This document shows positions 1 through 64,000 of a stretch of 64,000 bases of DNA, one piece after another; position 1 is the first letter of the stretch, and every line of letters starts with the position of its first letter. The stretch spans positions 7,573,121-7,637,120 of the forward strand of contig JASSKH010000029.1 in the NCBI GenBank assembly GCA_031763025.1, given 5' to 3'. The notes under the pieces were generated by a model, which was not told where the DNA came from, ran no database searches, and was given only the letters and a program-made list of their open reading frames with translations. A program made the translations under genes and the position numbers. The DNA comes from Macrocystis pyrifera (taxonomy: Eukaryota; Sar; Phaeophyceae; Laminariales; Laminariaceae).

Positions 1-1144
1 ATAGTAGCTAGTCGACGACTTGTAGTAAGTCAAATCGCAGCCCTAACAAAAAACGCCTTCCCCGCTGCGCCGCGGTGCAGGGCCAGCGATGACTTCGTTG
101 TCATGGACAAGGTCCAAGCCGAGCGGGGGCGTTGGTTTGGAGGAAGGTTCCACAAGAAGAACGACAGCAACAGCAGCAGCGGCGGCGGTGGCAGCGGGAA
201 GGGCTCTTCTATCAACCCCTTCCGCGCGTTTTCGTCCTGGCGGAAGAAGGGAAACAACAACAACAACACCAGCAGCAGCGGCAGTGGTGGTAGCATCGAC
301 GGCGGCGGTGGCAGCGGCAAGGGGTCCTCTCGTAACCCATTCCGCGCGTTCTTGTCGTGGTGGGACAAGCACCGCGGCGGCAAGGCGAACACGATGACCG
401 TCAGCAGCAGTGGTAGCGGCGGCGGTGGCGGTGACAGTGGGAAGGAGTCTTCTCGTAACCCCTTCCGCGCGCTCTCGTCGTGGCGGAACAAACTCAAGAA
501 CAACAACAGCCACACCAGCAGCAGCAGCGGCGGTGGCGGCGGCGGCGGGAAGGAGTCTTCTCGTAACCCCTTCCGCGCGCTCTTGTCTTGGTGGAACAAA
601 CACAACAACAACAACAACACCAGCGGCGGCGGCGACAGCGGGAAGGAGTCTTCTCGTAGCCCCTTCCGCGCGCTCTCGTCGTGGAGGAACAAACACAAAG
701 AACAACAACACCAACAGCAGCAGCGACGGCGGCGGCGGCGGCAACAGCCGGAAGGAGTCTTCTCGTAACCCCTTCCGCGCGCTCTCGTCGTGGTGGAACA
801 AGCACAAGAACAATAACAACAACAACAACAGCAGCAGCAGCAGCAGCGGCGGCAGTGGCCGTAGCACCGGCAGCAGTGGCACCAGCAGCGGAGACGCCGG
901 TGGCGGTGGCAGCGGCAAGGGGTCCTCTCGTAACCCATTCCGCGCGTTCTCGTCGTGGCGGGACAAGCACCGCGGCGGCAAGGCGAACACGAACACTACC
1001 AGTAGCAACGGCAGCAATGGTAGCAGCGGCGGCGGCGGCGGCGGTGACAAGGAGCCTTCTCGTAACCCCTTCCGCGCTTTCGAGGCATGGCGGGACAAAC
1101 ACCGCGACGCCGCGCAGGAGCTTCTTGACGGTCCTTGGGTATGA
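1..1144 (+). CDS. NPFRA-repeat protein, 3' part, with one frameshift
   Basis: Function unknown. Frame 1 is open from the first base of the window, so the gene or exon begins upstream; the first ATG is at 103. The protein is eight copies of a module of the form S-R-N-P-F-R-A-(L/F)-S-S-W-x-x-K-H, preceded by G-K-(E/G)-S-S and separated by linkers made almost only of Asn, Ser, Thr and Gly. Three copies carry R-G-G-K-A-N-T or R-D-A-A after the KH. The last copy runs into D-A-A-Q-E-L-L-D-G-P-W-V and a TGA at 1142-1144. The modules are also near-identical in DNA, so the array expanded recently. Frame 1 switches to frame 2 at 697-700, where 'caaag' replaces the 'caag' of sister repeats; both sides remain coherent repeat protein, so this is a one-base insertion in an A run (assembly error or recent lesion). 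The basic-aromatic module suggests a short amphipathic binding helix, which is inference only. Confidence 0.72.
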
Positions 1145-1683
1145 AATAACCGCACAATCAGTCAGGGCCTTGCGATTTTCTGTTGCCTTCATCATGATTT
1201 TGGTCAGTGGCACTTCACGCTGAACATTGTCGGATGGCAAATGATGCAATTGCGACCAGATAGACCGCGCATGATAATATGTTTGTTTGTTTGTGATAAT
1301 TGCTTTTACTTTCGGAGATATTCGCGTCCATGGGGGGGAGGGTGTACGAGTTGGTAGTATCGTAGTCTGGGTGCGCGAACGCGGCGTCGGCGAGGGGGAA
1401 GGGGTAGGGAGGGTAAGCGGGGGGTTGTTTCTTTTGTGGCTATGAGCGAGACCTTGTCAGTGTTGGATACTATTAATATACATGAGTGCACCAGTGTTTT
1501 CGGTGGGGTGAGATTCTCCAGTGGTTTGTACCAGTAGACTGTTGTAGACATTACCTGCTGGTGTTGTCCAGTAGACTATTGTACACATTACCTGCTGGTA
1601 TTGTATACAATAGACTATTGTATACGGTGGTAGTGTGTTTCAACTGCGGCGGTAGGGTTTAATGAATAGGAAAATCGCGTACA
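1145..1683. other. Intergenic, no gene seen
   Basis: Downstream of the repeat-protein stop. The only structure I see is an imperfect repeat around 1535-1630, where 'attacctgctggt' and 'agtagactattgta' recur two or three times. No convincing open frame. Confidence 0.5.
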
Positions 1684-2112
1684 TCATGGGTGGTAGGCAA
1701 GTAGGCTATTCTGATTCGCTTCATTTTCTAGTGCAGGTTCCGCAAAATCCTGTGCTTTCGCACAGAGGTGGGTGCGATCGTTTCTTGGCCCGCGTTTTCT
1801 CGGTGATGGAGAGAGTACCCAAAGGTGAACACAGTACTTTCGGAAAGCTCTCGACCAGTTTTTTCCAAAGCATCCTGTCCGGCATTGGCAACATTCTCTC
1901 CCGCTGTCAGCTTTTTGTTTCGCATAGACGTGCGATCGTTTTCGGCGTTCGTTTTTCTCCATAACGAAGAGGGGTCCCAAAAGTTGAACAGCCTGTTTTC
2001 GGAAAGATCTCGACCAGACTTTTCCAAAGACACGCTGTTTGGCACTCGGCAACCTTCTCGATGTGGAGAAGTCGAGTGCGCTCACAAGCGATCCCACTCT
2101 GCGCGAAACCAA
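1684..2112 (-). CDS. Possible small protein with two 53-residue repeats
   Basis: An open frame of 142 codons on the minus strand, product unknown. It contains a direct duplication of exactly 159 bp (compare 'tcgaccag' at 1851 and 2010), which is 53 codons, so both copies stay in frame. The shared pattern is F-G-K-x-W-S-R-x-F-R-K followed some 20 residues later by R-x-R-(S/T)-H-x-x-A-K. The copies differ at many positions yet neither has gained a stop, which mildly supports coding. No known domain was recognised, and a non-coding duplication remains possible. Confidence 0.3.
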   Translation of the reverse strand: MVSRRVGSLVSALDFSTSRRLPSAKQRVFGKVWSRSFRKQAVQLLGPLFVMEKNERRKRSHVYAKQKADSGRECCQCRTGCFGKNWSRAFRKYCVHLWVLSPSPRKRGPRNDRTHLCAKAQDFAEPALENEANQNSLLAYHP

Positions 2113-2199
2113 AGCGCTTTGTACGGTGAAGACATACTACGGCACGCAATAGCTTGCCAATATTATTATCGTAACTGGGAAAAAAAAAAAAACGCGCGC

Positions 2200-3240
2200 G
2201 TTTGACGGAAGTGCGCGCGCCTACATCCTCGCGCCTTGATGGTGATCTCTTTTTTGCCAGGTATAATGGTTAGTTTCTAGCTTTCGTGCAGGCGGGGAAG
2301 AGCGAGGGCGGCTGACGGTTACCATGGCCCTGCAGCACATGTCGAGAAGCTTGCACGAGCTATTAATAGTATAGAGGCAGGGGGGTGGGGCGGTGTCGGT
2401 CTTGAGTTTTCTGCTTGCTGTATCGCCCCAACTTTTTTTCATTTTTCTTTCGCTTTTATTTTTTTCCTCCTGTGCTTGACCTTTTTTTCGTTTTTTTTGT
2501 GCTTCTTCGTGTTCTTTTATTTTCGTCGCGTAGCAGGTACCTGTTATACTGCAGGATACCTGGGACCTGCTCTTAACATGTTTTTCTATTTTTTTTGGTT
2601 CGTTTTATTTCTTGGTTTTTTGTTTTTCGTCTTGGTCTTTTTCATATTTATCTTGATTTTTTCGCATACTTAGTATATGTTTTTTTTTGTCTGATATTGG
2701 TCCCCAAGTGCTATCTACGCAGCTAACCCTGCGATTTACCAGCAACCCCAACGTCTCGGACGTGCACCCCACGCGAATTTTGTTTGGTCTATGACTGCGT
2801 ACGAACGTCTTTTTTTCCCCGTGAATTTTTTTAATTTTTATATATATTCAATGATGGGTGTCTGTGATGTTTTTGTTCTCCACAGTAAAGGCGGCGGGAT
2901 GGGATGATGCCGTTTGCTTGGTAGCTGTTTTCGTTCGCGTTTTTTTTTTTTTCCGACAGGGACACAACACTTGATTTTGTCGTCACGGGCTACATACACA
3001 GTTATTAATAGTATATTAAAATTTGGGAGAATGAGCCACTGGTAATGTGAGAACACAAACATCTGTCGAAATAGTCTATGTATGCACAAACAAATACTTG
3101 CAGCATTGAGCGCCATGCGACAATACAACGATACGCCCACAAAAGTTCACCGTGCATGCTTCATGTATGCATGTATCTATCTAATTATGTGTGTATCCAT
3201 ACATGCCATTGACTCTTGATTACGTATACGACAACACAAA
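2200..3240. other. T-rich intergenic DNA, no gene seen
   Basis: Long T and TTTC tracts (2430-2670) generate a hydrophobic open frame that I treat as a composition artefact. Nothing else recognisable. Confidence 0.5.
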
Positions 3241-3589
3241 AAATCAGGGCGAAGGCGTGCCGATCGATGCTGTGTCACGAGAGGCAACAGGAGCACTTCG
3301 AAGGAAAGTTAAGACTGCGCCCAGGGTGGTGGCTCCCCGAACTTTGAAGGATGTGCTGTCATGATGAATCCACTGCGCCCCGCGTTGTCGGCCCTGCTGC
3401 ATGCTCTGAGGGACGACACCCGTGCGCATGATGCGCTTAAGGTAGCTGGTTCCCAGTCCGAGGGACTCACTGAAAATGACGGCGGCCACTTGCTTTGCCC
3501 GGCGTGCCTGCCAGGCAGCGCGTCAGGAAACGCAAGCCTCTGTCCCTCTTCCCCCCCCCCCCACCGAGCTCTTCGGCACCGATTGGGAC
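3241..3589. other. Unassigned segment with a weak minus-strand frame
   Basis: An 81-codon minus frame (3244-3489) with ordinary amino-acid composition (pieces such as GLGTSYLKRIMRTG) looks more protein-like than its neighbours, but I do not recognise it. It could be a transposon relic. A 14-base C run follows at about 3549. Confidence 0.25.
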
Positions 3590-4000
3590 CCCCCCTCCGC
3601 ACGAGGGGAATCATCATGGCGTAGTGTTTGTGGTGAGGAAAACCCACGAGGCAGTTACACAGTACCCCCATTGCTGTCTCTGGAAGTGGCCACACCGGAA
3701 AATAAATTAACTCGTTGAAGCTGTCATCCTTGTGCAAGAACGGCTCTCAAGCGGTTCTTAGTACGATGCAGCTCACTCTTCGTGCGACTCGCCGAATAGC
3801 CGACGTTTCGCTTCGCGCTTGGTGCGAGCAATGTCTGGCTGGTCGGTGAAAAACCGACGTGGTCCGTCCCGGCACCATAGGGATGCGAGGGTATACGGTC
3901 ATACGACTACTGCCACGCACGATAATGAGTGCCTATGGTCATACGACTACAGTCATGCATGAGATCGAGTACGTCTCTCCTGACACCCCCCCCCCCCCCT
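3590..4000 (+). repeat. C/G-bounded dispersed repeat, copy A (truncated)
   Basis: Shares the ordered landmarks of the family: 'cccacgaggcagttaca', 'ttgctgtctctggaagtgg', 'gatgcagctcac', 'gcttggtgc(g)agcaatgtc', 'catgcatgagatcgagtac', and then a C run. It lacks the GTTGGCGTCGG end. Contains an internal duplication of 'ggtcatacgactac'. Confidence 0.8.
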
Positions 4001-4223
4001 GTCTGGGTCCGTCTCAAAAATGCGTGCGTCGCGGGTGCGTCGGATTTTTTTTTAACGTACACTCCCGCTCTACCCCATTTAGGACTGCACTCCCTTTTGG
4101 GGGACAGTTGGGGACAAATCACATGGAATTAGAGGTAAGCATTGTTTACTGCGCAGTGCAGTGCTAAAAGGTTTGACCCCTCAAGAAATGTCAGGGACAA
4201 TATCTCGTGGAGTTAGAGTTGGG

Positions 4224-4718
4224 TTAACTCCGCAGTCGGTAAACAGAGTTGAAATCCCGTACCAGGTACGAGTATACACTATAAAATAAAACTATCCCAT
4301 GTTCGTAGGTGTACAACGAAAAACCGTTGTTGCCGAAAACGGTATCGGACTCAGAGAAGATTTTGGGTAGCTTCTCTTCAGGTGAGGAGGGCCATCGGTG
4401 ATTACTACCAGGTATTTCCACACTTCGGAGACAAATCATCTCGATTCCCACTTCATCATGACCTGGATATATCAAGGCAGATGTATTCCCGATCTCGTAC
4501 GATCTACCGTGGCCCATGCCGCCTGGTGGGACCCGTAACATTCTACATGATTCACAGCACGGTAGCACATGTTTCCTCTGGATTGGACCTGTGCTGTGCA
4601 GCCCCTGCACATCAAATTCTCGCAAACGGCAGCCGAGGAACTGCAGGAGAGATCTGCAGCAGAGAGGCGTTCTACGATAGAGGAGGTTCACCCTAAAAAA
4701 AATTCTGAGGCTCCTCAC
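4224..4718 (-). CDS. Uncharacterised 164-codon open frame
   Basis: Minus-strand open frame with mixed composition and several Cys residues in its N-terminal half. No domain, signal peptide or membrane segment recognised. The first codons overlap a dispersed repeat that recurs inverted near 58.5 kb, so the frame may be fortuitous or part of a decayed mobile element. Confidence 0.2.
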   Translation of the reverse strand: MRSLRIFFRVNLLYRRTPLCCRSLLQFLGCRLREFDVQGLHSTGPIQRKHVLPCCESCRMLRVPPGGMGHGRSYEIGNTSALIYPGHDEVGIEMICLRSVEIPGSNHRWPSSPEEKLPKIFSESDTVFGNNGFSLYTYEHGIVLFYSVYSYLVRDFNSVYRLRS

Positions 4719-4910
4719 TTGACCTTAAGGAGCTCCACACCTCACCCGAAAACTCACTTCAGCGAAAATCAAACTGCATCCCGATGAATAATCCCATGTT
4801 CCAAGTATGCAAAAACGTCATTTTTCGAAACAAGATTGGTCATTCCGACGATTTTGGGTTAAGGAGCCCCGTCATTCAGAAAACATTTTAGCGGAAAAGT
4901 GCTACTACAC
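4670..4910 (+). repeat. Dispersed repeat, intact copy (empty MITE site)
   Basis: Matches 58345-58388 plus 58492-58680 in inverted orientation (shared words: 'aaggagctcc', 'cctcacttgacctta', 'tgcatcccgatg', 'ttctgaatgacg' reversed). The other copy is interrupted by a palindromic MITE, so this one shows the site without the insertion. Confidence 0.7.
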
Positions 4911-5083
4911 CTCTAGATCGTAAAACACGTCTAGGCCATGATCTATCATATCTGTTCCGAGGTGTAAATCTGTTTGGGCTCAAACGCGCAACCTTTGCCG
5001 TGTCACGGCTCGTCATACCACTACAGTGCGGTAGGGGAGAGAGTCATGCCCCGATAGTGAAGAAAGACCTGCTTCTACAGTGC

Positions 5084-5332
5084 GGTGGGGGAGCGGGGAG
5101 GGGGGGGTGCCCATGTTTAATGATGGCCGTATAGTCGTATCACCATAGACTCTCCCATCCCTACAACGCTGGAACGGACGGAGCACGTCGGGTTTTAGCA
5201 CCGACGACCAGGCAGCAGACATTTGCTTGCACCAAGCAAGTGAAGTGCCGTGAGTGTGATGTGGGATGTTCGGCGAGTCACATACATGAAAGGTGAGCTG
5301 CATCCTACCACATGAACCGCTTGTGAGGCGAC
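5084..5332 (-). repeat. C/G-bounded dispersed repeat, copy B (diverged)
   Basis: Begins in a G-rich stretch and carries the family words in reverse order ('cggagcacgtcgggtttt', 'ttgcttgcaccaagc', 'gtgagctgcatcct', 'gaaccgcttgtgaggcg'). About 250 bp remain. Confidence 0.7.
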
Positions 5333-5339
5333 CTTAGAG

Positions 5340-5836
5340 ATTCGTGCTTGTGGCCTCCTCCAGAGCTTTCATGGGGCCGGAATTTCCTCGATCTTGTGCC
5401 CCCTCGCCCCTGGTGTAAGCAAGCAGCCATGGGAGCGGGAGAGCTCTATCCTCTGTTGCCTCCCCTTGGTGCGGCCGTCTGGCGAGTGCAGTGCAGTGCA
5501 CGGCCGGCAGAAAACCATACATCGGCCTGATTGCCTGCAGGGACGACTTCGGCGTCATCAAAGTCCCGGTTCGGTTGGTGTGCTCTCCCAATGCGTGGTT
5601 GGAAGTTGCCTATCCAGCACGTGGACGCTCAGACGCGCGAGAGCACCGCCCAGCTGCGGCCGCGCGTATCCTTCCAGTTTACGAGGCCTCGGGCGGTGGC
5701 GCCATCTCCAGGCTATTCTACAGTAGTCCCCGTCCGTAGCAAAGCCCCCCCGCCTGTGCCGGTCCACGTAGACCGTGACCCCCACCTCCCTTCAATGCGA
5801 GGCGACTGAAAATAGAGGGGGATGGAGCACCTAAAC
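5340..5836. other. GC-rich unassigned segment
   Basis: Several overlapping frames on both strands. A plus frame near 5491-5739 has plausible composition but no recognised domain or start context. I cannot decide whether any is expressed. Confidence 0.3.
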
Positions 5837-5837
5837 T

Positions 5838-6225
5838 CTGCCCAAGGGGAATGATCGTATGACATATTGTGTACCAGGTACATTGTCAGGCACCCACGAG
5901 GCAGTTACATAGTATCCCCTTTGCTGTCTCTGGGAGTGGCCACACCAGAAAACAAATCAAACCGTTCGAAGGCCGTCATTCATGTGCAAGTCCGCCTCCC
6001 GAGCGGTTCTTGGCAGGATGCAGCTCACCCTTCATGCCACTCGCCGAACAAACACCTCACGTTTCGCTTCGCGCTTGGTGCAAGCAATGTCTGCCTGGTC
6101 GGTGGAAACCCGACGTGCTCCGTCCCGACATTGTAGGGATGCGAGGGTTTCTACGGTCATACGACCACAGCCATGCAATATGAGTACCCCCCCCCCCCCC
6201 CCCCCCCCCCACCCCCCCCCCTTAA
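5838..6225 (+). repeat. C/G-bounded dispersed repeat, copy C, with 24-base poly-C end
   Basis: Carries the family landmarks in plus order and ends 'tatgagta' followed directly by an uninterrupted C run at about 6187-6210 and further C-rich DNA. Confidence 0.8.
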
Positions 6226-6395
6226 CCCACACACCCTCATCACCCCCTTCCCCCCCCCCCCTCCCAGGAGCTGCCTTCCTTGGCGAAACAATGCCCTCGA
6301 CTAAACAATCGTAAAATTTCCTTGGGATGTGTCACGCGTCTTAGCAAGACGTCTGAGAAAGACGTTCAAAGGTGCCAATTAAGCAGCATAGGTAC

Positions 6396-6498
6396 TACGG
6401 GGGTCCATAGTTAATAGGACCAAATATTGTTAGTAAAAATAGGTAAATATATAGGTTTTTGTGTGTACCATAGGTCCTATTAACTATGGACCCCCGTA
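6396..6498. mobile_element. Palindromic MITE family 1, copy 1
   Basis: About 103 bp starting TACGGGGGTCCATAGTTAAT and ending with its inverse complement, with a shared AT-rich core ('gttagtaaaaataggtaaat'). The whole unit can fold into one hairpin. No coding capacity. Confidence 0.9.
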
Positions 6499-6995
6499 AT
6501 AGGTGATGACGCCACAGATGCAACAACATTAGTTTTTTACTAGGCTTGCCATCCGACAATGTTCAGCATGACGAGCTTCACACCGTTGATCGATCGAAAA
6601 ATTCCTGAAAGAAGATGTCCCTGGATACAAAGGAAACCTATGCACGAGGTCTATCTATCTTCTACGTCTACTTCCTTTTATGCTTTATCTACGATACTAT
6701 ATGTGTTTGTCTTTACTCCCTCCTGCATCGTCTTCTGGCACAACGACAGCGCAGAAGACAGGTGGGACATTTTTAGTTTTGAAAGAAGCGTAATAACGGC
6801 GGTAGACGTAAAAGTCAGCTGAAATGATAACTACTGTATGAGTTTTTATTTTCAAGATAGATTTAGGTACGTATGTAAGGGTATACGACAGCATGGCGGG
6901 GAGAGAGAGGTATTCTAAAACCAACTGAAAATATATGTCCCAACAACTGCTGTTTTCTTTTTTCGCCCCTCCGTTTTTTTTTCGTTTTTGTTTTT
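6499..6995. other. No gene seen
   Basis: Moderately AT-rich spacer with a short plus frame (6559-6822) of no recognisable content. Confidence 0.5.
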
Positions 6996-7431
6996 GGCGG
7001 TTACCTCGGCTGGCGATCGAGTTAGATCATTTTTGTGCGGGGAGAACCTTCACTCCGCACAAGGGGGATGGTCGTATATCGTAGTGTGTATATTGTGAGT
7101 CACCCACGAGGCAGTTACATAGTAACCCCATTGCTGTCTCTGGAAGTGGACACACCAGAAATTAAATCAATTCATTGATGTCATCCATATGCAAGAAAAT
7201 CCGCCTCTAAAGCGGTTATTAGTATAGGATGCAGCTCACCCTTCATGCGACTCGCCCAACACCTCACGTTTCGCTTTGCGCTTGGTGCAAGCAATGTCTG
7301 CCTGGTCGGTTGAAAACCCGACGTGCTCCGTCCCGGCATTGTAGGGATGCGAGGGTCTATGGTCATCCGACTACGGCCATGCATGAGATCGAGTACATCT
7401 CTCCTATCGAGTACCCCCCCCCCCCCCCCCC
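6996..7431 (+). repeat. C/G-bounded dispersed repeat, copy D
   Basis: One of the better copies. It reads from 'ggcggttacc' through 'gagttagatcattt', 'cacccacgaggcagttac' and 'gcagctcacccttcatgcg' to 'gagatcgagtacatctctcc' and ends in an 18-base C run. Confidence 0.85.
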
Positions 7432-7799
7432 GGTGATCACAACGCTCGGGTTGGTTTTCCATTCTGACCATATGCCATGGGCGTAGGTAGGTGTGGTGTG
7501 TTGTTTTCTCTTTTTCAGATATGCCCTCGGTTTACGTACGTATTCCCCTTTCGTTGATTGATTTCCTTTTTCTTTTTAATCCTCCGGCAGATTGGTAAGA
7601 ATAAAGCTGTTGATACCTGGTAGATCGGTACGATTTTAAGCTGTGGGTACCACAGGTATAAAGGTCAGGCCCCCTTCCCCTAGGAGTTTGTAGTGTACGT
7701 ACATACTATCGCCTCACTGCGTACACATACTATGCCGTCTGGCAAAATGCTGTCCATTGTGAAGTGAGGACCGAGGCTTCACTCATATCACACTACTAT
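7432..7799. other. No gene seen
   Basis: Spacer between the poly-C end of a dispersed repeat and a MITE. No open frame of note. Confidence 0.5.
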
Positions 7800-7912
7800 T
7801 ACGGGGGACCATAGTAAATAGGACCAAATATTGTGAGTAAAAAAAGTAAATATATAGTTTTTTTTAATGTATATCATACCTGGTATAGGTCCTATTAACT
7901 ATGGACCCCCGT
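7800..7912. mobile_element. Palindromic MITE family 1, copy 2
   Basis: Same termini and core as copy 1. About 10 bp longer because of extra bases around 'atcatacctggtat' on the right of the core. The right end is slightly decayed (CCGTGA). Confidence 0.88.
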
Positions 7913-7967
7913 GACATGCAGCGCTTACTATTTTTCCAAGGCTGCAGCCGCGGTACACAAATAAGAG

Positions 7968-8403
7968 GATATTTTCGGACTTAAGGATGAAAGATTACTT
8001 CAGGATGAAACGTAAAAATATAGAAATCGATGAAAAGATACCAAGGAAACATTTTTTGGTCTTCTTTTTTCTAGGATGGGTAGAAGTCACCACAAAGCAC
8101 CACCTTGCGAATTTTTGGTGTCATACGATCTCGCATCACCTCTCACCACCGCAAAAACGAAAAATCGAATTCTTACCCGCACCGAGAACGGCGGAAATAG
8201 GTGAAAACCCGTTTGCGACAGTGAGCGGCGACGCTGGGTCCTAGGACCCCAAAAAATCGTGAGGTGGTGCCTTGTGGTGATATCTACCCACCCCAGAAAC
8301 GAAAAAAAAAAAAAGTTGGCTTTCTTGGTATTTTTTCACAAATTTCCATTTTTTTCGCATTCCATCCTGAAGTAATCTTTCATCCTGAAGTCCGAAAATA
8401 TCC
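7968..8403. mobile_element. Foldback element with ~140 bp inverted arms
   Basis: The left end (aggatattttcgga...aaagattacttcaggatg) and right end (catcctgaagtaatcttt...tccgaaaatatcct) are inverse complements over about 45 bp. Weaker pairing continues inwards through 'caccacaaagcaccacct' against 'aggtggtgccttgtggtg'. The roughly 100 bp centre has no coding content. No clear target duplication was found. Confidence 0.75.
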
Positions 8404-9785
8404 TGTTAAATACGTAAGAAGAAAAGATTTTTAGGTGACAAGATTTTTTTTAACCCAGATCCCCAAGGAGGATCTGAAATAAAATAAAATGTATGAAAAA
8501 CAATCATCCACCACGTACAGTAGCATATATATCTAAAGGTGGAAAAAATGCACGTATACTTATACGCTCATATTTACGCAAGTTCAACGTCAGACCCACG
8601 CAAGCAAGGCCACACCCAACGCCTACTTACCATTCTCGCCTTTCCGTGGAGACCAGGGCATTATTGTAGTTGGGGCTCGAGAGTCTGTTGCGCAGCCCCC
8701 CCGCAACACGCGCCGATCTCCCACGAGAGGGCCCCCGGAGGGCCCCCGGAGGCCCCCCAGAGGACCGCCAGAGCCCTCCCGGAGGGCCGCCGGAGCCCCC
8801 CCTCGTTTTTTTTTCCCAATGTACGTGTGAATTTACGCCCGAAAATCGCTCTTCAATAGCAGTGTATTTGATACGTTTTTGTTTCTTGATAACGGCTTCC
8901 CGAGCCTCGAAGCACAGCGTCAGTCAGGATCTGTGTAACGTTTATAGCGTTTCGATCTCCCGAAAACACATTGCGAATGATTTCGCTAAAATCTACGAAG
9001 AAGTATGAGTACAGATAAATAAGGTGTCCAAACAGGGGACGTACAACGCACGCGGAACGATCATTGAAATAATGGAGAACAACAACAGCACACCTACCTA
9101 TCATTTTCAATCATGTTGAAAAAAGTGCCCAAAAACTAAACTCCGCCTTCGGCGAACGGAAAACAGGGCCCCAAATATATTTTTTTTCACCCTGGGCCGA
9201 AAGTTACGTCGCAACAAATGACGCCCGGCTGCGGCAGCAGAAGGTTACGTCGCCAAAAGCTCGTGTTGCGGCGAGCCGCACATCGCCGCCGGCGAGTGCT
9301 GCGGGAAACAGCCAGTTGAACCAAAATGTTGCGCCAGCGCAACAACAGCGCAACACAGCTATTATTCAATGCTCTGCGTGTGTGTGTGTACACCCGAGGT
9401 ATACCGACCCGCCTCGGTGCGTATGTATGTACTCCACACCCCACATACATACCGCAAGGGCCACACAGCAGCAACAACAAGAGAGTATACCTGCCTACAG
9501 CAGTAGGGCACATTCTTTGTCAGTGAGCGATCGACGTTGAAGCTCTCTCGGCGTGATGCTATAAACATTGTCCGATGTCCAAACACGTACCAGAAACCTT
9601 CACTGCAGCAAGAATAATGACTCGACTGCCGTACGTGTAGTACAACACTTCGGATACCACACCCCCTAGGACGCTTTTTTTTTTCGAAGCTGGGAATCTC
9701 GACTCGACTGAATACGACAAGCGATGCGTCTGTGCAACCTTCTCGAAGAAATCTATCTTTCCAAAGTAAGGGCCGGTCCTATTAT
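8404..9785. other. Intergenic, no gene seen
   Basis: Contains a GC-rich block (8725-8800) with repeated 'ggagggccccc'-like words that can self-pair. Short frames on both strands show no recognised domain. Confidence 0.5.
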
Positions 9786-9888
9786 TACGGGGGTCCATAG
9801 TTAACGGGACCAAATTTTGTTAGTAAAAATAGGTAAATATATAGGATTTTATGTATACCATAGGTCCTATTAACTATGTACCCCCGTA
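9786..9888. mobile_element. Palindromic MITE family 1, copy 3
   Basis: Nearly identical to copy 1 with one transition in each arm (TTAACGGGACC; TATGTACCCCC). Flanked by TAT/ATA sequence that extends the palindrome. Confidence 0.9.
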
Positions 9889-10312
9889 ATAATAATAGAC
9901 ACGAGGGAAAAAAAACGAAATAAAAAAACGAATGAAAAAACGAAGAAGAGCAGAACTAACGAGTACGTGAGTTTTATTGGTCAAATAAAAAAAAAATAGA
10001 AGTACGTAGAGATCCCGACACCTCTGTTTTCACATTTCATTTTTTTGTTTTTTTTAAGTCCTAGATTTCGTTTGTTTCAAGTCCCAGAGGACTTTAAAAA
10101 AAACGACAGACGAAATGGGTGCCAAATTTTCAAGTCCCAGAAGACTTGAAAAAAAACGAAATGGGTGCCAAATAAACGAAATATGCCACCATTATCGTTG
10201 TGTGTTCCCCGCTTATAAGGCATGTTTTGGAGGAGTCCAGGTCTGAAATTCGTCCGAGGGGGTGTGCTATCTTATCACCCAGTGTGATACGGTACTACTA
10301 CAGTTGTACTAT

Positions 10313-10425
10313 TACGGGGGACCATAGTAAATAGGACCAAATACTGTTAGTAAAAATAGGTATATATAAAGGTTTTTATGCACACCATAGACAGGTCCTA
10401 CGAGTATTAACTATGGACCCCCGTA
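10313..10425. mobile_element. Palindromic MITE family 1, copy 4
   Basis: Same termini and core, with a 10 bp insertion ('acaggtcctacgag') in the right arm. The upstream 10020-10165 holds two copies of 'aagtcccagaggacttnaaaa'-like words, a separate small inverted repeat. Confidence 0.88.
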
Positions 10426-10429
10426 AAAG

Positions 10430-11198
10430 TGCCCCCAAAAACATCATGTTTCACTGAGTGATACTTGGTACCTGGTATGATATTGAGGCGGAGAGAGAGG
10501 TGACGCCCCTGGCTGCCTCCTGCAAAGAAAGAGTCAAGTTTTTTTTTTTCTCATCCTCCGGCGGATTGGGTTGGTATAAAGATAAAGCTATTAGTATTAA
10601 TAGACCCTTTCATTAATAGTGCTGCGCTGCACATATGTGTGTGTGTGTTCTTCACATCAAACCCTTCTTCCACTCGTCGACATCCAGCAAACCCAGTGTC
10701 CGTGCTGATTCTTCACCCTAGAAAGATACGAGTTCCGTGGTCACAGACTACGACACAGAGATAACGCACCGTAATGCATTAATAGCCTAAGCAATACCAT
10801 GCCTTCGCACTAGGTGCGGCCGACACAACATACATACATACGCCAGCAACCAAAATACACCATAAAGAAAGAGAAGCAACTAAGAAACCAAACCGAAAAA
10901 GAAAATGAGAAGAATCCCAAATGAATAAATAAAATGGGAAGCCAAAGCTCACACACATACTTACTCCGAGCATGAGCCAAAAGGGACGTGAAAGGGGGAA
11001 GAAACGAGAAGGAAAAAGGGAACTACAATATGCATCCCGGTGAACACTTAACTAAGTAAAAAGAGAAATAATGAGTGGGCCAAAATACGCTCGTCACCCA
11101 CCCACTTTGTGTAGTACCAGGTACTTCTTTCATAAGGATTAAGAAGGGGGAAGTATAGGAAAAAAATCAAAGCACCAAGCCAATACATACCGAACGGC
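10430..11198. other. No gene seen
   Basis: A-rich spacer before the 3' end of a non-LTR retrotransposon. Confidence 0.5.
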
Positions 11199-11238
11199 CG
11201 CAGCAGTTGGCGGTACGAGTAGCAAAGAACAGTCCAAC

Positions 11239-12960
11239 CTATTTGTCGGCCTGGTACCTTGCTACCCTATCTGCGGTCTCTCTGCTACTCTCTTCTACCG
11301 CGGTTTCCCTTCTACTCCTCCTGTTCCCCCCCCTGCCCCCATACACTTGTACGGTGTTCCTTCTACCCCTCCTGCTGTTACCCCTCCCCCCATTCCCTCT
11401 AACACTACCCGCAGCGGATGCACGGCGCTGTCTACTCAGCTTTGCCTCAGCCTCGTGCCACCTGCCCATGAACTGTTCAGCTGCTTCGAGGATTCCCCGG
11501 TACCACTTTCCCGTCTGTTTTGCTGCAGTGGGCCATAGTGCGGTCCCAACTCCAAAGACTAAGGGGGAGTCTTCCGTTGATCCCTCGGTGGCTTTGAACA
11601 CTCTAAGGTCCTCAGCAATGGCCCTAGGCCAAGTCTTGGGCTGCCCGCCTGGTTTCGGGCTCCCCCCAACAGCGATCGTCCCGAACATCAACCGACTGGG
11701 CAATCGCCCCTCGTGTTGCCGCACCAGAGCCCCCGCAAAGAAGAGTCGCCGTTTACGGATGGTCGTTTCGATACTTTCGCATCGTGTTATCCTGAGTGCC
11801 TTCGCATACGAGAGGGTGGTGTGGTCGGTGCGTAGTCGGCGCTGGAAGCCAATGACTCGCAGAAGGACTTCGTGGTGGGCTGATCGAAGCTTGGCGAAGT
11901 GGTCCGCATTGAGGGTCCACGTCACGCAACCGTACAGCGAGATCTCGATCACCTCGGCCTTCAGCATCCGGACTTTCAGACTAAGCGGTGCGTTCGTCCT
12001 ATCGTGCAGTTCCGGACCATACCGTTTGAGGCATGCCCGCATCAGACGGATTCGTCGCTCGATTTCGAAGGAGAGGTCAGCGTTCTCGTGGATAATGCCT
12101 CCTCCTAGGTATAAAAACTGGGTCGTCTGTTTATACTTTTGGCCTGCAGCTTCGATCGCGAGCGGTGAGGTGGTATACGTCTGATCCGGTGTTCGTAGGA
12201 GCATCGTCTCTGTCTTCTTCTCGGATACCGTGAGACCTACTGCTTCGAAGACAGTCACGATGGCTGTCATCATTCTTGCAAGGCCTTCCGCCGACTTCGA
12301 GACTATTATTCCCGCGTCGTCTGCATACAACATGCCCCACACAGCCCTTTGCACGCATGCCAACGGTTCCTCTTTTCCGACAACCCTGTCCTCTTCGAGA
12401 TGAACCAAATCCCTTACGATGCATTCGTCTTTGCTGAGGCGTACCAGCACGATGTGTATCGCAGCGGCGAAGAACACGTTGAACAGTAACGGCGATAGTA
12501 CGCAGCCTGGCCGCAGCCCCTGGGTTACATTGAACCAGTCCGAGTGTTCACCGTCATCCGCACGCACGCGAGCCCGCATGCCTTCGTGAAAATTGCGAAT
12601 GATTGTGAGCATCTTGGTTGGTACACCAAGGCGTGTGAGTACCTCCCACAACAGTTCTCGGTCGACAGAGTCGTACGCTTTCTGCAGGTCGATGAAGCAT
12701 CATGTACAGGGGGATTTTCTTCTGCCGTCCGAGCTCCTGCAGCCGGCGCACGACAAACAGCATATCGACTGTTGACCGTGCGGGGCGGAAGCCGCACTGT
12801 TCTTCAGGGAGTATATGCTCGGTCTCGCAGTAGTAGCTGCTTAGACGGGACGCAACGATTTTCAGCAACACCTTGCCTGCGTGAGCAACAAGCGAAATCC
12901 CTCTGTAGTTGTTGCAATCAGTTATATCCTTCTTTTTGTGAAGGGTTTTTATGATCGCAT
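11239..12960 (-). pseudogene. LINE reverse transcriptase, core and C-terminal part
   Basis: Copies element RNA into the genome in an intact element. Visible in order: finger motif [14 protein letters not shown] motif A as [12 protein letters not shown] (in the frame after the shift); [14 protein letters not shown]; and catalytic Y-A-D-D-A near 12325. A long open C-terminal region then ends in an Arg/Gly-rich tail at 11239. A one-base frameshift lies near 12700, between I-P-L-Y-M and F-I-D-L, and separates the finger from the palm. The 470-codon frame from 12651 to 11239 is itself intact. The nonsense codon at 12965 separates this part from the N-terminal part. Confidence 0.85.
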
Positions 12961-12962
12961 CT

Positions 12963-13735
12963 TTCTATTGCTGGGCGACTTCTCCCGTTACCCAAACGTT
13001 AACAAGGATACTGTGAAAATACTGCACGAAAGCGGGGAGGTCAAGTTTCAGTACTTCGACCGGGAGACCATCTGGTCCAACGGCTTTCCAGTTTGACATA
13101 CCCTTCACTGCTTCCATCATCTCGTCAATGGATGGTTCATTTCCAAGGGATAGTTTCAGCGGTCGTGGTGGCACTAGGTCGATGATCGTGGGGTCAAGTT
13201 TCAGCGATTTCGTGTTCAATAGTTTGTGGTAGTGCCCCGCCCATCTTTCACGAATTCGCGCTTGATCCCGCAACAGCGTGCCATCCTCGTCCATGATAAA
13301 CTGTTCACTCCTCGCTTTCGTACCTTGCAACCCTACCGTACTCTTCAGGTGCTTGTAGAACCCTCGTTGATCGGAACTCGCGAGGAATTTCTCGGTTTCA
13401 GCGAGGTACTCTTCAAAATACGCATTGACTCCTGCTGCGATCACTTCCTGCAGATTCGCACAGGCGGATCTCAACGTCTTCCACGCTGTACTATCTCGGG
13501 GGTAGACACGCAACAGCTGTCTCGCATCCTCCCTCGCTGTCCATGCTACTTCGAAAGCGGCCAACGTTTCGGGGGTCTCACACCAACCGTTTCGGTGGTG
13601 GCGACGTGATGGAGGTGGCACCTCTTTCTCAACAGCATTCATGACAGTTGTGGTGAAAAACTCAACCATGCCAGACGTGTTACGAGGCTGGGCAGGTTGG
13701 TTAAGAGCGGAAACGACCCTCTCGACTATTCGGTG
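12963..13735 (-). pseudogene. LINE reverse transcriptase, N-terminal part
   Basis: Continuous frame upstream of the RT core, ending in W-V-T-G-E-V-A-Q-Q and a TAG where the RT family normally continues. After the stop the same frame resumes [12 protein letters not shown] and then N-Y-R-G-I-S-L, RT motifs just before the finger, so this is a nonsense mutation rather than a real terminus. It contains the pre-RT helix and the P-D-G-L-P-V-E-V-L-K motif. No endonuclease domain remains. Confidence 0.8.
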
Positions 13736-15630
13736 TCGACGCTCTCCATCATATACATGACAATGTGTATGTACCTTAATTTGGTTCTTTTTCCAAGTGT
13801 ATACTTCCATAATGGGACTGCAGTCCTAAAATAGGGGTAAAAAAAAAACCCAACCAGACTTCCCAAGTTTAGAATATGTATGTGCCGTGTCTCGATCAAA
13901 GCCGTAGCTCCCGTTGCAACCTCAGAACCGGCTGCCGCTGCTGCTGCTGCTGCTGCTGTTGCTGCCCCCACGGGCACGTGGGCATGCATGTTGACCCGAC
14001 ATTGCCCCCGAGAGGGGTAGGTGCGGTGGAGATAGCCACCCTGGAGAGCAAACTCCTCCGGGTAGTGGACCAAGTGTGGGACTCGCGCCAGCTCACCTCC
14101 TAAATATAGGTTAGTTGCGTTTTTTGTCGATACATATGGTAAAAAAGCTCGCGCCGACGCTCGACCCGGTTAGCGCCGAGGCTCCAATGCTACCGAGGAT
14201 GGATATATATATGTAGTAACGAAGAACGGCAGAAGACGTTGTTGTTGTTGTTGTTGTTGTGCCGTTGATCGAGTTAGTGTAATCGAAACCTGATCAGAAC
14301 AAATATATATTACCTTGGAACCGGTAATAATACACAACAACACCAGTTTCAAGCGTGACGAAAAAAAAACAAAGAAGAACACAAAAAAAACCGCGTTGGC
14401 TTTTGATAGATTGGAAAACCCATCAAGTTAATTATGACGGTGGTTATTGCTCCCTGGGTCACCCCCCATGGTTGGTACAGCGAGCAGTCACTATCCACCA
14501 AAACAGTGGGCACGCCGCGCTCCGCGCACCCCGCACCTAGGTGGGGGTTGATCCGATAGACTCCCCCCCCCCACCCGCCCACTTCCTCCCAACCGAGACT
14601 CGCTTGTTTACACCTTGCTACCTATTCAACTATGTTAAATCTCAAATCAAACCAATCAATCAGAGAGAAAAGATGCTTGGAACAACAAAAAGATAGATCT
14701 ATCTATATAGCTATGTATACGGCAGGAAGCAGAGAAGAAGGATAACTCTCCGAGTAACTAACCAACCAACTGTCCCGCCAAATAACGAACGCGCCGCAAT
14801 CAAATAATCAAACTTGGGGCTGCGGGGAGCAGCAAAAAAAAACAGCGAACAGCAGAGACAGAGAGGCGAACAAAGACGAAAGCACGCTATTGTTCCCTCG
14901 TGGAGGCTCGACCGGTGCATACATTCCCGCGCTAATTCCAAGCACTTTGTCCCCCCCAAAAAAACTGGGCGAAGCAGCAGTAGCAGAAGAAAGGAGGTTC
15001 TGTAACATGATAAGAGTGCTCTAAAGACTCGTTTATCATTCTGTAATGAATGGCATACATATCTGATCTGCATATACACCAAACATCAAACGTCGCGCAC
15101 GTTACCAACCCATCTCTCGTCTCTCTCTTGCAGTCCACTTTCTCCACCCAGCAAGCAAGCCAGCCAGCCAGTCAGCCAGCAAGCAAGCAACAAGCGGAGC
15201 TAAACAACTCACCCCCCCCCCCCCGGCGCCACCACTTCCCCTACCTATGGAGCTCTTCCTATGTAATTTACTACTCTCACACCCACCTATCCCTTCCGTC
15301 CCCCACCCTCATTCCCCCCTCTTTCACTTTTCATGTATCCTTCTCACCTGGGACAACAAAAGGCTAAAAGGCTGCGAGTATAGTTGAGCCGTCACACAAA
15401 AAAAAAAAATCACAAAAAATAACACGGGAGATCGATCGATCCATCCATCCATCCATCCATCTCACGGCGTGGAAGAAGCTCTCGCGTTATCTTAAGGGCG
15501 TACCTTGACTCCTTTTAGAACTTGCAAACAAACAAACAAAAAAACGCACGAATTTCAAAGAAGTTTTGTCCCCAAGCAAGAGGGTGCATCAGTTCTTCTA
15601 AAATACAAGGGTTATGGAAATGAGGGGGGG
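13736..15630. other. Repeat-rich intergenic DNA
   Basis: Holds CTG/CAG microsatellites (13930-13970; GTT repeats at 14237-14260), CAGC/CATC short repeats (15150-15185, 15440-15460) and short homopolymers. Open frames here are low-complexity or short. No gene recognised. Confidence 0.5.
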
Positions 15631-15633
15631 GGA

Positions 15634-15635
<2 letters not shown>

Positions 15636-15671
<36 letters not shown>
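15636..15671. repeat. Poly-G run, 36 bases
   Basis: Uninterrupted G tract immediately after another G-rich stretch. Confidence 0.9.
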
Positions 15672-15672
<1 letters not shown>

Positions 15673-15916
15673 AAAAATAAAGCCAAATCAATAGTCAAGG
15701 TTTTGGCGCCGCCAACTGCATTATATATACTGCGGCACGCCCAAACCTTAACTCCCCGAAAGAAACGCTAACACACAAAAAAAAAACTGCATGAAACATG
15801 TTTTATCCCCGCCCTCCCCCCCCCCTGTCCTCCCCAGGTGCGCGCGCCCTCAGATATGTCAACTCTCGAAACATATTTTTTCCGGAAGAAGGAAAGCCAG
15901 GGGACGTTTGGTCCGC

Positions 15917-15917
<1 letters not shown>

Positions 15918-15946
<29 letters not shown>
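15918..15946. repeat. Poly-C run, 29 bases
   Basis: Uninterrupted C tract. The length in an assembly is uncertain. Confidence 0.9.
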
Positions 15947-15947
<1 letters not shown>

Positions 15948-16255
15948 ACGGTCTACAAGGTACATTGTTCCCCCAAACGTTTTCGCCACGTCAGTACCAC
16001 GAGGTACTGCTAACTCACTACTACTTTGTGTGAGTGCCATACGCGAAACATACACACGAGACAGCACCAGAAAAACAAAACAGCGGTAGTTTCGAAATGG
16101 GAGCATCTCACGGTCGGGTTTTCCGTCCCCCCCGTTCGCTTAAAGAACTGAGAACAACCGCACACCCACCCAGCGAAACAAACCAATGAAAAATAAATCG
16201 AGCTAGAGCATACCAAAAAGGTTCCAATCTCTTGAGAGTGTTCGCCGTTTGTCAA

Positions 16256-16258
<3 letters not shown>

Positions 16259-16334
<76 letters not shown>
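16259..16334. repeat. Poly-C run, 76 bases
   Basis: The longest homopolymer in the window, entirely C, about 280 bp downstream of the stop of the Gln-rich gene (minus strand). It would read as poly-G on that gene's strand if transcription reads through. Confidence 0.92.
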
Positions 16335-16611
16335 TTCCCCTCCATCCCCTGCCCCACACGCCTCTTCCCGTGGGTTTTCCACGAGAAAAAAGCGTGCGCG
16401 CCCCGCGCCCCGCGCGTGGCGCGCGCGGGGGTGGAGGGGGGGCTGAGCATGTTGGGGATAAAGAGAAAACTTTTATAGTAATATTTAAAAGGTGTATTCA
16501 CAAGAAAGTTCAGCCAGGCGTACGTATTCAGTTCCAGCCCCTACAACAGAAGAAACCGCTAACATCTACATTGCAACTACATTATTTGCAATGAAAATCT
16601 CTCGTCTCGTG

Positions 16612-17365
16612 TCATGAAGCCGCCAGCAAAACACCAGACTTGTTACTCTCGAGGATCGGCAGGACCTCCTCCTCCCGGAACCCGTCGGTCCTCTCCTCGA
16701 AGGAGTTACGGGCGGACCGCTCGTCCCCCCCGCCGTAGTCGCCATCCGACACGGAGGCCTCGTTGCTCTCCTCGGTCGACCCCCCCCCGTCCTTCCCCGA
16801 GCTCCCCCAGCTCCTCGCGTCCTCATCGTACGCCCCTTCTTCCGAGTTACCCCCCTCCGATAAGCTACCTTCGCCGCAGTTGCTGCTGCCTCTCTCCGCC
16901 CTCTCTCCGTCTCCATCCCCGCCCACCGATACGCCTTCTCCTTCACGCCTCTTTCCTCCGCACTTTGGGACCAGCGGCAGTGGCAGCGGCGGCGATGCGG
17001 TCGACGAAAGTTCAACCAACCCCGTCTGCTCGCGCGGGCGCTTCCTAGACTCGGCGCGTCTCTGAAACATAGATTCCCCCGGCTTGAGGGGGGAGGAGGT
17101 AGACAGTGGCCGCGGTGGTGGCGCGACGGCGTCTCGCGCGCCACCGCTACAGCTCTCCCCGCTGCTCCGACTACCACCACCACCACCACCACTACCACCG
17201 CTAGAACCACCACTACCACCACCCACTAACGCTACCACCACCGCCCCTGCTGCAAATCGCCGCCGGACGGTCTAATGTCGCGAGCTCGCCGCCGACGCGG
17301 CGCTGTTTCTTGGGCAACGGGGAATTTTTGCTCCTGTTGTGCGTTCCCCCCTCCCCGCTACCGCC

Positions 17366-17401
<36 letters not shown>

Positions 17402-17860
17402 GCCGCCGCCGCTGGTGGCGCCCTCACAGCTACCGCTGCTGCTGCTGCTACGGCTGGACGCTGAAGCCAGGGCCGCGGCAAGGCTAGCTTCTCTCTGCAT
17501 CCTCGCGGCGTGCTTGTGGCGGATGCGAGGGAACGCGTGAGAGCTAGCGGATGTCGGCCTTTGCTGCAGCTGCTGCTGCTGCTGCTGCTGCTGCTGAGGT
17601 TTATCCGTTTCCGGGGCACTGCTCTCAGCACACCTCTTCTTCTTATTATTCTTCTGTTGCTGCTGGGCGAGAGGAAGAGGCTTCTCCTGCAGATTCTTCT
17701 GGAGGAGTTGCGCCTGGTCGAGTTGGTGCTGTTTTGTGAGAGACTCGATGAAGCTCATCAGGAGGCCCCCGGCACCGTCGACGTCCATGCGTTGTTGAGC
17801 AGAGGAAGAGCGCGCTTGAGAGTCGTTGCTCGCCTCCGATGAGATGGTCTTGGAGGGCTC
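16612..17860 (-). CDS. Gln/Ser/Gly-rich protein, last exon
   Basis: Function unknown, probably nuclear. A pyrimidine tract ending 'ttcacag' at 17861 is a clear 3' splice site. The exon opens E-P-S-K-T-I-S-S-E in phase 0, matching the donor at 18473. In order it has a hydrophobic helix-like segment G-L-L-M-S-F-I-E-S-L, a Q/N stretch, poly-Q, an Arg/His patch, Ser/Gly runs and a basic P-L-P-K-K-Q-R-R that could be a nuclear signal. At 17222-17224 the frame shifts by one base inside GGT repeats. The new frame is an acidic Ser/Glu/Asp-rich tail ending at a TGA (16612-16614), while the old frame stops at 17213. The composition of the tail argues that it is genuinely coding and that the shift is a one-base indel. 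Confidence 0.65.
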
Positions 17861-18402
17861 CTGTGAAAAAAAAAACGGTCGAGGGGGGACAGGTGACATA
17901 CATACATGTTAGGGCCAAAAAAAGGTGCCCGACGAAATACGCCCGCTCTTAAGTCGCACGCAGCCCAAAATTGCGAATAAAAACGTAGACGCCGGGGAGG
18001 GAGGGGTCATCACGCCATCACCAGTAAGATCAGGTACCAACTCCATGAAGGAAAAAATAAAATTAATGATGATATCATACGACTACAAGCAGTATCGATA
18101 ATACATCCAAAAAAAAAAATCGGATAAAACTTTCACACCCGGTGCAAAAGGTCGGAAAAAGTAAGAAAATACCGACGGTGAATATTAACATTTCACGAAA
18201 TATATATATATATATATATCTACATATATCACGACTCAGGACTAGACCCTCAAAAGGGTATGCAAAAAACACACACACACACACACAAGTAAAGGCAAAA
18301 CCAGGCGAAAAAAAAGTTTGGCATTTTCACCACCGCCCTCTCCCAGGCCATCAGAAAAAAACACGGTGAAGACAGAGAAAGGTCCATGGTCGGGAAGAAA
18401 AG

Positions 18403-18436
<34 letters not shown>

Positions 18437-18473
18437 CTATGCATGAAAATAAAACGCCTTACTGTATTCGCAC
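17861..18473 (-). other. Intron of the Gln-rich gene (613 bp)
   Basis: Donor GAG|GTGCGA at 18474/18473 and acceptor 'ttttcacag' at 17862-17861, phase 0 on both sides. The intron contains a 33-base C run (18403-18435), TA and CA microsatellites (18200-18290), and no other feature. Confidence 0.75.
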
Positions 18474-20046
18474 CTCGCCGCTGCTCTCACTCCCTGAGGT
18501 CGATCCCAAGGACACCGTCCTTCTGCCGCCGGCATCCTCCCCCTTCCCTTCTCCGTCTTTGTGGCGCCGCTGCTCATCGGAGCCAGATCCGTGCCTCGAC
18601 CCCCCAGCGCTGCTGCTGCTGCCACCGGAGCCTCCATCCGCGGTAGTGCTGCCTAAACTCGCGGAGCTGCTGCTCATCCTCGCGGCCCTGCTAAGCGTGG
18701 CGCAACCACCGCCATCGATACCGTCGCTGCGCGGAGGCAGCGGCAGCGACGAGGTGCTGCCAGCACGGCTGCTCCCACCGCCACCGCCACCATCGATGTT
18801 GTGGTCGTTGTCGTGGCTGCTGTTGCCGCGGTGGTGGTGGTGGTGGTGGTGGTGGTGGCGATGATGCCCTCGACGGCCGTTCTTCCCTCGTCCAGAGCCG
18901 CCTTTCTTCGAGTACATCTGCTGGAGCTCGCGGGGGGAGGCCATCGTGGAGGGCAGGGTGTCTCCCTCGGCGCTGCCTACAGCTGCGGCATCGGCCGAGG
19001 AGGCACCACCACCGCCGCCCTCGCCGTTGGCGCCCAGTGACATCTGAAGCTCCGAGCCGGAGATCGGAGAGTGGTGTCGTGGTTGCAGAAGCATCGACGC
19101 CGGCGGACTCGGCGTGACGCTACAGTTCTCACACTGCGCGGTAGGGGACGCTGACGAAGACCGCACTTCTGGGGTGGGCGAGGAGGCTGCCTGGCTGCTG
19201 CTAACTCCGCCGCCGCTGCTGCTAACGCCGCTGCCGCTGCTGCTAACGCCGGCGCTGCCGGCGCTGCCGCTGCTGCTCCCGGACCCCGATCGGCCCGCTC
19301 TCGGTTTGCTTGTCGCGATCGATGTCGACACCGACGATGGTGTCACAGCAGTTAGCCCTACCTGCGACGCAGCAAACTGCTGCTGCAGCAGCAGCTGCTG
19401 CTGAGGCCACGACGGCGGGGTCCCCCCACCGCCTCCCATGACCACCGCCCCCGCCCCCCCGCCCCCGCCTCCTCCAGTGAACCGCTGCTGCTGGTGCACC
19501 CACTGCTGCTGGAAAGGGTGCGCCAGCTGCAACTGAGGAAACCCCGCCACCTGTGGCGCGGGCGTCTGGTGGAACCCGTGAGGCGCCGTTGTACCGTACT
19601 CTAAGTATCCCCCCGCCCCCGCCCCGCTCCTCTGCTCGCCCGCTGGGTGTGTTTGGTACGGCCAGTACGGGTTGTGCATCCGCCCAGATGTTGTCTGCAA
19701 GTACGCCTGAGCGTGAATCCCTCCAGGCGCTGCACCTGCTGCTGCCGCCGCAGCAGCAGCAGCGCCACCCCCTCCCCCGCTCTGCTGCTCGCCGCCGGGG
19801 ACAACCACCATAGCAGACTGCTGGGAGGCCGCCATGCCGAGGGTGGAGGGCACCGAGCACCCGCCGCTCCCGGCTCTAATGTCGGTCGCTGCCGCCGCCG
19901 CCGCGACTGACGATGCCGCTGACGCCACGATCGCACCGAGGCCACCCGCTGCCGCCGCTGCCGCCGCAGCTCCCGTCGTATTCGAGTGGAACGAATTAGG
20001 GGCCGCCCCCCCGCCCCCGGCCGACACAACCGAAAAGTGCTGCTGC

Positions 20047-20078
<32 letters not shown>

Positions 20079-20405
20079 AGACCTCGAGTAGGCCGCGGCC
20101 TGCTGCAGCTGGTGCGACTGCAGCACAGCTGCCGTGAGCTGGTGCTGTCCGTGGTGAGGCGAAGACCCGGTCGGGGACTGAACCGTGGGAGGAGAAGAAT
20201 GCCCCCCAGAAACGGCAACCGCCGTGGGCATCGTGAAAGCGTGAAGACCCGGACCCGCCGGTCCCCCCCCCCCCGTGACGCCTTCGCCGAAAGCGCCGGA
20301 AGCAGCGCCGAAACCACCGGAGCCCTACCGCCAAAGACTCCACCGTGAGAGCTCGGCATGTGGTACCCTGTCGGTACTGCGTACCCATGTGGTAGTGGAT
20401 TCCAA

Positions 20406-20443
<38 letters not shown>

Positions 20444-20628
20444 TGCTGCTGCTGCGCGACGCCTGCGTTCGGCGGGATCGAGCCCGGCCCCGAGGCCGCC
20501 CCCCCCTGCTGCGCGAACGACGACGAGGTGGAAGTGGACGAGGCCGCGCTGCTTCCGACGGAGGGGGTAGCGCTAATTTTCGTCCCTCTTGGGTCCAGGT
20601 TGGCTTGTCGGTTACTTAGCAGACGCGC
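18474..20628 (-). CDS. Gln/Gly/Ala/His-rich protein, large internal exon
   Basis: A long exon of low-complexity protein of unknown function. A possible 3' splice site 'ccccatcgcag' at 20629 gives a phase-0 start A-R-L-L-S-N-R-Q-A-N-L. The sequence then has an S/T-rich stretch, poly-Q, poly-A, W-N-P-L-P-H-G-Y and a long Q/H/P-rich segment with aromatic islands (N-P-Y-W-P-Y, Q-Q-Q-W-V-H). A Ser/Gly region follows, with a run of nine His near 18850 (H-H-R-H-H-H), and the exon ends at a good donor at 18473. The frame is continuous from 20231 to 18474. Upstream, coherent peptide continues only if one base is allowed for within the GCC repeat (20406-20455) and again near 20325. Such proteins are often transcription or RNA-binding co-factors, but nothing diagnostic is visible. 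Confidence 0.65.
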
Positions 20629-20687
20629 CTGCGATGGGGGAGCGTGCGCGTATCGTGGGCGACAGATTGGCGGCGGCGGATCAGGAT

Positions 20688-20689
<2 letters not shown>

Positions 20690-20723
<34 letters not shown>
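20690..20723. repeat. Poly-G run, 34 bases
   Basis: Lies about 60 bp upstream of the proposed exon start of the Gln-rich gene, reading as poly-C on the gene strand and so possibly adding to the pyrimidine tract. Confidence 0.85.
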
Positions 20724-20724
<1 letters not shown>

Positions 20725-20734
20725 AGGGGGTTAG

Positions 20735-21825
20735 CTGAGCGTCAAGGAATGGGTTGTTCGCATGGTCGAAAGGCGGTCAAAAGCTAACTTTTGCTCATGT
20801 ACGCCATGCCATGCCATAAAAACCGCGAATGTCGTAACGTATAGCAGCCCCGCTCGCGAAGGAGCCGCGGGCACGGTTGGTTTGAAAGCTCTGCGTTCGT
20901 TCATTCGTTCGTTCTGTACGTGCTGACTGCTGTGCTCGGAAATGCCTTTGCCATATATTAAAAGTTATGCTTGTGAAATTTTCGTACTTTTCGAACTTAT
21001 CTCTTCGTACGAGCACTTTTCGGCTAAACGCCTAGTAGTCGACACGGGGAGCGAGCCCCGCCGGACACATTGGTCGAGGTCCGGGCGCGATCCGTGCACT
21101 CTGGAGCGCGTGGAGGGGGCTCGAAGTTTTTCTTCCGGCGGGAGTGGATAAGACGATTTCCCTGGTTCTAATACGAGAGGCCTTATTTTGTACTGGTACG
21201 AACGTACCGGTGAAATGTCGTCATCCTTTTGCCCTTTCATGATTGATTGTCGTACGTACGTACCGGTATCATTTTGTTTGGGTCTGAACACAGAGTACAG
21301 CATAAGACAACACAATAAAGCAGCAGAGCAAAGAGTGTGCTTACTTACCCCCAGCGGCCTACAACGCTACCACCTTGCCGTCCAACAGCAGCAACAGCAG
21401 CAGCAGCAGCAGCGGGCAGCCCCGTGGGCGTGTGGCAGCAGATCCACATGCACGTTGGTCTCCGCTGTACTACTCCTGAGTCTGTCTGTTATTAATAATA
21501 GTTGGGTTTTATCTGTGAGCCTGAGATTTATCACCTCGCGAACAACACACCACATCTCGCTCTCTGTGACGTGTTGTTATGATGGTAAAACATCTTGATA
21601 CTGCAACAGTTGTAAACAGCAGTGAGACTGCGGCAACAGACATCAAAGCCAGCAGTGCAGAAAGCGTGCTAACCCCCAGCTGACTACAGCATCAACAGGA
21701 GGCAGCACCATGCACGGTGGTAGACCCGCGCTGTACGGTGGACGGTTGCCCTACACCGGAGCCTTATCTATGCGGAGTAATCAAATGACGCCAATGCTCT
21801 GCTGCTGCTTGCTGTGCACGACAAA
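20735..21825. other. Putative intron or spacer, no exon recognised
   Basis: Contains a CAG microsatellite (21385-21415). If the exon at 25184-25480 belongs to the Gln-rich gene, this is part of a 4.6 kb intron. Confidence 0.4.
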
Positions 21826-21827
21826 GT

Positions 21828-21983
21828 TGTCAGGGGACGGAATTTTCACCTTTTGACAGGCAGCAACTTCGCCTCGACATGCCTTGACCGGCAACAAACT
21901 AATAGGTTTTAGTGTGGAACACTCGGCCCTACATCCTTGACAGCGCACGTTTCGCCTTGCTTGACAAACATGCCTACTGACAT
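21828..21983. mobile_element. MITE family 2, copy 1
   Basis: About 156 bp with inverted ends (TGTCAGGGGAC / CTACTGACA, decayed) and internal words shared with the other copies: 'ttttcacctnttgacag', 'gcctcgacatgccttgac', 'aggttttagtgtggaac', 'cgccttgcttgac'. Confidence 0.8.
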
Positions 21984-22224
21984 ATTTGGTGTATAATAAC
22001 GGTACAAATTGATTTCTACTGCTGCTGAGCTCTTTTTCTGGTTTTACTGCTGCAGACGTATAATATAACAGATTGTGTGTTGAGTGTTTCTACGCAGGCC
22101 ACGGAGTTTGGGCGCGCTTCCGTGTGGCGTGCGTTCATACCTCAACCTCTCACGCTATGAAATATTAATATGTAATAGTCGCTCCCAATAATTTTGGGGA
22201 GTAAAAACTTAACTATGTTCGAGA

Positions 22225-22800
22225 AAATACCGTAGGGACTTCGTGCACTCGCAGCATTTCGGGTTTTTACTGCAGATATTGCGAGTACTCGCAGTATTTC
22301 GAGGTTCTGTGCTACTGTACTGACTGTATTGCGGATACTACGGATACTTTCGGGCTCGCACTACACTAATACTGTAATTCGGGATTCGCTACTGCTGCCT
22401 CCCTATTGTGCTTCAAGTATCTCGGGGTTCTGTACTGCGGGTACTGCAAGTACTATTACGAATAAGAGTATATTGTCCGTTTGTCGTGTCCGTACTGAGA
22501 GTACTCGCAGTACCGAAATACTCTCAATATGTCCAGAGTTTCGGGAGTATGTACTGCGAGTACTTTCAGTATCTCGAGGTTCCGTACTGCGGATAATGCC
22601 TGTACTCCAAGTATTTCGTGTTTCGATACTATGGGTACATACATATTTGCCTGTGCTCTCGAGGTTCCGTACTGCTCATACTCTCAGTATACTCTCAGTA
22701 TCTAGGCCTTCTCGAAACTCGCAATATTTGGGCCGCCAGTGCTCCAATACTCTCATTATTCGGACTACGAATTGTGTTCGAGCATCTATCTGTGAAACCT
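22225..22800. repeat. Irregular GTACTCGCAGTA minisatellite
   Basis: About 570 bp built of shuffled copies of 'gagtactcgcagtatttcg' and 'ggttctgtactgcgg', in variable order and spacing. No coding meaning seen. Confidence 0.75.
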
Positions 22801-22947
22801 TTATTTCACCCTGAGCGCCAAGAACAGCAGTAGTAGTATTAATAGTACTACAGCAGAACGTGACGAGTAGTCTGTCCTAAAAAATACCTGGTATGTGGAT
22901 GCAGTTTTATTATTATTTGCATGACTTTTTATTTCTTTTACCTGGTA

Positions 22948-23217
22948 TTTTTTTTAATCATCACTTTTACTCCCCAATTGACTCTTACTAATAGGAGGTT
23001 TTACCCTCAGCGATCTTCTGGACAAGCCGTGGTCACAGGTGTCGTCCCTTCCCCCCGGTACGTGCCTTCATTTCATCGCGCAAAGGGTTCAGCATCCCCA
23101 CTGCTCGTCGATTTTTATCGAATGTAGCTAACTTACGCTCTCGCGCTTTCCGTACGAGCATGCACTCGGTGAGACTCGAACCCACGAACTTGATCTTCAT
23201 AGGCACGCGGACCACCA
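22948..23217 (-). mobile_element. tRNA-derived SINE, copy 1 (5'-truncated)
   Basis: Minus-orientation copy with a short T stretch (A tail on its own strand) at 22948-22955. It is homologous through 'ggttttaccctcagcgatct' and 'gacaagccgtggtcacag' to the B-box-like 'gagactcgaaccc' near 23175. It stops before the A box. Confidence 0.82.
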
Positions 23218-24138
23218 TACGTACTGATTGTAGACCTGCTGTTGTGCAGGTTAAAAAAAAGAGGTATTTTTCGTACCAGAGGTGCGAGCATTATTTCTTG
23301 CGCCGTTCCCCTGGGCACCTCCCGGAGGTACTCGTACCCCGTACCAGTACGTGTGTGTTCTTCGGACATAACCGTTCTTTCTACCCAACTACATCAGCAC
23401 GCCCAGTGTCGCGCCCTGATTGTTTACTCGTAGAGAGCTACTCGTACAGCAGCACAAATTATGTGGTGACAGACTGCTGCAAGAACAAAAATATACCTTG
23501 CACGTCCGTGCACAAAATGTCTTCTAAATACTATCGATATGATATTAATAGTACACCAAGTACACACATCACATCAGTAGAGTGTCACCCTTACACGCAC
23601 CTGTCAAGAATTCGTACCTGGTACACTACATGATGCACCATAAAATACGACACTTGTAAAAACACTGCCGTGTTCAGCGCAACGCAACATCATCGTATAT
23701 ACTCCGGTATTGGTATAGCCCCCCCCCTCCCCGCTCTCCTTCCTCGCCCCCTGGCTTCGTATCGCAGAGGTGCGTTGCGTATATATTTATTAGACGTCCA
23801 CTTGCATGACCAGGCAAGACAAGAAAACATCGTCAAACGAAACTGAAAAAAGTACGTACTTCATTCTATGAATATGTCCGTGCGTCTGGTGATGCGTTGA
23901 ATAAAACAAGCATATCTGGCCCCGCAAGCCGCAAGCGCAAAGCGAAGGGAAGCACAGCGAAACACAACGAAACAACACAACCAACAAACAACCACCATGC
24001 ATCCACATGCATGCAAAAACAAAGAAAAGCAAAGACGAAGAGTTGAAACAAGAACTGAACAACAAGTACGTGTTGCCTCTTGTTCCCATTCAAAACAACG
24101 TACGCACGTGTCCGCGTGCCCTCGCTCCGAAAGCAACG
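23218..24138. other. Spacer, no gene seen
   Basis: Short frames only. Probably intronic or intergenic. Confidence 0.4.
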
Positions 24139-24294
24139 ATGTCAGGAGACATGTCAAGCAAGGCAAAACAACTTGCGCCGTCAAGGGTGTAGGGCCGAGT
24201 GTTCGATACTAACACCTAGTAATGTGGTGTCAGTCACGCATGTCAAGGCAAAAGTTGCTGTCTGTCAAGCGGTGAAAATGCTGTCTCCTGACAT
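24139..24294. mobile_element. MITE family 2, copy 2 (inverted, best ends)
   Basis: Ends are perfect or near-perfect inverse complements: ATGTCAGGAGACA at the left and TGTCTCCTGACAT at the right. The body is the reverse complement of copies 1 and 3. Confidence 0.88.
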
Positions 24295-24783
24295 CATGGT
24301 CCAAAAGCAATTCCAAAGAACAAGCAAGGTCACTTGTTGGTGCATCCAGCAGATATCAATCACGGGTGGCGGATATTCACGCGAACGTACTTCAGCGGAA
24401 GCACAGACGACCACTGCTGTGGTGGCCGTAAATGTAAGGATTACTTTTTCATCCATACTAGTATTCAATATATCCTTATATTTCCGGACATAGCGTTAAG
24501 TAAAACAAAAAAAATACTCGAGCCTTTTCGCCTCACGAGCACACGCAGGCGCGTACGCGCGGAGGGGGAGGGGGGAAGGGATAGTGCTCCTCATGGTCGT
24601 ACTTGCTGGAGAGAGGGTTTCCCTACTGTCCACTTTTTCCAGGCACGGTGCCGCTAGGCATCGTCCGCGTGGCAGAAGAGAAGTTGTCCTGGGACTTGCT
24701 CCTGTATCGCATCGTGCGTACGCAAAGTACGTACTCGTTTGCTGAATGACCTGTACTCGAGCCGCTTTTGGTTGTTGCTGTTG

Positions 24784-25005
24784 AGTCATCATCATCATTC
24801 ACTTTTTTGCTTTCCAACTCTACTTTTTTCTTTTAAACTCTACTCGCAGGACGTGTTTGCCCACAGCGGCCTCCTCGTCAAGGCGCGGCCACAGGTAGGG
24901 GTCGTCCCTCCCCCCCCCCCCCCGGTACGTGTATTCAAACTTACCACGTATCAAACAGAGAGACGGTACACACAGCTTTCCCACGCTGCTCGCCGATTTT
25001 GGGTC
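24784..25005 (-). mobile_element. tRNA-derived SINE, diverged copy
   Basis: Follows the same order as copy 1 ('catcattcactttt', 'cctcctcgtcaaggcgcggccac', 'gtcgtccctccc', 'ggtacgtg', 'gctgctcgccgatttt') with many substitutions and a 16-base C run where other copies have about seven. Confidence 0.6.
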
Positions 25006-25183
25006 GAGCTTGCTGAACCAAACAAATCGAAACTGACTTTATATTTCTTGAGATGTTGAGTGTCGCACGTTGAGTACCTGGTATTAATATTAATAGTACT
25101 ACTTGCAACATTACCCAAGACTGCAGCTCTGGTAATCAGGTTTGGGTTCCTGGGTTCCGTTTCTTCCCCGGCGTGACCCTCAC

Positions 25184-25480
25184 CTCTATTCCCAGGATCC
25201 CCGTTCGCTTCTCCTTGTTGCGCTCCAGCCGCGACCTAAACCTCCCCTCCAGCTCCCCCAGCTCCTCTACTGCCTGCTTAGCAACCTCGTATGAGGGGGA
25301 TGCGGAGTGGTAAACCCGCTTTCCCAAGCAGTTCGTTCCCGTGAACTTTTTGGTGATCCGCATCGGGTCACAGTCCAGCTTTTGCGCGAGGTATGCGCGC
25401 AGCGTGGTCCCGTCGGGCAGCTGCAGCACCCCGAGGCTGAAGTAGTGTATTATCCTCGCCGTCAGAGCCTCCTCCTCATT
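25184..25480 (-). CDS. Exon with a conserved TLRAYL..CDPMRITKKF domain
   Basis: A 99-codon exon bounded by a 3' splice site ('cccccaacag' before 25480) and a strong donor (ATAGAG|GTGAGG at 25184/25183), phase 0 at both ends. The protein begins N-E-E-E-A-L-T-A-R-I-I-H-Y-F. The core is F-S-L-G-V-L-Q-L-P-D-G-T-T-L-R-A-Y-L, then C-D-P-M-R-I-T-K-K-F-T-G and G-K-R-V-Y, and a charged helical tail with repeated E/R/L follows. I associate this core with uncharacterised stramenopile proteins (recollection, not checked); the function is unknown. It is the first strong exon upstream of the Gln-rich exons on the same strand, and its phase-0 donor matches the phase-0 acceptor at 20629. I therefore propose, but cannot prove, that it is the N-terminal domain of that protein. 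Confidence 0.7.
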
Positions 25481-25499
25481 CTGTTGGGGGAGGTGTCCA

Positions 25500-27004
25500 C
25501 GAGGAGTGTTGCAGCACGGCACGTGGGATGTCAGAGGCTTTTATGCAGTACAGGATGCGAGTGCTGCACAAAAAGGAACACAATACGATAAGAACGTACC
25601 GATTGAACAGCCGCCATTGCTATTATCCTTTTCGCGTGAGCAACGACAAGAAGACGCACTCCCGAGCTCCCGAGTCGAATGCGCAGAGACAGAAAGTAAC
25701 CCCCACCCAAGCGCTTGCAGGCAGGAACATAGGGGGGGGCACATCTAACCCACTCATCATTTCTGCAGAGCAGGGCTAAAGTTCGGGGCAAAGCCTAATG
25801 TCTCCCTTGTGCATTGAGGCTCTCGCCCGCAGCGTTGTTTTTCAGTCCAACAACCTCAAGAACGATTTTTGCCCCTCTCTTTCGTACAAACAAGCCAAGC
25901 ACAAACCGCCGAACTCCGCTCCGAAACGCAAAGGGGCAGCTTCCCCCCGAGCGCACGCTGGCACGCACCGTCCACTTCCCCTTCCGCGACATCGAGTGTG
26001 TCGCCATGCTTGCTGCTGTTCATCCGTCGCTCGCAAGAAAATGGTGCCCTCGTGCCCTCGCTTTGGCCTCTCTTTTGTTTGTGCGAATGACGAGTGGATC
26101 TGAGAGGGAAAAAAAACGACTGACGTTTTTGCTCCCAACACATCAGGCCATTGGTCGGTCTATTCGCCGGCGACAGGGGTGGTCCTATTTTTTTCACTAG
26201 GTTTTAGTATCAGGAAGGAAGGTTGAGGTTATTAGTTGCTTTCTTCGAACTTCAACATCAGCACTTCGAAGGGAAATAGGGGAATTGATTTGTCGGAGGG
26301 TCCACAAGTCCACAAGTCCCAAGCATGCAAAGCCCAAAGTCCAAAGTGACGTCAATTTGATGGTTCGTACGTACTACTGGTGACTTGTATGATGCCGAGC
26401 TTGGGCGCTCTCTGTGTGGGCTCGGGCTGCTGTGCTGCTTGCTGTGTGAGGCCTCACGACCAGCTGATCGCTACACAACAGAGCGACAGATAGCAGCAGA
26501 CTACATATTGGTGTGTGCGTTTCAATAGAGTTCCGCGTACCTGGCGCACATGGCGTGTGGCGAAGGAATGAGCCGAGAAAACCGAGCTCAAATGACTCAC
26601 ACAGATACAGGTGTTAATACGCTACGAAGAGCATTCACTTCAAGGGGACACAGCCCCGTGAGACCTCTTCCTTGCAAATGATGTGACGCATATATACATA
26701 AAATCGAGTACTACGCACCAATACGAGTACAGCAGCAGCAGCAGCAGCTAGCAGCAACAAATACTGGCTGCAGGGTGCCGTCGGGTTGATAAATTGGCAT
26801 TCGCAGCCGATTCGTCCGATTCATCATACGACAGAAAAGTTCAATCGACATTGGAATAATCTAGAATGGGAGGCAGAATGGAGAGGAAGTTTTATTTTTT
26901 ACTTTTCATGGACCCCAGGCAGATATACATGAAGTGACTTGTATTCCTTAGTTTTTTTAAGGGTTTTTATAAAATTTTGAAGTACGTCAGCTAAAAAAAA
27001 AAAA
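25500..27004. other. Unassigned, possibly 5' region of the domain gene
   Basis: Several 70-130 codon frames overlap on both strands at 25530-26200 with no recognised domain or matching splice sites. A short CAG tract occurs at 26732-26750. Nothing supportable as a gene. Confidence 0.4.
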
Positions 27005-27155
27005 AAAATGTGAAATACGTCAGCTAGTTCGACTGATTAAATAGTTGATACTCAACTTTGCAAGCTGTGTAATACGTCTCGTCTATACGTATTCCATTTT
27101 TACCGAATTTTACAAGTATTGTGATAAAACCGAACGCGCCTGTTCTAAAATAGGA
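27005..27155 (+). repeat. Dispersed direct repeat, left copy
   Basis: About 150 bp shared with 36095-36240 in the same orientation: 'ctgattaaatagttgatac', 'caactttgcaagctg', 'ttttaccgaattttacaagt', 'accgagcgcgc'-like end. Confidence 0.75.
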
Positions 27156-27452
27156 GCATAAATGAAAGGGTTTTACCCAAAATGAGGTATATGTATCTGG
27201 CCACTTTAGGGCCAAATTCAGTTACCAGGTACATTTTTTCATGAGTTCCAGTATGCATACTAGGACTCAGTTACATACTAATAACAAGTACAATTCACAC
27301 GCCAGGAGCCCTGTGTAAAGATGTGCCTTGTACAGAATAAGGACGCAGGGATGGCGAGGACGCGCTTCTTCTTGGTCAAGTTCTTGTTGCTTGTCTCAAG
27401 GGAGCTCAATGATAGAGTGTGAGATCAGAGCGCCACAGAGTACCAGACTAAT

Positions 27453-27760
27453 CGGCGTCCCCGGTGGCTTGATAGGTGGTCCGCGTGCCTGTCAAGATCA
27501 ATTTCGTGGGTTCAAGTCTCACCGAGTGCATGCTCATAGGGACTTTTTCTTGCATAAAAAATTGATAAGCGGAAAGCGCGAAAGCGTGAGTTGGCTACAT
27601 TCGATGAAAATTGACGAGCAGTGGGAATGCTGAACCCTATGCGCGACAAAAAATAAAGCACGTACCGGGGGGGAGAAGGGACGACACCTGTGACCACGGC
27701 TTGTCCAGAAGATCGCCGAGGGTAAAACCTCCTACGAGTGGGCTGGAAAGTAAAAGTGAT
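27453..27760 (+). mobile_element. tRNA-derived SINE, copy 2
   Basis: Has an A-box-like TGGCTTGATAGG and B-box-like GGTTCAAGTCT about 45 bp apart, then the family body to 'ggaaagtaaaagtgat'. The A tail is missing. The copy abuts 'cccctgaaccatgtatctt', which resembles the internal edge of the LTR element near 35625. Confidence 0.85.
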
Positions 27761-27879
27761 CCCCTGAACCATGTATCTTGATACAAAACATTTATGTACA
27801 ATCTAGGACCAAAGCGGTACGACCTGCGGGGGTTGTAGGGCAACGATTGCTCGGGGCCACCGAGTGGTGGGGTTACCTT

Positions 27880-30800
27880 GTGGACGCCAACATGCAATGC
27901 ATGCGCGATGCGTGGTGAATGCAGCCAGGCGAGGCGGGGCGCAGGCGCCGCGGCTCTGCGGCGCTAGGGGATGCACAGTTGTCGTCATGGAAGACGGGAA
28001 GCACTAGAAGTGGCAATTCAGGCAGACCCCGGACTGCGCGTTACGGCAGCGGGACTCGGAGGGAGACCTGACGACCGCGAGGATGGGCGCCGGGATGGGC
28101 TCCTCTATCCCTGGGACCAAAATACGTTGGGGATCGCAAGACCACTCGACGATGTTCCCCTTGAGGACCTCAACGCTTTGGCACTGTTATTAAAGTGCAG
28201 TCAAGGTTGGCTACTGCCCACGCCAAGCTTATCACCCACGTGCTTGGCCTCCTTAACCACGCCCTGGGAGAGCATCGCCCAAATAGACAGTCGGAGACGC
28301 CGACCTCACTCTTGAGGTCAATCAAGCTGTGGTACATCCTCCTGGCTCTACTGCACTCGCAGGATGGCCGAGTGAAGCGGCGCGAGAGATTCGCGTCTGT
28401 CGAACGCGGTGATCTCACCCTTCTACTCCCGTCGTTAATGAAGTATAATACCCGTCGAACATCGGCAAGACAGAGTGGTCAAGCTCGCCAAGTGACGGAC
28501 GCTGATTTGTTCAAGAGGGCGTCATCGGCATGCCGCCATCCAGGGGGGGTGACTGTCGCAGCACGCAGCCTCCTCGCGGAACCCCGCGCGCCGGGGAGCG
28601 AGGAAACGTGGGAGCGACTGAAAGAAAAGTTCCCGGAGGAGGATCACACCGCCGTCTCCGAAGCAGCAGCGGCAGCGGTGGCAGCAAGTTCTACCGACCC
28701 GGAGGAAGGGAGTGGTCCCAAGTGATGCCCGGAGGAAGAAGTCGACCCACAGGTGACCTTCGAGGTCATCAACTCTGGCAACGCGCTATCAGGCGCAGGA
28801 AGCGATGGCTTGCGCTTTTCGCACCTGCAGTCAAATATCAGGACTGGCATTTGGCGCGAAAAAATCGGGGCTGGCATTGAAGCCTTCTGGAGAAGAATTA
28901 TCGACGATCCAAACGCCTTTCGGCCGGAATTCTGTCAGCTCTTCCTGCGATCCAACCTCACTGCTTTGAGTGAAAAATGCCGCCCCGCCTGCGTAGGGAT
29001 GACATGGAGACGCCTTCGTACAGCCGGGACCATGCGGCAGTCGCGACCACGACTGGAGGAGACCAACCGCAAGGCGAGCAGTTTGGAGTCGGAGTACGAG
29101 GGGGGGTGGAGCAGGTAGCGCTCGCGACCGGGTATACCACGTGGCAAAAAACTGGCTGATTCTCACAGACAGCTCGAACGCCTTCAACACGGTGAAACGG
29201 ATGGCTGTGCTTGCAGAGGTAGCCACCTGCGCGCCTGCGCTTACACCGTTCGTGACAAAGTATTACGGGGAGAGAACTGCTCCCATGTTCTTCCAGATGG
29301 AATCGGGAGAAAGGCGCAAGATTGAATGCTCCAGTGGGGTACGGCAAGGGGATGCCATGGGGCCGGCGTTGTTTCTGCATGCCTCTCTTGCCGGTGCTGA
29401 GGCGAACCCGAGCAGAGTTCGAGCCAAAAGGAGTGGAGTCATTCGCCTACCTAGACGACATCAGCATCTGAATGATGGAAATCACACCCGATACTGTGGA
29501 AGTTGTGTCCTTCCTCCAGCGTGAGCTGTCCAACATCGGCATTGCAATCAACCCGAGCAAAACGGTTGCCTTGCCCCCGACGGGGCACGTACCTACGCCG
29601 GGACAAATCACCCTTCTTGAAGGTATTGGCGTCCGCATCGCGGAACGGGGTGGAGTAAAGGTGGTTGGGGTTCCCGTCGGTACTGACGAATACGCGATGG
29701 AGAGCGCAATGGAGATAGTCCAAAACGGGGGAGCGGAACAACTCGCGGGGATGCTACCGCGCATGCCAGACAAGCAAGCAGCCAACCTGATCGCCACCGG
29801 CTCCATGGTGCAACGGGCCGCCTATATAGAAAGAGTGATGGACCCGGAACTGTCCCTGCCCGCATGTCTAAAAGCAGACGGCAACGCGATGTGGATGCTG
29901 GAGAATTTGCTTGATCTCCCGGGGACAGTAGAAGAAACGTCGTTCTTCGAGAACGGGTGCCCAACAAATTAGTTAGTCTTGCAGCCCTACCAACAGGCGC
30001 AGGCAAGACTAACCACGGGGGCCGGAGGGTTTGGACTGGCGTCGGCTAAAGCCCGCAGGATGTCAGCGTCCGTCGGAAGGCTGGCGACGGTGCCGGAAGT
30101 GCTTGCTGACCTGTCCGGCGCTATAGGGGACAAAGTCCGGAGGGAGCTCCACGATTCAAACCTCGTCCGGCGCATTTAGAACAGCATCAGGGACCTCCGC
30201 GATGTGCATTGGGTTTCAGAAGAAGCCATGGCGAACATCGTGCCGGAAAACTGGCGGGATAGAGCATTTCGAGGTGGAGAGCAAGAGGCCCCAGGGTGGT
30301 CGGTTTGCGGAAGTGTTGCTAGCATAAGATGCCGAATCTATCAGCTCCAGCAAAGCGCAGCATATACTGGGGCAGCTGGTAAACCGAGGCTGTTATGAGA
30401 GATACGTTGCTTCACTGGACCAGCTCCCCGTCGAGACGACGACCCAGCGAGGTACGGGTATCCTACAAGAAGAGAAAGAGTCGAGGGGTCTGGCCAAGGC
30501 CCGGCAACGGAGCCAATCGGGACCAGGGGCTACTGCATTCCTAAGGGCGAGACCTGTCGACTCGGCCACAGTCACCCCACCGTCAGAGTTCGTGGCTGCG
30601 GGACGGCGGTTTTTGGGGATTGAGGAGTTCCTGGCGGCAAGGTGCCCCTGCTGCGGTGCAGCGGAGCCTAATACGCGGCATGCACGATTATGTCATCAAT
30701 CGGGCGCGCAAATAAACCAGCACCAGCCTCTGGTGCACGCGCTCTCCCGCACCTTTGAGAGGATGTCCATCCGTCATCAAATGGAAAGCGGAGCCCCCTT

Positions 30801-31517
30801 CCACGCAAACAGGGATCTCCGCATGGACATCGTCATCGAGGCGGGATGACTCCAAGATGCTACGGCATCAGGGTATCGCAATAAAGCGATACTCCTCGAC
30901 GTCACGTATGCGGACCCACAAGCGGAGATCCACATGGGGGCAGGCAGCGCTGACCGAGACGGATCAGTTGCCTCCGCTTCTGAGGCGCGCAAGCGCAGTC
31001 ACTACGCTCGTCCGGGACAGATGTCCTTCGACGAGCGCAGCTACAAACTCGCCACCCTCGCGGTGGAAAGCTTTGGGCGCCTCGGAAAGGAAGGCAGCGA
31101 TCTAATTGATCAGTTGGCGGCAAGTCTTGTGGTAGGGACGGACGGATTGTCCCTGGCGCGGAAAGGCGTCTGCAAAGAACGCCTCTTCCAGATCATCTCG
31201 GTGACCACCCAGGTCGCGATTTCGCGCCGAGTACATACTAGGTATAAACTAGCCCTGAGGGACCGCCAGGCCGCTAGGGGAAGGGAGGAAGAAGCCGGAG
31301 GAATGCGACCAATGACACGGGGATGGAACGTTGATGAGAAATAGGATATACTATACCAGTAGCTAAAATGAAATGATGTTGGGAATGGAAACTGGGAAAC
31401 GGCTGGCAGAGAAGCGTATGAGGGATACTCCTGATTTACGGAAGGATATTCGGTTCATATAGGAACGGCATCTACGCTATATTGTCGGAAGGCCAGCATA
31501 ATAATAAAAATAATAAC
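27880..31517 (+). mobile_element. Non-LTR retroelement with RT, zinc finger and endonuclease-like C-terminus
   Basis: About 3.6 kb of one decayed polyprotein in successive frames, followed by an AATAATAAAA-like tail (31498-31516) that touches the left LTR of the next element. The RT and C-terminal modules are described in the pseudogene entry. The domain order (RT, CCHC finger, nuclease-like region) is that of non-LTR elements carrying a restriction-like endonuclease, which is family knowledge rather than a computed match. Confidence 0.72.
28195..31344 (+). pseudogene. Broken RT polyprotein (restriction-like endonuclease class)
   Basis: The N-terminal frame (from about 28195) carries helical sequence to a TGA at 28723 and continues in the same frame to a TAG at 29116. 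The RT core follows in other frames: motif A-like L-I-L-T-D-S-S-N-A-F-N-T near 29156, S-S-G-V-R-Q-G-D-A-M-G-P-A near 29330, and catalytic F-A-Y-L-D-D-I near 29442-29462, then a TGA. The thumb region then runs 29472-29972. After more breaks there is a zinc-finger-like C-P-C-C-x9-H-x3-C near 30645-30690. Next come R-M-D-I-V-I-E-A-G and I-L-L-D-V-T-Y, with spacing like a PD-(D/E)xK nuclease, and a final K-rich segment to 31344. At least six stops or frameshifts make it non-functional. Confidence 0.75.
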
Positions 31518-31518
31518 T

Positions 31519-31691
31519 ACTGGATATTTCCGTTACTAGCACGTCACGTGCTCTTATACTCGTAGTACGTATCTGACTGTCTCCTCATACTGACACCATC
31601 TACGGAGACGTTTCCATTATTAACACGTCACGTTCTCTCATACCGGTACGTATTGCGCCGCTTTATAGCTACTGGTAAATGATGCCATCAC
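31519..31691 (-). repeat. LTR of element 1 (3' LTR on its strand)
   Basis: Direct repeat partner of 35651-35831. The outer base next to the RT element is TACTGG where the partner has TGCTGG. Confidence 0.75.
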
Positions 31692-33214
31692 ATTAGCCCA
31701 CCCTGAATAGTCCTAGGTGCAGACCACACCACGATTAAGGATGGCGACCATATCATCTCAGAAATCGAAAAGGGGAGTTGAAGGTGCAGCTGTTCGAAAC
31801 GAACTAAATGAAGCTATAAATCTAACCCACACCTCGTAATGAAGCTTCGACGCCTCACGCGTGGTACAAACGCGCAAAACGAGAAGAGAAGGATACGTCA
31901 AGCGCGCTACGAACCAGGGCGCGAAGGTGCTAAAAAAAAAAAAAACTCAAAAGACGTGAACGGAGAAAGTGATAAAGGACAAAACAGTACACACTGCGAT
32001 GCAGAGAAGCAAAGTCCAAACCAGGGCTCGAAGGCGTCGGAAAAAGAGGAAACCCAAAAGACGTGAACGGAGAAAGTACGACGAAACAGTGCACGCTGCG
32101 ATGCGGAAAAACAAAGTCCAAACCTTGAACATGTAAAGGCTACGTAGCGTGGGGCCATTGATCGGGCCCAAGAAAAAAAACGAAACAGCTATATGCCGGC
32201 CGAAAGAAGGCGCGAAGAAAGAACTGAAGGGGGAAGGCGATACGATAACGAAAAGTGCGCCGTGAAGGTTGAAAACAAAGACAGGGGAATCGGCAACGAA
32301 GTACGCAGAGGCCAGCAAACGTGGGGCGAATGGTCGATTAGTGTGATACCCGTAAAAGATAGGTGATACACACACTACAAGCGCAAACCGAAACGCAGCG
32401 AGAATATTCGTCCGAAAACGGGAAGGCAAAGAAAAAAGAGGTCAAAAGGGAATGTCTCCCATACCACAAAATGAAAACAACGGAAATAAATGCACGTGTC
32501 CTAAAGTGTACTGTACGGATTGAGGATAATGCGCAAACCGTAGGGAAGGCTACTCGCGGAAAAGACGGGTATGCTGAGGACTGGAGGGTCAAGAAGGACA
32601 GCCTGGTACATTGAAACAAAAACAGAAAATATGCAACCCGTGTCGAAAGAGACACACAGAACAGGAAAGGTCAGGGCGTGAGTATAGAAGCCTGTTTAAG
32701 AACACGGTAGCACCACGGTTCGGCGGCCTTCACGAAGGTTAGGCAGGCGGAAAAGGTGGTGGAAGTTGAAACAAAGACAAAGGACCAAAACGAAAATAAA
32801 CCCGAAAGCACGCTATCACTGAAGGTCTGCGGCCCCCACGAGAGGAGGCAAGCGGAACCGGCAGTGAAAGACTGAAAGAAAACGCTCTCGAATGTCATAA
32901 CACGACAGTCCAGCGGCCTTCGCGAGAGGAAGCAGGTGGAACTGGTAGTGATATATTGAAGGAACACACAAATACGCCCGTAAATACTATACCCTGGCAG
33001 TTTAGCGGCCCTCGCGAGAGGAAGCAGGCGGAAATGGCAGTGGTAGATTGACAGTAAACGCTAACCCGAATATATCATATCTAACTAAACAAACCAAGAA
33101 CCCATGCCGAAAAGAGGCGAAAAGAGGCGAAAAGAGACACCTTAAGGGGGACAAACGAAAACAAACGAGCAAACAATAACCAAACAAAAAAGGTTCCCGG
33201 ACAAAAGCGAAGAA

Positions 33215-35629
33215 CTAATCATGGCGGGCCGAAGAGCCCGTCGGAGCACCGCGGGACGCGTCTGAGTTGCGTGTTACCCCGCGAGCTAGGCTCCCAGTTT
33301 TATGGCGTTGCAAACACCACGATCCGTAGTTGGCGGTGCTGGAGGTTGTGTAGTTCGCCGACCGGAGGTTGATCTTGATCGGTCCAGGGTCGTCGAGGAA
33401 CCGGACGATATGGGTGTTGTTCGAGAGGGGTCCGAGGGTGTTTCTGAAGGGGGGTCCGAGGTGGCGCGATGGGAGATCTTGCCCAGCCACCACAGGCCGT
33501 AGCGAGCCTTGTACCAAAGGTGTGCCCCTGGCAGAAGTAAGGTGGAGCTGAACGTGCAGAGCCAAATGTCGCGGGGGACGAGGATGTACTTGGGGGCGAG
33601 GTAGATCTGACCTTGTGGTCGTGATAGCTCCCGCTGCGCGGCACCGATGCGCATCTGTCAGTGTTGTGTCGGGGTGTCGGACCAGTAGAGTAGGATGTGG
33701 CGTCTTGAGTGGTGAAGATCGAGTTCCTGCTCCCAGGAAAGGCTAAGCAGTCCGACCCAATGGGTCTCGTAGAGGACGGCGATAATCCCGCTACGACCGC
33801 GAACGAGTTGGTGGTCCGTGATATGTTCGACCTCGGGGCGTTCCGGTGGTGGTGAGATGTTGTCGAGGGTGACGTGGAAAGGGGGGGACTTGGCTGAGAA
33901 GGAGTTGAGCACGTACTGGGTGAGGTCGGAGGGTAGGTATTTGGGCGTGTCGGAAATGTCGTCTGGACTCCGGCAAGGCTTACAGCGCTCGACGGAGACG
34001 CGGCGTTTGGAGTCCCGTCCCGGAAGGTCGGAAGGTAAGTCGAGGTAGAGGAGTTTGTCGTGGAGGGATCGGTTGTCGGGAACGTCGGAGGCCGGCGCGA
34101 GGTCAACGGCGACAATCTTGAACGGCCCGATCCAGTTGAGGGAGAGCTTGGTCTTGAGCACGGTGGCGTTGGTACCTTTGGCGCCTTGGTTGATGGCAGC
34201 CGCGGAGTTGTAGACCCATGCCCAGCCGCCAACGGCGTAAGGCGGGGATAGGCGAAGGGCGTCCAAAATGGGGCTGTTGCGGCGGGCCAAAACGCGAAAC
34301 GGTGACGGCGTGGACTTCGCATACGAGGCGGGAGGCGCATTGTTGTCGCTCGGTGGCGAGGTTGCAGTAGGCCAGGTGGTCACGGTCGAGGCTCTGGTGG
34401 CCGCCAATGTTGGGGGGGGTCGAAGACCGAAAGAGGGAGACGTGGGAGTCGGCCCATGTGCACTTCGTTGGGGGCGAGGCCGGTAGAAGCGTTGATGGAG
34501 TTATTGTAGGCTGCTTCGACGTGCGCCAGAAACGTGTCCCCGTTCTTCTGCTGCTCGTTGCAACCCATGACCAGCATCAGGGCCATGGTGTGGTTGACAC
34601 GCTCTACGCCGCCATTCGTTCAGGGGTGGTACGAGCTGGTGTTGATCTTGTTGATGCCAAGGCGTTTGTAGAGGGCGTAGGAGAGTTTGGAGGTGAAGTG
34701 CAGGCCGTTATCGGAGAGAAGCGTGACGGGGGCACCCACAAGGAGGTATGTATTGGTCGACGAGGATGTCGGCGGTGCCGATGGCGGTGAACTGGGCGGC
34801 TGCCACCGCGTACATGCCAGCACGGCGGCTGAAGCGGTCGGTGAAGAGAAGAATGTAGGAGTTGCCGCGTGGTGTAAGGGGCAGCGGGCCGAAGTAGTCG
34901 ACGCTTACCGTGATGCCTGGGCCGTTGGGTAGGGGTAAGGAGAGGATGGGCCAGGGGGCGGTTTGGCGCGAGGTTTTGCGCGGCTGGCACTTGAGGCATC
35001 GGCGGGTCCACCAGCGGGCGGAAACGTCCATTCCAATCCACCAGAAGAAGCGCGCGAGCATGCTGACCGTGCTCGAAACTCCCAGGTGGCAGGAGGTGGT
35101 AGCGTGGCAGGTTTGTAGCACCCAAGGGCGCATCAACATCGGTACATAGATGGGCGGGGGAGGGGTGGAGAAAGGTTTCCTGTCTCCGGTGTTGAGGATC
35201 TTAGGTGGTCGTCGCACCAGAAGGATGGTGTCGTCGTCGGTGCAGTGGAGTTGGCTTTTGGCGGCGAGGGAATAGCACGTCCGAGAGCTGCGGGCGCCGA
35301 GACGATGGAAATTAATGCAGGAGATCGTTCGGCGGTGGGGCAGGAGAATTCAGGGAAATGAAGCGGATGGTGGCGGAGCAGAGGGGCTCGACGCGCTGTT
35401 CGCGCGCCCAGTCCGTGTGCGTGAAGTGCTCGACGCTGGAAAGAAGATGGGGGTCGTCATCAGGTTCGGCGACGGTCTCCGGCAGGCGGGGTGGAGGCCT
35501 TGTTGAAGGCCGTGGATGAGGCTGAGGTCGATCTTGAAGAGACGTCGCCGTCGGGTTCGACGACGGGCCCCGGGGGTGGAGTACCGGAGGTGGAGGAGAC
35601 GATGGGTACTCGAATGTCCCCTGGACCAT
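33215..35629 (-). pseudogene. Gypsy integrase-chromodomain polyprotein, element 1
   Basis: Inserts element DNA when intact. On the minus strand it shows a pre-integrase region (A-R-E-Q-R-V-E-P near 35400) and a zinc-binding H-H-C-C module (H-A-T-T-S-C-H-L-G, then C-L-K-C, about 35090-34985). The catalytic core follows, with first Asp in V-D-Y-F-G-P-L-P and F-T-D-R-F-S, second Asp in L-L-S-D-N-G-L-H-F-T-S near 34705, and Glu in G-G-V-E-R-V-N-H-T near 34600. A TGA at 34618 replaces the residue after S-S-Y-H-P. The 249-codon frame 34407-33658 holds the C-terminal integrase barrel (L-N-W-I-G-P-F-K-I) and a chromodomain-like V-E-H-I-T-D-H-Q-L-V-R-G. Beyond it lie G-L-W-W-L-G-K-I and, in another frame, H-I-V-R-F-L-D-D-P-G, resembling a Tudor-type barrel. 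At least four breaks are present. Confidence 0.8.
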
Positions 35630-35650
35630 GTATCTTCATACATGTACATT

Positions 35651-35831
35651 TGCTGGATATTTCCGTTGCTAGCACGTCACGTGCATTATACTCGTAGTAC
35701 GTATCTGACTGTCTCCTCATACTGATACAATCTACGGAGGCGTTTCCGTCAGTGACATGTCACGTTCTCTCATACCGGTACGTATTCCACCGCTATATAG
35801 CCACTGGTGGTGATGCTATCACATCATCACA
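35651..35831 (-). repeat. LTR of element 1 (5' LTR on its strand)
   Basis: Starts TG and ends CA on the element strand. No convincing 5 bp target duplication with the other side. Confidence 0.75.
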
Positions 35832-36094
35832 CCTGCTATTGGGCAGACTGACATCGTCCCTGATTTAGGCTCGAAAAGGCCAAGGTATACCTGGCTTAGT
35901 CCGCTCTGTCTAGCTTTCAACTGATTTTGGCCAACTTTGAACAAATCAGAGAGGCCATGCGTGCACTGTTTTTTCTCTGAGTTGTTGTTGTTCTCACATT
36001 ACATTAACTCATCGCTACAATACAATGCAGTCCGTGGTCGCTGGAGTGGAAGTATACCCCAGTTAGAATAAAAACAAGCAAATATATATATTTT

Positions 36095-36240
36095 TTTAAA
36101 TTTTGAACCACGTCAGCTGTGAGTTCCACTGATTAAATAGTTGATACTCAACTTTGCAAGCTGCGTAATACGCCTCGTCTATATTCCTTTTTTACCGAAT
36201 TTTACAAGTATTGCGATAGAACCGAGCGCGCGTATCCCAT
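36095..36240 (+). repeat. Dispersed direct repeat, right copy
   Basis: Same orientation as 27005-27155, about 9.1 kb apart. The pair encloses a SINE, the RT element and LTR element 1. Confidence 0.75.
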
Positions 36241-36479
36241 TGTAACACACATGATACTCGTAACTCAAGCACATCTACCCCTCAAACAAAAAATAAAAAG
36301 TGAGGTTCGCGCACGTACGTATCAGGTACATGCGGTTATTCGTACGCAGTACAAGTCGCCACAGAAACCGAGAAGACCGCATACTACCCAGAAGAAAAAT
36401 AAATACGTCGTAGACATAATTTTTTTTTTCCGAGTTCGGGGAGACGAAATAGACAGGATGTAAAAAACAATTCGACGTC

Positions 36480-37178
36480 GAAAAATCGAAATCGAAATCG
36501 AAAAAATCAATACTGAAAAAGGGAAAAGAGAGAAAAAAAACTTCAATTCAAGCAAGAAAAACGAGAAAGCAAGAAGATAAACACACAAAAGAATGTGCAG
36601 ATTTTCGCAGATTGCAGTCTCGCAAACTACGCGAGGGGTGTAGAACGGAGAAAAGATTAAAGAAAAAAAACATACTCACTCCGCTACTACGAACACCAGG
36701 GAAGCAAAAAAGAAACAAATAGACAAAACGAAAAGGAAGACAACGAAGCTAAGCAAAAAGAAAAAGCAGATGGCAAAAAGCAAAAAGGAAGATACAGCCA
36801 GAGGCAAAAAAAAGGGGCAAACGGGAAAACAGGAAAAAGGAAAAAAGAACGAAAAAAAAAAAAACAGAAAAAGGAAAAAAAAACAGGGACGAAAAAGGGA
36901 CCAAAAGGGGCGGGGGGGAAAGATAAAACGAAAGGCAGGCACTGGTGATCTGGTGATGCATACAGACACGCAAAGTTGCCCGCGTGGCACCATACTAAAT
37001 ATGACAATGATGCTCATACCCAGGCGTCAGTCTGTTGGGCAGACCGCCTCCCCCCCCCCCCCGCCTCTGCCCCCCTGCCTCCCCTTCCCTTCCCCCCTCC
37101 CCCCCCCCCCCTCCCTCCTCGTCCCCCTCCCCCCCCCCCCCCCCCCCCCCCCCCCTCTTCCCTGCAAAACACAACAAC
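36480..37178. other. Purine-rich tract then C-rich tract
   Basis: 36490-36950 is almost pure A/G on the plus strand. 37050-37155 is almost pure C with a final C run of about 23 bases. No gene. Confidence 0.6.
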
Positions 37179-37179
37179 C

Positions 37180-37475
37180 AATTTTAGACGTGAAACAATT
37201 GAACTAAACAGTTTTTTTCCCCACATCACAACACAAACCGGATTCAGACACGAAATTACTCAACTATTAAGAATCATTTTTTTTTCCGACACCTGTACCG
37301 AAACCCAAATCAGAAATAGACATGAAATTGCTCACCTAACCGTTTGTTTTTTTTTCCCATACCAAAACACAAAACCAGATCTATTAATAGACATGAAACA
37401 ACTCAAATACCCAGTTTTTTTTTTTTTTCCCATCATAAGAATATCCGAACCCAAACAAGACATAGACACGAAAAA
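37180..37475. repeat. Tandem repeat, period about 70 bp
   Basis: Five starts of 'agacatgaaacaactcaa'-like sequence (about 37187, 37248, 37318, 37390, 37466), each followed by a T8-T15 run and 'cccatancaaaacacaaacc'-like sequence. Confidence 0.65.
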
Positions 37476-39484
37476 AGTACGTAGCTTCTTTTCATGGTCA
37501 CCCCAACATGTGTCAACTCACATGAAGGTTGGGTCTCGTGGTAAGTTACCCGTAAAAGTCTACCGATTTCCATTGGGCGGTGGCAGTCTAGTCTGACATT
37601 ATTCCTAAAATCCTCGACTATAAGTGCACATACCAAGCGCCAAATGAAGAGGAGGGGTGGATGATCCATGACATTAAGTCAAGACCTATTATACTCATGA
37701 AAAGAACACCTTACATTTGACCGACCACATGATCAAAGAGAGGGAGCACCAAGCGCTACGTAGATATCTTGATATCTCAAAGGATAGAAGCCGGTACAAA
37801 ATGTGGGGGGGTTGTTGGCCAAGCTTTCGGCAGTGAAGGTCTACTCGGGAGCATTAGTGGGGTAGTTACCCATGGTGAAACGTAGATATGACGGAGAAAG
37901 CGACGTACGGGGCATCCCGATGTGTGAGTAAGACTTTGTGTTATGCAAGCCGCCCTTGAACCGTGCACAGTAAAAATGACCTCCCTCGAGGAAAGTAACC
38001 AGTACGGCAGTGGGGCAAGAAGATAGAAGATACGATCGTGGGACGCCAGGATGGTTATCATGCAGATCGCCTGACATAAACGCGGGGTACTTGTGTCAAG
38101 GGTGTTGAACTTAGCTCCAGGCTACGAGCCCGTGTTGAGGGCGCTATTTAGTGTGGTGCGCCGGCTAAAAAAAGCTGAAAAACACCAGACCCTCAACGAG
38201 CACGGGCACTGGGATTGGGAGGTCCCAGTAACTTGAACACTTCCCACTACCACTATGAACACGAACAAGCTGGAGATATTCTCGGAAGATATTAGGAGAA
38301 AGACGGTGAGGAAGGGTGGGTGGAGAAAGAAAGATTGGCAGGGTGAAGTACTAGTAGTGCTGATATTTGGAGTCCCTAGCGACATGGCGAGGATTGAGTT
38401 CAAGAGGAAGTGTGCGACGAAGTAGGACTGTACCGCTTTGCAATACGAGGAAAAGTAGAACGGGAGGGAGAACACTTTCGGGTCACGCTAAAGCCGAAAG
38501 CGAGCAAGGAGTGGCAGAGGATAGAGACAGAAAAAGTGTCGGCATGGGTTGGAAGACTAGGATGGAGAGTATGTATAGCTAATGGAATAGCGAAACTAAG
38601 ACGTAGTCCTAGGGTGAACGAAGGTAAGGGGAGGCAGGAAACATACAGTAAGTGGCTCAAAGGGAATGGGGGAGAAACATACGGTAGGGGCGCAGAACAA
38701 GCAGACAAAACCAGAAACGGAAACAGAAAGAATGCTCAAACAAGAGATAATCGAAATAATCGTAGCGACAACGGAGAATGTACTCTGTTGTTTTCTATGG
38801 CCTATACCCTGAATATGTATATTTATATACTTCAGATTTTGGAGTTCAGGTTTATTCATTGGTTTTCTTGGATTCAACACCGCTCGTGGCGGGCGTTTTT
38901 TTCCTTGGTTTTAGTATATATGGTACCTGATTTTGACGCAAATGGGTCAGGTATGTATACCTGATTCTGGCCACAGCCTTCATGAAAAACCTGTCCGAAT
39001 CAACGGAATAACAAAAAAATGGTACCTCAGTGTATTTTTGCCATTCTACGGTACAAAAATTAAAATCAGGTAATCAGGGCACACTAAACCCACTGCTGCA
39101 TGTTAAATGACGTTGTCTGTCATGTTCTGTCATCGTATACCTTGTTCTCGTAAAATGTCAACAACGACATTTTTGGTGTTTATTAATCGTCAACGACGAG
39201 CAGCATAAGCGCCCAGCAGCACACGGGCATGTTATAAGACCACGTGGAGCCCGAAAGCCGTGCGACCCCTTGCTTTCAACCCTTGTACCTAACCCTCAAC
39301 CATTTAGTGTAGTGGCCGTTGCTGATGGAACCGTCATTTTGTATCATCAATTTTCCCCCCTCCGAAGTCTCTCAAGAGATCCATTCCGATGTATATACAT
39401 GTCCAAAATTCATGACACCTTTCACGGCGTGTGCCTTGTATTTCCCCGCTTAACCACTTATATTTCCCCTCTTCACCACAGCTT
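37476..39484. other. Unassigned segment, no recognised gene
   Basis: A plus frame 38410-38964 (184 codons) has charged, then hydrophobic composition. A minus frame at 37841-38077 reads like ordinary protein (F-L-E-G-G-H-F-Y-C-A-R-F-K-G-G). I recognise neither, and splice context is unclear; they may be relics of mobile elements. Confidence 0.25.
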
Positions 39485-39485
39485 G

Positions 39486-40074
39486 GCGGGAGGGAGGGGG
39501 GGGTGTACTCGATAGGAGAGATGTACTCGATCTCATGCATGGCCGTAGTCGTATGACCATAGACCCTCGCATCCCTACAATGCCGGGACGGAGCATGTCG
39601 GGTTTTCATCGACCAGGCAGACATTGCTTGCACCAAGCGCGAAGCGCCGTGAGGTGTCCGGCGAGTCGCATGAAGGGTGAGCTGCATCCTACTAAGAACC
39701 GCTTGTGAGGCGGACTTGCATATGGATGACAGCTTCAATGAGTTAGTTTAATTTCCGGTGTGGCCACTTCCAGAGACAGCAATGTGAGTACTATGTAACT
39801 GCCTCTTAGGTGCCTTACCTTGAACACCTCGTGATACGATCAATTCCCTTGTGCGGAGTAAAGGTTCTTTACTTCGCACAAATGATCTAACTAGACGACC
39901 AGCTGTGGGCGACCGCCATAAAAAAGAAGAAGAAGAAAAAAAAAAAACGGTACCCTGGGTGTCTAGCTCACGTAGTGAGCGGCATGTTTTACAGCGTCGT
40001 TGCCAACCGACGCCAACCCAACCCATATATATATATATGGAGGGGGAGGGGGAGGGGAGGGGGGGGGGGGGGGG
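39486..40074 (-). repeat. C/G-bounded dispersed repeat, copy E (full length)
   Basis: Starts in a G run, then 'tgtactcgatag', and runs through all landmarks to 'gttgccaaccgacgccaacc', a TA microsatellite and a second G-rich run ending with about 18 G. It shows both homopolymer boundaries. Confidence 0.9.
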
Positions 40075-40854
40075 GGTGATTGAATTAAACTCGTTCGACT
40101 TGTGACTCGAAGCGAGCCCATTTATCGCGAAAACGGTTTATCGTCTTCGGCGATATCGCCGGGCAGCAGCATTATATATAGTATAATACCAGGTACGTTT
40201 ATTTGCGAAATTGAAAATTGAACTTCCGCGACGAACCACACAGCCACACAGCTCACAGCTCACAGCTCACAGCCAGCCCTAAAAAAACAATTCGGTCGAT
40301 CTTTTTTTTTTTTTTTTTTGCCGAAAGCATCGGTCGGTTTCGGTCGGTTTTTAGGGGGTTCCATACAAATATGGAGGCGCTATCAGCGTAGGGCACAAGG
40401 AAACAAAATACCGACCGAAAGAAAACAAGACGGATTCCGGTTTCGGTCCAAAAATTGTTTCGCCAAGGATGAAAATATATGCCAAATTCTTGACAAGATT
40501 AGTGTTTTGAACACTCTTCGCAAAGCAGGCAGAGCGTATATGTGCTCTAATCGCACTGCCCCCGCCCCTATCCCCCGAATTCTCCCGTCCGCTCCGCCCC
40601 CGAGCACCCCCCCCCCCCCCCCCCCCCCCCCAATTCCCCCCTCCCTCCACCCCCTCAAAAAGGGGATGCATGCTGACACGTGGTCAATGGTCAAATGGTC
40701 AAGTAAAAGACAAGCATCAAAATAAATGAGTACGCCCCCCCCCCCCCCGCCGCCCGGTGCTCCGTCTCGAACGGGATGTGTGGTCAATGGCCAAATGACT
40801 AAGGCAAGACTAAGGCAAGCAACAAATAGTACCCACCCCCCCACCCCGTGTATA
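40075..40854. other. Spacer with poly-C runs
   Basis: Contains a T18 run at 40301-40319, a 26-base C run at 40607-40632, and 10-11 base C runs near 40737. No gene. Confidence 0.5.
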
Positions 40855-41371
40855 TACATGTGGTTTATAGGTTAGGTTGGCGTCGGTTGGCGACGACGCT
40901 GTTTATAACACCTCTCACTGCGCAAGCTAGACCACCAGGATATACCGTTTGTTTCTGTTCTTGTTTTTGTTAGCGGTCAAGTTGTAGATCATTTGTGGGG
41001 GGTGGACAGCCTTAATTACGCACAAGGGGAATGGATTATCGCATCACGTAGTGTGTATCTGGTAAGGCTCCCACGAGGCAGGTACATAGTATACCCATTG
41101 CTGTCTCTGGGAGCGGCCACACCAGCAAACAAATCGATCCATTCGAAGCTGTTATCCACTGCAAGTCTGCCTCACAGGCGGTCCTGAGCAGGATGCAGCC
41201 CACCCTTTATGCCACCCACCCAACACCTCACGGCGCTTCGCGCTTGGTGCAAGCGATGTCTGCCTGATCGGTGAAAACTCGACGTGCTCCGTCCCGACAT
41301 TGTGGGGATGCGAAGGTCTATCTATGGTCATACGACTACGTCCATGCACGACATGAGTACGTCCCCCCCCC
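40855..41371 (+). repeat. C/G-bounded dispersed repeat, copy F (full length)
   Basis: Left boundary is C-rich plus 'gtgtatatacatg' and 'ggttggcgtcggttggcgac'; right boundary is 'gagtacg' plus a C run. The same layout as copy E, inverted. Confidence 0.88.
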
Positions 41372-41377
41372 CCCGCA

Positions 41378-41738
41378 GAAAAGGGGACGATCGCATCACA
41401 TAGTGTTTATTGTAAGGCACCCACGAGGCAGCTACAGAGTACCCTCATTGCTGTCTCTGGAAGTGGCCACGCTGGAAAATAATTCAACTCATTGAGGCTG
41501 TCATCCGATTGCAAGAAAACCCGCCTCATGAGCGGCTTTTAGCAGGATGCAGCTCACCCATCATGCAACTCGCCGAACACCTCACGTTCCTCTATGCGCT
41601 TGGTGCAAGCAATGTCTGCCTGGTTGGTGGAATCCCGACGTGCTCCGTCCCGGCATTGTAGGGATACGAGGGTCTATGGTCATACGACTACGGCCACGCA
41701 TGATATCGAGTACACCCTCCCCCCCCCTCCTGCCGCAC
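41378..41738 (+). repeat. C/G-bounded dispersed repeat, copy G (head-to-tail with F)
   Basis: Begins directly after the C run of copy F at 'aaaaggggacgatcgcatc' and ends in a C-rich run next to the LTR at 41746, so F and G form a tandem pair. Confidence 0.82.
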
Positions 41739-42013
41739 CTCCACCTGTTATAGGTTGAGCAAGGTAGGACACAGAGTATCCCTTGCCGGGTCTGACTGCG
41801 TTGAGCAGGTCCTCGTCGTTACTCACTCGCGTGAGCTGATTGCTTAGAGAATGGCAGAAGTGGCCTAAATACGTACGATGAAGACTGAGACAAGTGCTCT
41901 CATTGCCTCTCGCCGGGAAAACCCTCTGGTTTCCCGTCTGAGATACGCCTCCCAAAAAATATACGATCCGGATACCTGCAGCCAGAAAATCCAAGGCAAT
42001 ACCGTAACACTAT

Positions 42014-42116
42014 TACGGGGGTCCATAGTTGACGGGACCAAATTTTGTTAGTAAAAATAGGCAAATATATAGGTGTTTATGTATACCATAGGTTCTATTA
42101 ACTATGGACCCCCGTA
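42014..42116. mobile_element. Palindromic MITE family 1, copy 5
   Basis: Sits at the inner edge of the LTR at 42009. Both ends are intact, with few differences from copy 1. Confidence 0.9.
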
Positions 42117-42309
42117 ATAGCCCACTCTGGTGAGTCGTCAATGCAGAAGTATGGGAAATGCATGAAAACCTCGATTCCACGACCTAGAACATGAGTCGAA
42201 AATTCGTCTTCTCATAACAAGGGTACTAAGCCGATAAGGTTCAACATGAAAAAGAGGAAGTTGTAGGAAGCCTATACTCGCCAGGGAAAGGAAGTAATAC
42301 GTCAACGAA

Positions 42310-42720
42310 AGCCATCGCCATACCATCGGCAGGGGGGGGAGGGGGGGGGGGGGGGGGGGCGAGAATGTGTCGACGGAAACGCGAAAGGTTGGACATAAAA
42401 AGCCGTGCAGTCATGTGCCACAGTATGAATGTGTAGCCAATTTGCCCAGATCGCCCCAGGCTCCGAGCGGGGGGGTATCGGCAAGACCAAAACAATAGCA
42501 GGCAAAAACGAATGTCTTGGGCCACAAAGTGAGTGGCCTGACTAACCAAACCAACCCCGTCGGCACTGAACCGGGGGGGGTAGCCAGGACGAACAAAGCA
42601 GGAAAACACCCCTATCAACCCGGCCGAAAAGCCTGAAAAACGTGACCTGCGCCACCAATGAGTGATCATCCAGACCAGCCCCGGCACTCAGCGCGGGGGG
42701 GGGGGGGGGGGGGGGGGGAG
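42310..42720. repeat. Tandem units carrying G runs of 7, 8, 19 and 24
   Basis: Homologous contexts ('gccccnggcactcagc'-like before, 'gaccaaaacaatagcagg'-like after) flank G runs at 42341-42359, 42469-42475, 42573-42580 and 42695-42718. Within one array the same position varies from 7 to 24 G. Confidence 0.65.
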
Positions 42721-42784
42721 TAAATACGCACAAACCATCCCAAACCCGGTCCAAAATCGCAGAAAACCTCAAAGGAGTTACCTA

Positions 42785-42888
42785 TTTCGGAGGACCATAG
42801 GAAATAGGACCTACGGTACACACTAAAACCTATATGTTTCCCTATTTTTACTAATAATATTTGGCCCTATTTACTATGGCCCCCCGTA
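42785..42888. mobile_element. Palindromic MITE family 1, copy 6 (inverted core)
   Basis: The core is reverse-oriented ('cctatttttactaataatat'). The left arm is decayed (TTTCGGAGG), the right arm intact. Confidence 0.85.
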
Positions 42889-42947
42889 ATAGAACCCGAC
42901 CCGGAAGCTCAGAAAACGCCAGTGGGAAAAAAATTGCAAGTAAATCC

Positions 42948-45534
42948 CTAAAGCCAGAAACGCGGGAAACAATCGAGGTCAGCGGCAATCGGAAAACAGC
43001 TATCCACGGCTCCGCCTCGATATTCATCTACGTTGCGCTGGGCCCCCAGTGCAAACGCGCTGCCTAAGTGTACTTGTAGACACCGAGAACCTCGTACAGC
43101 TCCCGTTGAAATCGTGAACGTAGAGCGTCGGAGAAAGAGGAAGCTTGATCGATCCCGGGTCATCCACATATCGAACCAAATATACCCCTTACGTCGTTGT
43201 ACTCCCGCTGATTTCCCCAAGCCACCACATACCGTCGTCGCCCTTGCACCATAAGTGAGCTCCGTTGGGAAACATCGTGACCTGTAGCGGCGAAGCCAGT
43301 TGACGTGCGGTACTTGGACATAGCCGGGCGCCAGGAAACGCTCGCTAATTCTCCAATGTTCCCGTTGTGCCTGGCCGATTCGCATCCGGCGGTACAGGCG
43401 GTTGATGTGGCCTTGCTGGTTCGGGGTGCTGGCCCAGTAGCGAAAACAAACGTGGCGAGAGAGCTGAAGGTCCATTTCCCGCTCCCAGGACGGTCGAGGG
43501 AGTTCTGCGTACATCACCACGATGACCCCACCTCGACCGCGAACCGATTGGTGCCCGATGATTTTCTCCATTTCGAGTTGTGGAAGAGAGGTCGAAACGT
43601 CGTCTTGGGTGACGTGGTACGGGGGGGTATTTCTTGGAGAAGCTGTTGAGCACATACTGCCTCAATCCTGCTGGAAATTCTTCGGCATTTCGCCACGGTC
43701 GTGGGGGTTGGCACAGGGCTTGCAGCGCTAGCGTTGTGCCGATACGCGCCGGCGAGCGTCTACGCCGGGCATGTCGGAAAGCAGATCAAAACACAGGAAG
43801 TTAGCACCGGCCGGGGGATCCGTCCGGGATTTCCGCGCAGGGATAGGGGCCAACGGCGAGGACCTAGTAGGGGGTCGTGGCTTCCGCCTCAGTCTTCGCG
43901 CCTTGACGAATGGTGGCAGCCGTACTGTACACCCATGCCCAACCGCCAGCGACGAATAGGTCCACCGGACGCAGTGCGTCGGAGATGGCGGAGTTTCGGC
44001 GGTCCACGCGAGAAACGGCGAGGGCGTGGTGCTTGCGGACAATATCGTACGCGTACTGCTGGTGGTCAGTCGCCAAGTCGCCGTAGGCGAGGTGGTCACG
44101 GGCGCAACGTCTGGTGGCCGACGCCCCCAGCGCGCCCGAAAATCGCGAGAGGGAGGTTGGGGCCGACCAATGTGGACCTCGCTGGGAGCTAAACCAGTGG
44201 CGGCGCTGGCCGTATTGTTGTACGCAAATTCGACGTGCGGGAGCTGTTCATCCCAACTTTTTTGGAGCTCGTTGACGACCGCCGCCAGCATCTGGACTAT
44301 CGTGTGGTTCACACTTTCTACCCCATCGTTGCCGGTCAGGTGGTAGGGGCTAGTGGCATTTTTCCGAACGCCGGGAAGCTTGTAGGCGGCGTTCGAAAGC
44401 TTGAGCACAATCTGAAGGCCGTTGTCTGCTTCGCGGGCATCCCCAGAGGTGAAAAATTCGCTTCGTGATAACCGTAGCCGTGCGTTCATCGGCTGCTGTT
44501 GCTGCGAACGTATCTGCTCAGCAGCTGAAAGCACCAGTGAAGAGCCAGTAGTAGGTGTTACCTCGAGGCGTGACCGGGAGAGGGTCGAAGTACTCGACGC
44601 TGGCGGCGATGCCGGGCCCTTCTGTCGGGGGCATCGGGATGATGGGCCACCGGACCGTCAGCCGCGAAGTTTTTCTGTGCTTGGCACTCCAGGAACTTGT
44701 GTAGCCACCACCGGCGGGTGCGGATGCTCTTACCAATCCACCAACAGAAACATTTGAGTATTATTCGCAGGATGCGCGTGGTACCGAGATGACAGGAAGC
44801 CGTCGAGTGGCGATCCTGCAGGACCCAAGGGCGCATGAGCAGCGTCACACACATTTGCGAAAAGACTCTTCGTTAAAAAACAAGCTTCGCGTCCCGCCGG
44901 GCGCTGCGAAGTCAGGCGCGAGGGGCGGAATCGGCGGCTTCTGGACAAGCAGGACGATGCCGTCGTCGGTTGTTTAGTGTCCAGCCGTCCTTTGCCGACA
45001 AGCGCTCTGAACATCCGAGAAGGAAGGGTGCTGGCGTGAAGGAAAACACGACAAATATTCTCCTGGCAAAGTCGCCGGCCGTTCAAGAACTATGTAGCGT
45101 ATGGAGGCGTGGCGCTCGGGCTCGGCTTGTTGCTCCCGCGCCCGTTCGTCGTGCGAATAGCGCGCGGCGACACCACCGAGCTGACATTCAGCAGCCGCGC
45201 CGAGGGCATCCAAGTCAGCCGTTGTGGCAGACGGGACGCCAGGCGGCAGCGGAATTCTTAAAAGAGGAGTTCCCACAGGTTCGGCGCGGTCGCGGCCGGA
45301 CGGGATGTAGGGTATCGTCGGGACAGGCGAGGCGGCAAGGCAGGGGTCGTAACGACGGCCGGAGGCGGTCGCGGTCGTGGGACTCCCGGCGGAGCGTGTT
45401 GGCACGCCGGGCTGACGATCGAGGGGGCCCGCCGGGTCCGAAGCATATATCTGCAGCAGGCGACGCAGTAGTGCCAGCGGCAGCAGCTGTTGGTCGGCGC
45501 GTCCGAGTGGTATTGTCTTACCAACGACGACAGG
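42948..45534 (-). pseudogene. Gypsy integrase-chromodomain polyprotein, element 2
   Basis: Same order as element 1 with more damage. The pre-integrase region has A-R-E-Q-Q-A-E-P near 45120. The zinc-binding module (H-S-T-A-S-C-H-L-G, C-L-E-C-like) lies at about 44815-44680 in a different frame. A first-Asp region V-E-Y-F-D-P-L-P lies near 44590. A degraded second-Asp region (A-D-N-G-L-Q) precedes V-E-S-V-N-H-T near 44310, where the catalytic Glu is kept, and Y-N-N-T-A-S-A-A-T-G-L-A-P. The chromodomain-like K-I-I-G-H-Q-S-V-R-G and the following R-M-R-I-G-Q-A-Q-R-E module lie in the frame 43655-42948. The shared endpoint just inside the LTR matches element 1. Confidence 0.76.
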
Positions 45535-45819
45535 TGTGAGGTTATGCAGGGCGGGACACACGACTATCCCGTGTCAGGCTGGCCTATTGAGCACGTTCTC
45601 GTGGTTACTCGCGTGTGTTGATTGCTCAAGGACAGAACAATAGGTTTCATTTATTTTGTACAGATTGGAAGACTGAACGGCCGAAGGCTTGTTGCCTCGC
45701 CGGGAAACCCCCTGGTCTCCCATCCAACGTACGCCTCCCAAGATATACAATCACGATCTCAATATCTGTACCCAGGTAATTCCCGACCTTTCCAGGTCAT
45801 TCAAGGCAATACATTGTAA

Positions 45820-46550
45820 CCCTCACCCACGATATCCCTTTTTTTTGCTCCCCTCGGCTTTGTTCTCTATAGGGGAATGTAATTGAGTGATCAAAGTTGT
45901 ACCTCGTGCTACGTACCTGGTACACAATATCGGATGGCAAACACAATAATTTGAACAAACACATCACGGGGATGGTGTAACTCGCCGCTGAGGTAGCAAC
46001 TTAGAGATAGCTTTCAAACCAATCTTTCTTTGATGTTACCCACCCGTTATAGCCGTACATCCGGGGATAAATATTCGTGTTCCCCGGAGTTTCCGCAACC
46101 CTATACTTTTGACACTTGAGGTTTCAAGCACACAAGCGCAGAAACCTACAACACGAAAAAGGCTAAAACGCATACCAGCACAAGCGTACAGGAGAGAGAA
46201 TAACCCGGACTTTCCGTGTTACTGTGCCCACCCGGTCCGTTCGTGACAGGTTGTTACATGTACCAAGAATACTAGAGTCCCTGATGTACCTTAGGTTTTC
46301 GGGGGCTTTCTCTGCTCCTCATACGCCCCTCAAGACGGCCTGTGCGGCATTACTGTGGACAATGGACACATGCCAGGTATCACTCAGTCCGGAAATGAGT
46401 GGGAATAATCGAAACGGTCCCCACATTTCCGGGCAGTGTACTGTAGTTCCTGGTAGTATGCAGTATCCCTCGAAAAGCAAGGCTTTGATGGCAAAGCGCT
46501 AGAGGGGTGTACAACGCCAAGCTTCGCCAGCAATAGTCAGTCGTCCTCAT
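45820..46550. other. No gene seen
   Basis: Ordinary-composition spacer with only short frames. Confidence 0.5.
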
Positions 46551-46554
46551 TCGT

Positions 46555-47060
46555 CTTCATGACCGTCATCGTCATCCTCGCCATCCATCATCGACCTCAT
46601 CATCGCCACCATCATCATCACCACCATCACCATCGCCACCATCATCATCACCACCATCACCATCGCCACCATCCTCATCACCACCGTCACCATCACCATC
46701 GCCACCATCCTCGCCACCATCACCATCGCCACCATCATCACCACCATCGCCATCGCCACCATCACCATCCATCGTCATCGTCGTCATCCATCATCAACAC
46801 CATGACCACCATCACCATCATCCTCATCAACATCACCACCAGTATCATCACCATTGTACTGACGATCGTCATCACCATCATCATCGTTGTCATCATCGTC
46901 ATTATCGTCACCCACCACCGTCACTGCCAGCACCACCATCACCATCACCATCACCATCACCATCAGCATCAACATCAACATCACCATCAATACCATACCA
47001 TAACCATAAACAAATCACCCCCATTGCCACCACCACCAGCACTATCAGCATCACCACCCT
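46555..47060. repeat. CAT/CAC trinucleotide microsatellite
   Basis: About 500 bp of imperfect CAC, CAT, CGC and ATC triplets, including repeated 'caccatcaccatcgccacc'. Open in several frames as an artefact (His or Met/Val/Asp runs). Not treated as coding. Confidence 0.85.
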
Positions 47061-47444
47061 GACCAAGAAAGCCTCATCTCACACCGACTCCACGCGTCTT
47101 CCAGCCCACCAGCTAATCAAATTTACCGCAAAAAATAGTCACGATTTTGTTTGGACAGTTTTCGATACAAAACTAAAACCAAATGTCGGAGGCAGAACAA
47201 AACTACTCGTGCCAAAGTGTCGGCATACGGCGGGGGTGGGGGTGGGGGGGGGAGAGGAAAATCACCCCCTCCTCCCCTCTCCCACTCTCTCGCCTATTAC
47301 GTGAGGTTCTCTCCCCACCCACTCTTCGGCAAGTAGTTAACCGTGTAGCTCGGTCTTCCAAGGGAAAACGCTTCGTTTCCTGAAAAACAAAAAATATCGA
47401 AATAACAAAAAGAAATTGAGCAGCTCGTTATATCGATTGCCGGT

Positions 47445-47660
47445 CGCACTTCGAACGCGCAGTTCGATCGCGCATTTTGACCGAGCATTCCGAACGCGCA
47501 TTTTGAACGAGCAGTTTGGACGCGGCTTCAAAGCGACCAAAGTCGAAGCCGCTGTTTGAGTGAGAGTTTCGAAGGCACCTCGGACGCATTTCAAACGCGA
47601 AATTCAAAAGCATTTGGAACGCGCAATTTGGAACGTGCACTTCGAACGCAGAATCAACAG
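47445..47660. repeat. Short-period repeat of CGAACGCGCATTTTG
   Basis: About ten degenerate copies of a 15-17 bp word, spaced irregularly, with related forms such as 'cgatcgcgcattttgac' and 'ggaacgcgcaatttgg'. Confidence 0.65.
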
Positions 47661-48224
47661 CAGGGCGATCATGAGGGCGCCGTTGCGCGCACACAGATCA
47701 CGCCGCGTTCTGCTCTCCCCCCCGAAAACCAGAAGTCGAAGCATCTCCTTGGTCCATACTTGAAAAAAAACAAATCGGAGTAGATAAAATATGAGTAACG
47801 AAGAAATCCACGAAATCCACGGCACTTACAGCTGACGCTTGTGTTGCATATTTCTAAAATTTTAGAAGCAGACACAGATACGTCAAAAGCAGATGCGAGC
47901 AAACCTGACGCAATCAAGGCAGACGCAAGGAAAAGCAAGCGTGCGCACACAGGAATCCGGAGGGCAGCCCACGGGGCTGTGCGGTGCGGTGCAGCGCGAT
48001 GCGATGCAATGCAACCCGTAACCAACCGCGAGTCAGCAGACAAGTTGAAGCCCAGCCCACCCCACATCGAAAAAACAACACCATGATCATGCATATATAC
48101 GTACATACCAGGCACATATACATGACATGTATCGGCATTCTTCTGCTTACACATGAAAACACGACGCGCTCTCTACGTAAAGCATCCGTACTACATGTAT
48201 GATGGAAGCGTTGCGCATCGAGTC

Positions 48225-48255
48225 GATAAGACAACAGCAGCAACAGCAACAACTT

Positions 48256-48315
<60 letters not shown>

Positions 48316-48324
48316 CAACAACTT

Positions 48325-48392
<68 letters not shown>

Positions 48393-48397
48393 ACGAT
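48225..48397. repeat. CAG/CAA microsatellite with an internal duplication
   Basis: About 170 bp. The segment 'caacagcaacaacttcaac' plus a pure CAG run occurs twice, so the array grew by block duplication as well as slippage. The 66-codon poly-Q frame has no supporting context. Confidence 0.85.
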
Positions 48398-48399
48398 GA

Positions 48400-49130
48400 T
48401 GATAACGACAACAAAAACAGTTAGTGCCCAGACCCGTTGCGGCGAGAGACCACTTGCACCGGTTCATATCTACAAAAAAACGCGAGCCAAGATCAAACAT
48501 CCATATCCCCATCAACCCGGCTATATATATAACTCAACTGTCTTCCGCTCCCTACACGATCCCCATCTCGAGTTCCTATTGATATTAGTGAGCAAAAAGA
48601 CAGACCTTCTACATATCATAACGCGCTTTCTCGGAGCGTCAAAACCACGAAACCTGCGGATTTGGCCACGTTTTGTGAGCTTTGGCGTGATGTTGAACGT
48701 TCGAATAGGCACGTACTTAGTAAGGTCTGACTTATACCCCCCCTCCTCCAATAGGAACTCCAGATGCCCGCATTTCTTAACGCTGATCGCTGATATTGCT
48801 GATTCTGACCGAAAAGTTTCGACCTACCACTCTGAACGGGAATATAATCTCCGTTTGAACTCTGACGTGAATATCAAACGTGGGTAATATTTATGGCCAG
48901 AGAGAGCGGTATCGAACATCGAAATCCTGAGGGGGGGGGGGGGGGGAAATCAATTATCGATTTGATTTTTCGTTTTTTTTTGGTTCGATTCGATCGCATC
49001 GAACTTGATTCTCGTTCGATATCACATCCAAATCACAAAAGAATATCGACAAATTTTGACGCCGCTCGCTATACACCTGCCCCGTCCCCCAAAAAGCATG
49101 CCCCCCTCCCGCCATCAGGCGCGATGAAGC
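48400..49130. other. No gene seen
   Basis: Spacer with a G run (48932-48946) and AT-rich DNA before the satellite. Confidence 0.5.
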
Positions 49131-49136
49131 TTTTAA

Positions 49137-50095
49137 TAGGAGACCGCGGTTTGACTCCTTGACTGACTGTCCCTTACACTAAAATCAGTATAGTAAGGCA
49201 ACAATACTCCTTGACGCGTCCAAAAAGACCGGTCTCCTGGCTGCTACGAGACCGCGGTTTGTCTCCTTGACTGACCGCCCCCCCTATACTAAAACTAGTA
49301 TGTTGAGGTCACAAAAGGCCTTGACGGGTAAAAAAGACCGTTCTCCTAGCAGCTAGGAGACCGCAGTTTGACCCCTTGACTGACCGTCCCTTGCACTAAA
49401 ATCAGTATGTTAAGGCCACAATAGGCCTTGACGCGTTCTAAAGACCGGTCTCCTACATAGCCCCAAGGCCAACGATGCTACGCAGGCGACCGCGGTTTGA
49501 CGCCCTGACTGACCGCCCATTACACTAAAACCAGTATAATGAGGCAAGAGAAGGTTTTGACGCGTCAAAAAAGATCAGTCTCCTAGTCCTAGCTGCTAGG
49601 AGACCGCCGTTTGACCCCTTGACTGACCGCCTCCTACACTAAAATCAGTATGATGAGGCCATAAAAGTCTTGACGCGTCAAAAAAGACCGGTCTCCTAGC
49701 TAGGATAAGGCGGTTTGACTCTTCGACTGACCGCCCCCTACACTACCACCAGTACAACAAGGCCACAATAGGCCTTGACGAGTCCCAAAGGACCAGCCTT
49801 CTACATGGTCCCGAGGGCAACGATGCTACGCCGGAGACCGCTGTTTGACGCCATGACTGACGCCTCCTACACTGCAACAATTATAATAAGGCAACCATAG
49901 GTCTTGACGCTTAAAAAAAGACCGGTCTCCTGGCTGCTAGGAGACCGCGGTTTGACTCCTTGACTGACCGTCCCTCTGCACAAAAACCAGTATAATAAGG
50001 CCAAAAAAAATCCTTGGCGCGTCAAAAAAGAGCGGTCTCCCAATAAAGTGACCAAAAAAGAGCGGTCTCCTACGAGCAAACTGTCAGGTTTTGTG
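49137..50095. repeat. Satellite with three-unit higher-order structure
   Basis: Eight units starting at about 49137, 49247, 49354, 49484, 49597, 49701, 49832 and 49938. Each begins 'taggagaccgcggtttgac', continues with 'cttgactgaccg' and 'cactaaaancagta', and ends with 'cttgacgcgtc' and 'gaccggtctcct'. Every third unit is about 20 bp longer, with an extra 'gccaacgatgctacgc' block, giving a higher-order period of 347-348 bp. Unit junctions form a hairpin (GGTCTCCT ... AGGAGACC). Confidence 0.9.
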
Positions 50096-50099
50096 GACC

Positions 50100-50811
50100 A
50101 CTATACAGACCTACTTAAAAACACCCCATAGCGCACGCGATCGAACAATATACGGATGAGAGATGCAGCTGGGCAGAAACAGTGGGTTTCGACGACATTT
50201 TTCGATCTCTCACAGGTGAGTGAGGTAGATGTCTTCTCAACTTTTGAATGAACCGTGTCACTCTATACGCACATATGAGGATCGTTTCAACATCAAGACG
50301 AAAACCAAAACGGTCCTTATTATAGCCCCATCTAGAGTGGGATGTATGACCAAAGCTGCGTCTCTCACCGCGAACATGCTGTATACGCCGTACACTGCCG
50401 TAGGCTAATACGCCCCGTATGTATGTATGTATGTGTGTACGTATGTATGTAGCTGAATGCGCCTTAAAGTACTGCTGCATAAGTGTGCGACACGCTGTTG
50501 TATACCGGGCACACGCCGAGCAGCGCCGACGATTGTTTCCTTCTGCTGGGCTGCTGTTTCGCAAAAAAAAGTCCTCGATCTGAAAAAATCGTGCCTACCT
50601 TGAAAACATCACTAGCAGGAGAGGCAGCAGCAGCAGCAGCAGTCAGCAAGGTTCTTGCCCACCACTCTGTCCCGATGTATGTGGATCGTTTGGGCATTCG
50701 TATTCTGTCCGAAAATACAGGGATAATTTGAGTACTCACACGTATACTCAAACGAGCCTTACATTTTCGGACCGTCCTCGTATTTCCGTACACAGTTAGT
50801 TCTCAACCTTT
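50100..50811. other. No gene recognised
   Basis: An 82-codon plus frame (50483-50731) includes an alanine run from a CAG tract. I see no domain in it. Confidence 0.4.
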
Positions 50812-50897
50812 TTAGAACTGCAGTCCCGTTTGGGGGACAAACCACACCAATTCCAAGTGCCTTGTCTCCAAAACGGGAATGCAGTCCCAAAAGGGTC
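50812..50897. mobile_element. Small palindromic element (GACTGCAGTCCC family), copy 1
   Basis: Inverted ends 'actgcagtcccgtttggggg' and 'ccaaaacgggaatgcagtcc' around 'acaaaccaca'. A second copy lies at 59169-59264, half copies near 57215 and 4083. Confidence 0.7.
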
Positions 50898-51211
50898 CAT
50901 CACACAAAATACGGGTACGGCTTTAGGCCTTAAAACACGACGTACTTTTTTTTATTTCGTTGGCGCCGTACACAGCAGTCCTGCAATACGAGCCACGCGC
51001 AAGCTACACGTAGCTGGTCTCTGTTACATCACATCACCCCCCTTTTCTTTCGCAGGGCTGTTTTGATACGGACCAATGAAACGGAGTCGTATCAACACCC
51101 TCGTGGAAAAACAAAGAAAAACAGAACGCGTGCTCGCAGGCAATCCTACGAAACCAGAAAGAAATGGACGTTTCCATTTGCAAATATTTGTAGTAGTACG
51201 AAACAAAAAAA

Positions 51212-51308
51212 TCAGCAGCAGTCAGAAATTTTGCTGCTCTTGGATTCTTCCTCTTTGAGCGTCAGAGCTGGTGCCGCCGTTAGCGTCGCCTGGTCCCGAT
51301 CTTGTAGC
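51212..51308 (-). CDS. RAB8: Rab8-type GTPase, last exon (C-terminal tail)
   Basis: Encodes the hypervariable, membrane-targeting tail. The acceptor 'gtgaacag' at 51309 gives one base that completes the Arg codon left open by the previous exon (CG|G). The frame then reads L-Q-D-R-D-Q-A-T-L-T, a K-E-E-E-S-K stretch, and ends S-D-C-C and TGA (51212-51214). A terminal Cys-Cys is the usual Rab double-geranylgeranylation signal. Exact phase match, correct length (31 residues) and the CC ending together make this assignment strong although the tail itself is not conserved. On the gene strand the acceptor is preceded by a long C-rich minisatellite. Confidence 0.88.
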
Positions 51309-51339
51309 CTGTTCACCCAGATGCACACGAACATGGGAG

Positions 51340-51530
51340 GGGAGGGGTGGATCGGGTTGGGGTGGGTTGGGGTGGGTTGGGTTGGGATCGGTTGGGGTTG
51401 GGTTGGGTTGGGGTTGGGTGGATTGGGTGGGATGGGGTGGGTTAGGGTGGGTTGGGTGGGGGTGGGGGTGGGGGTGGGTTGGGTTGGGTTGGGTGGGGTG
51501 AGGTGGGTTGGGGTGGGGTGGAGGGGGTGT
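51340..51530. repeat. GGGTTGGGGTGG minisatellite
   Basis: About 190 bp of G-rich repeats on the plus strand, hence 'ccaacccaaccc' on the Rab8 strand, ending about 30 bases upstream of its last 3' splice site. Many GGG triplets at short spacing could form quadruplexes. Confidence 0.85.
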
Positions 51531-52045
51531 ACTCGATATCGTGCATTGCCGTCGTCGTATTACCGTAGACCCTAGCATCCCTACAATGCCGGGACGGAGC
51601 ACGTCGGGTTTTCACCGACCAGACAGACATTGCTTGCACCAAGCGCGAAGCCCCGTGAGGTGTCCGGCGAGTCGCATGAAGGGTGGGCTGCATGCTACTA
51701 AGACCCGCTTGTGAGGCGGACTCGAACATGGATGGCAGCTTAAATGGGTTGATTTAATATCCGGTGTGACCGCTTCCAGAGACAGCAATGGGGGTACTAT
51801 GTAACTGCCTCGTGGGTGCCTCACCATATACCCACTGCGTGATACGATCATCCCCCTTGTGCGGAGTAAAGGTTCTCCACCCCGCACGAATGATCTAACT
51901 CGACCACCGGCTGTAACCGACCGCCAAAAAACAACAAGAAAAAACGGTACCCTAGTTGTCTACCTCAAGTATTGAGCGGCATATTTTACAGTGTCATTGC
52001 CAACCGACGCCAACCCAACCATACATAATATAATATATAGGGGGG
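51525..52045 (-). repeat. C/G-bounded dispersed repeat, copy H
   Basis: Runs from 'gtgtactcgatatcgtgcat' through the full landmark order to 'caaccgacgccaacccaacc', AT-rich bases and 'ggggggtgggggtggggg'. Lies inside the last Rab8 intron. Confidence 0.88.
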
Positions 52046-52069
52046 TGGGGGTGGGGGTTGGTGAGAGAG

Positions 52070-52070
<1 letters not shown>

Positions 52071-52144
<74 letters not shown>
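52071..52144. repeat. AG dinucleotide microsatellite
   Basis: About 37 uninterrupted AG pairs (CT on the Rab8 strand), about 90 bp downstream of the donor at 52235 in the gene's direction. Confidence 0.92.
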
Positions 52145-52152
<8 letters not shown>

Positions 52153-52235
52153 AGACAGAAAAACAGACAGATAGACAGAGGGGTATTACAGAGAGATACA
52201 CCGAGAAGGGACTTACTTTACAACAAAACACGTAC

Positions 52236-52363
52236 CGCTGTATGACGTCGGTCGCCAAGTTTTCGAACGCCTCAGTCACGTTCAAGTCTGCCCTGGCGCT
52301 GGCCTCCAGGAAACGAACTCCGTGGCTCGCGGCGAGCTTCTCCCCCTGCTCAAACGATACCAC
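52236..52363 (-). CDS. RAB8: Rab8-type GTPase, exon 5 of the inferred gene
   Basis: Encodes G5 and the last helix. The acceptor 'gaatcccag' at 52364 opens V-V-S-F-E-Q-G-E-K-L-A in phase 0. Next come G-V-R-F-L-E-A-S-A-R, which contains the G5 motif (S-A-R where most Rabs have S-A-K), and N-V-T-E-A-F-E-N-L-A-T-D-V-I-Q-R. The donor CAGCG|GTACGTG at 52236/52235 leaves two bases of the Arg codon. The E-K-L-A and N-V-T-E-A-F pattern is closest to Rab8/Sec4 rather than Rab1 or Rab11 from my knowledge of the families. Confidence 0.93.
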
Positions 52364-52683
52364 CTGGGATTCCACGAAAACCATAGGCAGACAAGAAAAC
52401 ACACACGCAGAAAGAAAAAATGAAAAAAAACCCCAGAAAACAACAGCAGTAAAGACAGCCATGAAGGGGCAACTGGCGTGAATAGAGTATACGAAGTAGC
52501 TGTCGCCATATAGGAAACTCGCCAAGCAGGGTATTTGTAAGCCATCGTCCACTTGTGCGCGTTGGGACGGCGTGTATATGTCGGACGCTCCAAGGCAAAC
52601 CATCTCGAAAGGGATCCCCCGCTTTTTGGCGCAAACAAAACCAGGTAATCAATTAATTACGTGTTGTGTTCGGGAGGCGGGAC

Positions 52684-53190
52684 GGGGGGGGGGGGGGGGG
52701 GGGTACTCGCTATCATGCATGGCCATAGTCGTATGACCATACATCCTCGCATCCCTACAACGCCGGGACAGATCATGTCGGGTTTTCACCGACCAGGCAG
52801 ACATTGCTTGCACCAAGCGCGAAGTCGATGAGTCGCATGAAGGGTGAGCTGCATCCTACAAAGAACCGCTTGTGAGGCGGACGTGCATATGGATGACAGC
52901 TTCAATGAGTTAAATTTAATTTCCGGTGTAGCCACTTTCCAGAGACAGCAATGGGAGTACTATGTAGCTGCCTCTTGGGTGCCTTACCACACCCAATACG
53001 TGATACGATCACTCCCACTTCCGCGGAGTAAAGGTTGTTCACCTCGCACAAATGATCTAACTCGACAACCAGCTGTGACCGACCGCCAAAAACAAAAAAA
53101 GCGATACCCTGGTTGTCTAGCTCAAGTAGTTAGCGGCATGTTTTTTACAGCGTCGTTGCCAACCGACGCCAACCCAGCTCATAAGGGGGG
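52684..53190 (-). repeat. C/G-bounded dispersed repeat, copy I
   Basis: Starts with a 20-base G run and 'tactcgctatcatgcatgg' and ends at 'caaccgacgccaaccc', 'agctcata' and 'aggggggagg'. Lies in the Rab8 intron between exons 56779 and 52363. Has a small deletion in 'gcgaagtcgatgagtcgc'. Confidence 0.87.
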
Positions 53191-54023
53191 AGGACGAAAG
53201 GCGGGACGATTATTTTGTTGTTGTTTTTTATTTGGGGGGTATTCCGTCCTTTAACTAACTATTTTTCGGAAATAATCGGGGACGACAAATGAGATGCATA
53301 ACATATACACCAGGTATATCGTACCAAGTACCAGCAGGGTTCATACCAGTACCTGGTAGCTACCTGGAATTACGGAGGAGCATACCACTGGCCTACTCAG
53401 AACCAAAAAAGGGCATGTAAACATGGGGGTATACCTGCTTTTTTCAAAGTCGATCCTGGGTTTTTGTTCCCGTGGCCTCTCCCGTAATCTCGCCCTGGTG
53501 CGTATTACTGTAGTAAATAGTAACTGTCGTCAACTGTGCGCGCAGCTTTTTTTTCCGTTTATTTTCCCTTCTCTTTCGATCGGTCTTTTTTTCTTGTTTC
53601 TTTTTGTTTTCTCTCTTTCATAGAATGTGTATGGCGTGCCTGTTTTATACCCAGTACGATGACATGGTCTTGCATTGTCTACTCTGCCTACTGCATAACA
53701 ACGTAGTATCCCTGTGGCATAGTTTTGTGACCACAGAGCTTGTATCTCTCTCTCTACGGGAATTGAAGAATCGGCACGGACACTGGGTGTGCCGGACGTC
53801 GACGGCTACTAAGAACGGTTTTAATATGAAGAACACCCACACTGCGCTGGATGAATGGCATCGAAATCACTTACCAGTCTGACCAGAAATACAAGATACA
53901 GTTCCATTTTTGTTTTTACCATCTAAACTTCCAGTACATTTACGATCTGACTGGTATGCACCAGTCTGACCCCATATATATATATATATAGGTCGTTTTT
54001 AACGACACGTATTGTGACCCTAT

Positions 54024-54338
54024 GCCGGCGTCCCCGGTGGCTTGGTAGGTGGTCCGCGAGCCTATCAAGATCAATTTCGTGAGTTCGAGTCTCACCGAGT
54101 GCATGCTCATAGGGACTTTTTCTTGCATAAAATTGATTAGCGGAAAGCGCGAGAGCGTGAGTTAGCTGTACATTCGATGCAAATCGACGAGCAGTGGGAA
54201 TGCTGAACCCTATGCGCGATAAAAACTAAAGGCACGTACCGGGGGGGAGAAGGGACGACACCTGTGACCACGGCTTGTCCAGAAGATCGTCGAGGGTAAA
54301 ACCTCATACGAGTGGGCTGGAAAGTAAAAGTGATGATG

Positions 54339-54370
<32 letters not shown>
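54024..54370 (+). mobile_element. tRNA-derived SINE, copy 3, with A32 tail
   Basis: Best-preserved copy. A-box-like TGGCTTGGTAGG at 54038-54049 and B-box-like AGTTCGAGTCT at 54082-54092 match the Pol III consensus at most positions. A tRNA-unrelated body of about 230 bp ends 'gtaaaagtgatgatg' plus 32 A (54339-54370). Antisense to the Rab8 gene whose intron it occupies. Confidence 0.9.
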
Positions 54371-54372
<2 letters not shown>

Positions 54373-54899
54373 AATTTGGATTTGCCAATTTGGCATTTTT
54401 TTTTTGCAAAACTTTTTTTTATGGATATATCCCCAAGCGCTTCGTGTGGCGAGTTCATGGAATTTTGGAAAATGTCATTTCATTCGGCAAGTTTTTAGCA
54501 AGACTCGAAGATCCATATCTCGAAAACCTTGCCAATTTGGAAAGTCTTCGCAGTGTCGTTAAAAAAAGCCCTAAGTCACTTCACGATAACTCTATACACG
54601 TCAGCAAAATGTTATGTACGTATTTTTTTCGGGAGATTTTGGGTCGGACGGGGCGATTCTCTGGTTCAACAACGGGCCTCCGTATCGAGGAGACCCTGCG
54701 TAAAAACAGGAAAAAAAACAACCATGGCCCCTCTACTATAGTAGCACCGGCGTTTCAGCGGCAAAATCAAGCGATTTCACGAGCACTGTCGTTTATACCG
54801 GGCAGTCTGCACTAACCCAAGCGACACCATAGAGGGGCAACTACCGCTGTACCTGGTCGTGATGGAAGCAACACTAAAGGCGGGAAGACGAAGAGGCTT

Positions 54900-56380
54900 A
54901 CGCAGGCGTTATCTACGCAGGGGTTATCGATGAAGGCGTTATCGATGTACTAGGGGTTGAACCGATGCTGGGGTTATCGATGCTGGGGTTTTCGATGTAG
55001 GGATTACCGATGCCGGGGTTACCGGTGCCGGGGATATTTTGTAGCCGATTCACCCCATTATTCGGAGCGATTTAAATCGGAATCGAAATCGGTAAATCGG
55101 GACGACTCTTTTTTACCGGCCAAACAGTCGCAAAACAGCGGCAAAACATCGGTGACACATCGTCCTGTGCATGACTAACTTAGAATTCAGTCATATTTAT
55201 CGCGAAACAACGACTCCGAACAAAGGATTCACTCACACGCCGAATTCGCTGATATATTGGATATATCGCCTGCGCCGAAAACCGATGTGTCAAAAAATCG
55301 GTAAACACATTCGATTCACAGCCTAACTGCTAATTATCGATGCAAGGGGTTATCGATACAGGGGCTATCGGTACAGGGGTTATCGGTGTAGGGGCTATCG
55401 ACACAGGGACTATCGATACAGGGATTATAGATACGCCGATTGTCGATATAGGGATTATCGATACACGGATCGTTGGTGACAGGGGATCTCGATACAGTGA
55501 TTATGTAGAAACTATCGGTGAGGAGGCCATCGTTGTAGAGGTTACCGATTCAGGGGTTACCGATTCAGGGGCTACCGATTCAGGGGTTACCGATTCAGGG
55601 GTTACCGATTCAGGGGTTACCGATTCAGGGCGTATCGCTGTACCAAGTAGGGGTTATCGACACAGGGAATACCAACGCAAGAATTATCGATATAAGGTGC
55701 AAGGATCCTCGATTCAGGGACGATGGGTATAGGGATAATGTATGAAGGGATGATCGGCGCAGGGGTTATCGGAAGAGAGATTCTTGCCGCAGGGATTACC
55801 AATACAGTTTACTATCGATTGTGGGGTTGATGATGCAGGGATTATCGATCCAGGCGTTATCGATACAGGAATTATAGCTGAGAGGGTTATCGGTGCGGAG
55901 ATTACCGATGCTTTGATTTTTCGATGCAGTTATCGGTGAGGAGGCCATCGATGTACGGGTTACCGATACGGTGGTTACCGACGCAGGGATTTTACCTACT
56001 CAAGGATTATCGGTGTACCAGGTAGAGGGTTATCGGTACGGGGATCATCGATACAGGGAATACCCACACAAGAATTATCGATACAGGCATTATCGATACA
56101 GGGAAAATCGATACGGGCATTATCGATAATGGGATAATTCTGGGGTTGTCCATGCATGTTTTATCGATGCAGGGCTTATCGATTCAAGGAACAAATAAAC
56201 AGGGGTTATCGATTCAGTGATTGGCGAAGGGTGCAGGGGCTATCGACACAGGGTATCCATGCAGGGGTCACTGATACTGGGTGTAGGGATTACACCGTTG
56301 CTGGGGTCATCGATGCAGGGAATATCGACACAGGAGTTATCGATACAGTAATCGATGCAGAGGTTCACGACTCACAGAGA
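54900..56380. repeat. GGGNTTATCGATACA minisatellite
   Basis: About 1.5 kb of variants of a 15-16 bp unit ('aggggttatcgataca', 'caggggttaccgatt'). At 55545-55630 the period is exactly 15 bp, so it reads as repeated G-V-T-D-S. It lies in a Rab8 intron and I do not treat it as coding. Confidence 0.85.
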
Positions 56381-56504
56381 GCCCTCACTCGTCGATCCCC
56401 GTGGCGGGACAGCCAGCCTCCAATCCCCGGAAAAAAAAACGAAGAGATCTAACGAGATATTTCTGGGGCGCGCGGGCGATAACCGCTCCCCCCTCTCCCC
56501 CCTT

Positions 56505-56635
56505 CCCCCCATTCGAAAGAGTCTATCGGTGTTTTTGACTGTCCTGCCGAGTAAAACCCCTATAATCGTCCGAAAAATTCAGTTCCTGGAGCCCAGAAAC
56601 AATTTCCCATAATAGTTGGTCTAAGCCTGAAAGCA
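56505..56635. mobile_element. Half copy of the GACCAACTATTATGGG foldback element
   Basis: Matches one arm of the 59503-59998 element, from 'agagtctatcggtgttttt' to 'cccataatagttggtctaag'. Confidence 0.75.
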
Positions 56636-56778
56636 GATCAGAGCAACCCTAACGCTATAACCTCAACAGGCCGATCAGTCCAGATCTCGAACAGGTGGCA
56701 AGTTCAACGGATATATGTATCGTTAGCACGCGTCATTTACTACCTGGTATTTATTTATTTTTTTTCGCTCCAACTCAC

Positions 56779-56942
56779 TCTGTTCTCCTGGGCCACGTCG
56801 CACTTGTTCCCCACGAGGATGGTGTTCACCTCGGGGGAGGCGTTCAGCTCGATCTGTCGCATCCAGTTCGTCACGTTTCGGAACGATTTTTCGTCCGAAA
56901 CGTCGTACACGAGCAGAATGCCCATGCTCCCTCTGTAGTAAG
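56779..56942 (-). CDS. RAB8: Rab8-type GTPase, exon 4 of the inferred gene
   Basis: Encodes the middle of the G domain. The acceptor 'tcattag' at 56943 joins CT to the G left by the upstream exon, giving [20 protein letters not shown], which covers the RabF4 and RabF5 regions. The helix N-W-M-R-Q-I-E follows, then G-N-K-C-D, the G4 guanine-specificity motif (NKxD). The donor AGA|GTGAGT at 56779/56778 is strong and in phase 0. All key residues are present. Confidence 0.95.
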
Positions 56943-57000
56943 CTAATGACACGTATGGCGAATAACGAGGCGGGTTGGGGGAGGGGGAGGGGGGGGGGAT

Positions 57001-57032
<32 letters not shown>
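57001..57032. repeat. Poly-G run, 32 bases
   Basis: About 60 bases upstream of the exon-4 acceptor in gene orientation, where it reads poly-C. Confidence 0.9.
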
Positions 57033-57033
<1 letters not shown>

Positions 57034-57329
57034 GGAGGGAGTTGGAAGAAGGTCGGGGGAATAGATTGTCTCTAGTTGGGGTTATCAGTACTATTATTTT
57101 TCAAAGACCGTCAGCAGAGCAAGCTTGCTTTTGCCAGCCAACTAGTAGCTAGTCGGCGACTTACAGGTAGGCAACTCACTGCCGTGAAATACTTGAAAAA
57201 AAAAAATGAGTAGTTTGTTCCCAAAACGAGAGTGCAGTCCTAGAAGGGTCAACTAAGGTTGTAAGCGCGCCGCGCGCATGTGTGCGGACGGGGCCCTTGG
57301 GCATCGTATATGGGCGGGATACAAAACTT

Positions 57330-57730
57330 CCATGTCCTAGAAAGATCATGATCTACGAGTACAAGTTTGATCTGCGAGTAGATCGTCATCTACAAGTAGA
57401 TCATGATCTACAGTATCATGATCTACTTGTAGATTATGACCTATAGATCATTTAGTTCCTCACCTGAAGTAGTGATGATGATACACATCACGACCGCAGG
57501 TCATGATCTATCTATCTACCGTAGGTCATCTTGTAGCTCCTCACCCACCGTTGTGAGAGACCGTACAGGATCTGCATATTAATAGTACAATATCCAACCC
57601 AGGAAACATGTGACATCATATAGATGATGCAGATCTATACGAGTCCCACCCGGTAACATGAGCTAAATCATACAGATTACACAGATCTATCTGTCTTGTC
57701 TCTCTGAACGATCTAGATCATGAAGTGGGA
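57330..57730. repeat. Cluster of GTAGATCATGATCTAC palindromes
   Basis: Repeated 'tagatcatgatctac', 'gatctacgagta' and 'gatctacttgtagat' words, many self-complementary, in Rab8 intron 56943-59348. Confidence 0.65.
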
Positions 57731-57782
57731 ATCGATTATCTATCATCCCTTCAATTCGGCACTATTGTTCTACGCTCATTAT

Positions 57783-57888
57783 TACGGGGGGGCCATAGTA
57801 AATAGGACCAAATACTGTTAGTAAAAATAGGGAAATATATAGTTTTTTGTGTGTACCGTAGGTGCTATTTACTATGGTCCCTCGAAAT
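57783..57888. mobile_element. Palindromic MITE family 1, copy 7
   Basis: Left end TACGGGGGGGCCATAG; right end decayed (CCCTCGAAATAG). Standard core. In a Rab8 intron. Confidence 0.86.
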
Positions 57889-58344
57889 AGCAGATTAGCA
57901 GGGTGTTTGCGGTAATCCGATCAGGCTGGGTTCCACAATTATTTGGAACCAACGAAACCCGAGGACCTGATCGGTCGAAAACACGTGAATCCAAAGGCCA
58001 GCAAAGTTAACGCAACCCAACAGAGCGACCCAACCCGAGCACAAAATAGGTCTAAAAGGCGACAAATTCGGTCGCTTTTCCACACAGCCTTAAGAAACGA
58101 TCCCGAGTGAACGTTTCGTGGGTTGGGACTGCTATTGTAACACAGGAAACAGACTAGACTACAAGGAGTTCAAGCCGAAGCAGTACCAACCAAAAAAGTC
58201 TTCGCAAACACCCTGGTCTACCTGCATCGTTACTGGTGCGAGCAAGGCACATACATGCCTCGCAGGGCTGCGAGCAAGGCATGCCTTATAAGGCTGTGTG
58301 TGAGTAAGGCATGCCTCATAGGGACGTGAGAGAGCCATGCGATA

Positions 58345-58680
58345 GAGGTGAAGCACATTTCCGCTAAAAAGGTTTCTGAATGACGTATTACGGGGGTCCA
58401 CAGTTAACGGGACCGAATTTTGTTAGTAAAAATAGGTAAATATATAGGTTTTTATGTGTACCATAGGTCCTATTAACTATGGACCCCCGTAATAGCTCTT
58501 TTAACTCGAGACCGTCGGAAAGCCAATCTTGTTTTAAAAAATGACGTACTTGTATACTTGGCCCATGGGATTATCCATCGGGATGCAACTTGATTTTTGC
58601 GGAAGTCAGTTTTCGGGTGAAGATTGGAGCTCCTTAAGGTCAAGTGAGGAGCCTCAGAAAAATTAGGGTGAACCTCCATC
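58345..58680 (-). repeat. Dispersed repeat interrupted by a MITE
   Basis: Inverted copy of 4670-4910. The match breaks at 'ttctgaatgacg' (58388) and resumes after 58492, exactly where the MITE sits. Confidence 0.72.
58389..58491. mobile_element. Palindromic MITE family 1, copy 8
   Basis: Both ends intact. Comparison with the empty homologous site near 4872 places the element boundaries close to TATTACGGGGG and CCCCCGTAATA. Confidence 0.92.
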
Positions 58681-58845
58681 GTATAACGCCTCCTTATAGG
58701 GATGGGAGTAAAGCGTGCCTTATAAGGCTGTCATTAAGGCATGTCCTAGGGCTGGACTTGACCGCCAGTTGTAACACGCAAGATTGTACATCCCCTGATA
58801 CAATTTTAGGACCCCGACTTTCCCCCAAGCATCGGGCGGGTGAGC

Positions 58846-58872
58846 GGGGGGGGGGGGGGGGGGGGGGGGGGG
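58846..58872. repeat. Poly-G run, 27 bases
   Basis: Uninterrupted G tract in a Rab8 intron. Confidence 0.9.
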
Positions 58873-58958
58873 CTCACACGACGATAATGGTGGCTATGCA
58901 AAAATGTCGTCGATACCATTCCACAGTCGCGTCGCTCGGCGTTTACTTCCACTCCATT

Positions 58959-59062
58959 TACGGGGGGGCCATAGTAAATAGGACCAAGTATTGTTAGTAA
59001 AAGTAGGTAAATATATAGGTTTTTGTGCGTACCGTAGGTCCTATTTACTGTGGTCCTCCGTA
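58959..59062. mobile_element. Palindromic MITE family 1, copy 9
   Basis: Left end TACGGGGGGGCCATAG, right end GTCCTCCGTAATA. About 290 bp downstream of exon 59349-59449 in gene orientation. Confidence 0.88.
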
Positions 59063-59168
59063 ATAGGCGGTCCACAAGAGAGAAACAAACGAGAAGGGCA
59101 ACGATTATAAATCGGAAGAAGAAGAAGAAGAAAAAAATAAGAATAAACAGCGTGCCCTCTTCCAGCCC

Positions 59169-59264
59169 GTTTAAGACTGCAGTCCCGTTTCGGGGACAAA
59201 CCACTTAGAATTAGTGTAGATCGGTTTGCCCCCCTCCGAAACGGGACTGCAGCCCTTGATGGGT
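59169..59264. mobile_element. Small palindromic element (GACTGCAGTCCC family), copy 2
   Basis: Inverted arms 'gactgcagtcccgtttcggg' and 'ccgaaacgggactgcagccc' with central 'acaaaccac'/'gtagatcgg'. Confidence 0.75.
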
Positions 59265-59348
59265 CAAGTCGCGGGGGGGCAACCACTGCTGCAGCCGCCA
59301 TCATCAATCCTCCCCAACTTTCGCTTTTTTGGCCCCCTCCTTCCTCAC

Positions 59349-59449
59349 CTGACGTGATGTTCCGGAAACGCTCCTGCCCCGCGGTGTCCCAGATTTGGAG
59401 CTTCACCTTCTTCCCCCGCAAAATGGCCGTCTTGATCTTGAAGTCGATC
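59349..59449 (-). CDS. RAB8: Rab8-type GTPase, exon 3 of the inferred gene
   Basis: Encodes the end of switch I through switch II. The acceptor 'ggcggcag' at 59450 gives one base that completes the Gly of T-I-G-I-D-F-K. Then come a lysine-rich strand and [14 protein letters not shown], which contains the G3 motif with the catalytic Gln and the RabF2/F3 regions, then N-I-T-S. The donor GTCAG|GTGAGG at 59349/59348 leaves one base. T-I-G-I-D-F-K (Ile rather than Val) fits Rab8/Sec4. The 33 complete codons show no departures from the family. Confidence 0.95.
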
Positions 59450-59502
59450 CTGCCGCCATTGGGGGAAGAAACAAAAAAAAAAAGAAACGCGGAAAAGTTG
59501 CT

Positions 59503-59998
59503 TTAGACCAACTATTATGGGAAATTTTTGAAGGGGTCTCGGAACTGGCTTTTTTCGCCGAAAACCGGCGATTTACTCGACGGGACTGTCAAAAACACCG
59601 GTAGACTCGTCAGGATGCTCCTCTTAGTTTTCCGAGAGCTTTCGCGAGCGCTTTTCCGTTTCTCCAGAGTCGTACAAGGACTGTTCGTCCATATTTCCAG
59701 TTCTGTGGACATCGTCATTTTTCATAAAAAATCCTCGAAGATCTACTATTTCTGGCCCCAGTTCTGACCAACAGCCTTACTTCTGACCCTCCAGAGTAAA
59801 GTGATTGGCTACTCCAAAATTTAAAACAGGACTCTGGAGAAACGGAAAATTGTTCCTGAAAGCTCGCAAAAAACTACGGGGAGCATTTTGAGGAGTCTAT
59901 CGGTGTTTTTGGCTTTCCCGCCGAGTAAAACGCGTATATTCGGCCTAAAAACCCAGTTCTGAGAGCTCAGAAATAATTTCCCACAATAGTTGGTCTTA
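59503..59998. mobile_element. Foldback element with ~180 bp inverted arms
   Basis: Arms 59503-59680 and 59820-59998 are inverse complements (about 75-80% by eye) with ends 'ttagaccaactattatggga' and 'cccacaatagttggtctta'. The left edge lies only about 50 bp upstream of the exon-3 acceptor of Rab8. Confidence 0.82.
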
Positions 59999-60002
59999 GA
60001 TT

Positions 60003-60679
60003 GTGAATTCATTTCTGCAGATGATTGTTTGACACCAACCACTATGTACCGAAATATAAGCACCATTTTGGTTTAACAATTAGTGTGAAACCGGTTCTTA
60101 AACTACGGGACAGAGCGGAATAAATCATTAACCTAAAAACATTTGGGTGAATTATTTTTTTTTTGTCGATTTTGCACACGATGCTTTTTTTTTTTCTTCA
60201 GATTTTGTCGGTGGAGGTGTCGGTCTCGCCGCCCCCCCCCCCCCCCTCCCCTGAAACAAAAATTCGTCGGCTTTATCTATCTTGACAAGCGAAGTCAAAG
60301 ACCATATACAATAGGGTGATTGACGAGCGTTTTTTATCGTCTTCCTCGATTGCACCATGGGAGCACCATGGAAAAACAAAAAAAAAAACAAAAATAGATG
60401 GAAGCACCAAGGAGACGGGGACCTAAGGTGCACCCATCGTCATGCTTGGCCCTGTTCGTTTAACACTATCACACCAGGGTGATGAGACACCAACCCCCCG
60501 GGACGAATTTCAGAATCGGTTTCCTCCAAAACATGCCTTAAGGGGGACACAAAAAACGAAAATGGTGGATTTCTTGGAAATTTTTCGTCGAAAAGGTTTG
60601 CATAAGAGACACATTGTTGGGCGTACTCGGTACGCCCTCCCTGATGTCGAGAATCCCAGCTTCGAATATCAAATCGTCC
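60003..60679. other. Intron sequence, nothing recognised
   Basis: Part of Rab8 intron 1 (59450-63587) with T, C and A homopolymers (60150-60245, 60360-60390). Confidence 0.5.
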
Positions 60680-61235
60680 CAGGGGGGGGGCGGGGGCGGG
60701 TGTACTCGATATCATGCATGGCCGTAGTCGTGTGACCATAGACCCTCGCATCCCTACAATGCCGGGACGGAGCACGTCGGGTTTTCACAGACCAGGTAGA
60801 CATTGCTTGCAACAAGCGCGAAGCGAAACGTGAGGTGTTGGGCGAGTCGCATGAAGGGTGAGCTGCATCCTAGTAAGAACCGCTTTTGAGGCGGATTTTC
60901 TTGCATGTGGATGACAGCGTCAAAGAATTGATTTGATTTCTGGTTTGGCCAGTTCCAGAGACAGCAATGGGTTTACTATGTATAACTGCCTCGTGGGTGC
61001 CTTACCATATACACACTACAGTACGTGATACGATCATCCCCCTTTTGCGGAGGGAAGGCTCTCCCCGCACAAAAAAACATCTAACTCGACCGCCAGCCGT
61101 GGTAACCGCCAAGCGAAAACACACACAAAACGGTACGCTGGCTGTCTAGCTCACGCAGTGAGAGGAGTGTTTTACAGCGTCGTCGGCAACCGACGCAAAC
61201 CCAACCTATATATACCAGGGGGGGGGGGGGGGGGG
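60680..61235 (-). repeat. C/G-bounded dispersed repeat, copy J (full length)
   Basis: From a G-rich start and 'gtgtactcgatatcatgcat' through all landmarks to 'cccaacctatatatacca' and a 19-base G run. Confidence 0.9.
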
Positions 61236-61375
61236 TGATCTTGCGCGTTAAACGGTATAAACCCCTTGCATGTCTACTGTACTATGCCGGGACGCACGAC
61301 GTCGGGCTTTCACCGACCAGGAAACACGGAAAAAAAGTATCATGGAAGCACCATAAAAGCATCATTGAGGTCGGG

Positions 61376-61376
<1 letters not shown>

Positions 61377-61435
<59 letters not shown>
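61377..61435. repeat. Poly-G run, 59 bases
   Basis: Second longest homopolymer in the window. Preceded at 61280-61320 by a short diverged fragment of the C/G-bounded repeat. Confidence 0.92.
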
Positions 61436-61764
61436 CTCGTAACGTCGTTCCGCTTCCTCCCACTCCCCCCGCTTCCCTGCTGGGTCATGAAGCAAGCGAT
61501 AGTAGAACATTGACGGCAAAATGCGGCCTACGCAGTACCGCCGTACGATACAGCAGTAGCAGCGCAGTAGTCCACTGGGTACAATCTCTCCTCGCCGTAA
61601 ACTCGGCCTTGTGTTCGCGTATTATTCGCCAGGTGTACAGCAATAACATCGTAAAAAAACCTTGAGTGCGCGAAGAGTTTCAGCTAGAGCAACACTCCGA
61701 ACGCGTCTTTTTTCCCTGACCCACCAGAAAAGTATAAGAAGCTAACAACAAACATATGCTGCAT

Positions 61765-61806
61765 AGGACACCGCGGTTTGACCCCTCGACCGACCGCCTC
61801 GTACAC
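61765..61806. repeat. Isolated fragment of the 49-50 kb satellite
   Basis: 'aggacaccgcggtttgaccc' and 'cgaccgaccgcct' match the start of satellite units but occur once, 12 kb away, in Rab8 intron 1. Confidence 0.7.
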
Positions 61807-62164
61807 ACAAAAAAAAAGCACATGGAAAGCCCTGTTCACTGCGTTTTTTTTTCTTCCAAATTTCTAAATTTCCAATTTTTCAACTGTTTAAAAGTTCTCA
61901 GTTCACTCGGGAGCACTTTTCAGTTTTTACCAGCACTTATAGCCCTAGACGGCGAACTTCGAAACTTCGATTTTTTTTATTTATTTTTTAAATATCAACA
62001 GAGAACAGGTTTTAAAAAAGAAGACTTGACGTACGCAGAAAAAAAAACGTTCTCCTACGAAGCATCTTTGCTTCTGGCGACTGGTGAGGGACTTTTTTTG
62101 TATCGTACTTTGATCGTGTAACGCATGCAGTACATCTTAAACCCCCCAACCCACCGGAAAAAGC

Positions 62165-62205
62165 GGTTACTGACGAAGCAGACACGCGCCCAATAGTTGA
62201 TTTCG
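62165..62205 (-). repeat. Isolated copy of the Rab8 exon-end/donor repeat
   Basis: On the gene strand it reads 'atcaactattgggcgcgtg' followed by 'tctgcttcgtcagta', a diverged copy of the exon 63588-63661 end and following intron start. Confidence 0.65.
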
Positions 62206-62449
62206 TCTCCCCGAAACCGGAAAACAAATATAATCCCTCTCCTTGGCATTCTTGACGCATTTGGCGCACTGTATTTGTGTACGAAGTATAGCTGGTATTT
62301 TCATCTCGAGGGCCAGCCAAAATAATAAAAATACCATGATGAAAAAAAAATACAAAAAAAAAAAAAACCCGAATATTATTTGCTGACTCTGAATAATGAT
62401 GGTGACATTGCTACCAGGTATTTTTTTAGGTGATTTAGACAGTAAGGTA

Positions 62450-62656
62450 ATGCAGCTCACCCTTCATGCGACTCGCCGGGCACCTCACGTTTCGCTTCGC
62501 GCTTGTTGCAAGCAATGTCTGCCTGGTCTGTGAAAACCCGACGTGCTCCGTCCCGGCATTGTAGGGATGCGAGGGTCTATGGTCATACGATTACGGCCAT
62601 GCATGAGATCGAGTACATCTCTCCTATTGAGTACACCCCCCCCCCCCCCCCCCCCC
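62450..62656 (+). repeat. C/G-bounded dispersed repeat, copy K (3' part)
   Basis: Starts at 'gcagctcacccttcatgcg', ends 'ctcctattgagtaca' plus about 21 C. The upstream half is absent. Confidence 0.85.
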
Positions 62657-62850
62657 CGCCGCCCGAGAACTGGTCGTCTCTGAGCCCGGGGGCATATTTT
62701 GAAGGGGTCGCCCCCCGCTCCAATGGCCGAAAAATAGGCCTACCGACGAAGGAGACACTTGCCATCATACCCAATGGTTGAAGTACAGGACTACCGACGA
62801 AGCAGACACGCACCCAATGGTTGGAATACAGGCGACCCCGGGAACCGAAC

Positions 62851-63004
62851 CTGTCAGGAGACAGCATTTTCACCTCTTGACAGACAGCAACTTTTGCCTC
62901 GACATGCCTTGACTGACACCAAACTACCAGGTTTTAGTGTGGAACAATCGGCCCTGCACCTTTGACAGCGCACGCTTCGCCTTGCTTGACATGTCTCCTG
63001 GCAT
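62851..63004. mobile_element. MITE family 2, copy 3
   Basis: Ends CTGTCAGGAGACAG and TGTCTCCTGGCA, with the full internal word set shared with 21828-21983. Inserted within a duplicated exon fragment. Confidence 0.88.
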
Positions 63005-63179
63005 CTTTGACGAGAACTGGTCGTCGCTGTATCTGGGTACACTGTCTTTCAAGGGGGCTTCACACCCCCGATAACGGTTGCAAAGCAGGACTACCGACGA
63101 AGCCGACACTCACATTCCTCAAGCCCACTGGTGGAAGCACAGGAGGACTAGCGACAAAGCAGACACAACACCCAATGTT

Positions 63180-63345
63180 TGAAATATGGCAAGGCTGTTT
63201 ACGGGTCGGGCCAAAATTCGCGGGTCGAGTCGGGTCGGGTCGGGTCGGGTCGGGTCACCTAACCCGACACGACCTGACTCATGAGATTTCGAAGACATCC
63301 TGAAGATCTCCTGACCCGACCCGACCCGACCAGTAAGATTTTGAA
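63180..63345. repeat. Inverted GGGTC/GACCC repeats
   Basis: Six or more tandem GGGTC units (63208-63255) are followed by GACCC units (63310-63332) and can form a large hairpin. Repeated 'gaagacntcctgaagatct' words lie between. Confidence 0.75.
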
Positions 63346-63587
63346 GACCTCCTGATCTGTGAACATCCATGAACAATGAATGTATAGGACCTCGATAGTT
63401 GGCCGTCTCTTTTGTATCTGGTTGTAGATTTTGAAGGACCCTCCTCCAATGGTTAAAGACAGATAGGGCTACCGACGACGAGGAAACTTGTCACACCCAA
63501 TGGTTGCAATAGAGGACTACCGACGAAGCAGAAACTTGTCACACCCAATGGTTGCAATAAAGGACTACCGACGAAGCAGACGCGCAC

Positions 63588-63661
63588 CCAATGGTTGAAA
63601 TGTAGGACCCCGAGAACTGGTCGTCGCTGTACCGGAGGAGCAGGCAGCTTTTCCCCCACCC
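63588..63661 (-). CDS. RAB8: Rab8-type GTPase, P-loop exon
   Basis: Encodes the P-loop end and switch I. The acceptor 'ttcttctatcag' at 63662 is followed by G-W-G-K-S-C-L-L-L-R-Y, then S-D-D-Q-F-S-G-S-Y-I-S-T-I and two bases of Gly. The donor CATTGG|GTGCGCG is at 63588/63587. The position before the last P-loop Gly is Val in nearly all Rabs and Trp here. One G fewer in the five-G run at 63653-63657, with a phase-1 exon start, would give the usual Val, so a homopolymer indel is likely. The exon encoding the N-terminus up to the start of the P-loop is not seen and should lie beyond 64000. The five exons here total 564 bases (187 residues). Confidence 0.9.
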
Positions 63662-63669
63662 CTGATAGA

Positions 63670-64000
63670 AGAAAAAAAAGGCGCACACAAGGCCGAGGAG
63701 GGGGGAGTGGGGAGGGGGCGGGGGGAGCGGGGAGGGGGTGGAGGAGCGGGGAGGGGTGGGGGGGAAGGGAGGGAGAGGGCGGGTGGGGCAATGGGAAAGG
63801 AGGTCAACAAGGGGATTCATAATTAAATTCAGGGTTGTTCGTTCCTTTGTTTTGTCTTATTTTTTTAATTGGACAGGTTTTTATTTTTCGGGTGAAAATC
63901 GCTCGTCTGCATGGTCTGTGTGTATAATGTACTGACTGCCCGTCCGTCCGTCTATCTGTCTTCTTGTCCCGTCTGTCGGTCGGTCTGTTCTGGCGTTCTC
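63670..64000. other. Upstream Rab8 intron, no exon seen
   Basis: G-rich (63695-63800), then T-rich and 'gtccgtccgtc'/'gtcggtcggtc' short repeats. I looked for a frame ending in a P-loop start on the minus strand and found none. Confidence 0.6.

Follow-up and report, generated by a model that had tools for sequence, protein, structure and literature searches.

A 5' splice site of a Rab8-like gene in Macrocystis pyrifera heads a tandem array that is probably private to its locus

Two kinds of described system stand close to the locus that we report here. The first is competition between identical 5' splice sites. Human minigenes that carried two strong donors of identical sequence, flanked by long introns, were spliced exclusively from the upstream one, and near-equal human donors beside long introns also showed an upstream preference; without a strength filter, however, about 60% of human events favoured the downstream donor, whichever of the four intron-length classes was considered, and when both minigene donors were weakened, upstream use was retained in shorter exons while larger exons were skipped (PMC9225289). 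The second is intron gain by tandem duplication of the adjoining exon, with reported cases in the potato RdRp gene (PMC4974935) and in fission yeast (PMC3629103).

The locus lies in a stretch of 64,000 nucleotides of the Macrocystis pyrifera genome (hereafter the window) and shares features with both. As in the human work, tandem donors of equal U1 pairing follow one acceptor and the flanking introns are long; unlike those of PMC9225289, the donors here are natural and weak, belong to a non-human gene and include five extra GT copies from +43 to +817. As in the potato and fission yeast cases, an intron contains tandem copies of the exon next to it, and beside these cases we can set a site that is intronless in all paralogous exons aligned across it. 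In contrast to those cases, we found no AGGT duplication supplying both splice sites and half of each unit is already intronic, and intron gain here is putative. The locus is also like a local tandem duplication or minisatellite, with head-to-tail units of 43-57 bp, copy-specific changes and near-exact copies at one locus, but the first unit of the array spans the end of a coding exon plus its donor and is thus partly coding-constrained. Among the matches listed for a few word choices in the open-licence literature, no paper described a splice donor multiplied in a private array of this sort. A repeat across a splice donor is a known type of mutation, and the present one looks like a fresh example of it rather than a new mechanism.

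The host gene occupies the minus strand of the window, which holds four of its exons (2-5), all GT-AG (Table 1). Joined together, these exons match the Pfam Ras family at 1.9e-55, and Rab-8A accounts for the top 13 among the 60 PDB sequences listed, ahead of Rab-10 and others, for a query that contained stray residues at the exon junctions. The sequence-only reading had named the gene as Rab8, and a Ras-family fragment with Rab-8A as the best of the listed matches bears out a Rab8-like identity. By tblastn, exon 2 scores E 9.6e-8 against a Rab1A-like and 5.5e-6 against a Rab8A-like query. Its 3' end reads ...SYISTIG, with CAACCATTGG directly followed by GTGCGC, and falls just past the switch I threonine; its terminal 20 bases open the first repeat unit, J0. 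A search of the 19,880 bases adjoining the window edge (L004 and L067) did not reveal exon 1, which was located in L068. The introns on either side of exon 2 measure 26138 and 4138 nt.

Table 1. Exons of the Rab8-like gene, repeat units of its second intron and the inserted element. Positions are those of the window unless a locus is named; a slash marks an exon boundary.
Feature	Positions	Strand	Description
Exon 1	L068:5977-5920		outside the window, 26138 bases upstream of exon 2
Exon 2	63588..63661	-	74 nt; P-loop end to switch I (...GKSCLLLRYSDDQFSGSYISTIG); acceptor tctatcag/, donor CATTGG/gtgcgc
Exon 3	59349..59449	-	101 nt; G/IDFKIKT...NITS
Exon 4	56779..56942	-	164 nt; AYYRG...QENR
Exon 5	52236..52363	-	128 nt; VVSFEQ...DVIQ
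Unit J0, 43 bp	63565..63607	-	contains the true donor, GT 63587-63586
Unit J1, 48 bp	63517..63564	-	donor copy +43, GT 63544-63543
Unit J2, 48 bp	63469..63516	-	donor copy +91, GT 63496-63495
Spacer K1 (ATTGGAGG) and exon-like copy E1	63374..63454	-	junction place without GT; E1 without ATTGG/GT
Unit J5	63148..63190	-	donor copy +416; nhmmer E 4.1e-11 (J5 was in the model)
Unit J6, diverged	63091..63147	-	junction without GT; nhmmer E 1.7e-11 (J6 pieces in the model)
Exon-like copy E2	63011..63031	-	TACAGCGACGACCAGTTCTCG, identical to exon bases 63631-63611, 21/21
Dispersed element, about 158 bp	62852..63009	-	terminal inverted repeats, MITE-like; inserted within E2
Unit J3	62791..62833	-	donor copy +774, GT 62813-62812
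Unit J4	62740..62790	-	donor copy +817 (GTATGA)
Spacer K3 and exon-like copy E3	62662..62735	-	E3 continues into a G run
Unit J7, outlying, degenerate	62165..62201	-	junction ATTGGGC, without GT; nhmmer E 2.1e-6

The exon 2 donor is the first unit of a tandem array on the minus strand, as had been proposed from the letters of the sequence, and the junction is indeed repeated 43 and 91 bases downstream: CAACCATTGGGTG is exact at 63585-63597, 63542-63554 and 63494-63506 (minus strand). Copies farther away had also been announced; the same word is exact again at 62811-62823 and the array reaches to about 62165. Head-to-tail copies of the junction exceed chance expectation in the window. With up to two mismatches, CAACCATTGGGTG has 9 matches there against 2.13 expected, a count that no shuffle reached, and two of the nine lie outside this intron (at 14462 and 39297). 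For CTTCGTCGGTAGTCC all 7 matches in the window fall in this intron, against 0.13 expected, and TRF reports an array of 48-base period at 63465-63608. Two parts of the earlier description hold only for some of the copies. The start of the intron was said to be repeated with the junction, and the 19-mer TCTGCTTCGTCGGTAGTCC does follow junctions 1 and 2 exactly (and is exact once more at 62788-62806), but it has diverged after the third; likewise, the claim that every copy carries the same junction applies to J0-J5, which keep ATTGGGT, and fails for J6 and J7, which lack it.

The basic unit, J, can be written TCCTACATTTCAACCATTGG/GTGCGCGTCTGCTTCGTCGGTAG; units span 43-57 bp, and J0 is made of 20 exonic and 23 intronic bases. 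Identity among the eight J units ranges from 74 to 92% over 28 pairs, gaps not counted. An nhmmer model of J has eight matches in the window at E<1e-5, all in intron 2 and on one strand, seven of which overlap training rows, so that only J7 is independent of the model. Copies of the gene's other three donors and four acceptors were absent from the window at E<0.03, the best chance match being a single one of 14 bases to the exon 4 donor at E 0.03.

The array is more extensive than first described, with the junction units nested in a looser unit of about 190-220 bases that combines an exon-like piece E, junction units J and a spacer K and occurs about four times. The body of the exon is copied as well, exactly in E2 and at 20/21 for an overlapping exon 21-mer at 62682-62662; E1 is degenerate (exon 63628-63589 aligned to 63410-63374, score 16.5). 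Each exon-like copy is preceded by spacer K, and the exon-like pieces are spaced 218, 382 and 347 bases apart, the last distance becoming 189 once the 158-bp element is subtracted. Between two intronic copies the exon-like piece agrees at about 18 of 19 positions (counted by eye), against 44 of 59 plus 11 gaps for the flank; gene conversion or constraint might lie behind this better preservation, though the numbers are small.

At least one dispersed element seems to have entered the array after it had formed, and the array appears to predate the landing of this element of about 158 bp. Further copies of it lie at 21828-21988 and 24134-24293 in the window, and genome-wide it has 2636 first-look candidates; scoring 40 of these, itself included, confirmed every one as a match. 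The stretch of CGGGT repeats within the array, at 63190-63299, may be another insertion since it has a 78% relative beyond the window, at L004:2946-3054. By eye, an inverted-orientation repeat with C/G runs can be seen at about 62447-62640 and at 60644-60869, the former sitting between the main array and the outlying J7.

We then consider the distribution of these sequences over the genome searched (537,376,219 bases in 223 contigs), for which all counts are lower bounds, very common words having been skipped. With up to two mismatches, TCTGCTTCGTCGGTAGTCC has 11 matches, 6 of them in this intron, and its backwards control has 8; all four matches with 0-1 mismatch are in this intron, and the five elsewhere all have 2 mismatches. 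An exon 22-mer allowed up to three mismatches has 7 matches (control 1), of which three are in the intron (0, 1 and 3 mismatches) and four elsewhere, each with 3 mismatches. The 90-base junction has three matches, all at this locus. Dispersed repeats are detectable by this kind of pattern search because the element of about 158 bp gave its 2636 candidates, and a dispersed repeat that landed at the exon is rejected, as the near-exact copies counted genome-wide are confined to the locus. Spacer K was uninformative as a genome marker (72 matches with up to two mismatches and 42 backwards); four matches have 1 mismatch, two of them here. Pattern scans of viral and of prokaryote contigs gave 0 matches in each, and Rfam had nothing in the window at gathering score.

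Since all copies with 0-1 mismatch are found here, local tandem duplication at this very site is the most likely origin of the array. Altogether, we consider it probable that this is a locus-private array produced by local tandem duplication, that it is a functionless by-product and that the first donor is still used. In such a process, duplication would recur locally across one exon-intron junction of the Rab8-like gene, with replication slippage or unequal exchange as the presumed source; the array would have no function of its own, and the true first donor would keep being spliced, the 74-nt exon being recognised through exon definition.

A different history, which we judge unlikely, is that intron 2 is itself young and arose when the exon was duplicated in tandem, as in tandem genomic duplication of the Rogers type. 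Exon 2 with its donor would then be the first copy, the beginning of exon 3 the last one, and the copies in between would be decayed intron, so that a serial duplication of the switch I exon would have left its intermediates, with several equal donors, still legible. The intron does hold copies of the exon that lies upstream of it, and tandem-repeat introns that seem to derive from duplication are reported in fission yeast (PMC3629103, PMC4974935). Moreover, the site is uninterrupted in 17 of 17 distinct paralogous GTPase exons whose alignment spans it. This count comes from 43 loci scanned with the Rab sequence, of which 18 do not cover the site (three belong to this gene) and 25 do; two of the latter belong to this gene, five to a gene already counted and one is gapped at the site, and three further matches without a locus of their own, one of them the L054 gene, were left out. 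Thirteen of the 17 exons were displayed with context around the site. However, the count is biased against seeing exons split at the site, because such an exon would fail to span it in the alignment; in the rows listed for the 15 loci of other genes that do not cover the site, none begins or ends at this point. In addition, two Rab1-like paralogs carry an intron about three codons downstream, so that an intron shift is also possible.

The similarity of the spacers to exon 3 is weak and points in both directions. K1 has CTTCAAAATC right after CATTGG, close in sequence to exon 3 (CTTCAAGATC), and when spacers are compared with the exon 3 start at the expected place, the background fraction is 0.7-1.4% for K1 and 2-4% for K3, in a similarity test that was picked after the sequence had been viewed. 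K2, on the other hand, is unlike exon 3 (fraction 0.65-0.83), and similarity to exon 3 that is not anchored at that place is no better than elsewhere in the intron. No clear exon 2 copy is apparent in the 3' tail of the intron (score 9), and the unit has 23 intronic bases that are non-exonic; with half of every unit intronic, the donor is older than the small units, which argues against gain by duplication. Should intron 2 be young after all, it would offer a legible intermediate of intron gain by duplication; should it not be, the array is a tolerated local repeat and mainly a caution for gene prediction.

The preferred reading of a functionless local array leaves the question of donor choice. 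The locus is a natural test of tandem equal donors, as splicing must choose among junctions that are locally the same in sequence, and a mistake towards a near copy disrupts the frame. The +43 and +91 copies match the true donor in U1 pairing (-4.9 and -4.9 versus -5.0 kcal/mol); the named rows have their separator one base off and slightly unequal windows, and the scan rows reproduce these three near values. As a point against first-donor use, all three farther copies out-pair the true donor (-6.8 at +416, -8.0 at +774 and -5.4 kcal/mol at +817), which is itself weak relative to the donors of exons 3 and 4 (-11.7 and -8.6 kcal/mol; exon 5, -4.8). Among the five distances, only 774 is divisible by 3, and the +774 extension crosses stops though its length preserves the frame. 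The statement that the near copies break the frame proved right in the Rab frame, with one refinement: use of +43 shifts the frame and runs into a stop in exon 5, at codon 132 out of 170 in the joined fragment, and use of +91 meets a TGA at codon 41, inside the extension.

Equal pairing of the near copies, a weak true donor and the truncated products that either near copy would give are all consistent with putative working alternative donors that would lower or tune Rab8 output via frameshifted transcripts, a role that we nevertheless find quite improbable. In the human work, preference goes to the first of near-equal donors when the flanking introns are long (PMC9225289), and a 74-base exon between introns of 26 and 4.1 kb should, by exon definition, be spliced at its first donor. 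Splicing can thus probably ignore the copies and use the first donor; the label of decoy implies genuine competition, whereas the human results would predict first-donor use.

The array had been called expanding, a description that finds no support in the single assembly analysed. The gene had been called an essential GTPase, a qualification that is unsupported because a second Rab8-like gene exists and the assembled gene is frameshifted in its P-loop. The second gene (GVGKT...TTIGIDFKIK) is on C221, and a 54-aa segment of it has 60 listed PDB matches, of which the top 12 are Rab-8A. In the gene of the window, exon 1 ends in phase 1 (GACAGCG/GTGAGT), a phase shared by the presumed first exon of the C221 paralog (GATAGCG/GTGAGT). 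As assembled, exons 1 and 2 together read GDSGVGEKLP..., the first stop comes at codon 137 of 175, and the P-loop motif GxxxxGK[S/T] is not intact in frame from the start codon. Relative to exon 1 and to the C221 paralog, the reading frame departs by +1 in a run of five G at 63657-63653 (GTGGGGGAAAAGC), in the P-loop part of exon 2. Elsewhere in exons 2-5 the Rab frame stays open, so that the frameshift could stem from an assembly error or from a recent lesion.

This break in the G run, together with the homopolymer-rich region around it, might raise the suspicion that the array as a whole is an assembly artefact, but the units differ by substitutions and by indels of at least 5 bp and a dispersed element is located among them; as they are only 74-92% identical, a simple assembly duplication is disfavoured and we hold an artefact to be very improbable. 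Finally, mutually exclusive alternative exons for switch I are hardly credible: several copies encode near-coding peptides (SFIATI, SSIATI, ACIPTI, SCTSTI) and the J units terminate in TAG directly ahead of the next exon-like piece, yet SYISTI occurs only in the true exon among the five units translated, the GKSCLLLR part was not seen beside the exon-like copies, E2 is interrupted by the dispersed element, E3 runs on into a G run and E1 lacks the junction motif.

Other repeats are present in the window. Intron 4 of the Rab8-like gene contains 15-bp tandem repeats (TTATCGATACAGGGG-like) at 54902-55630 and 56026-56138. Two minus-strand reading frames, at 11239-12699 (RVT_1, 9e-19) and 34708-35349 (integrase zinc-binding, 1.8e-13), are probably the reverse transcriptase and integrase remains of retroelements.
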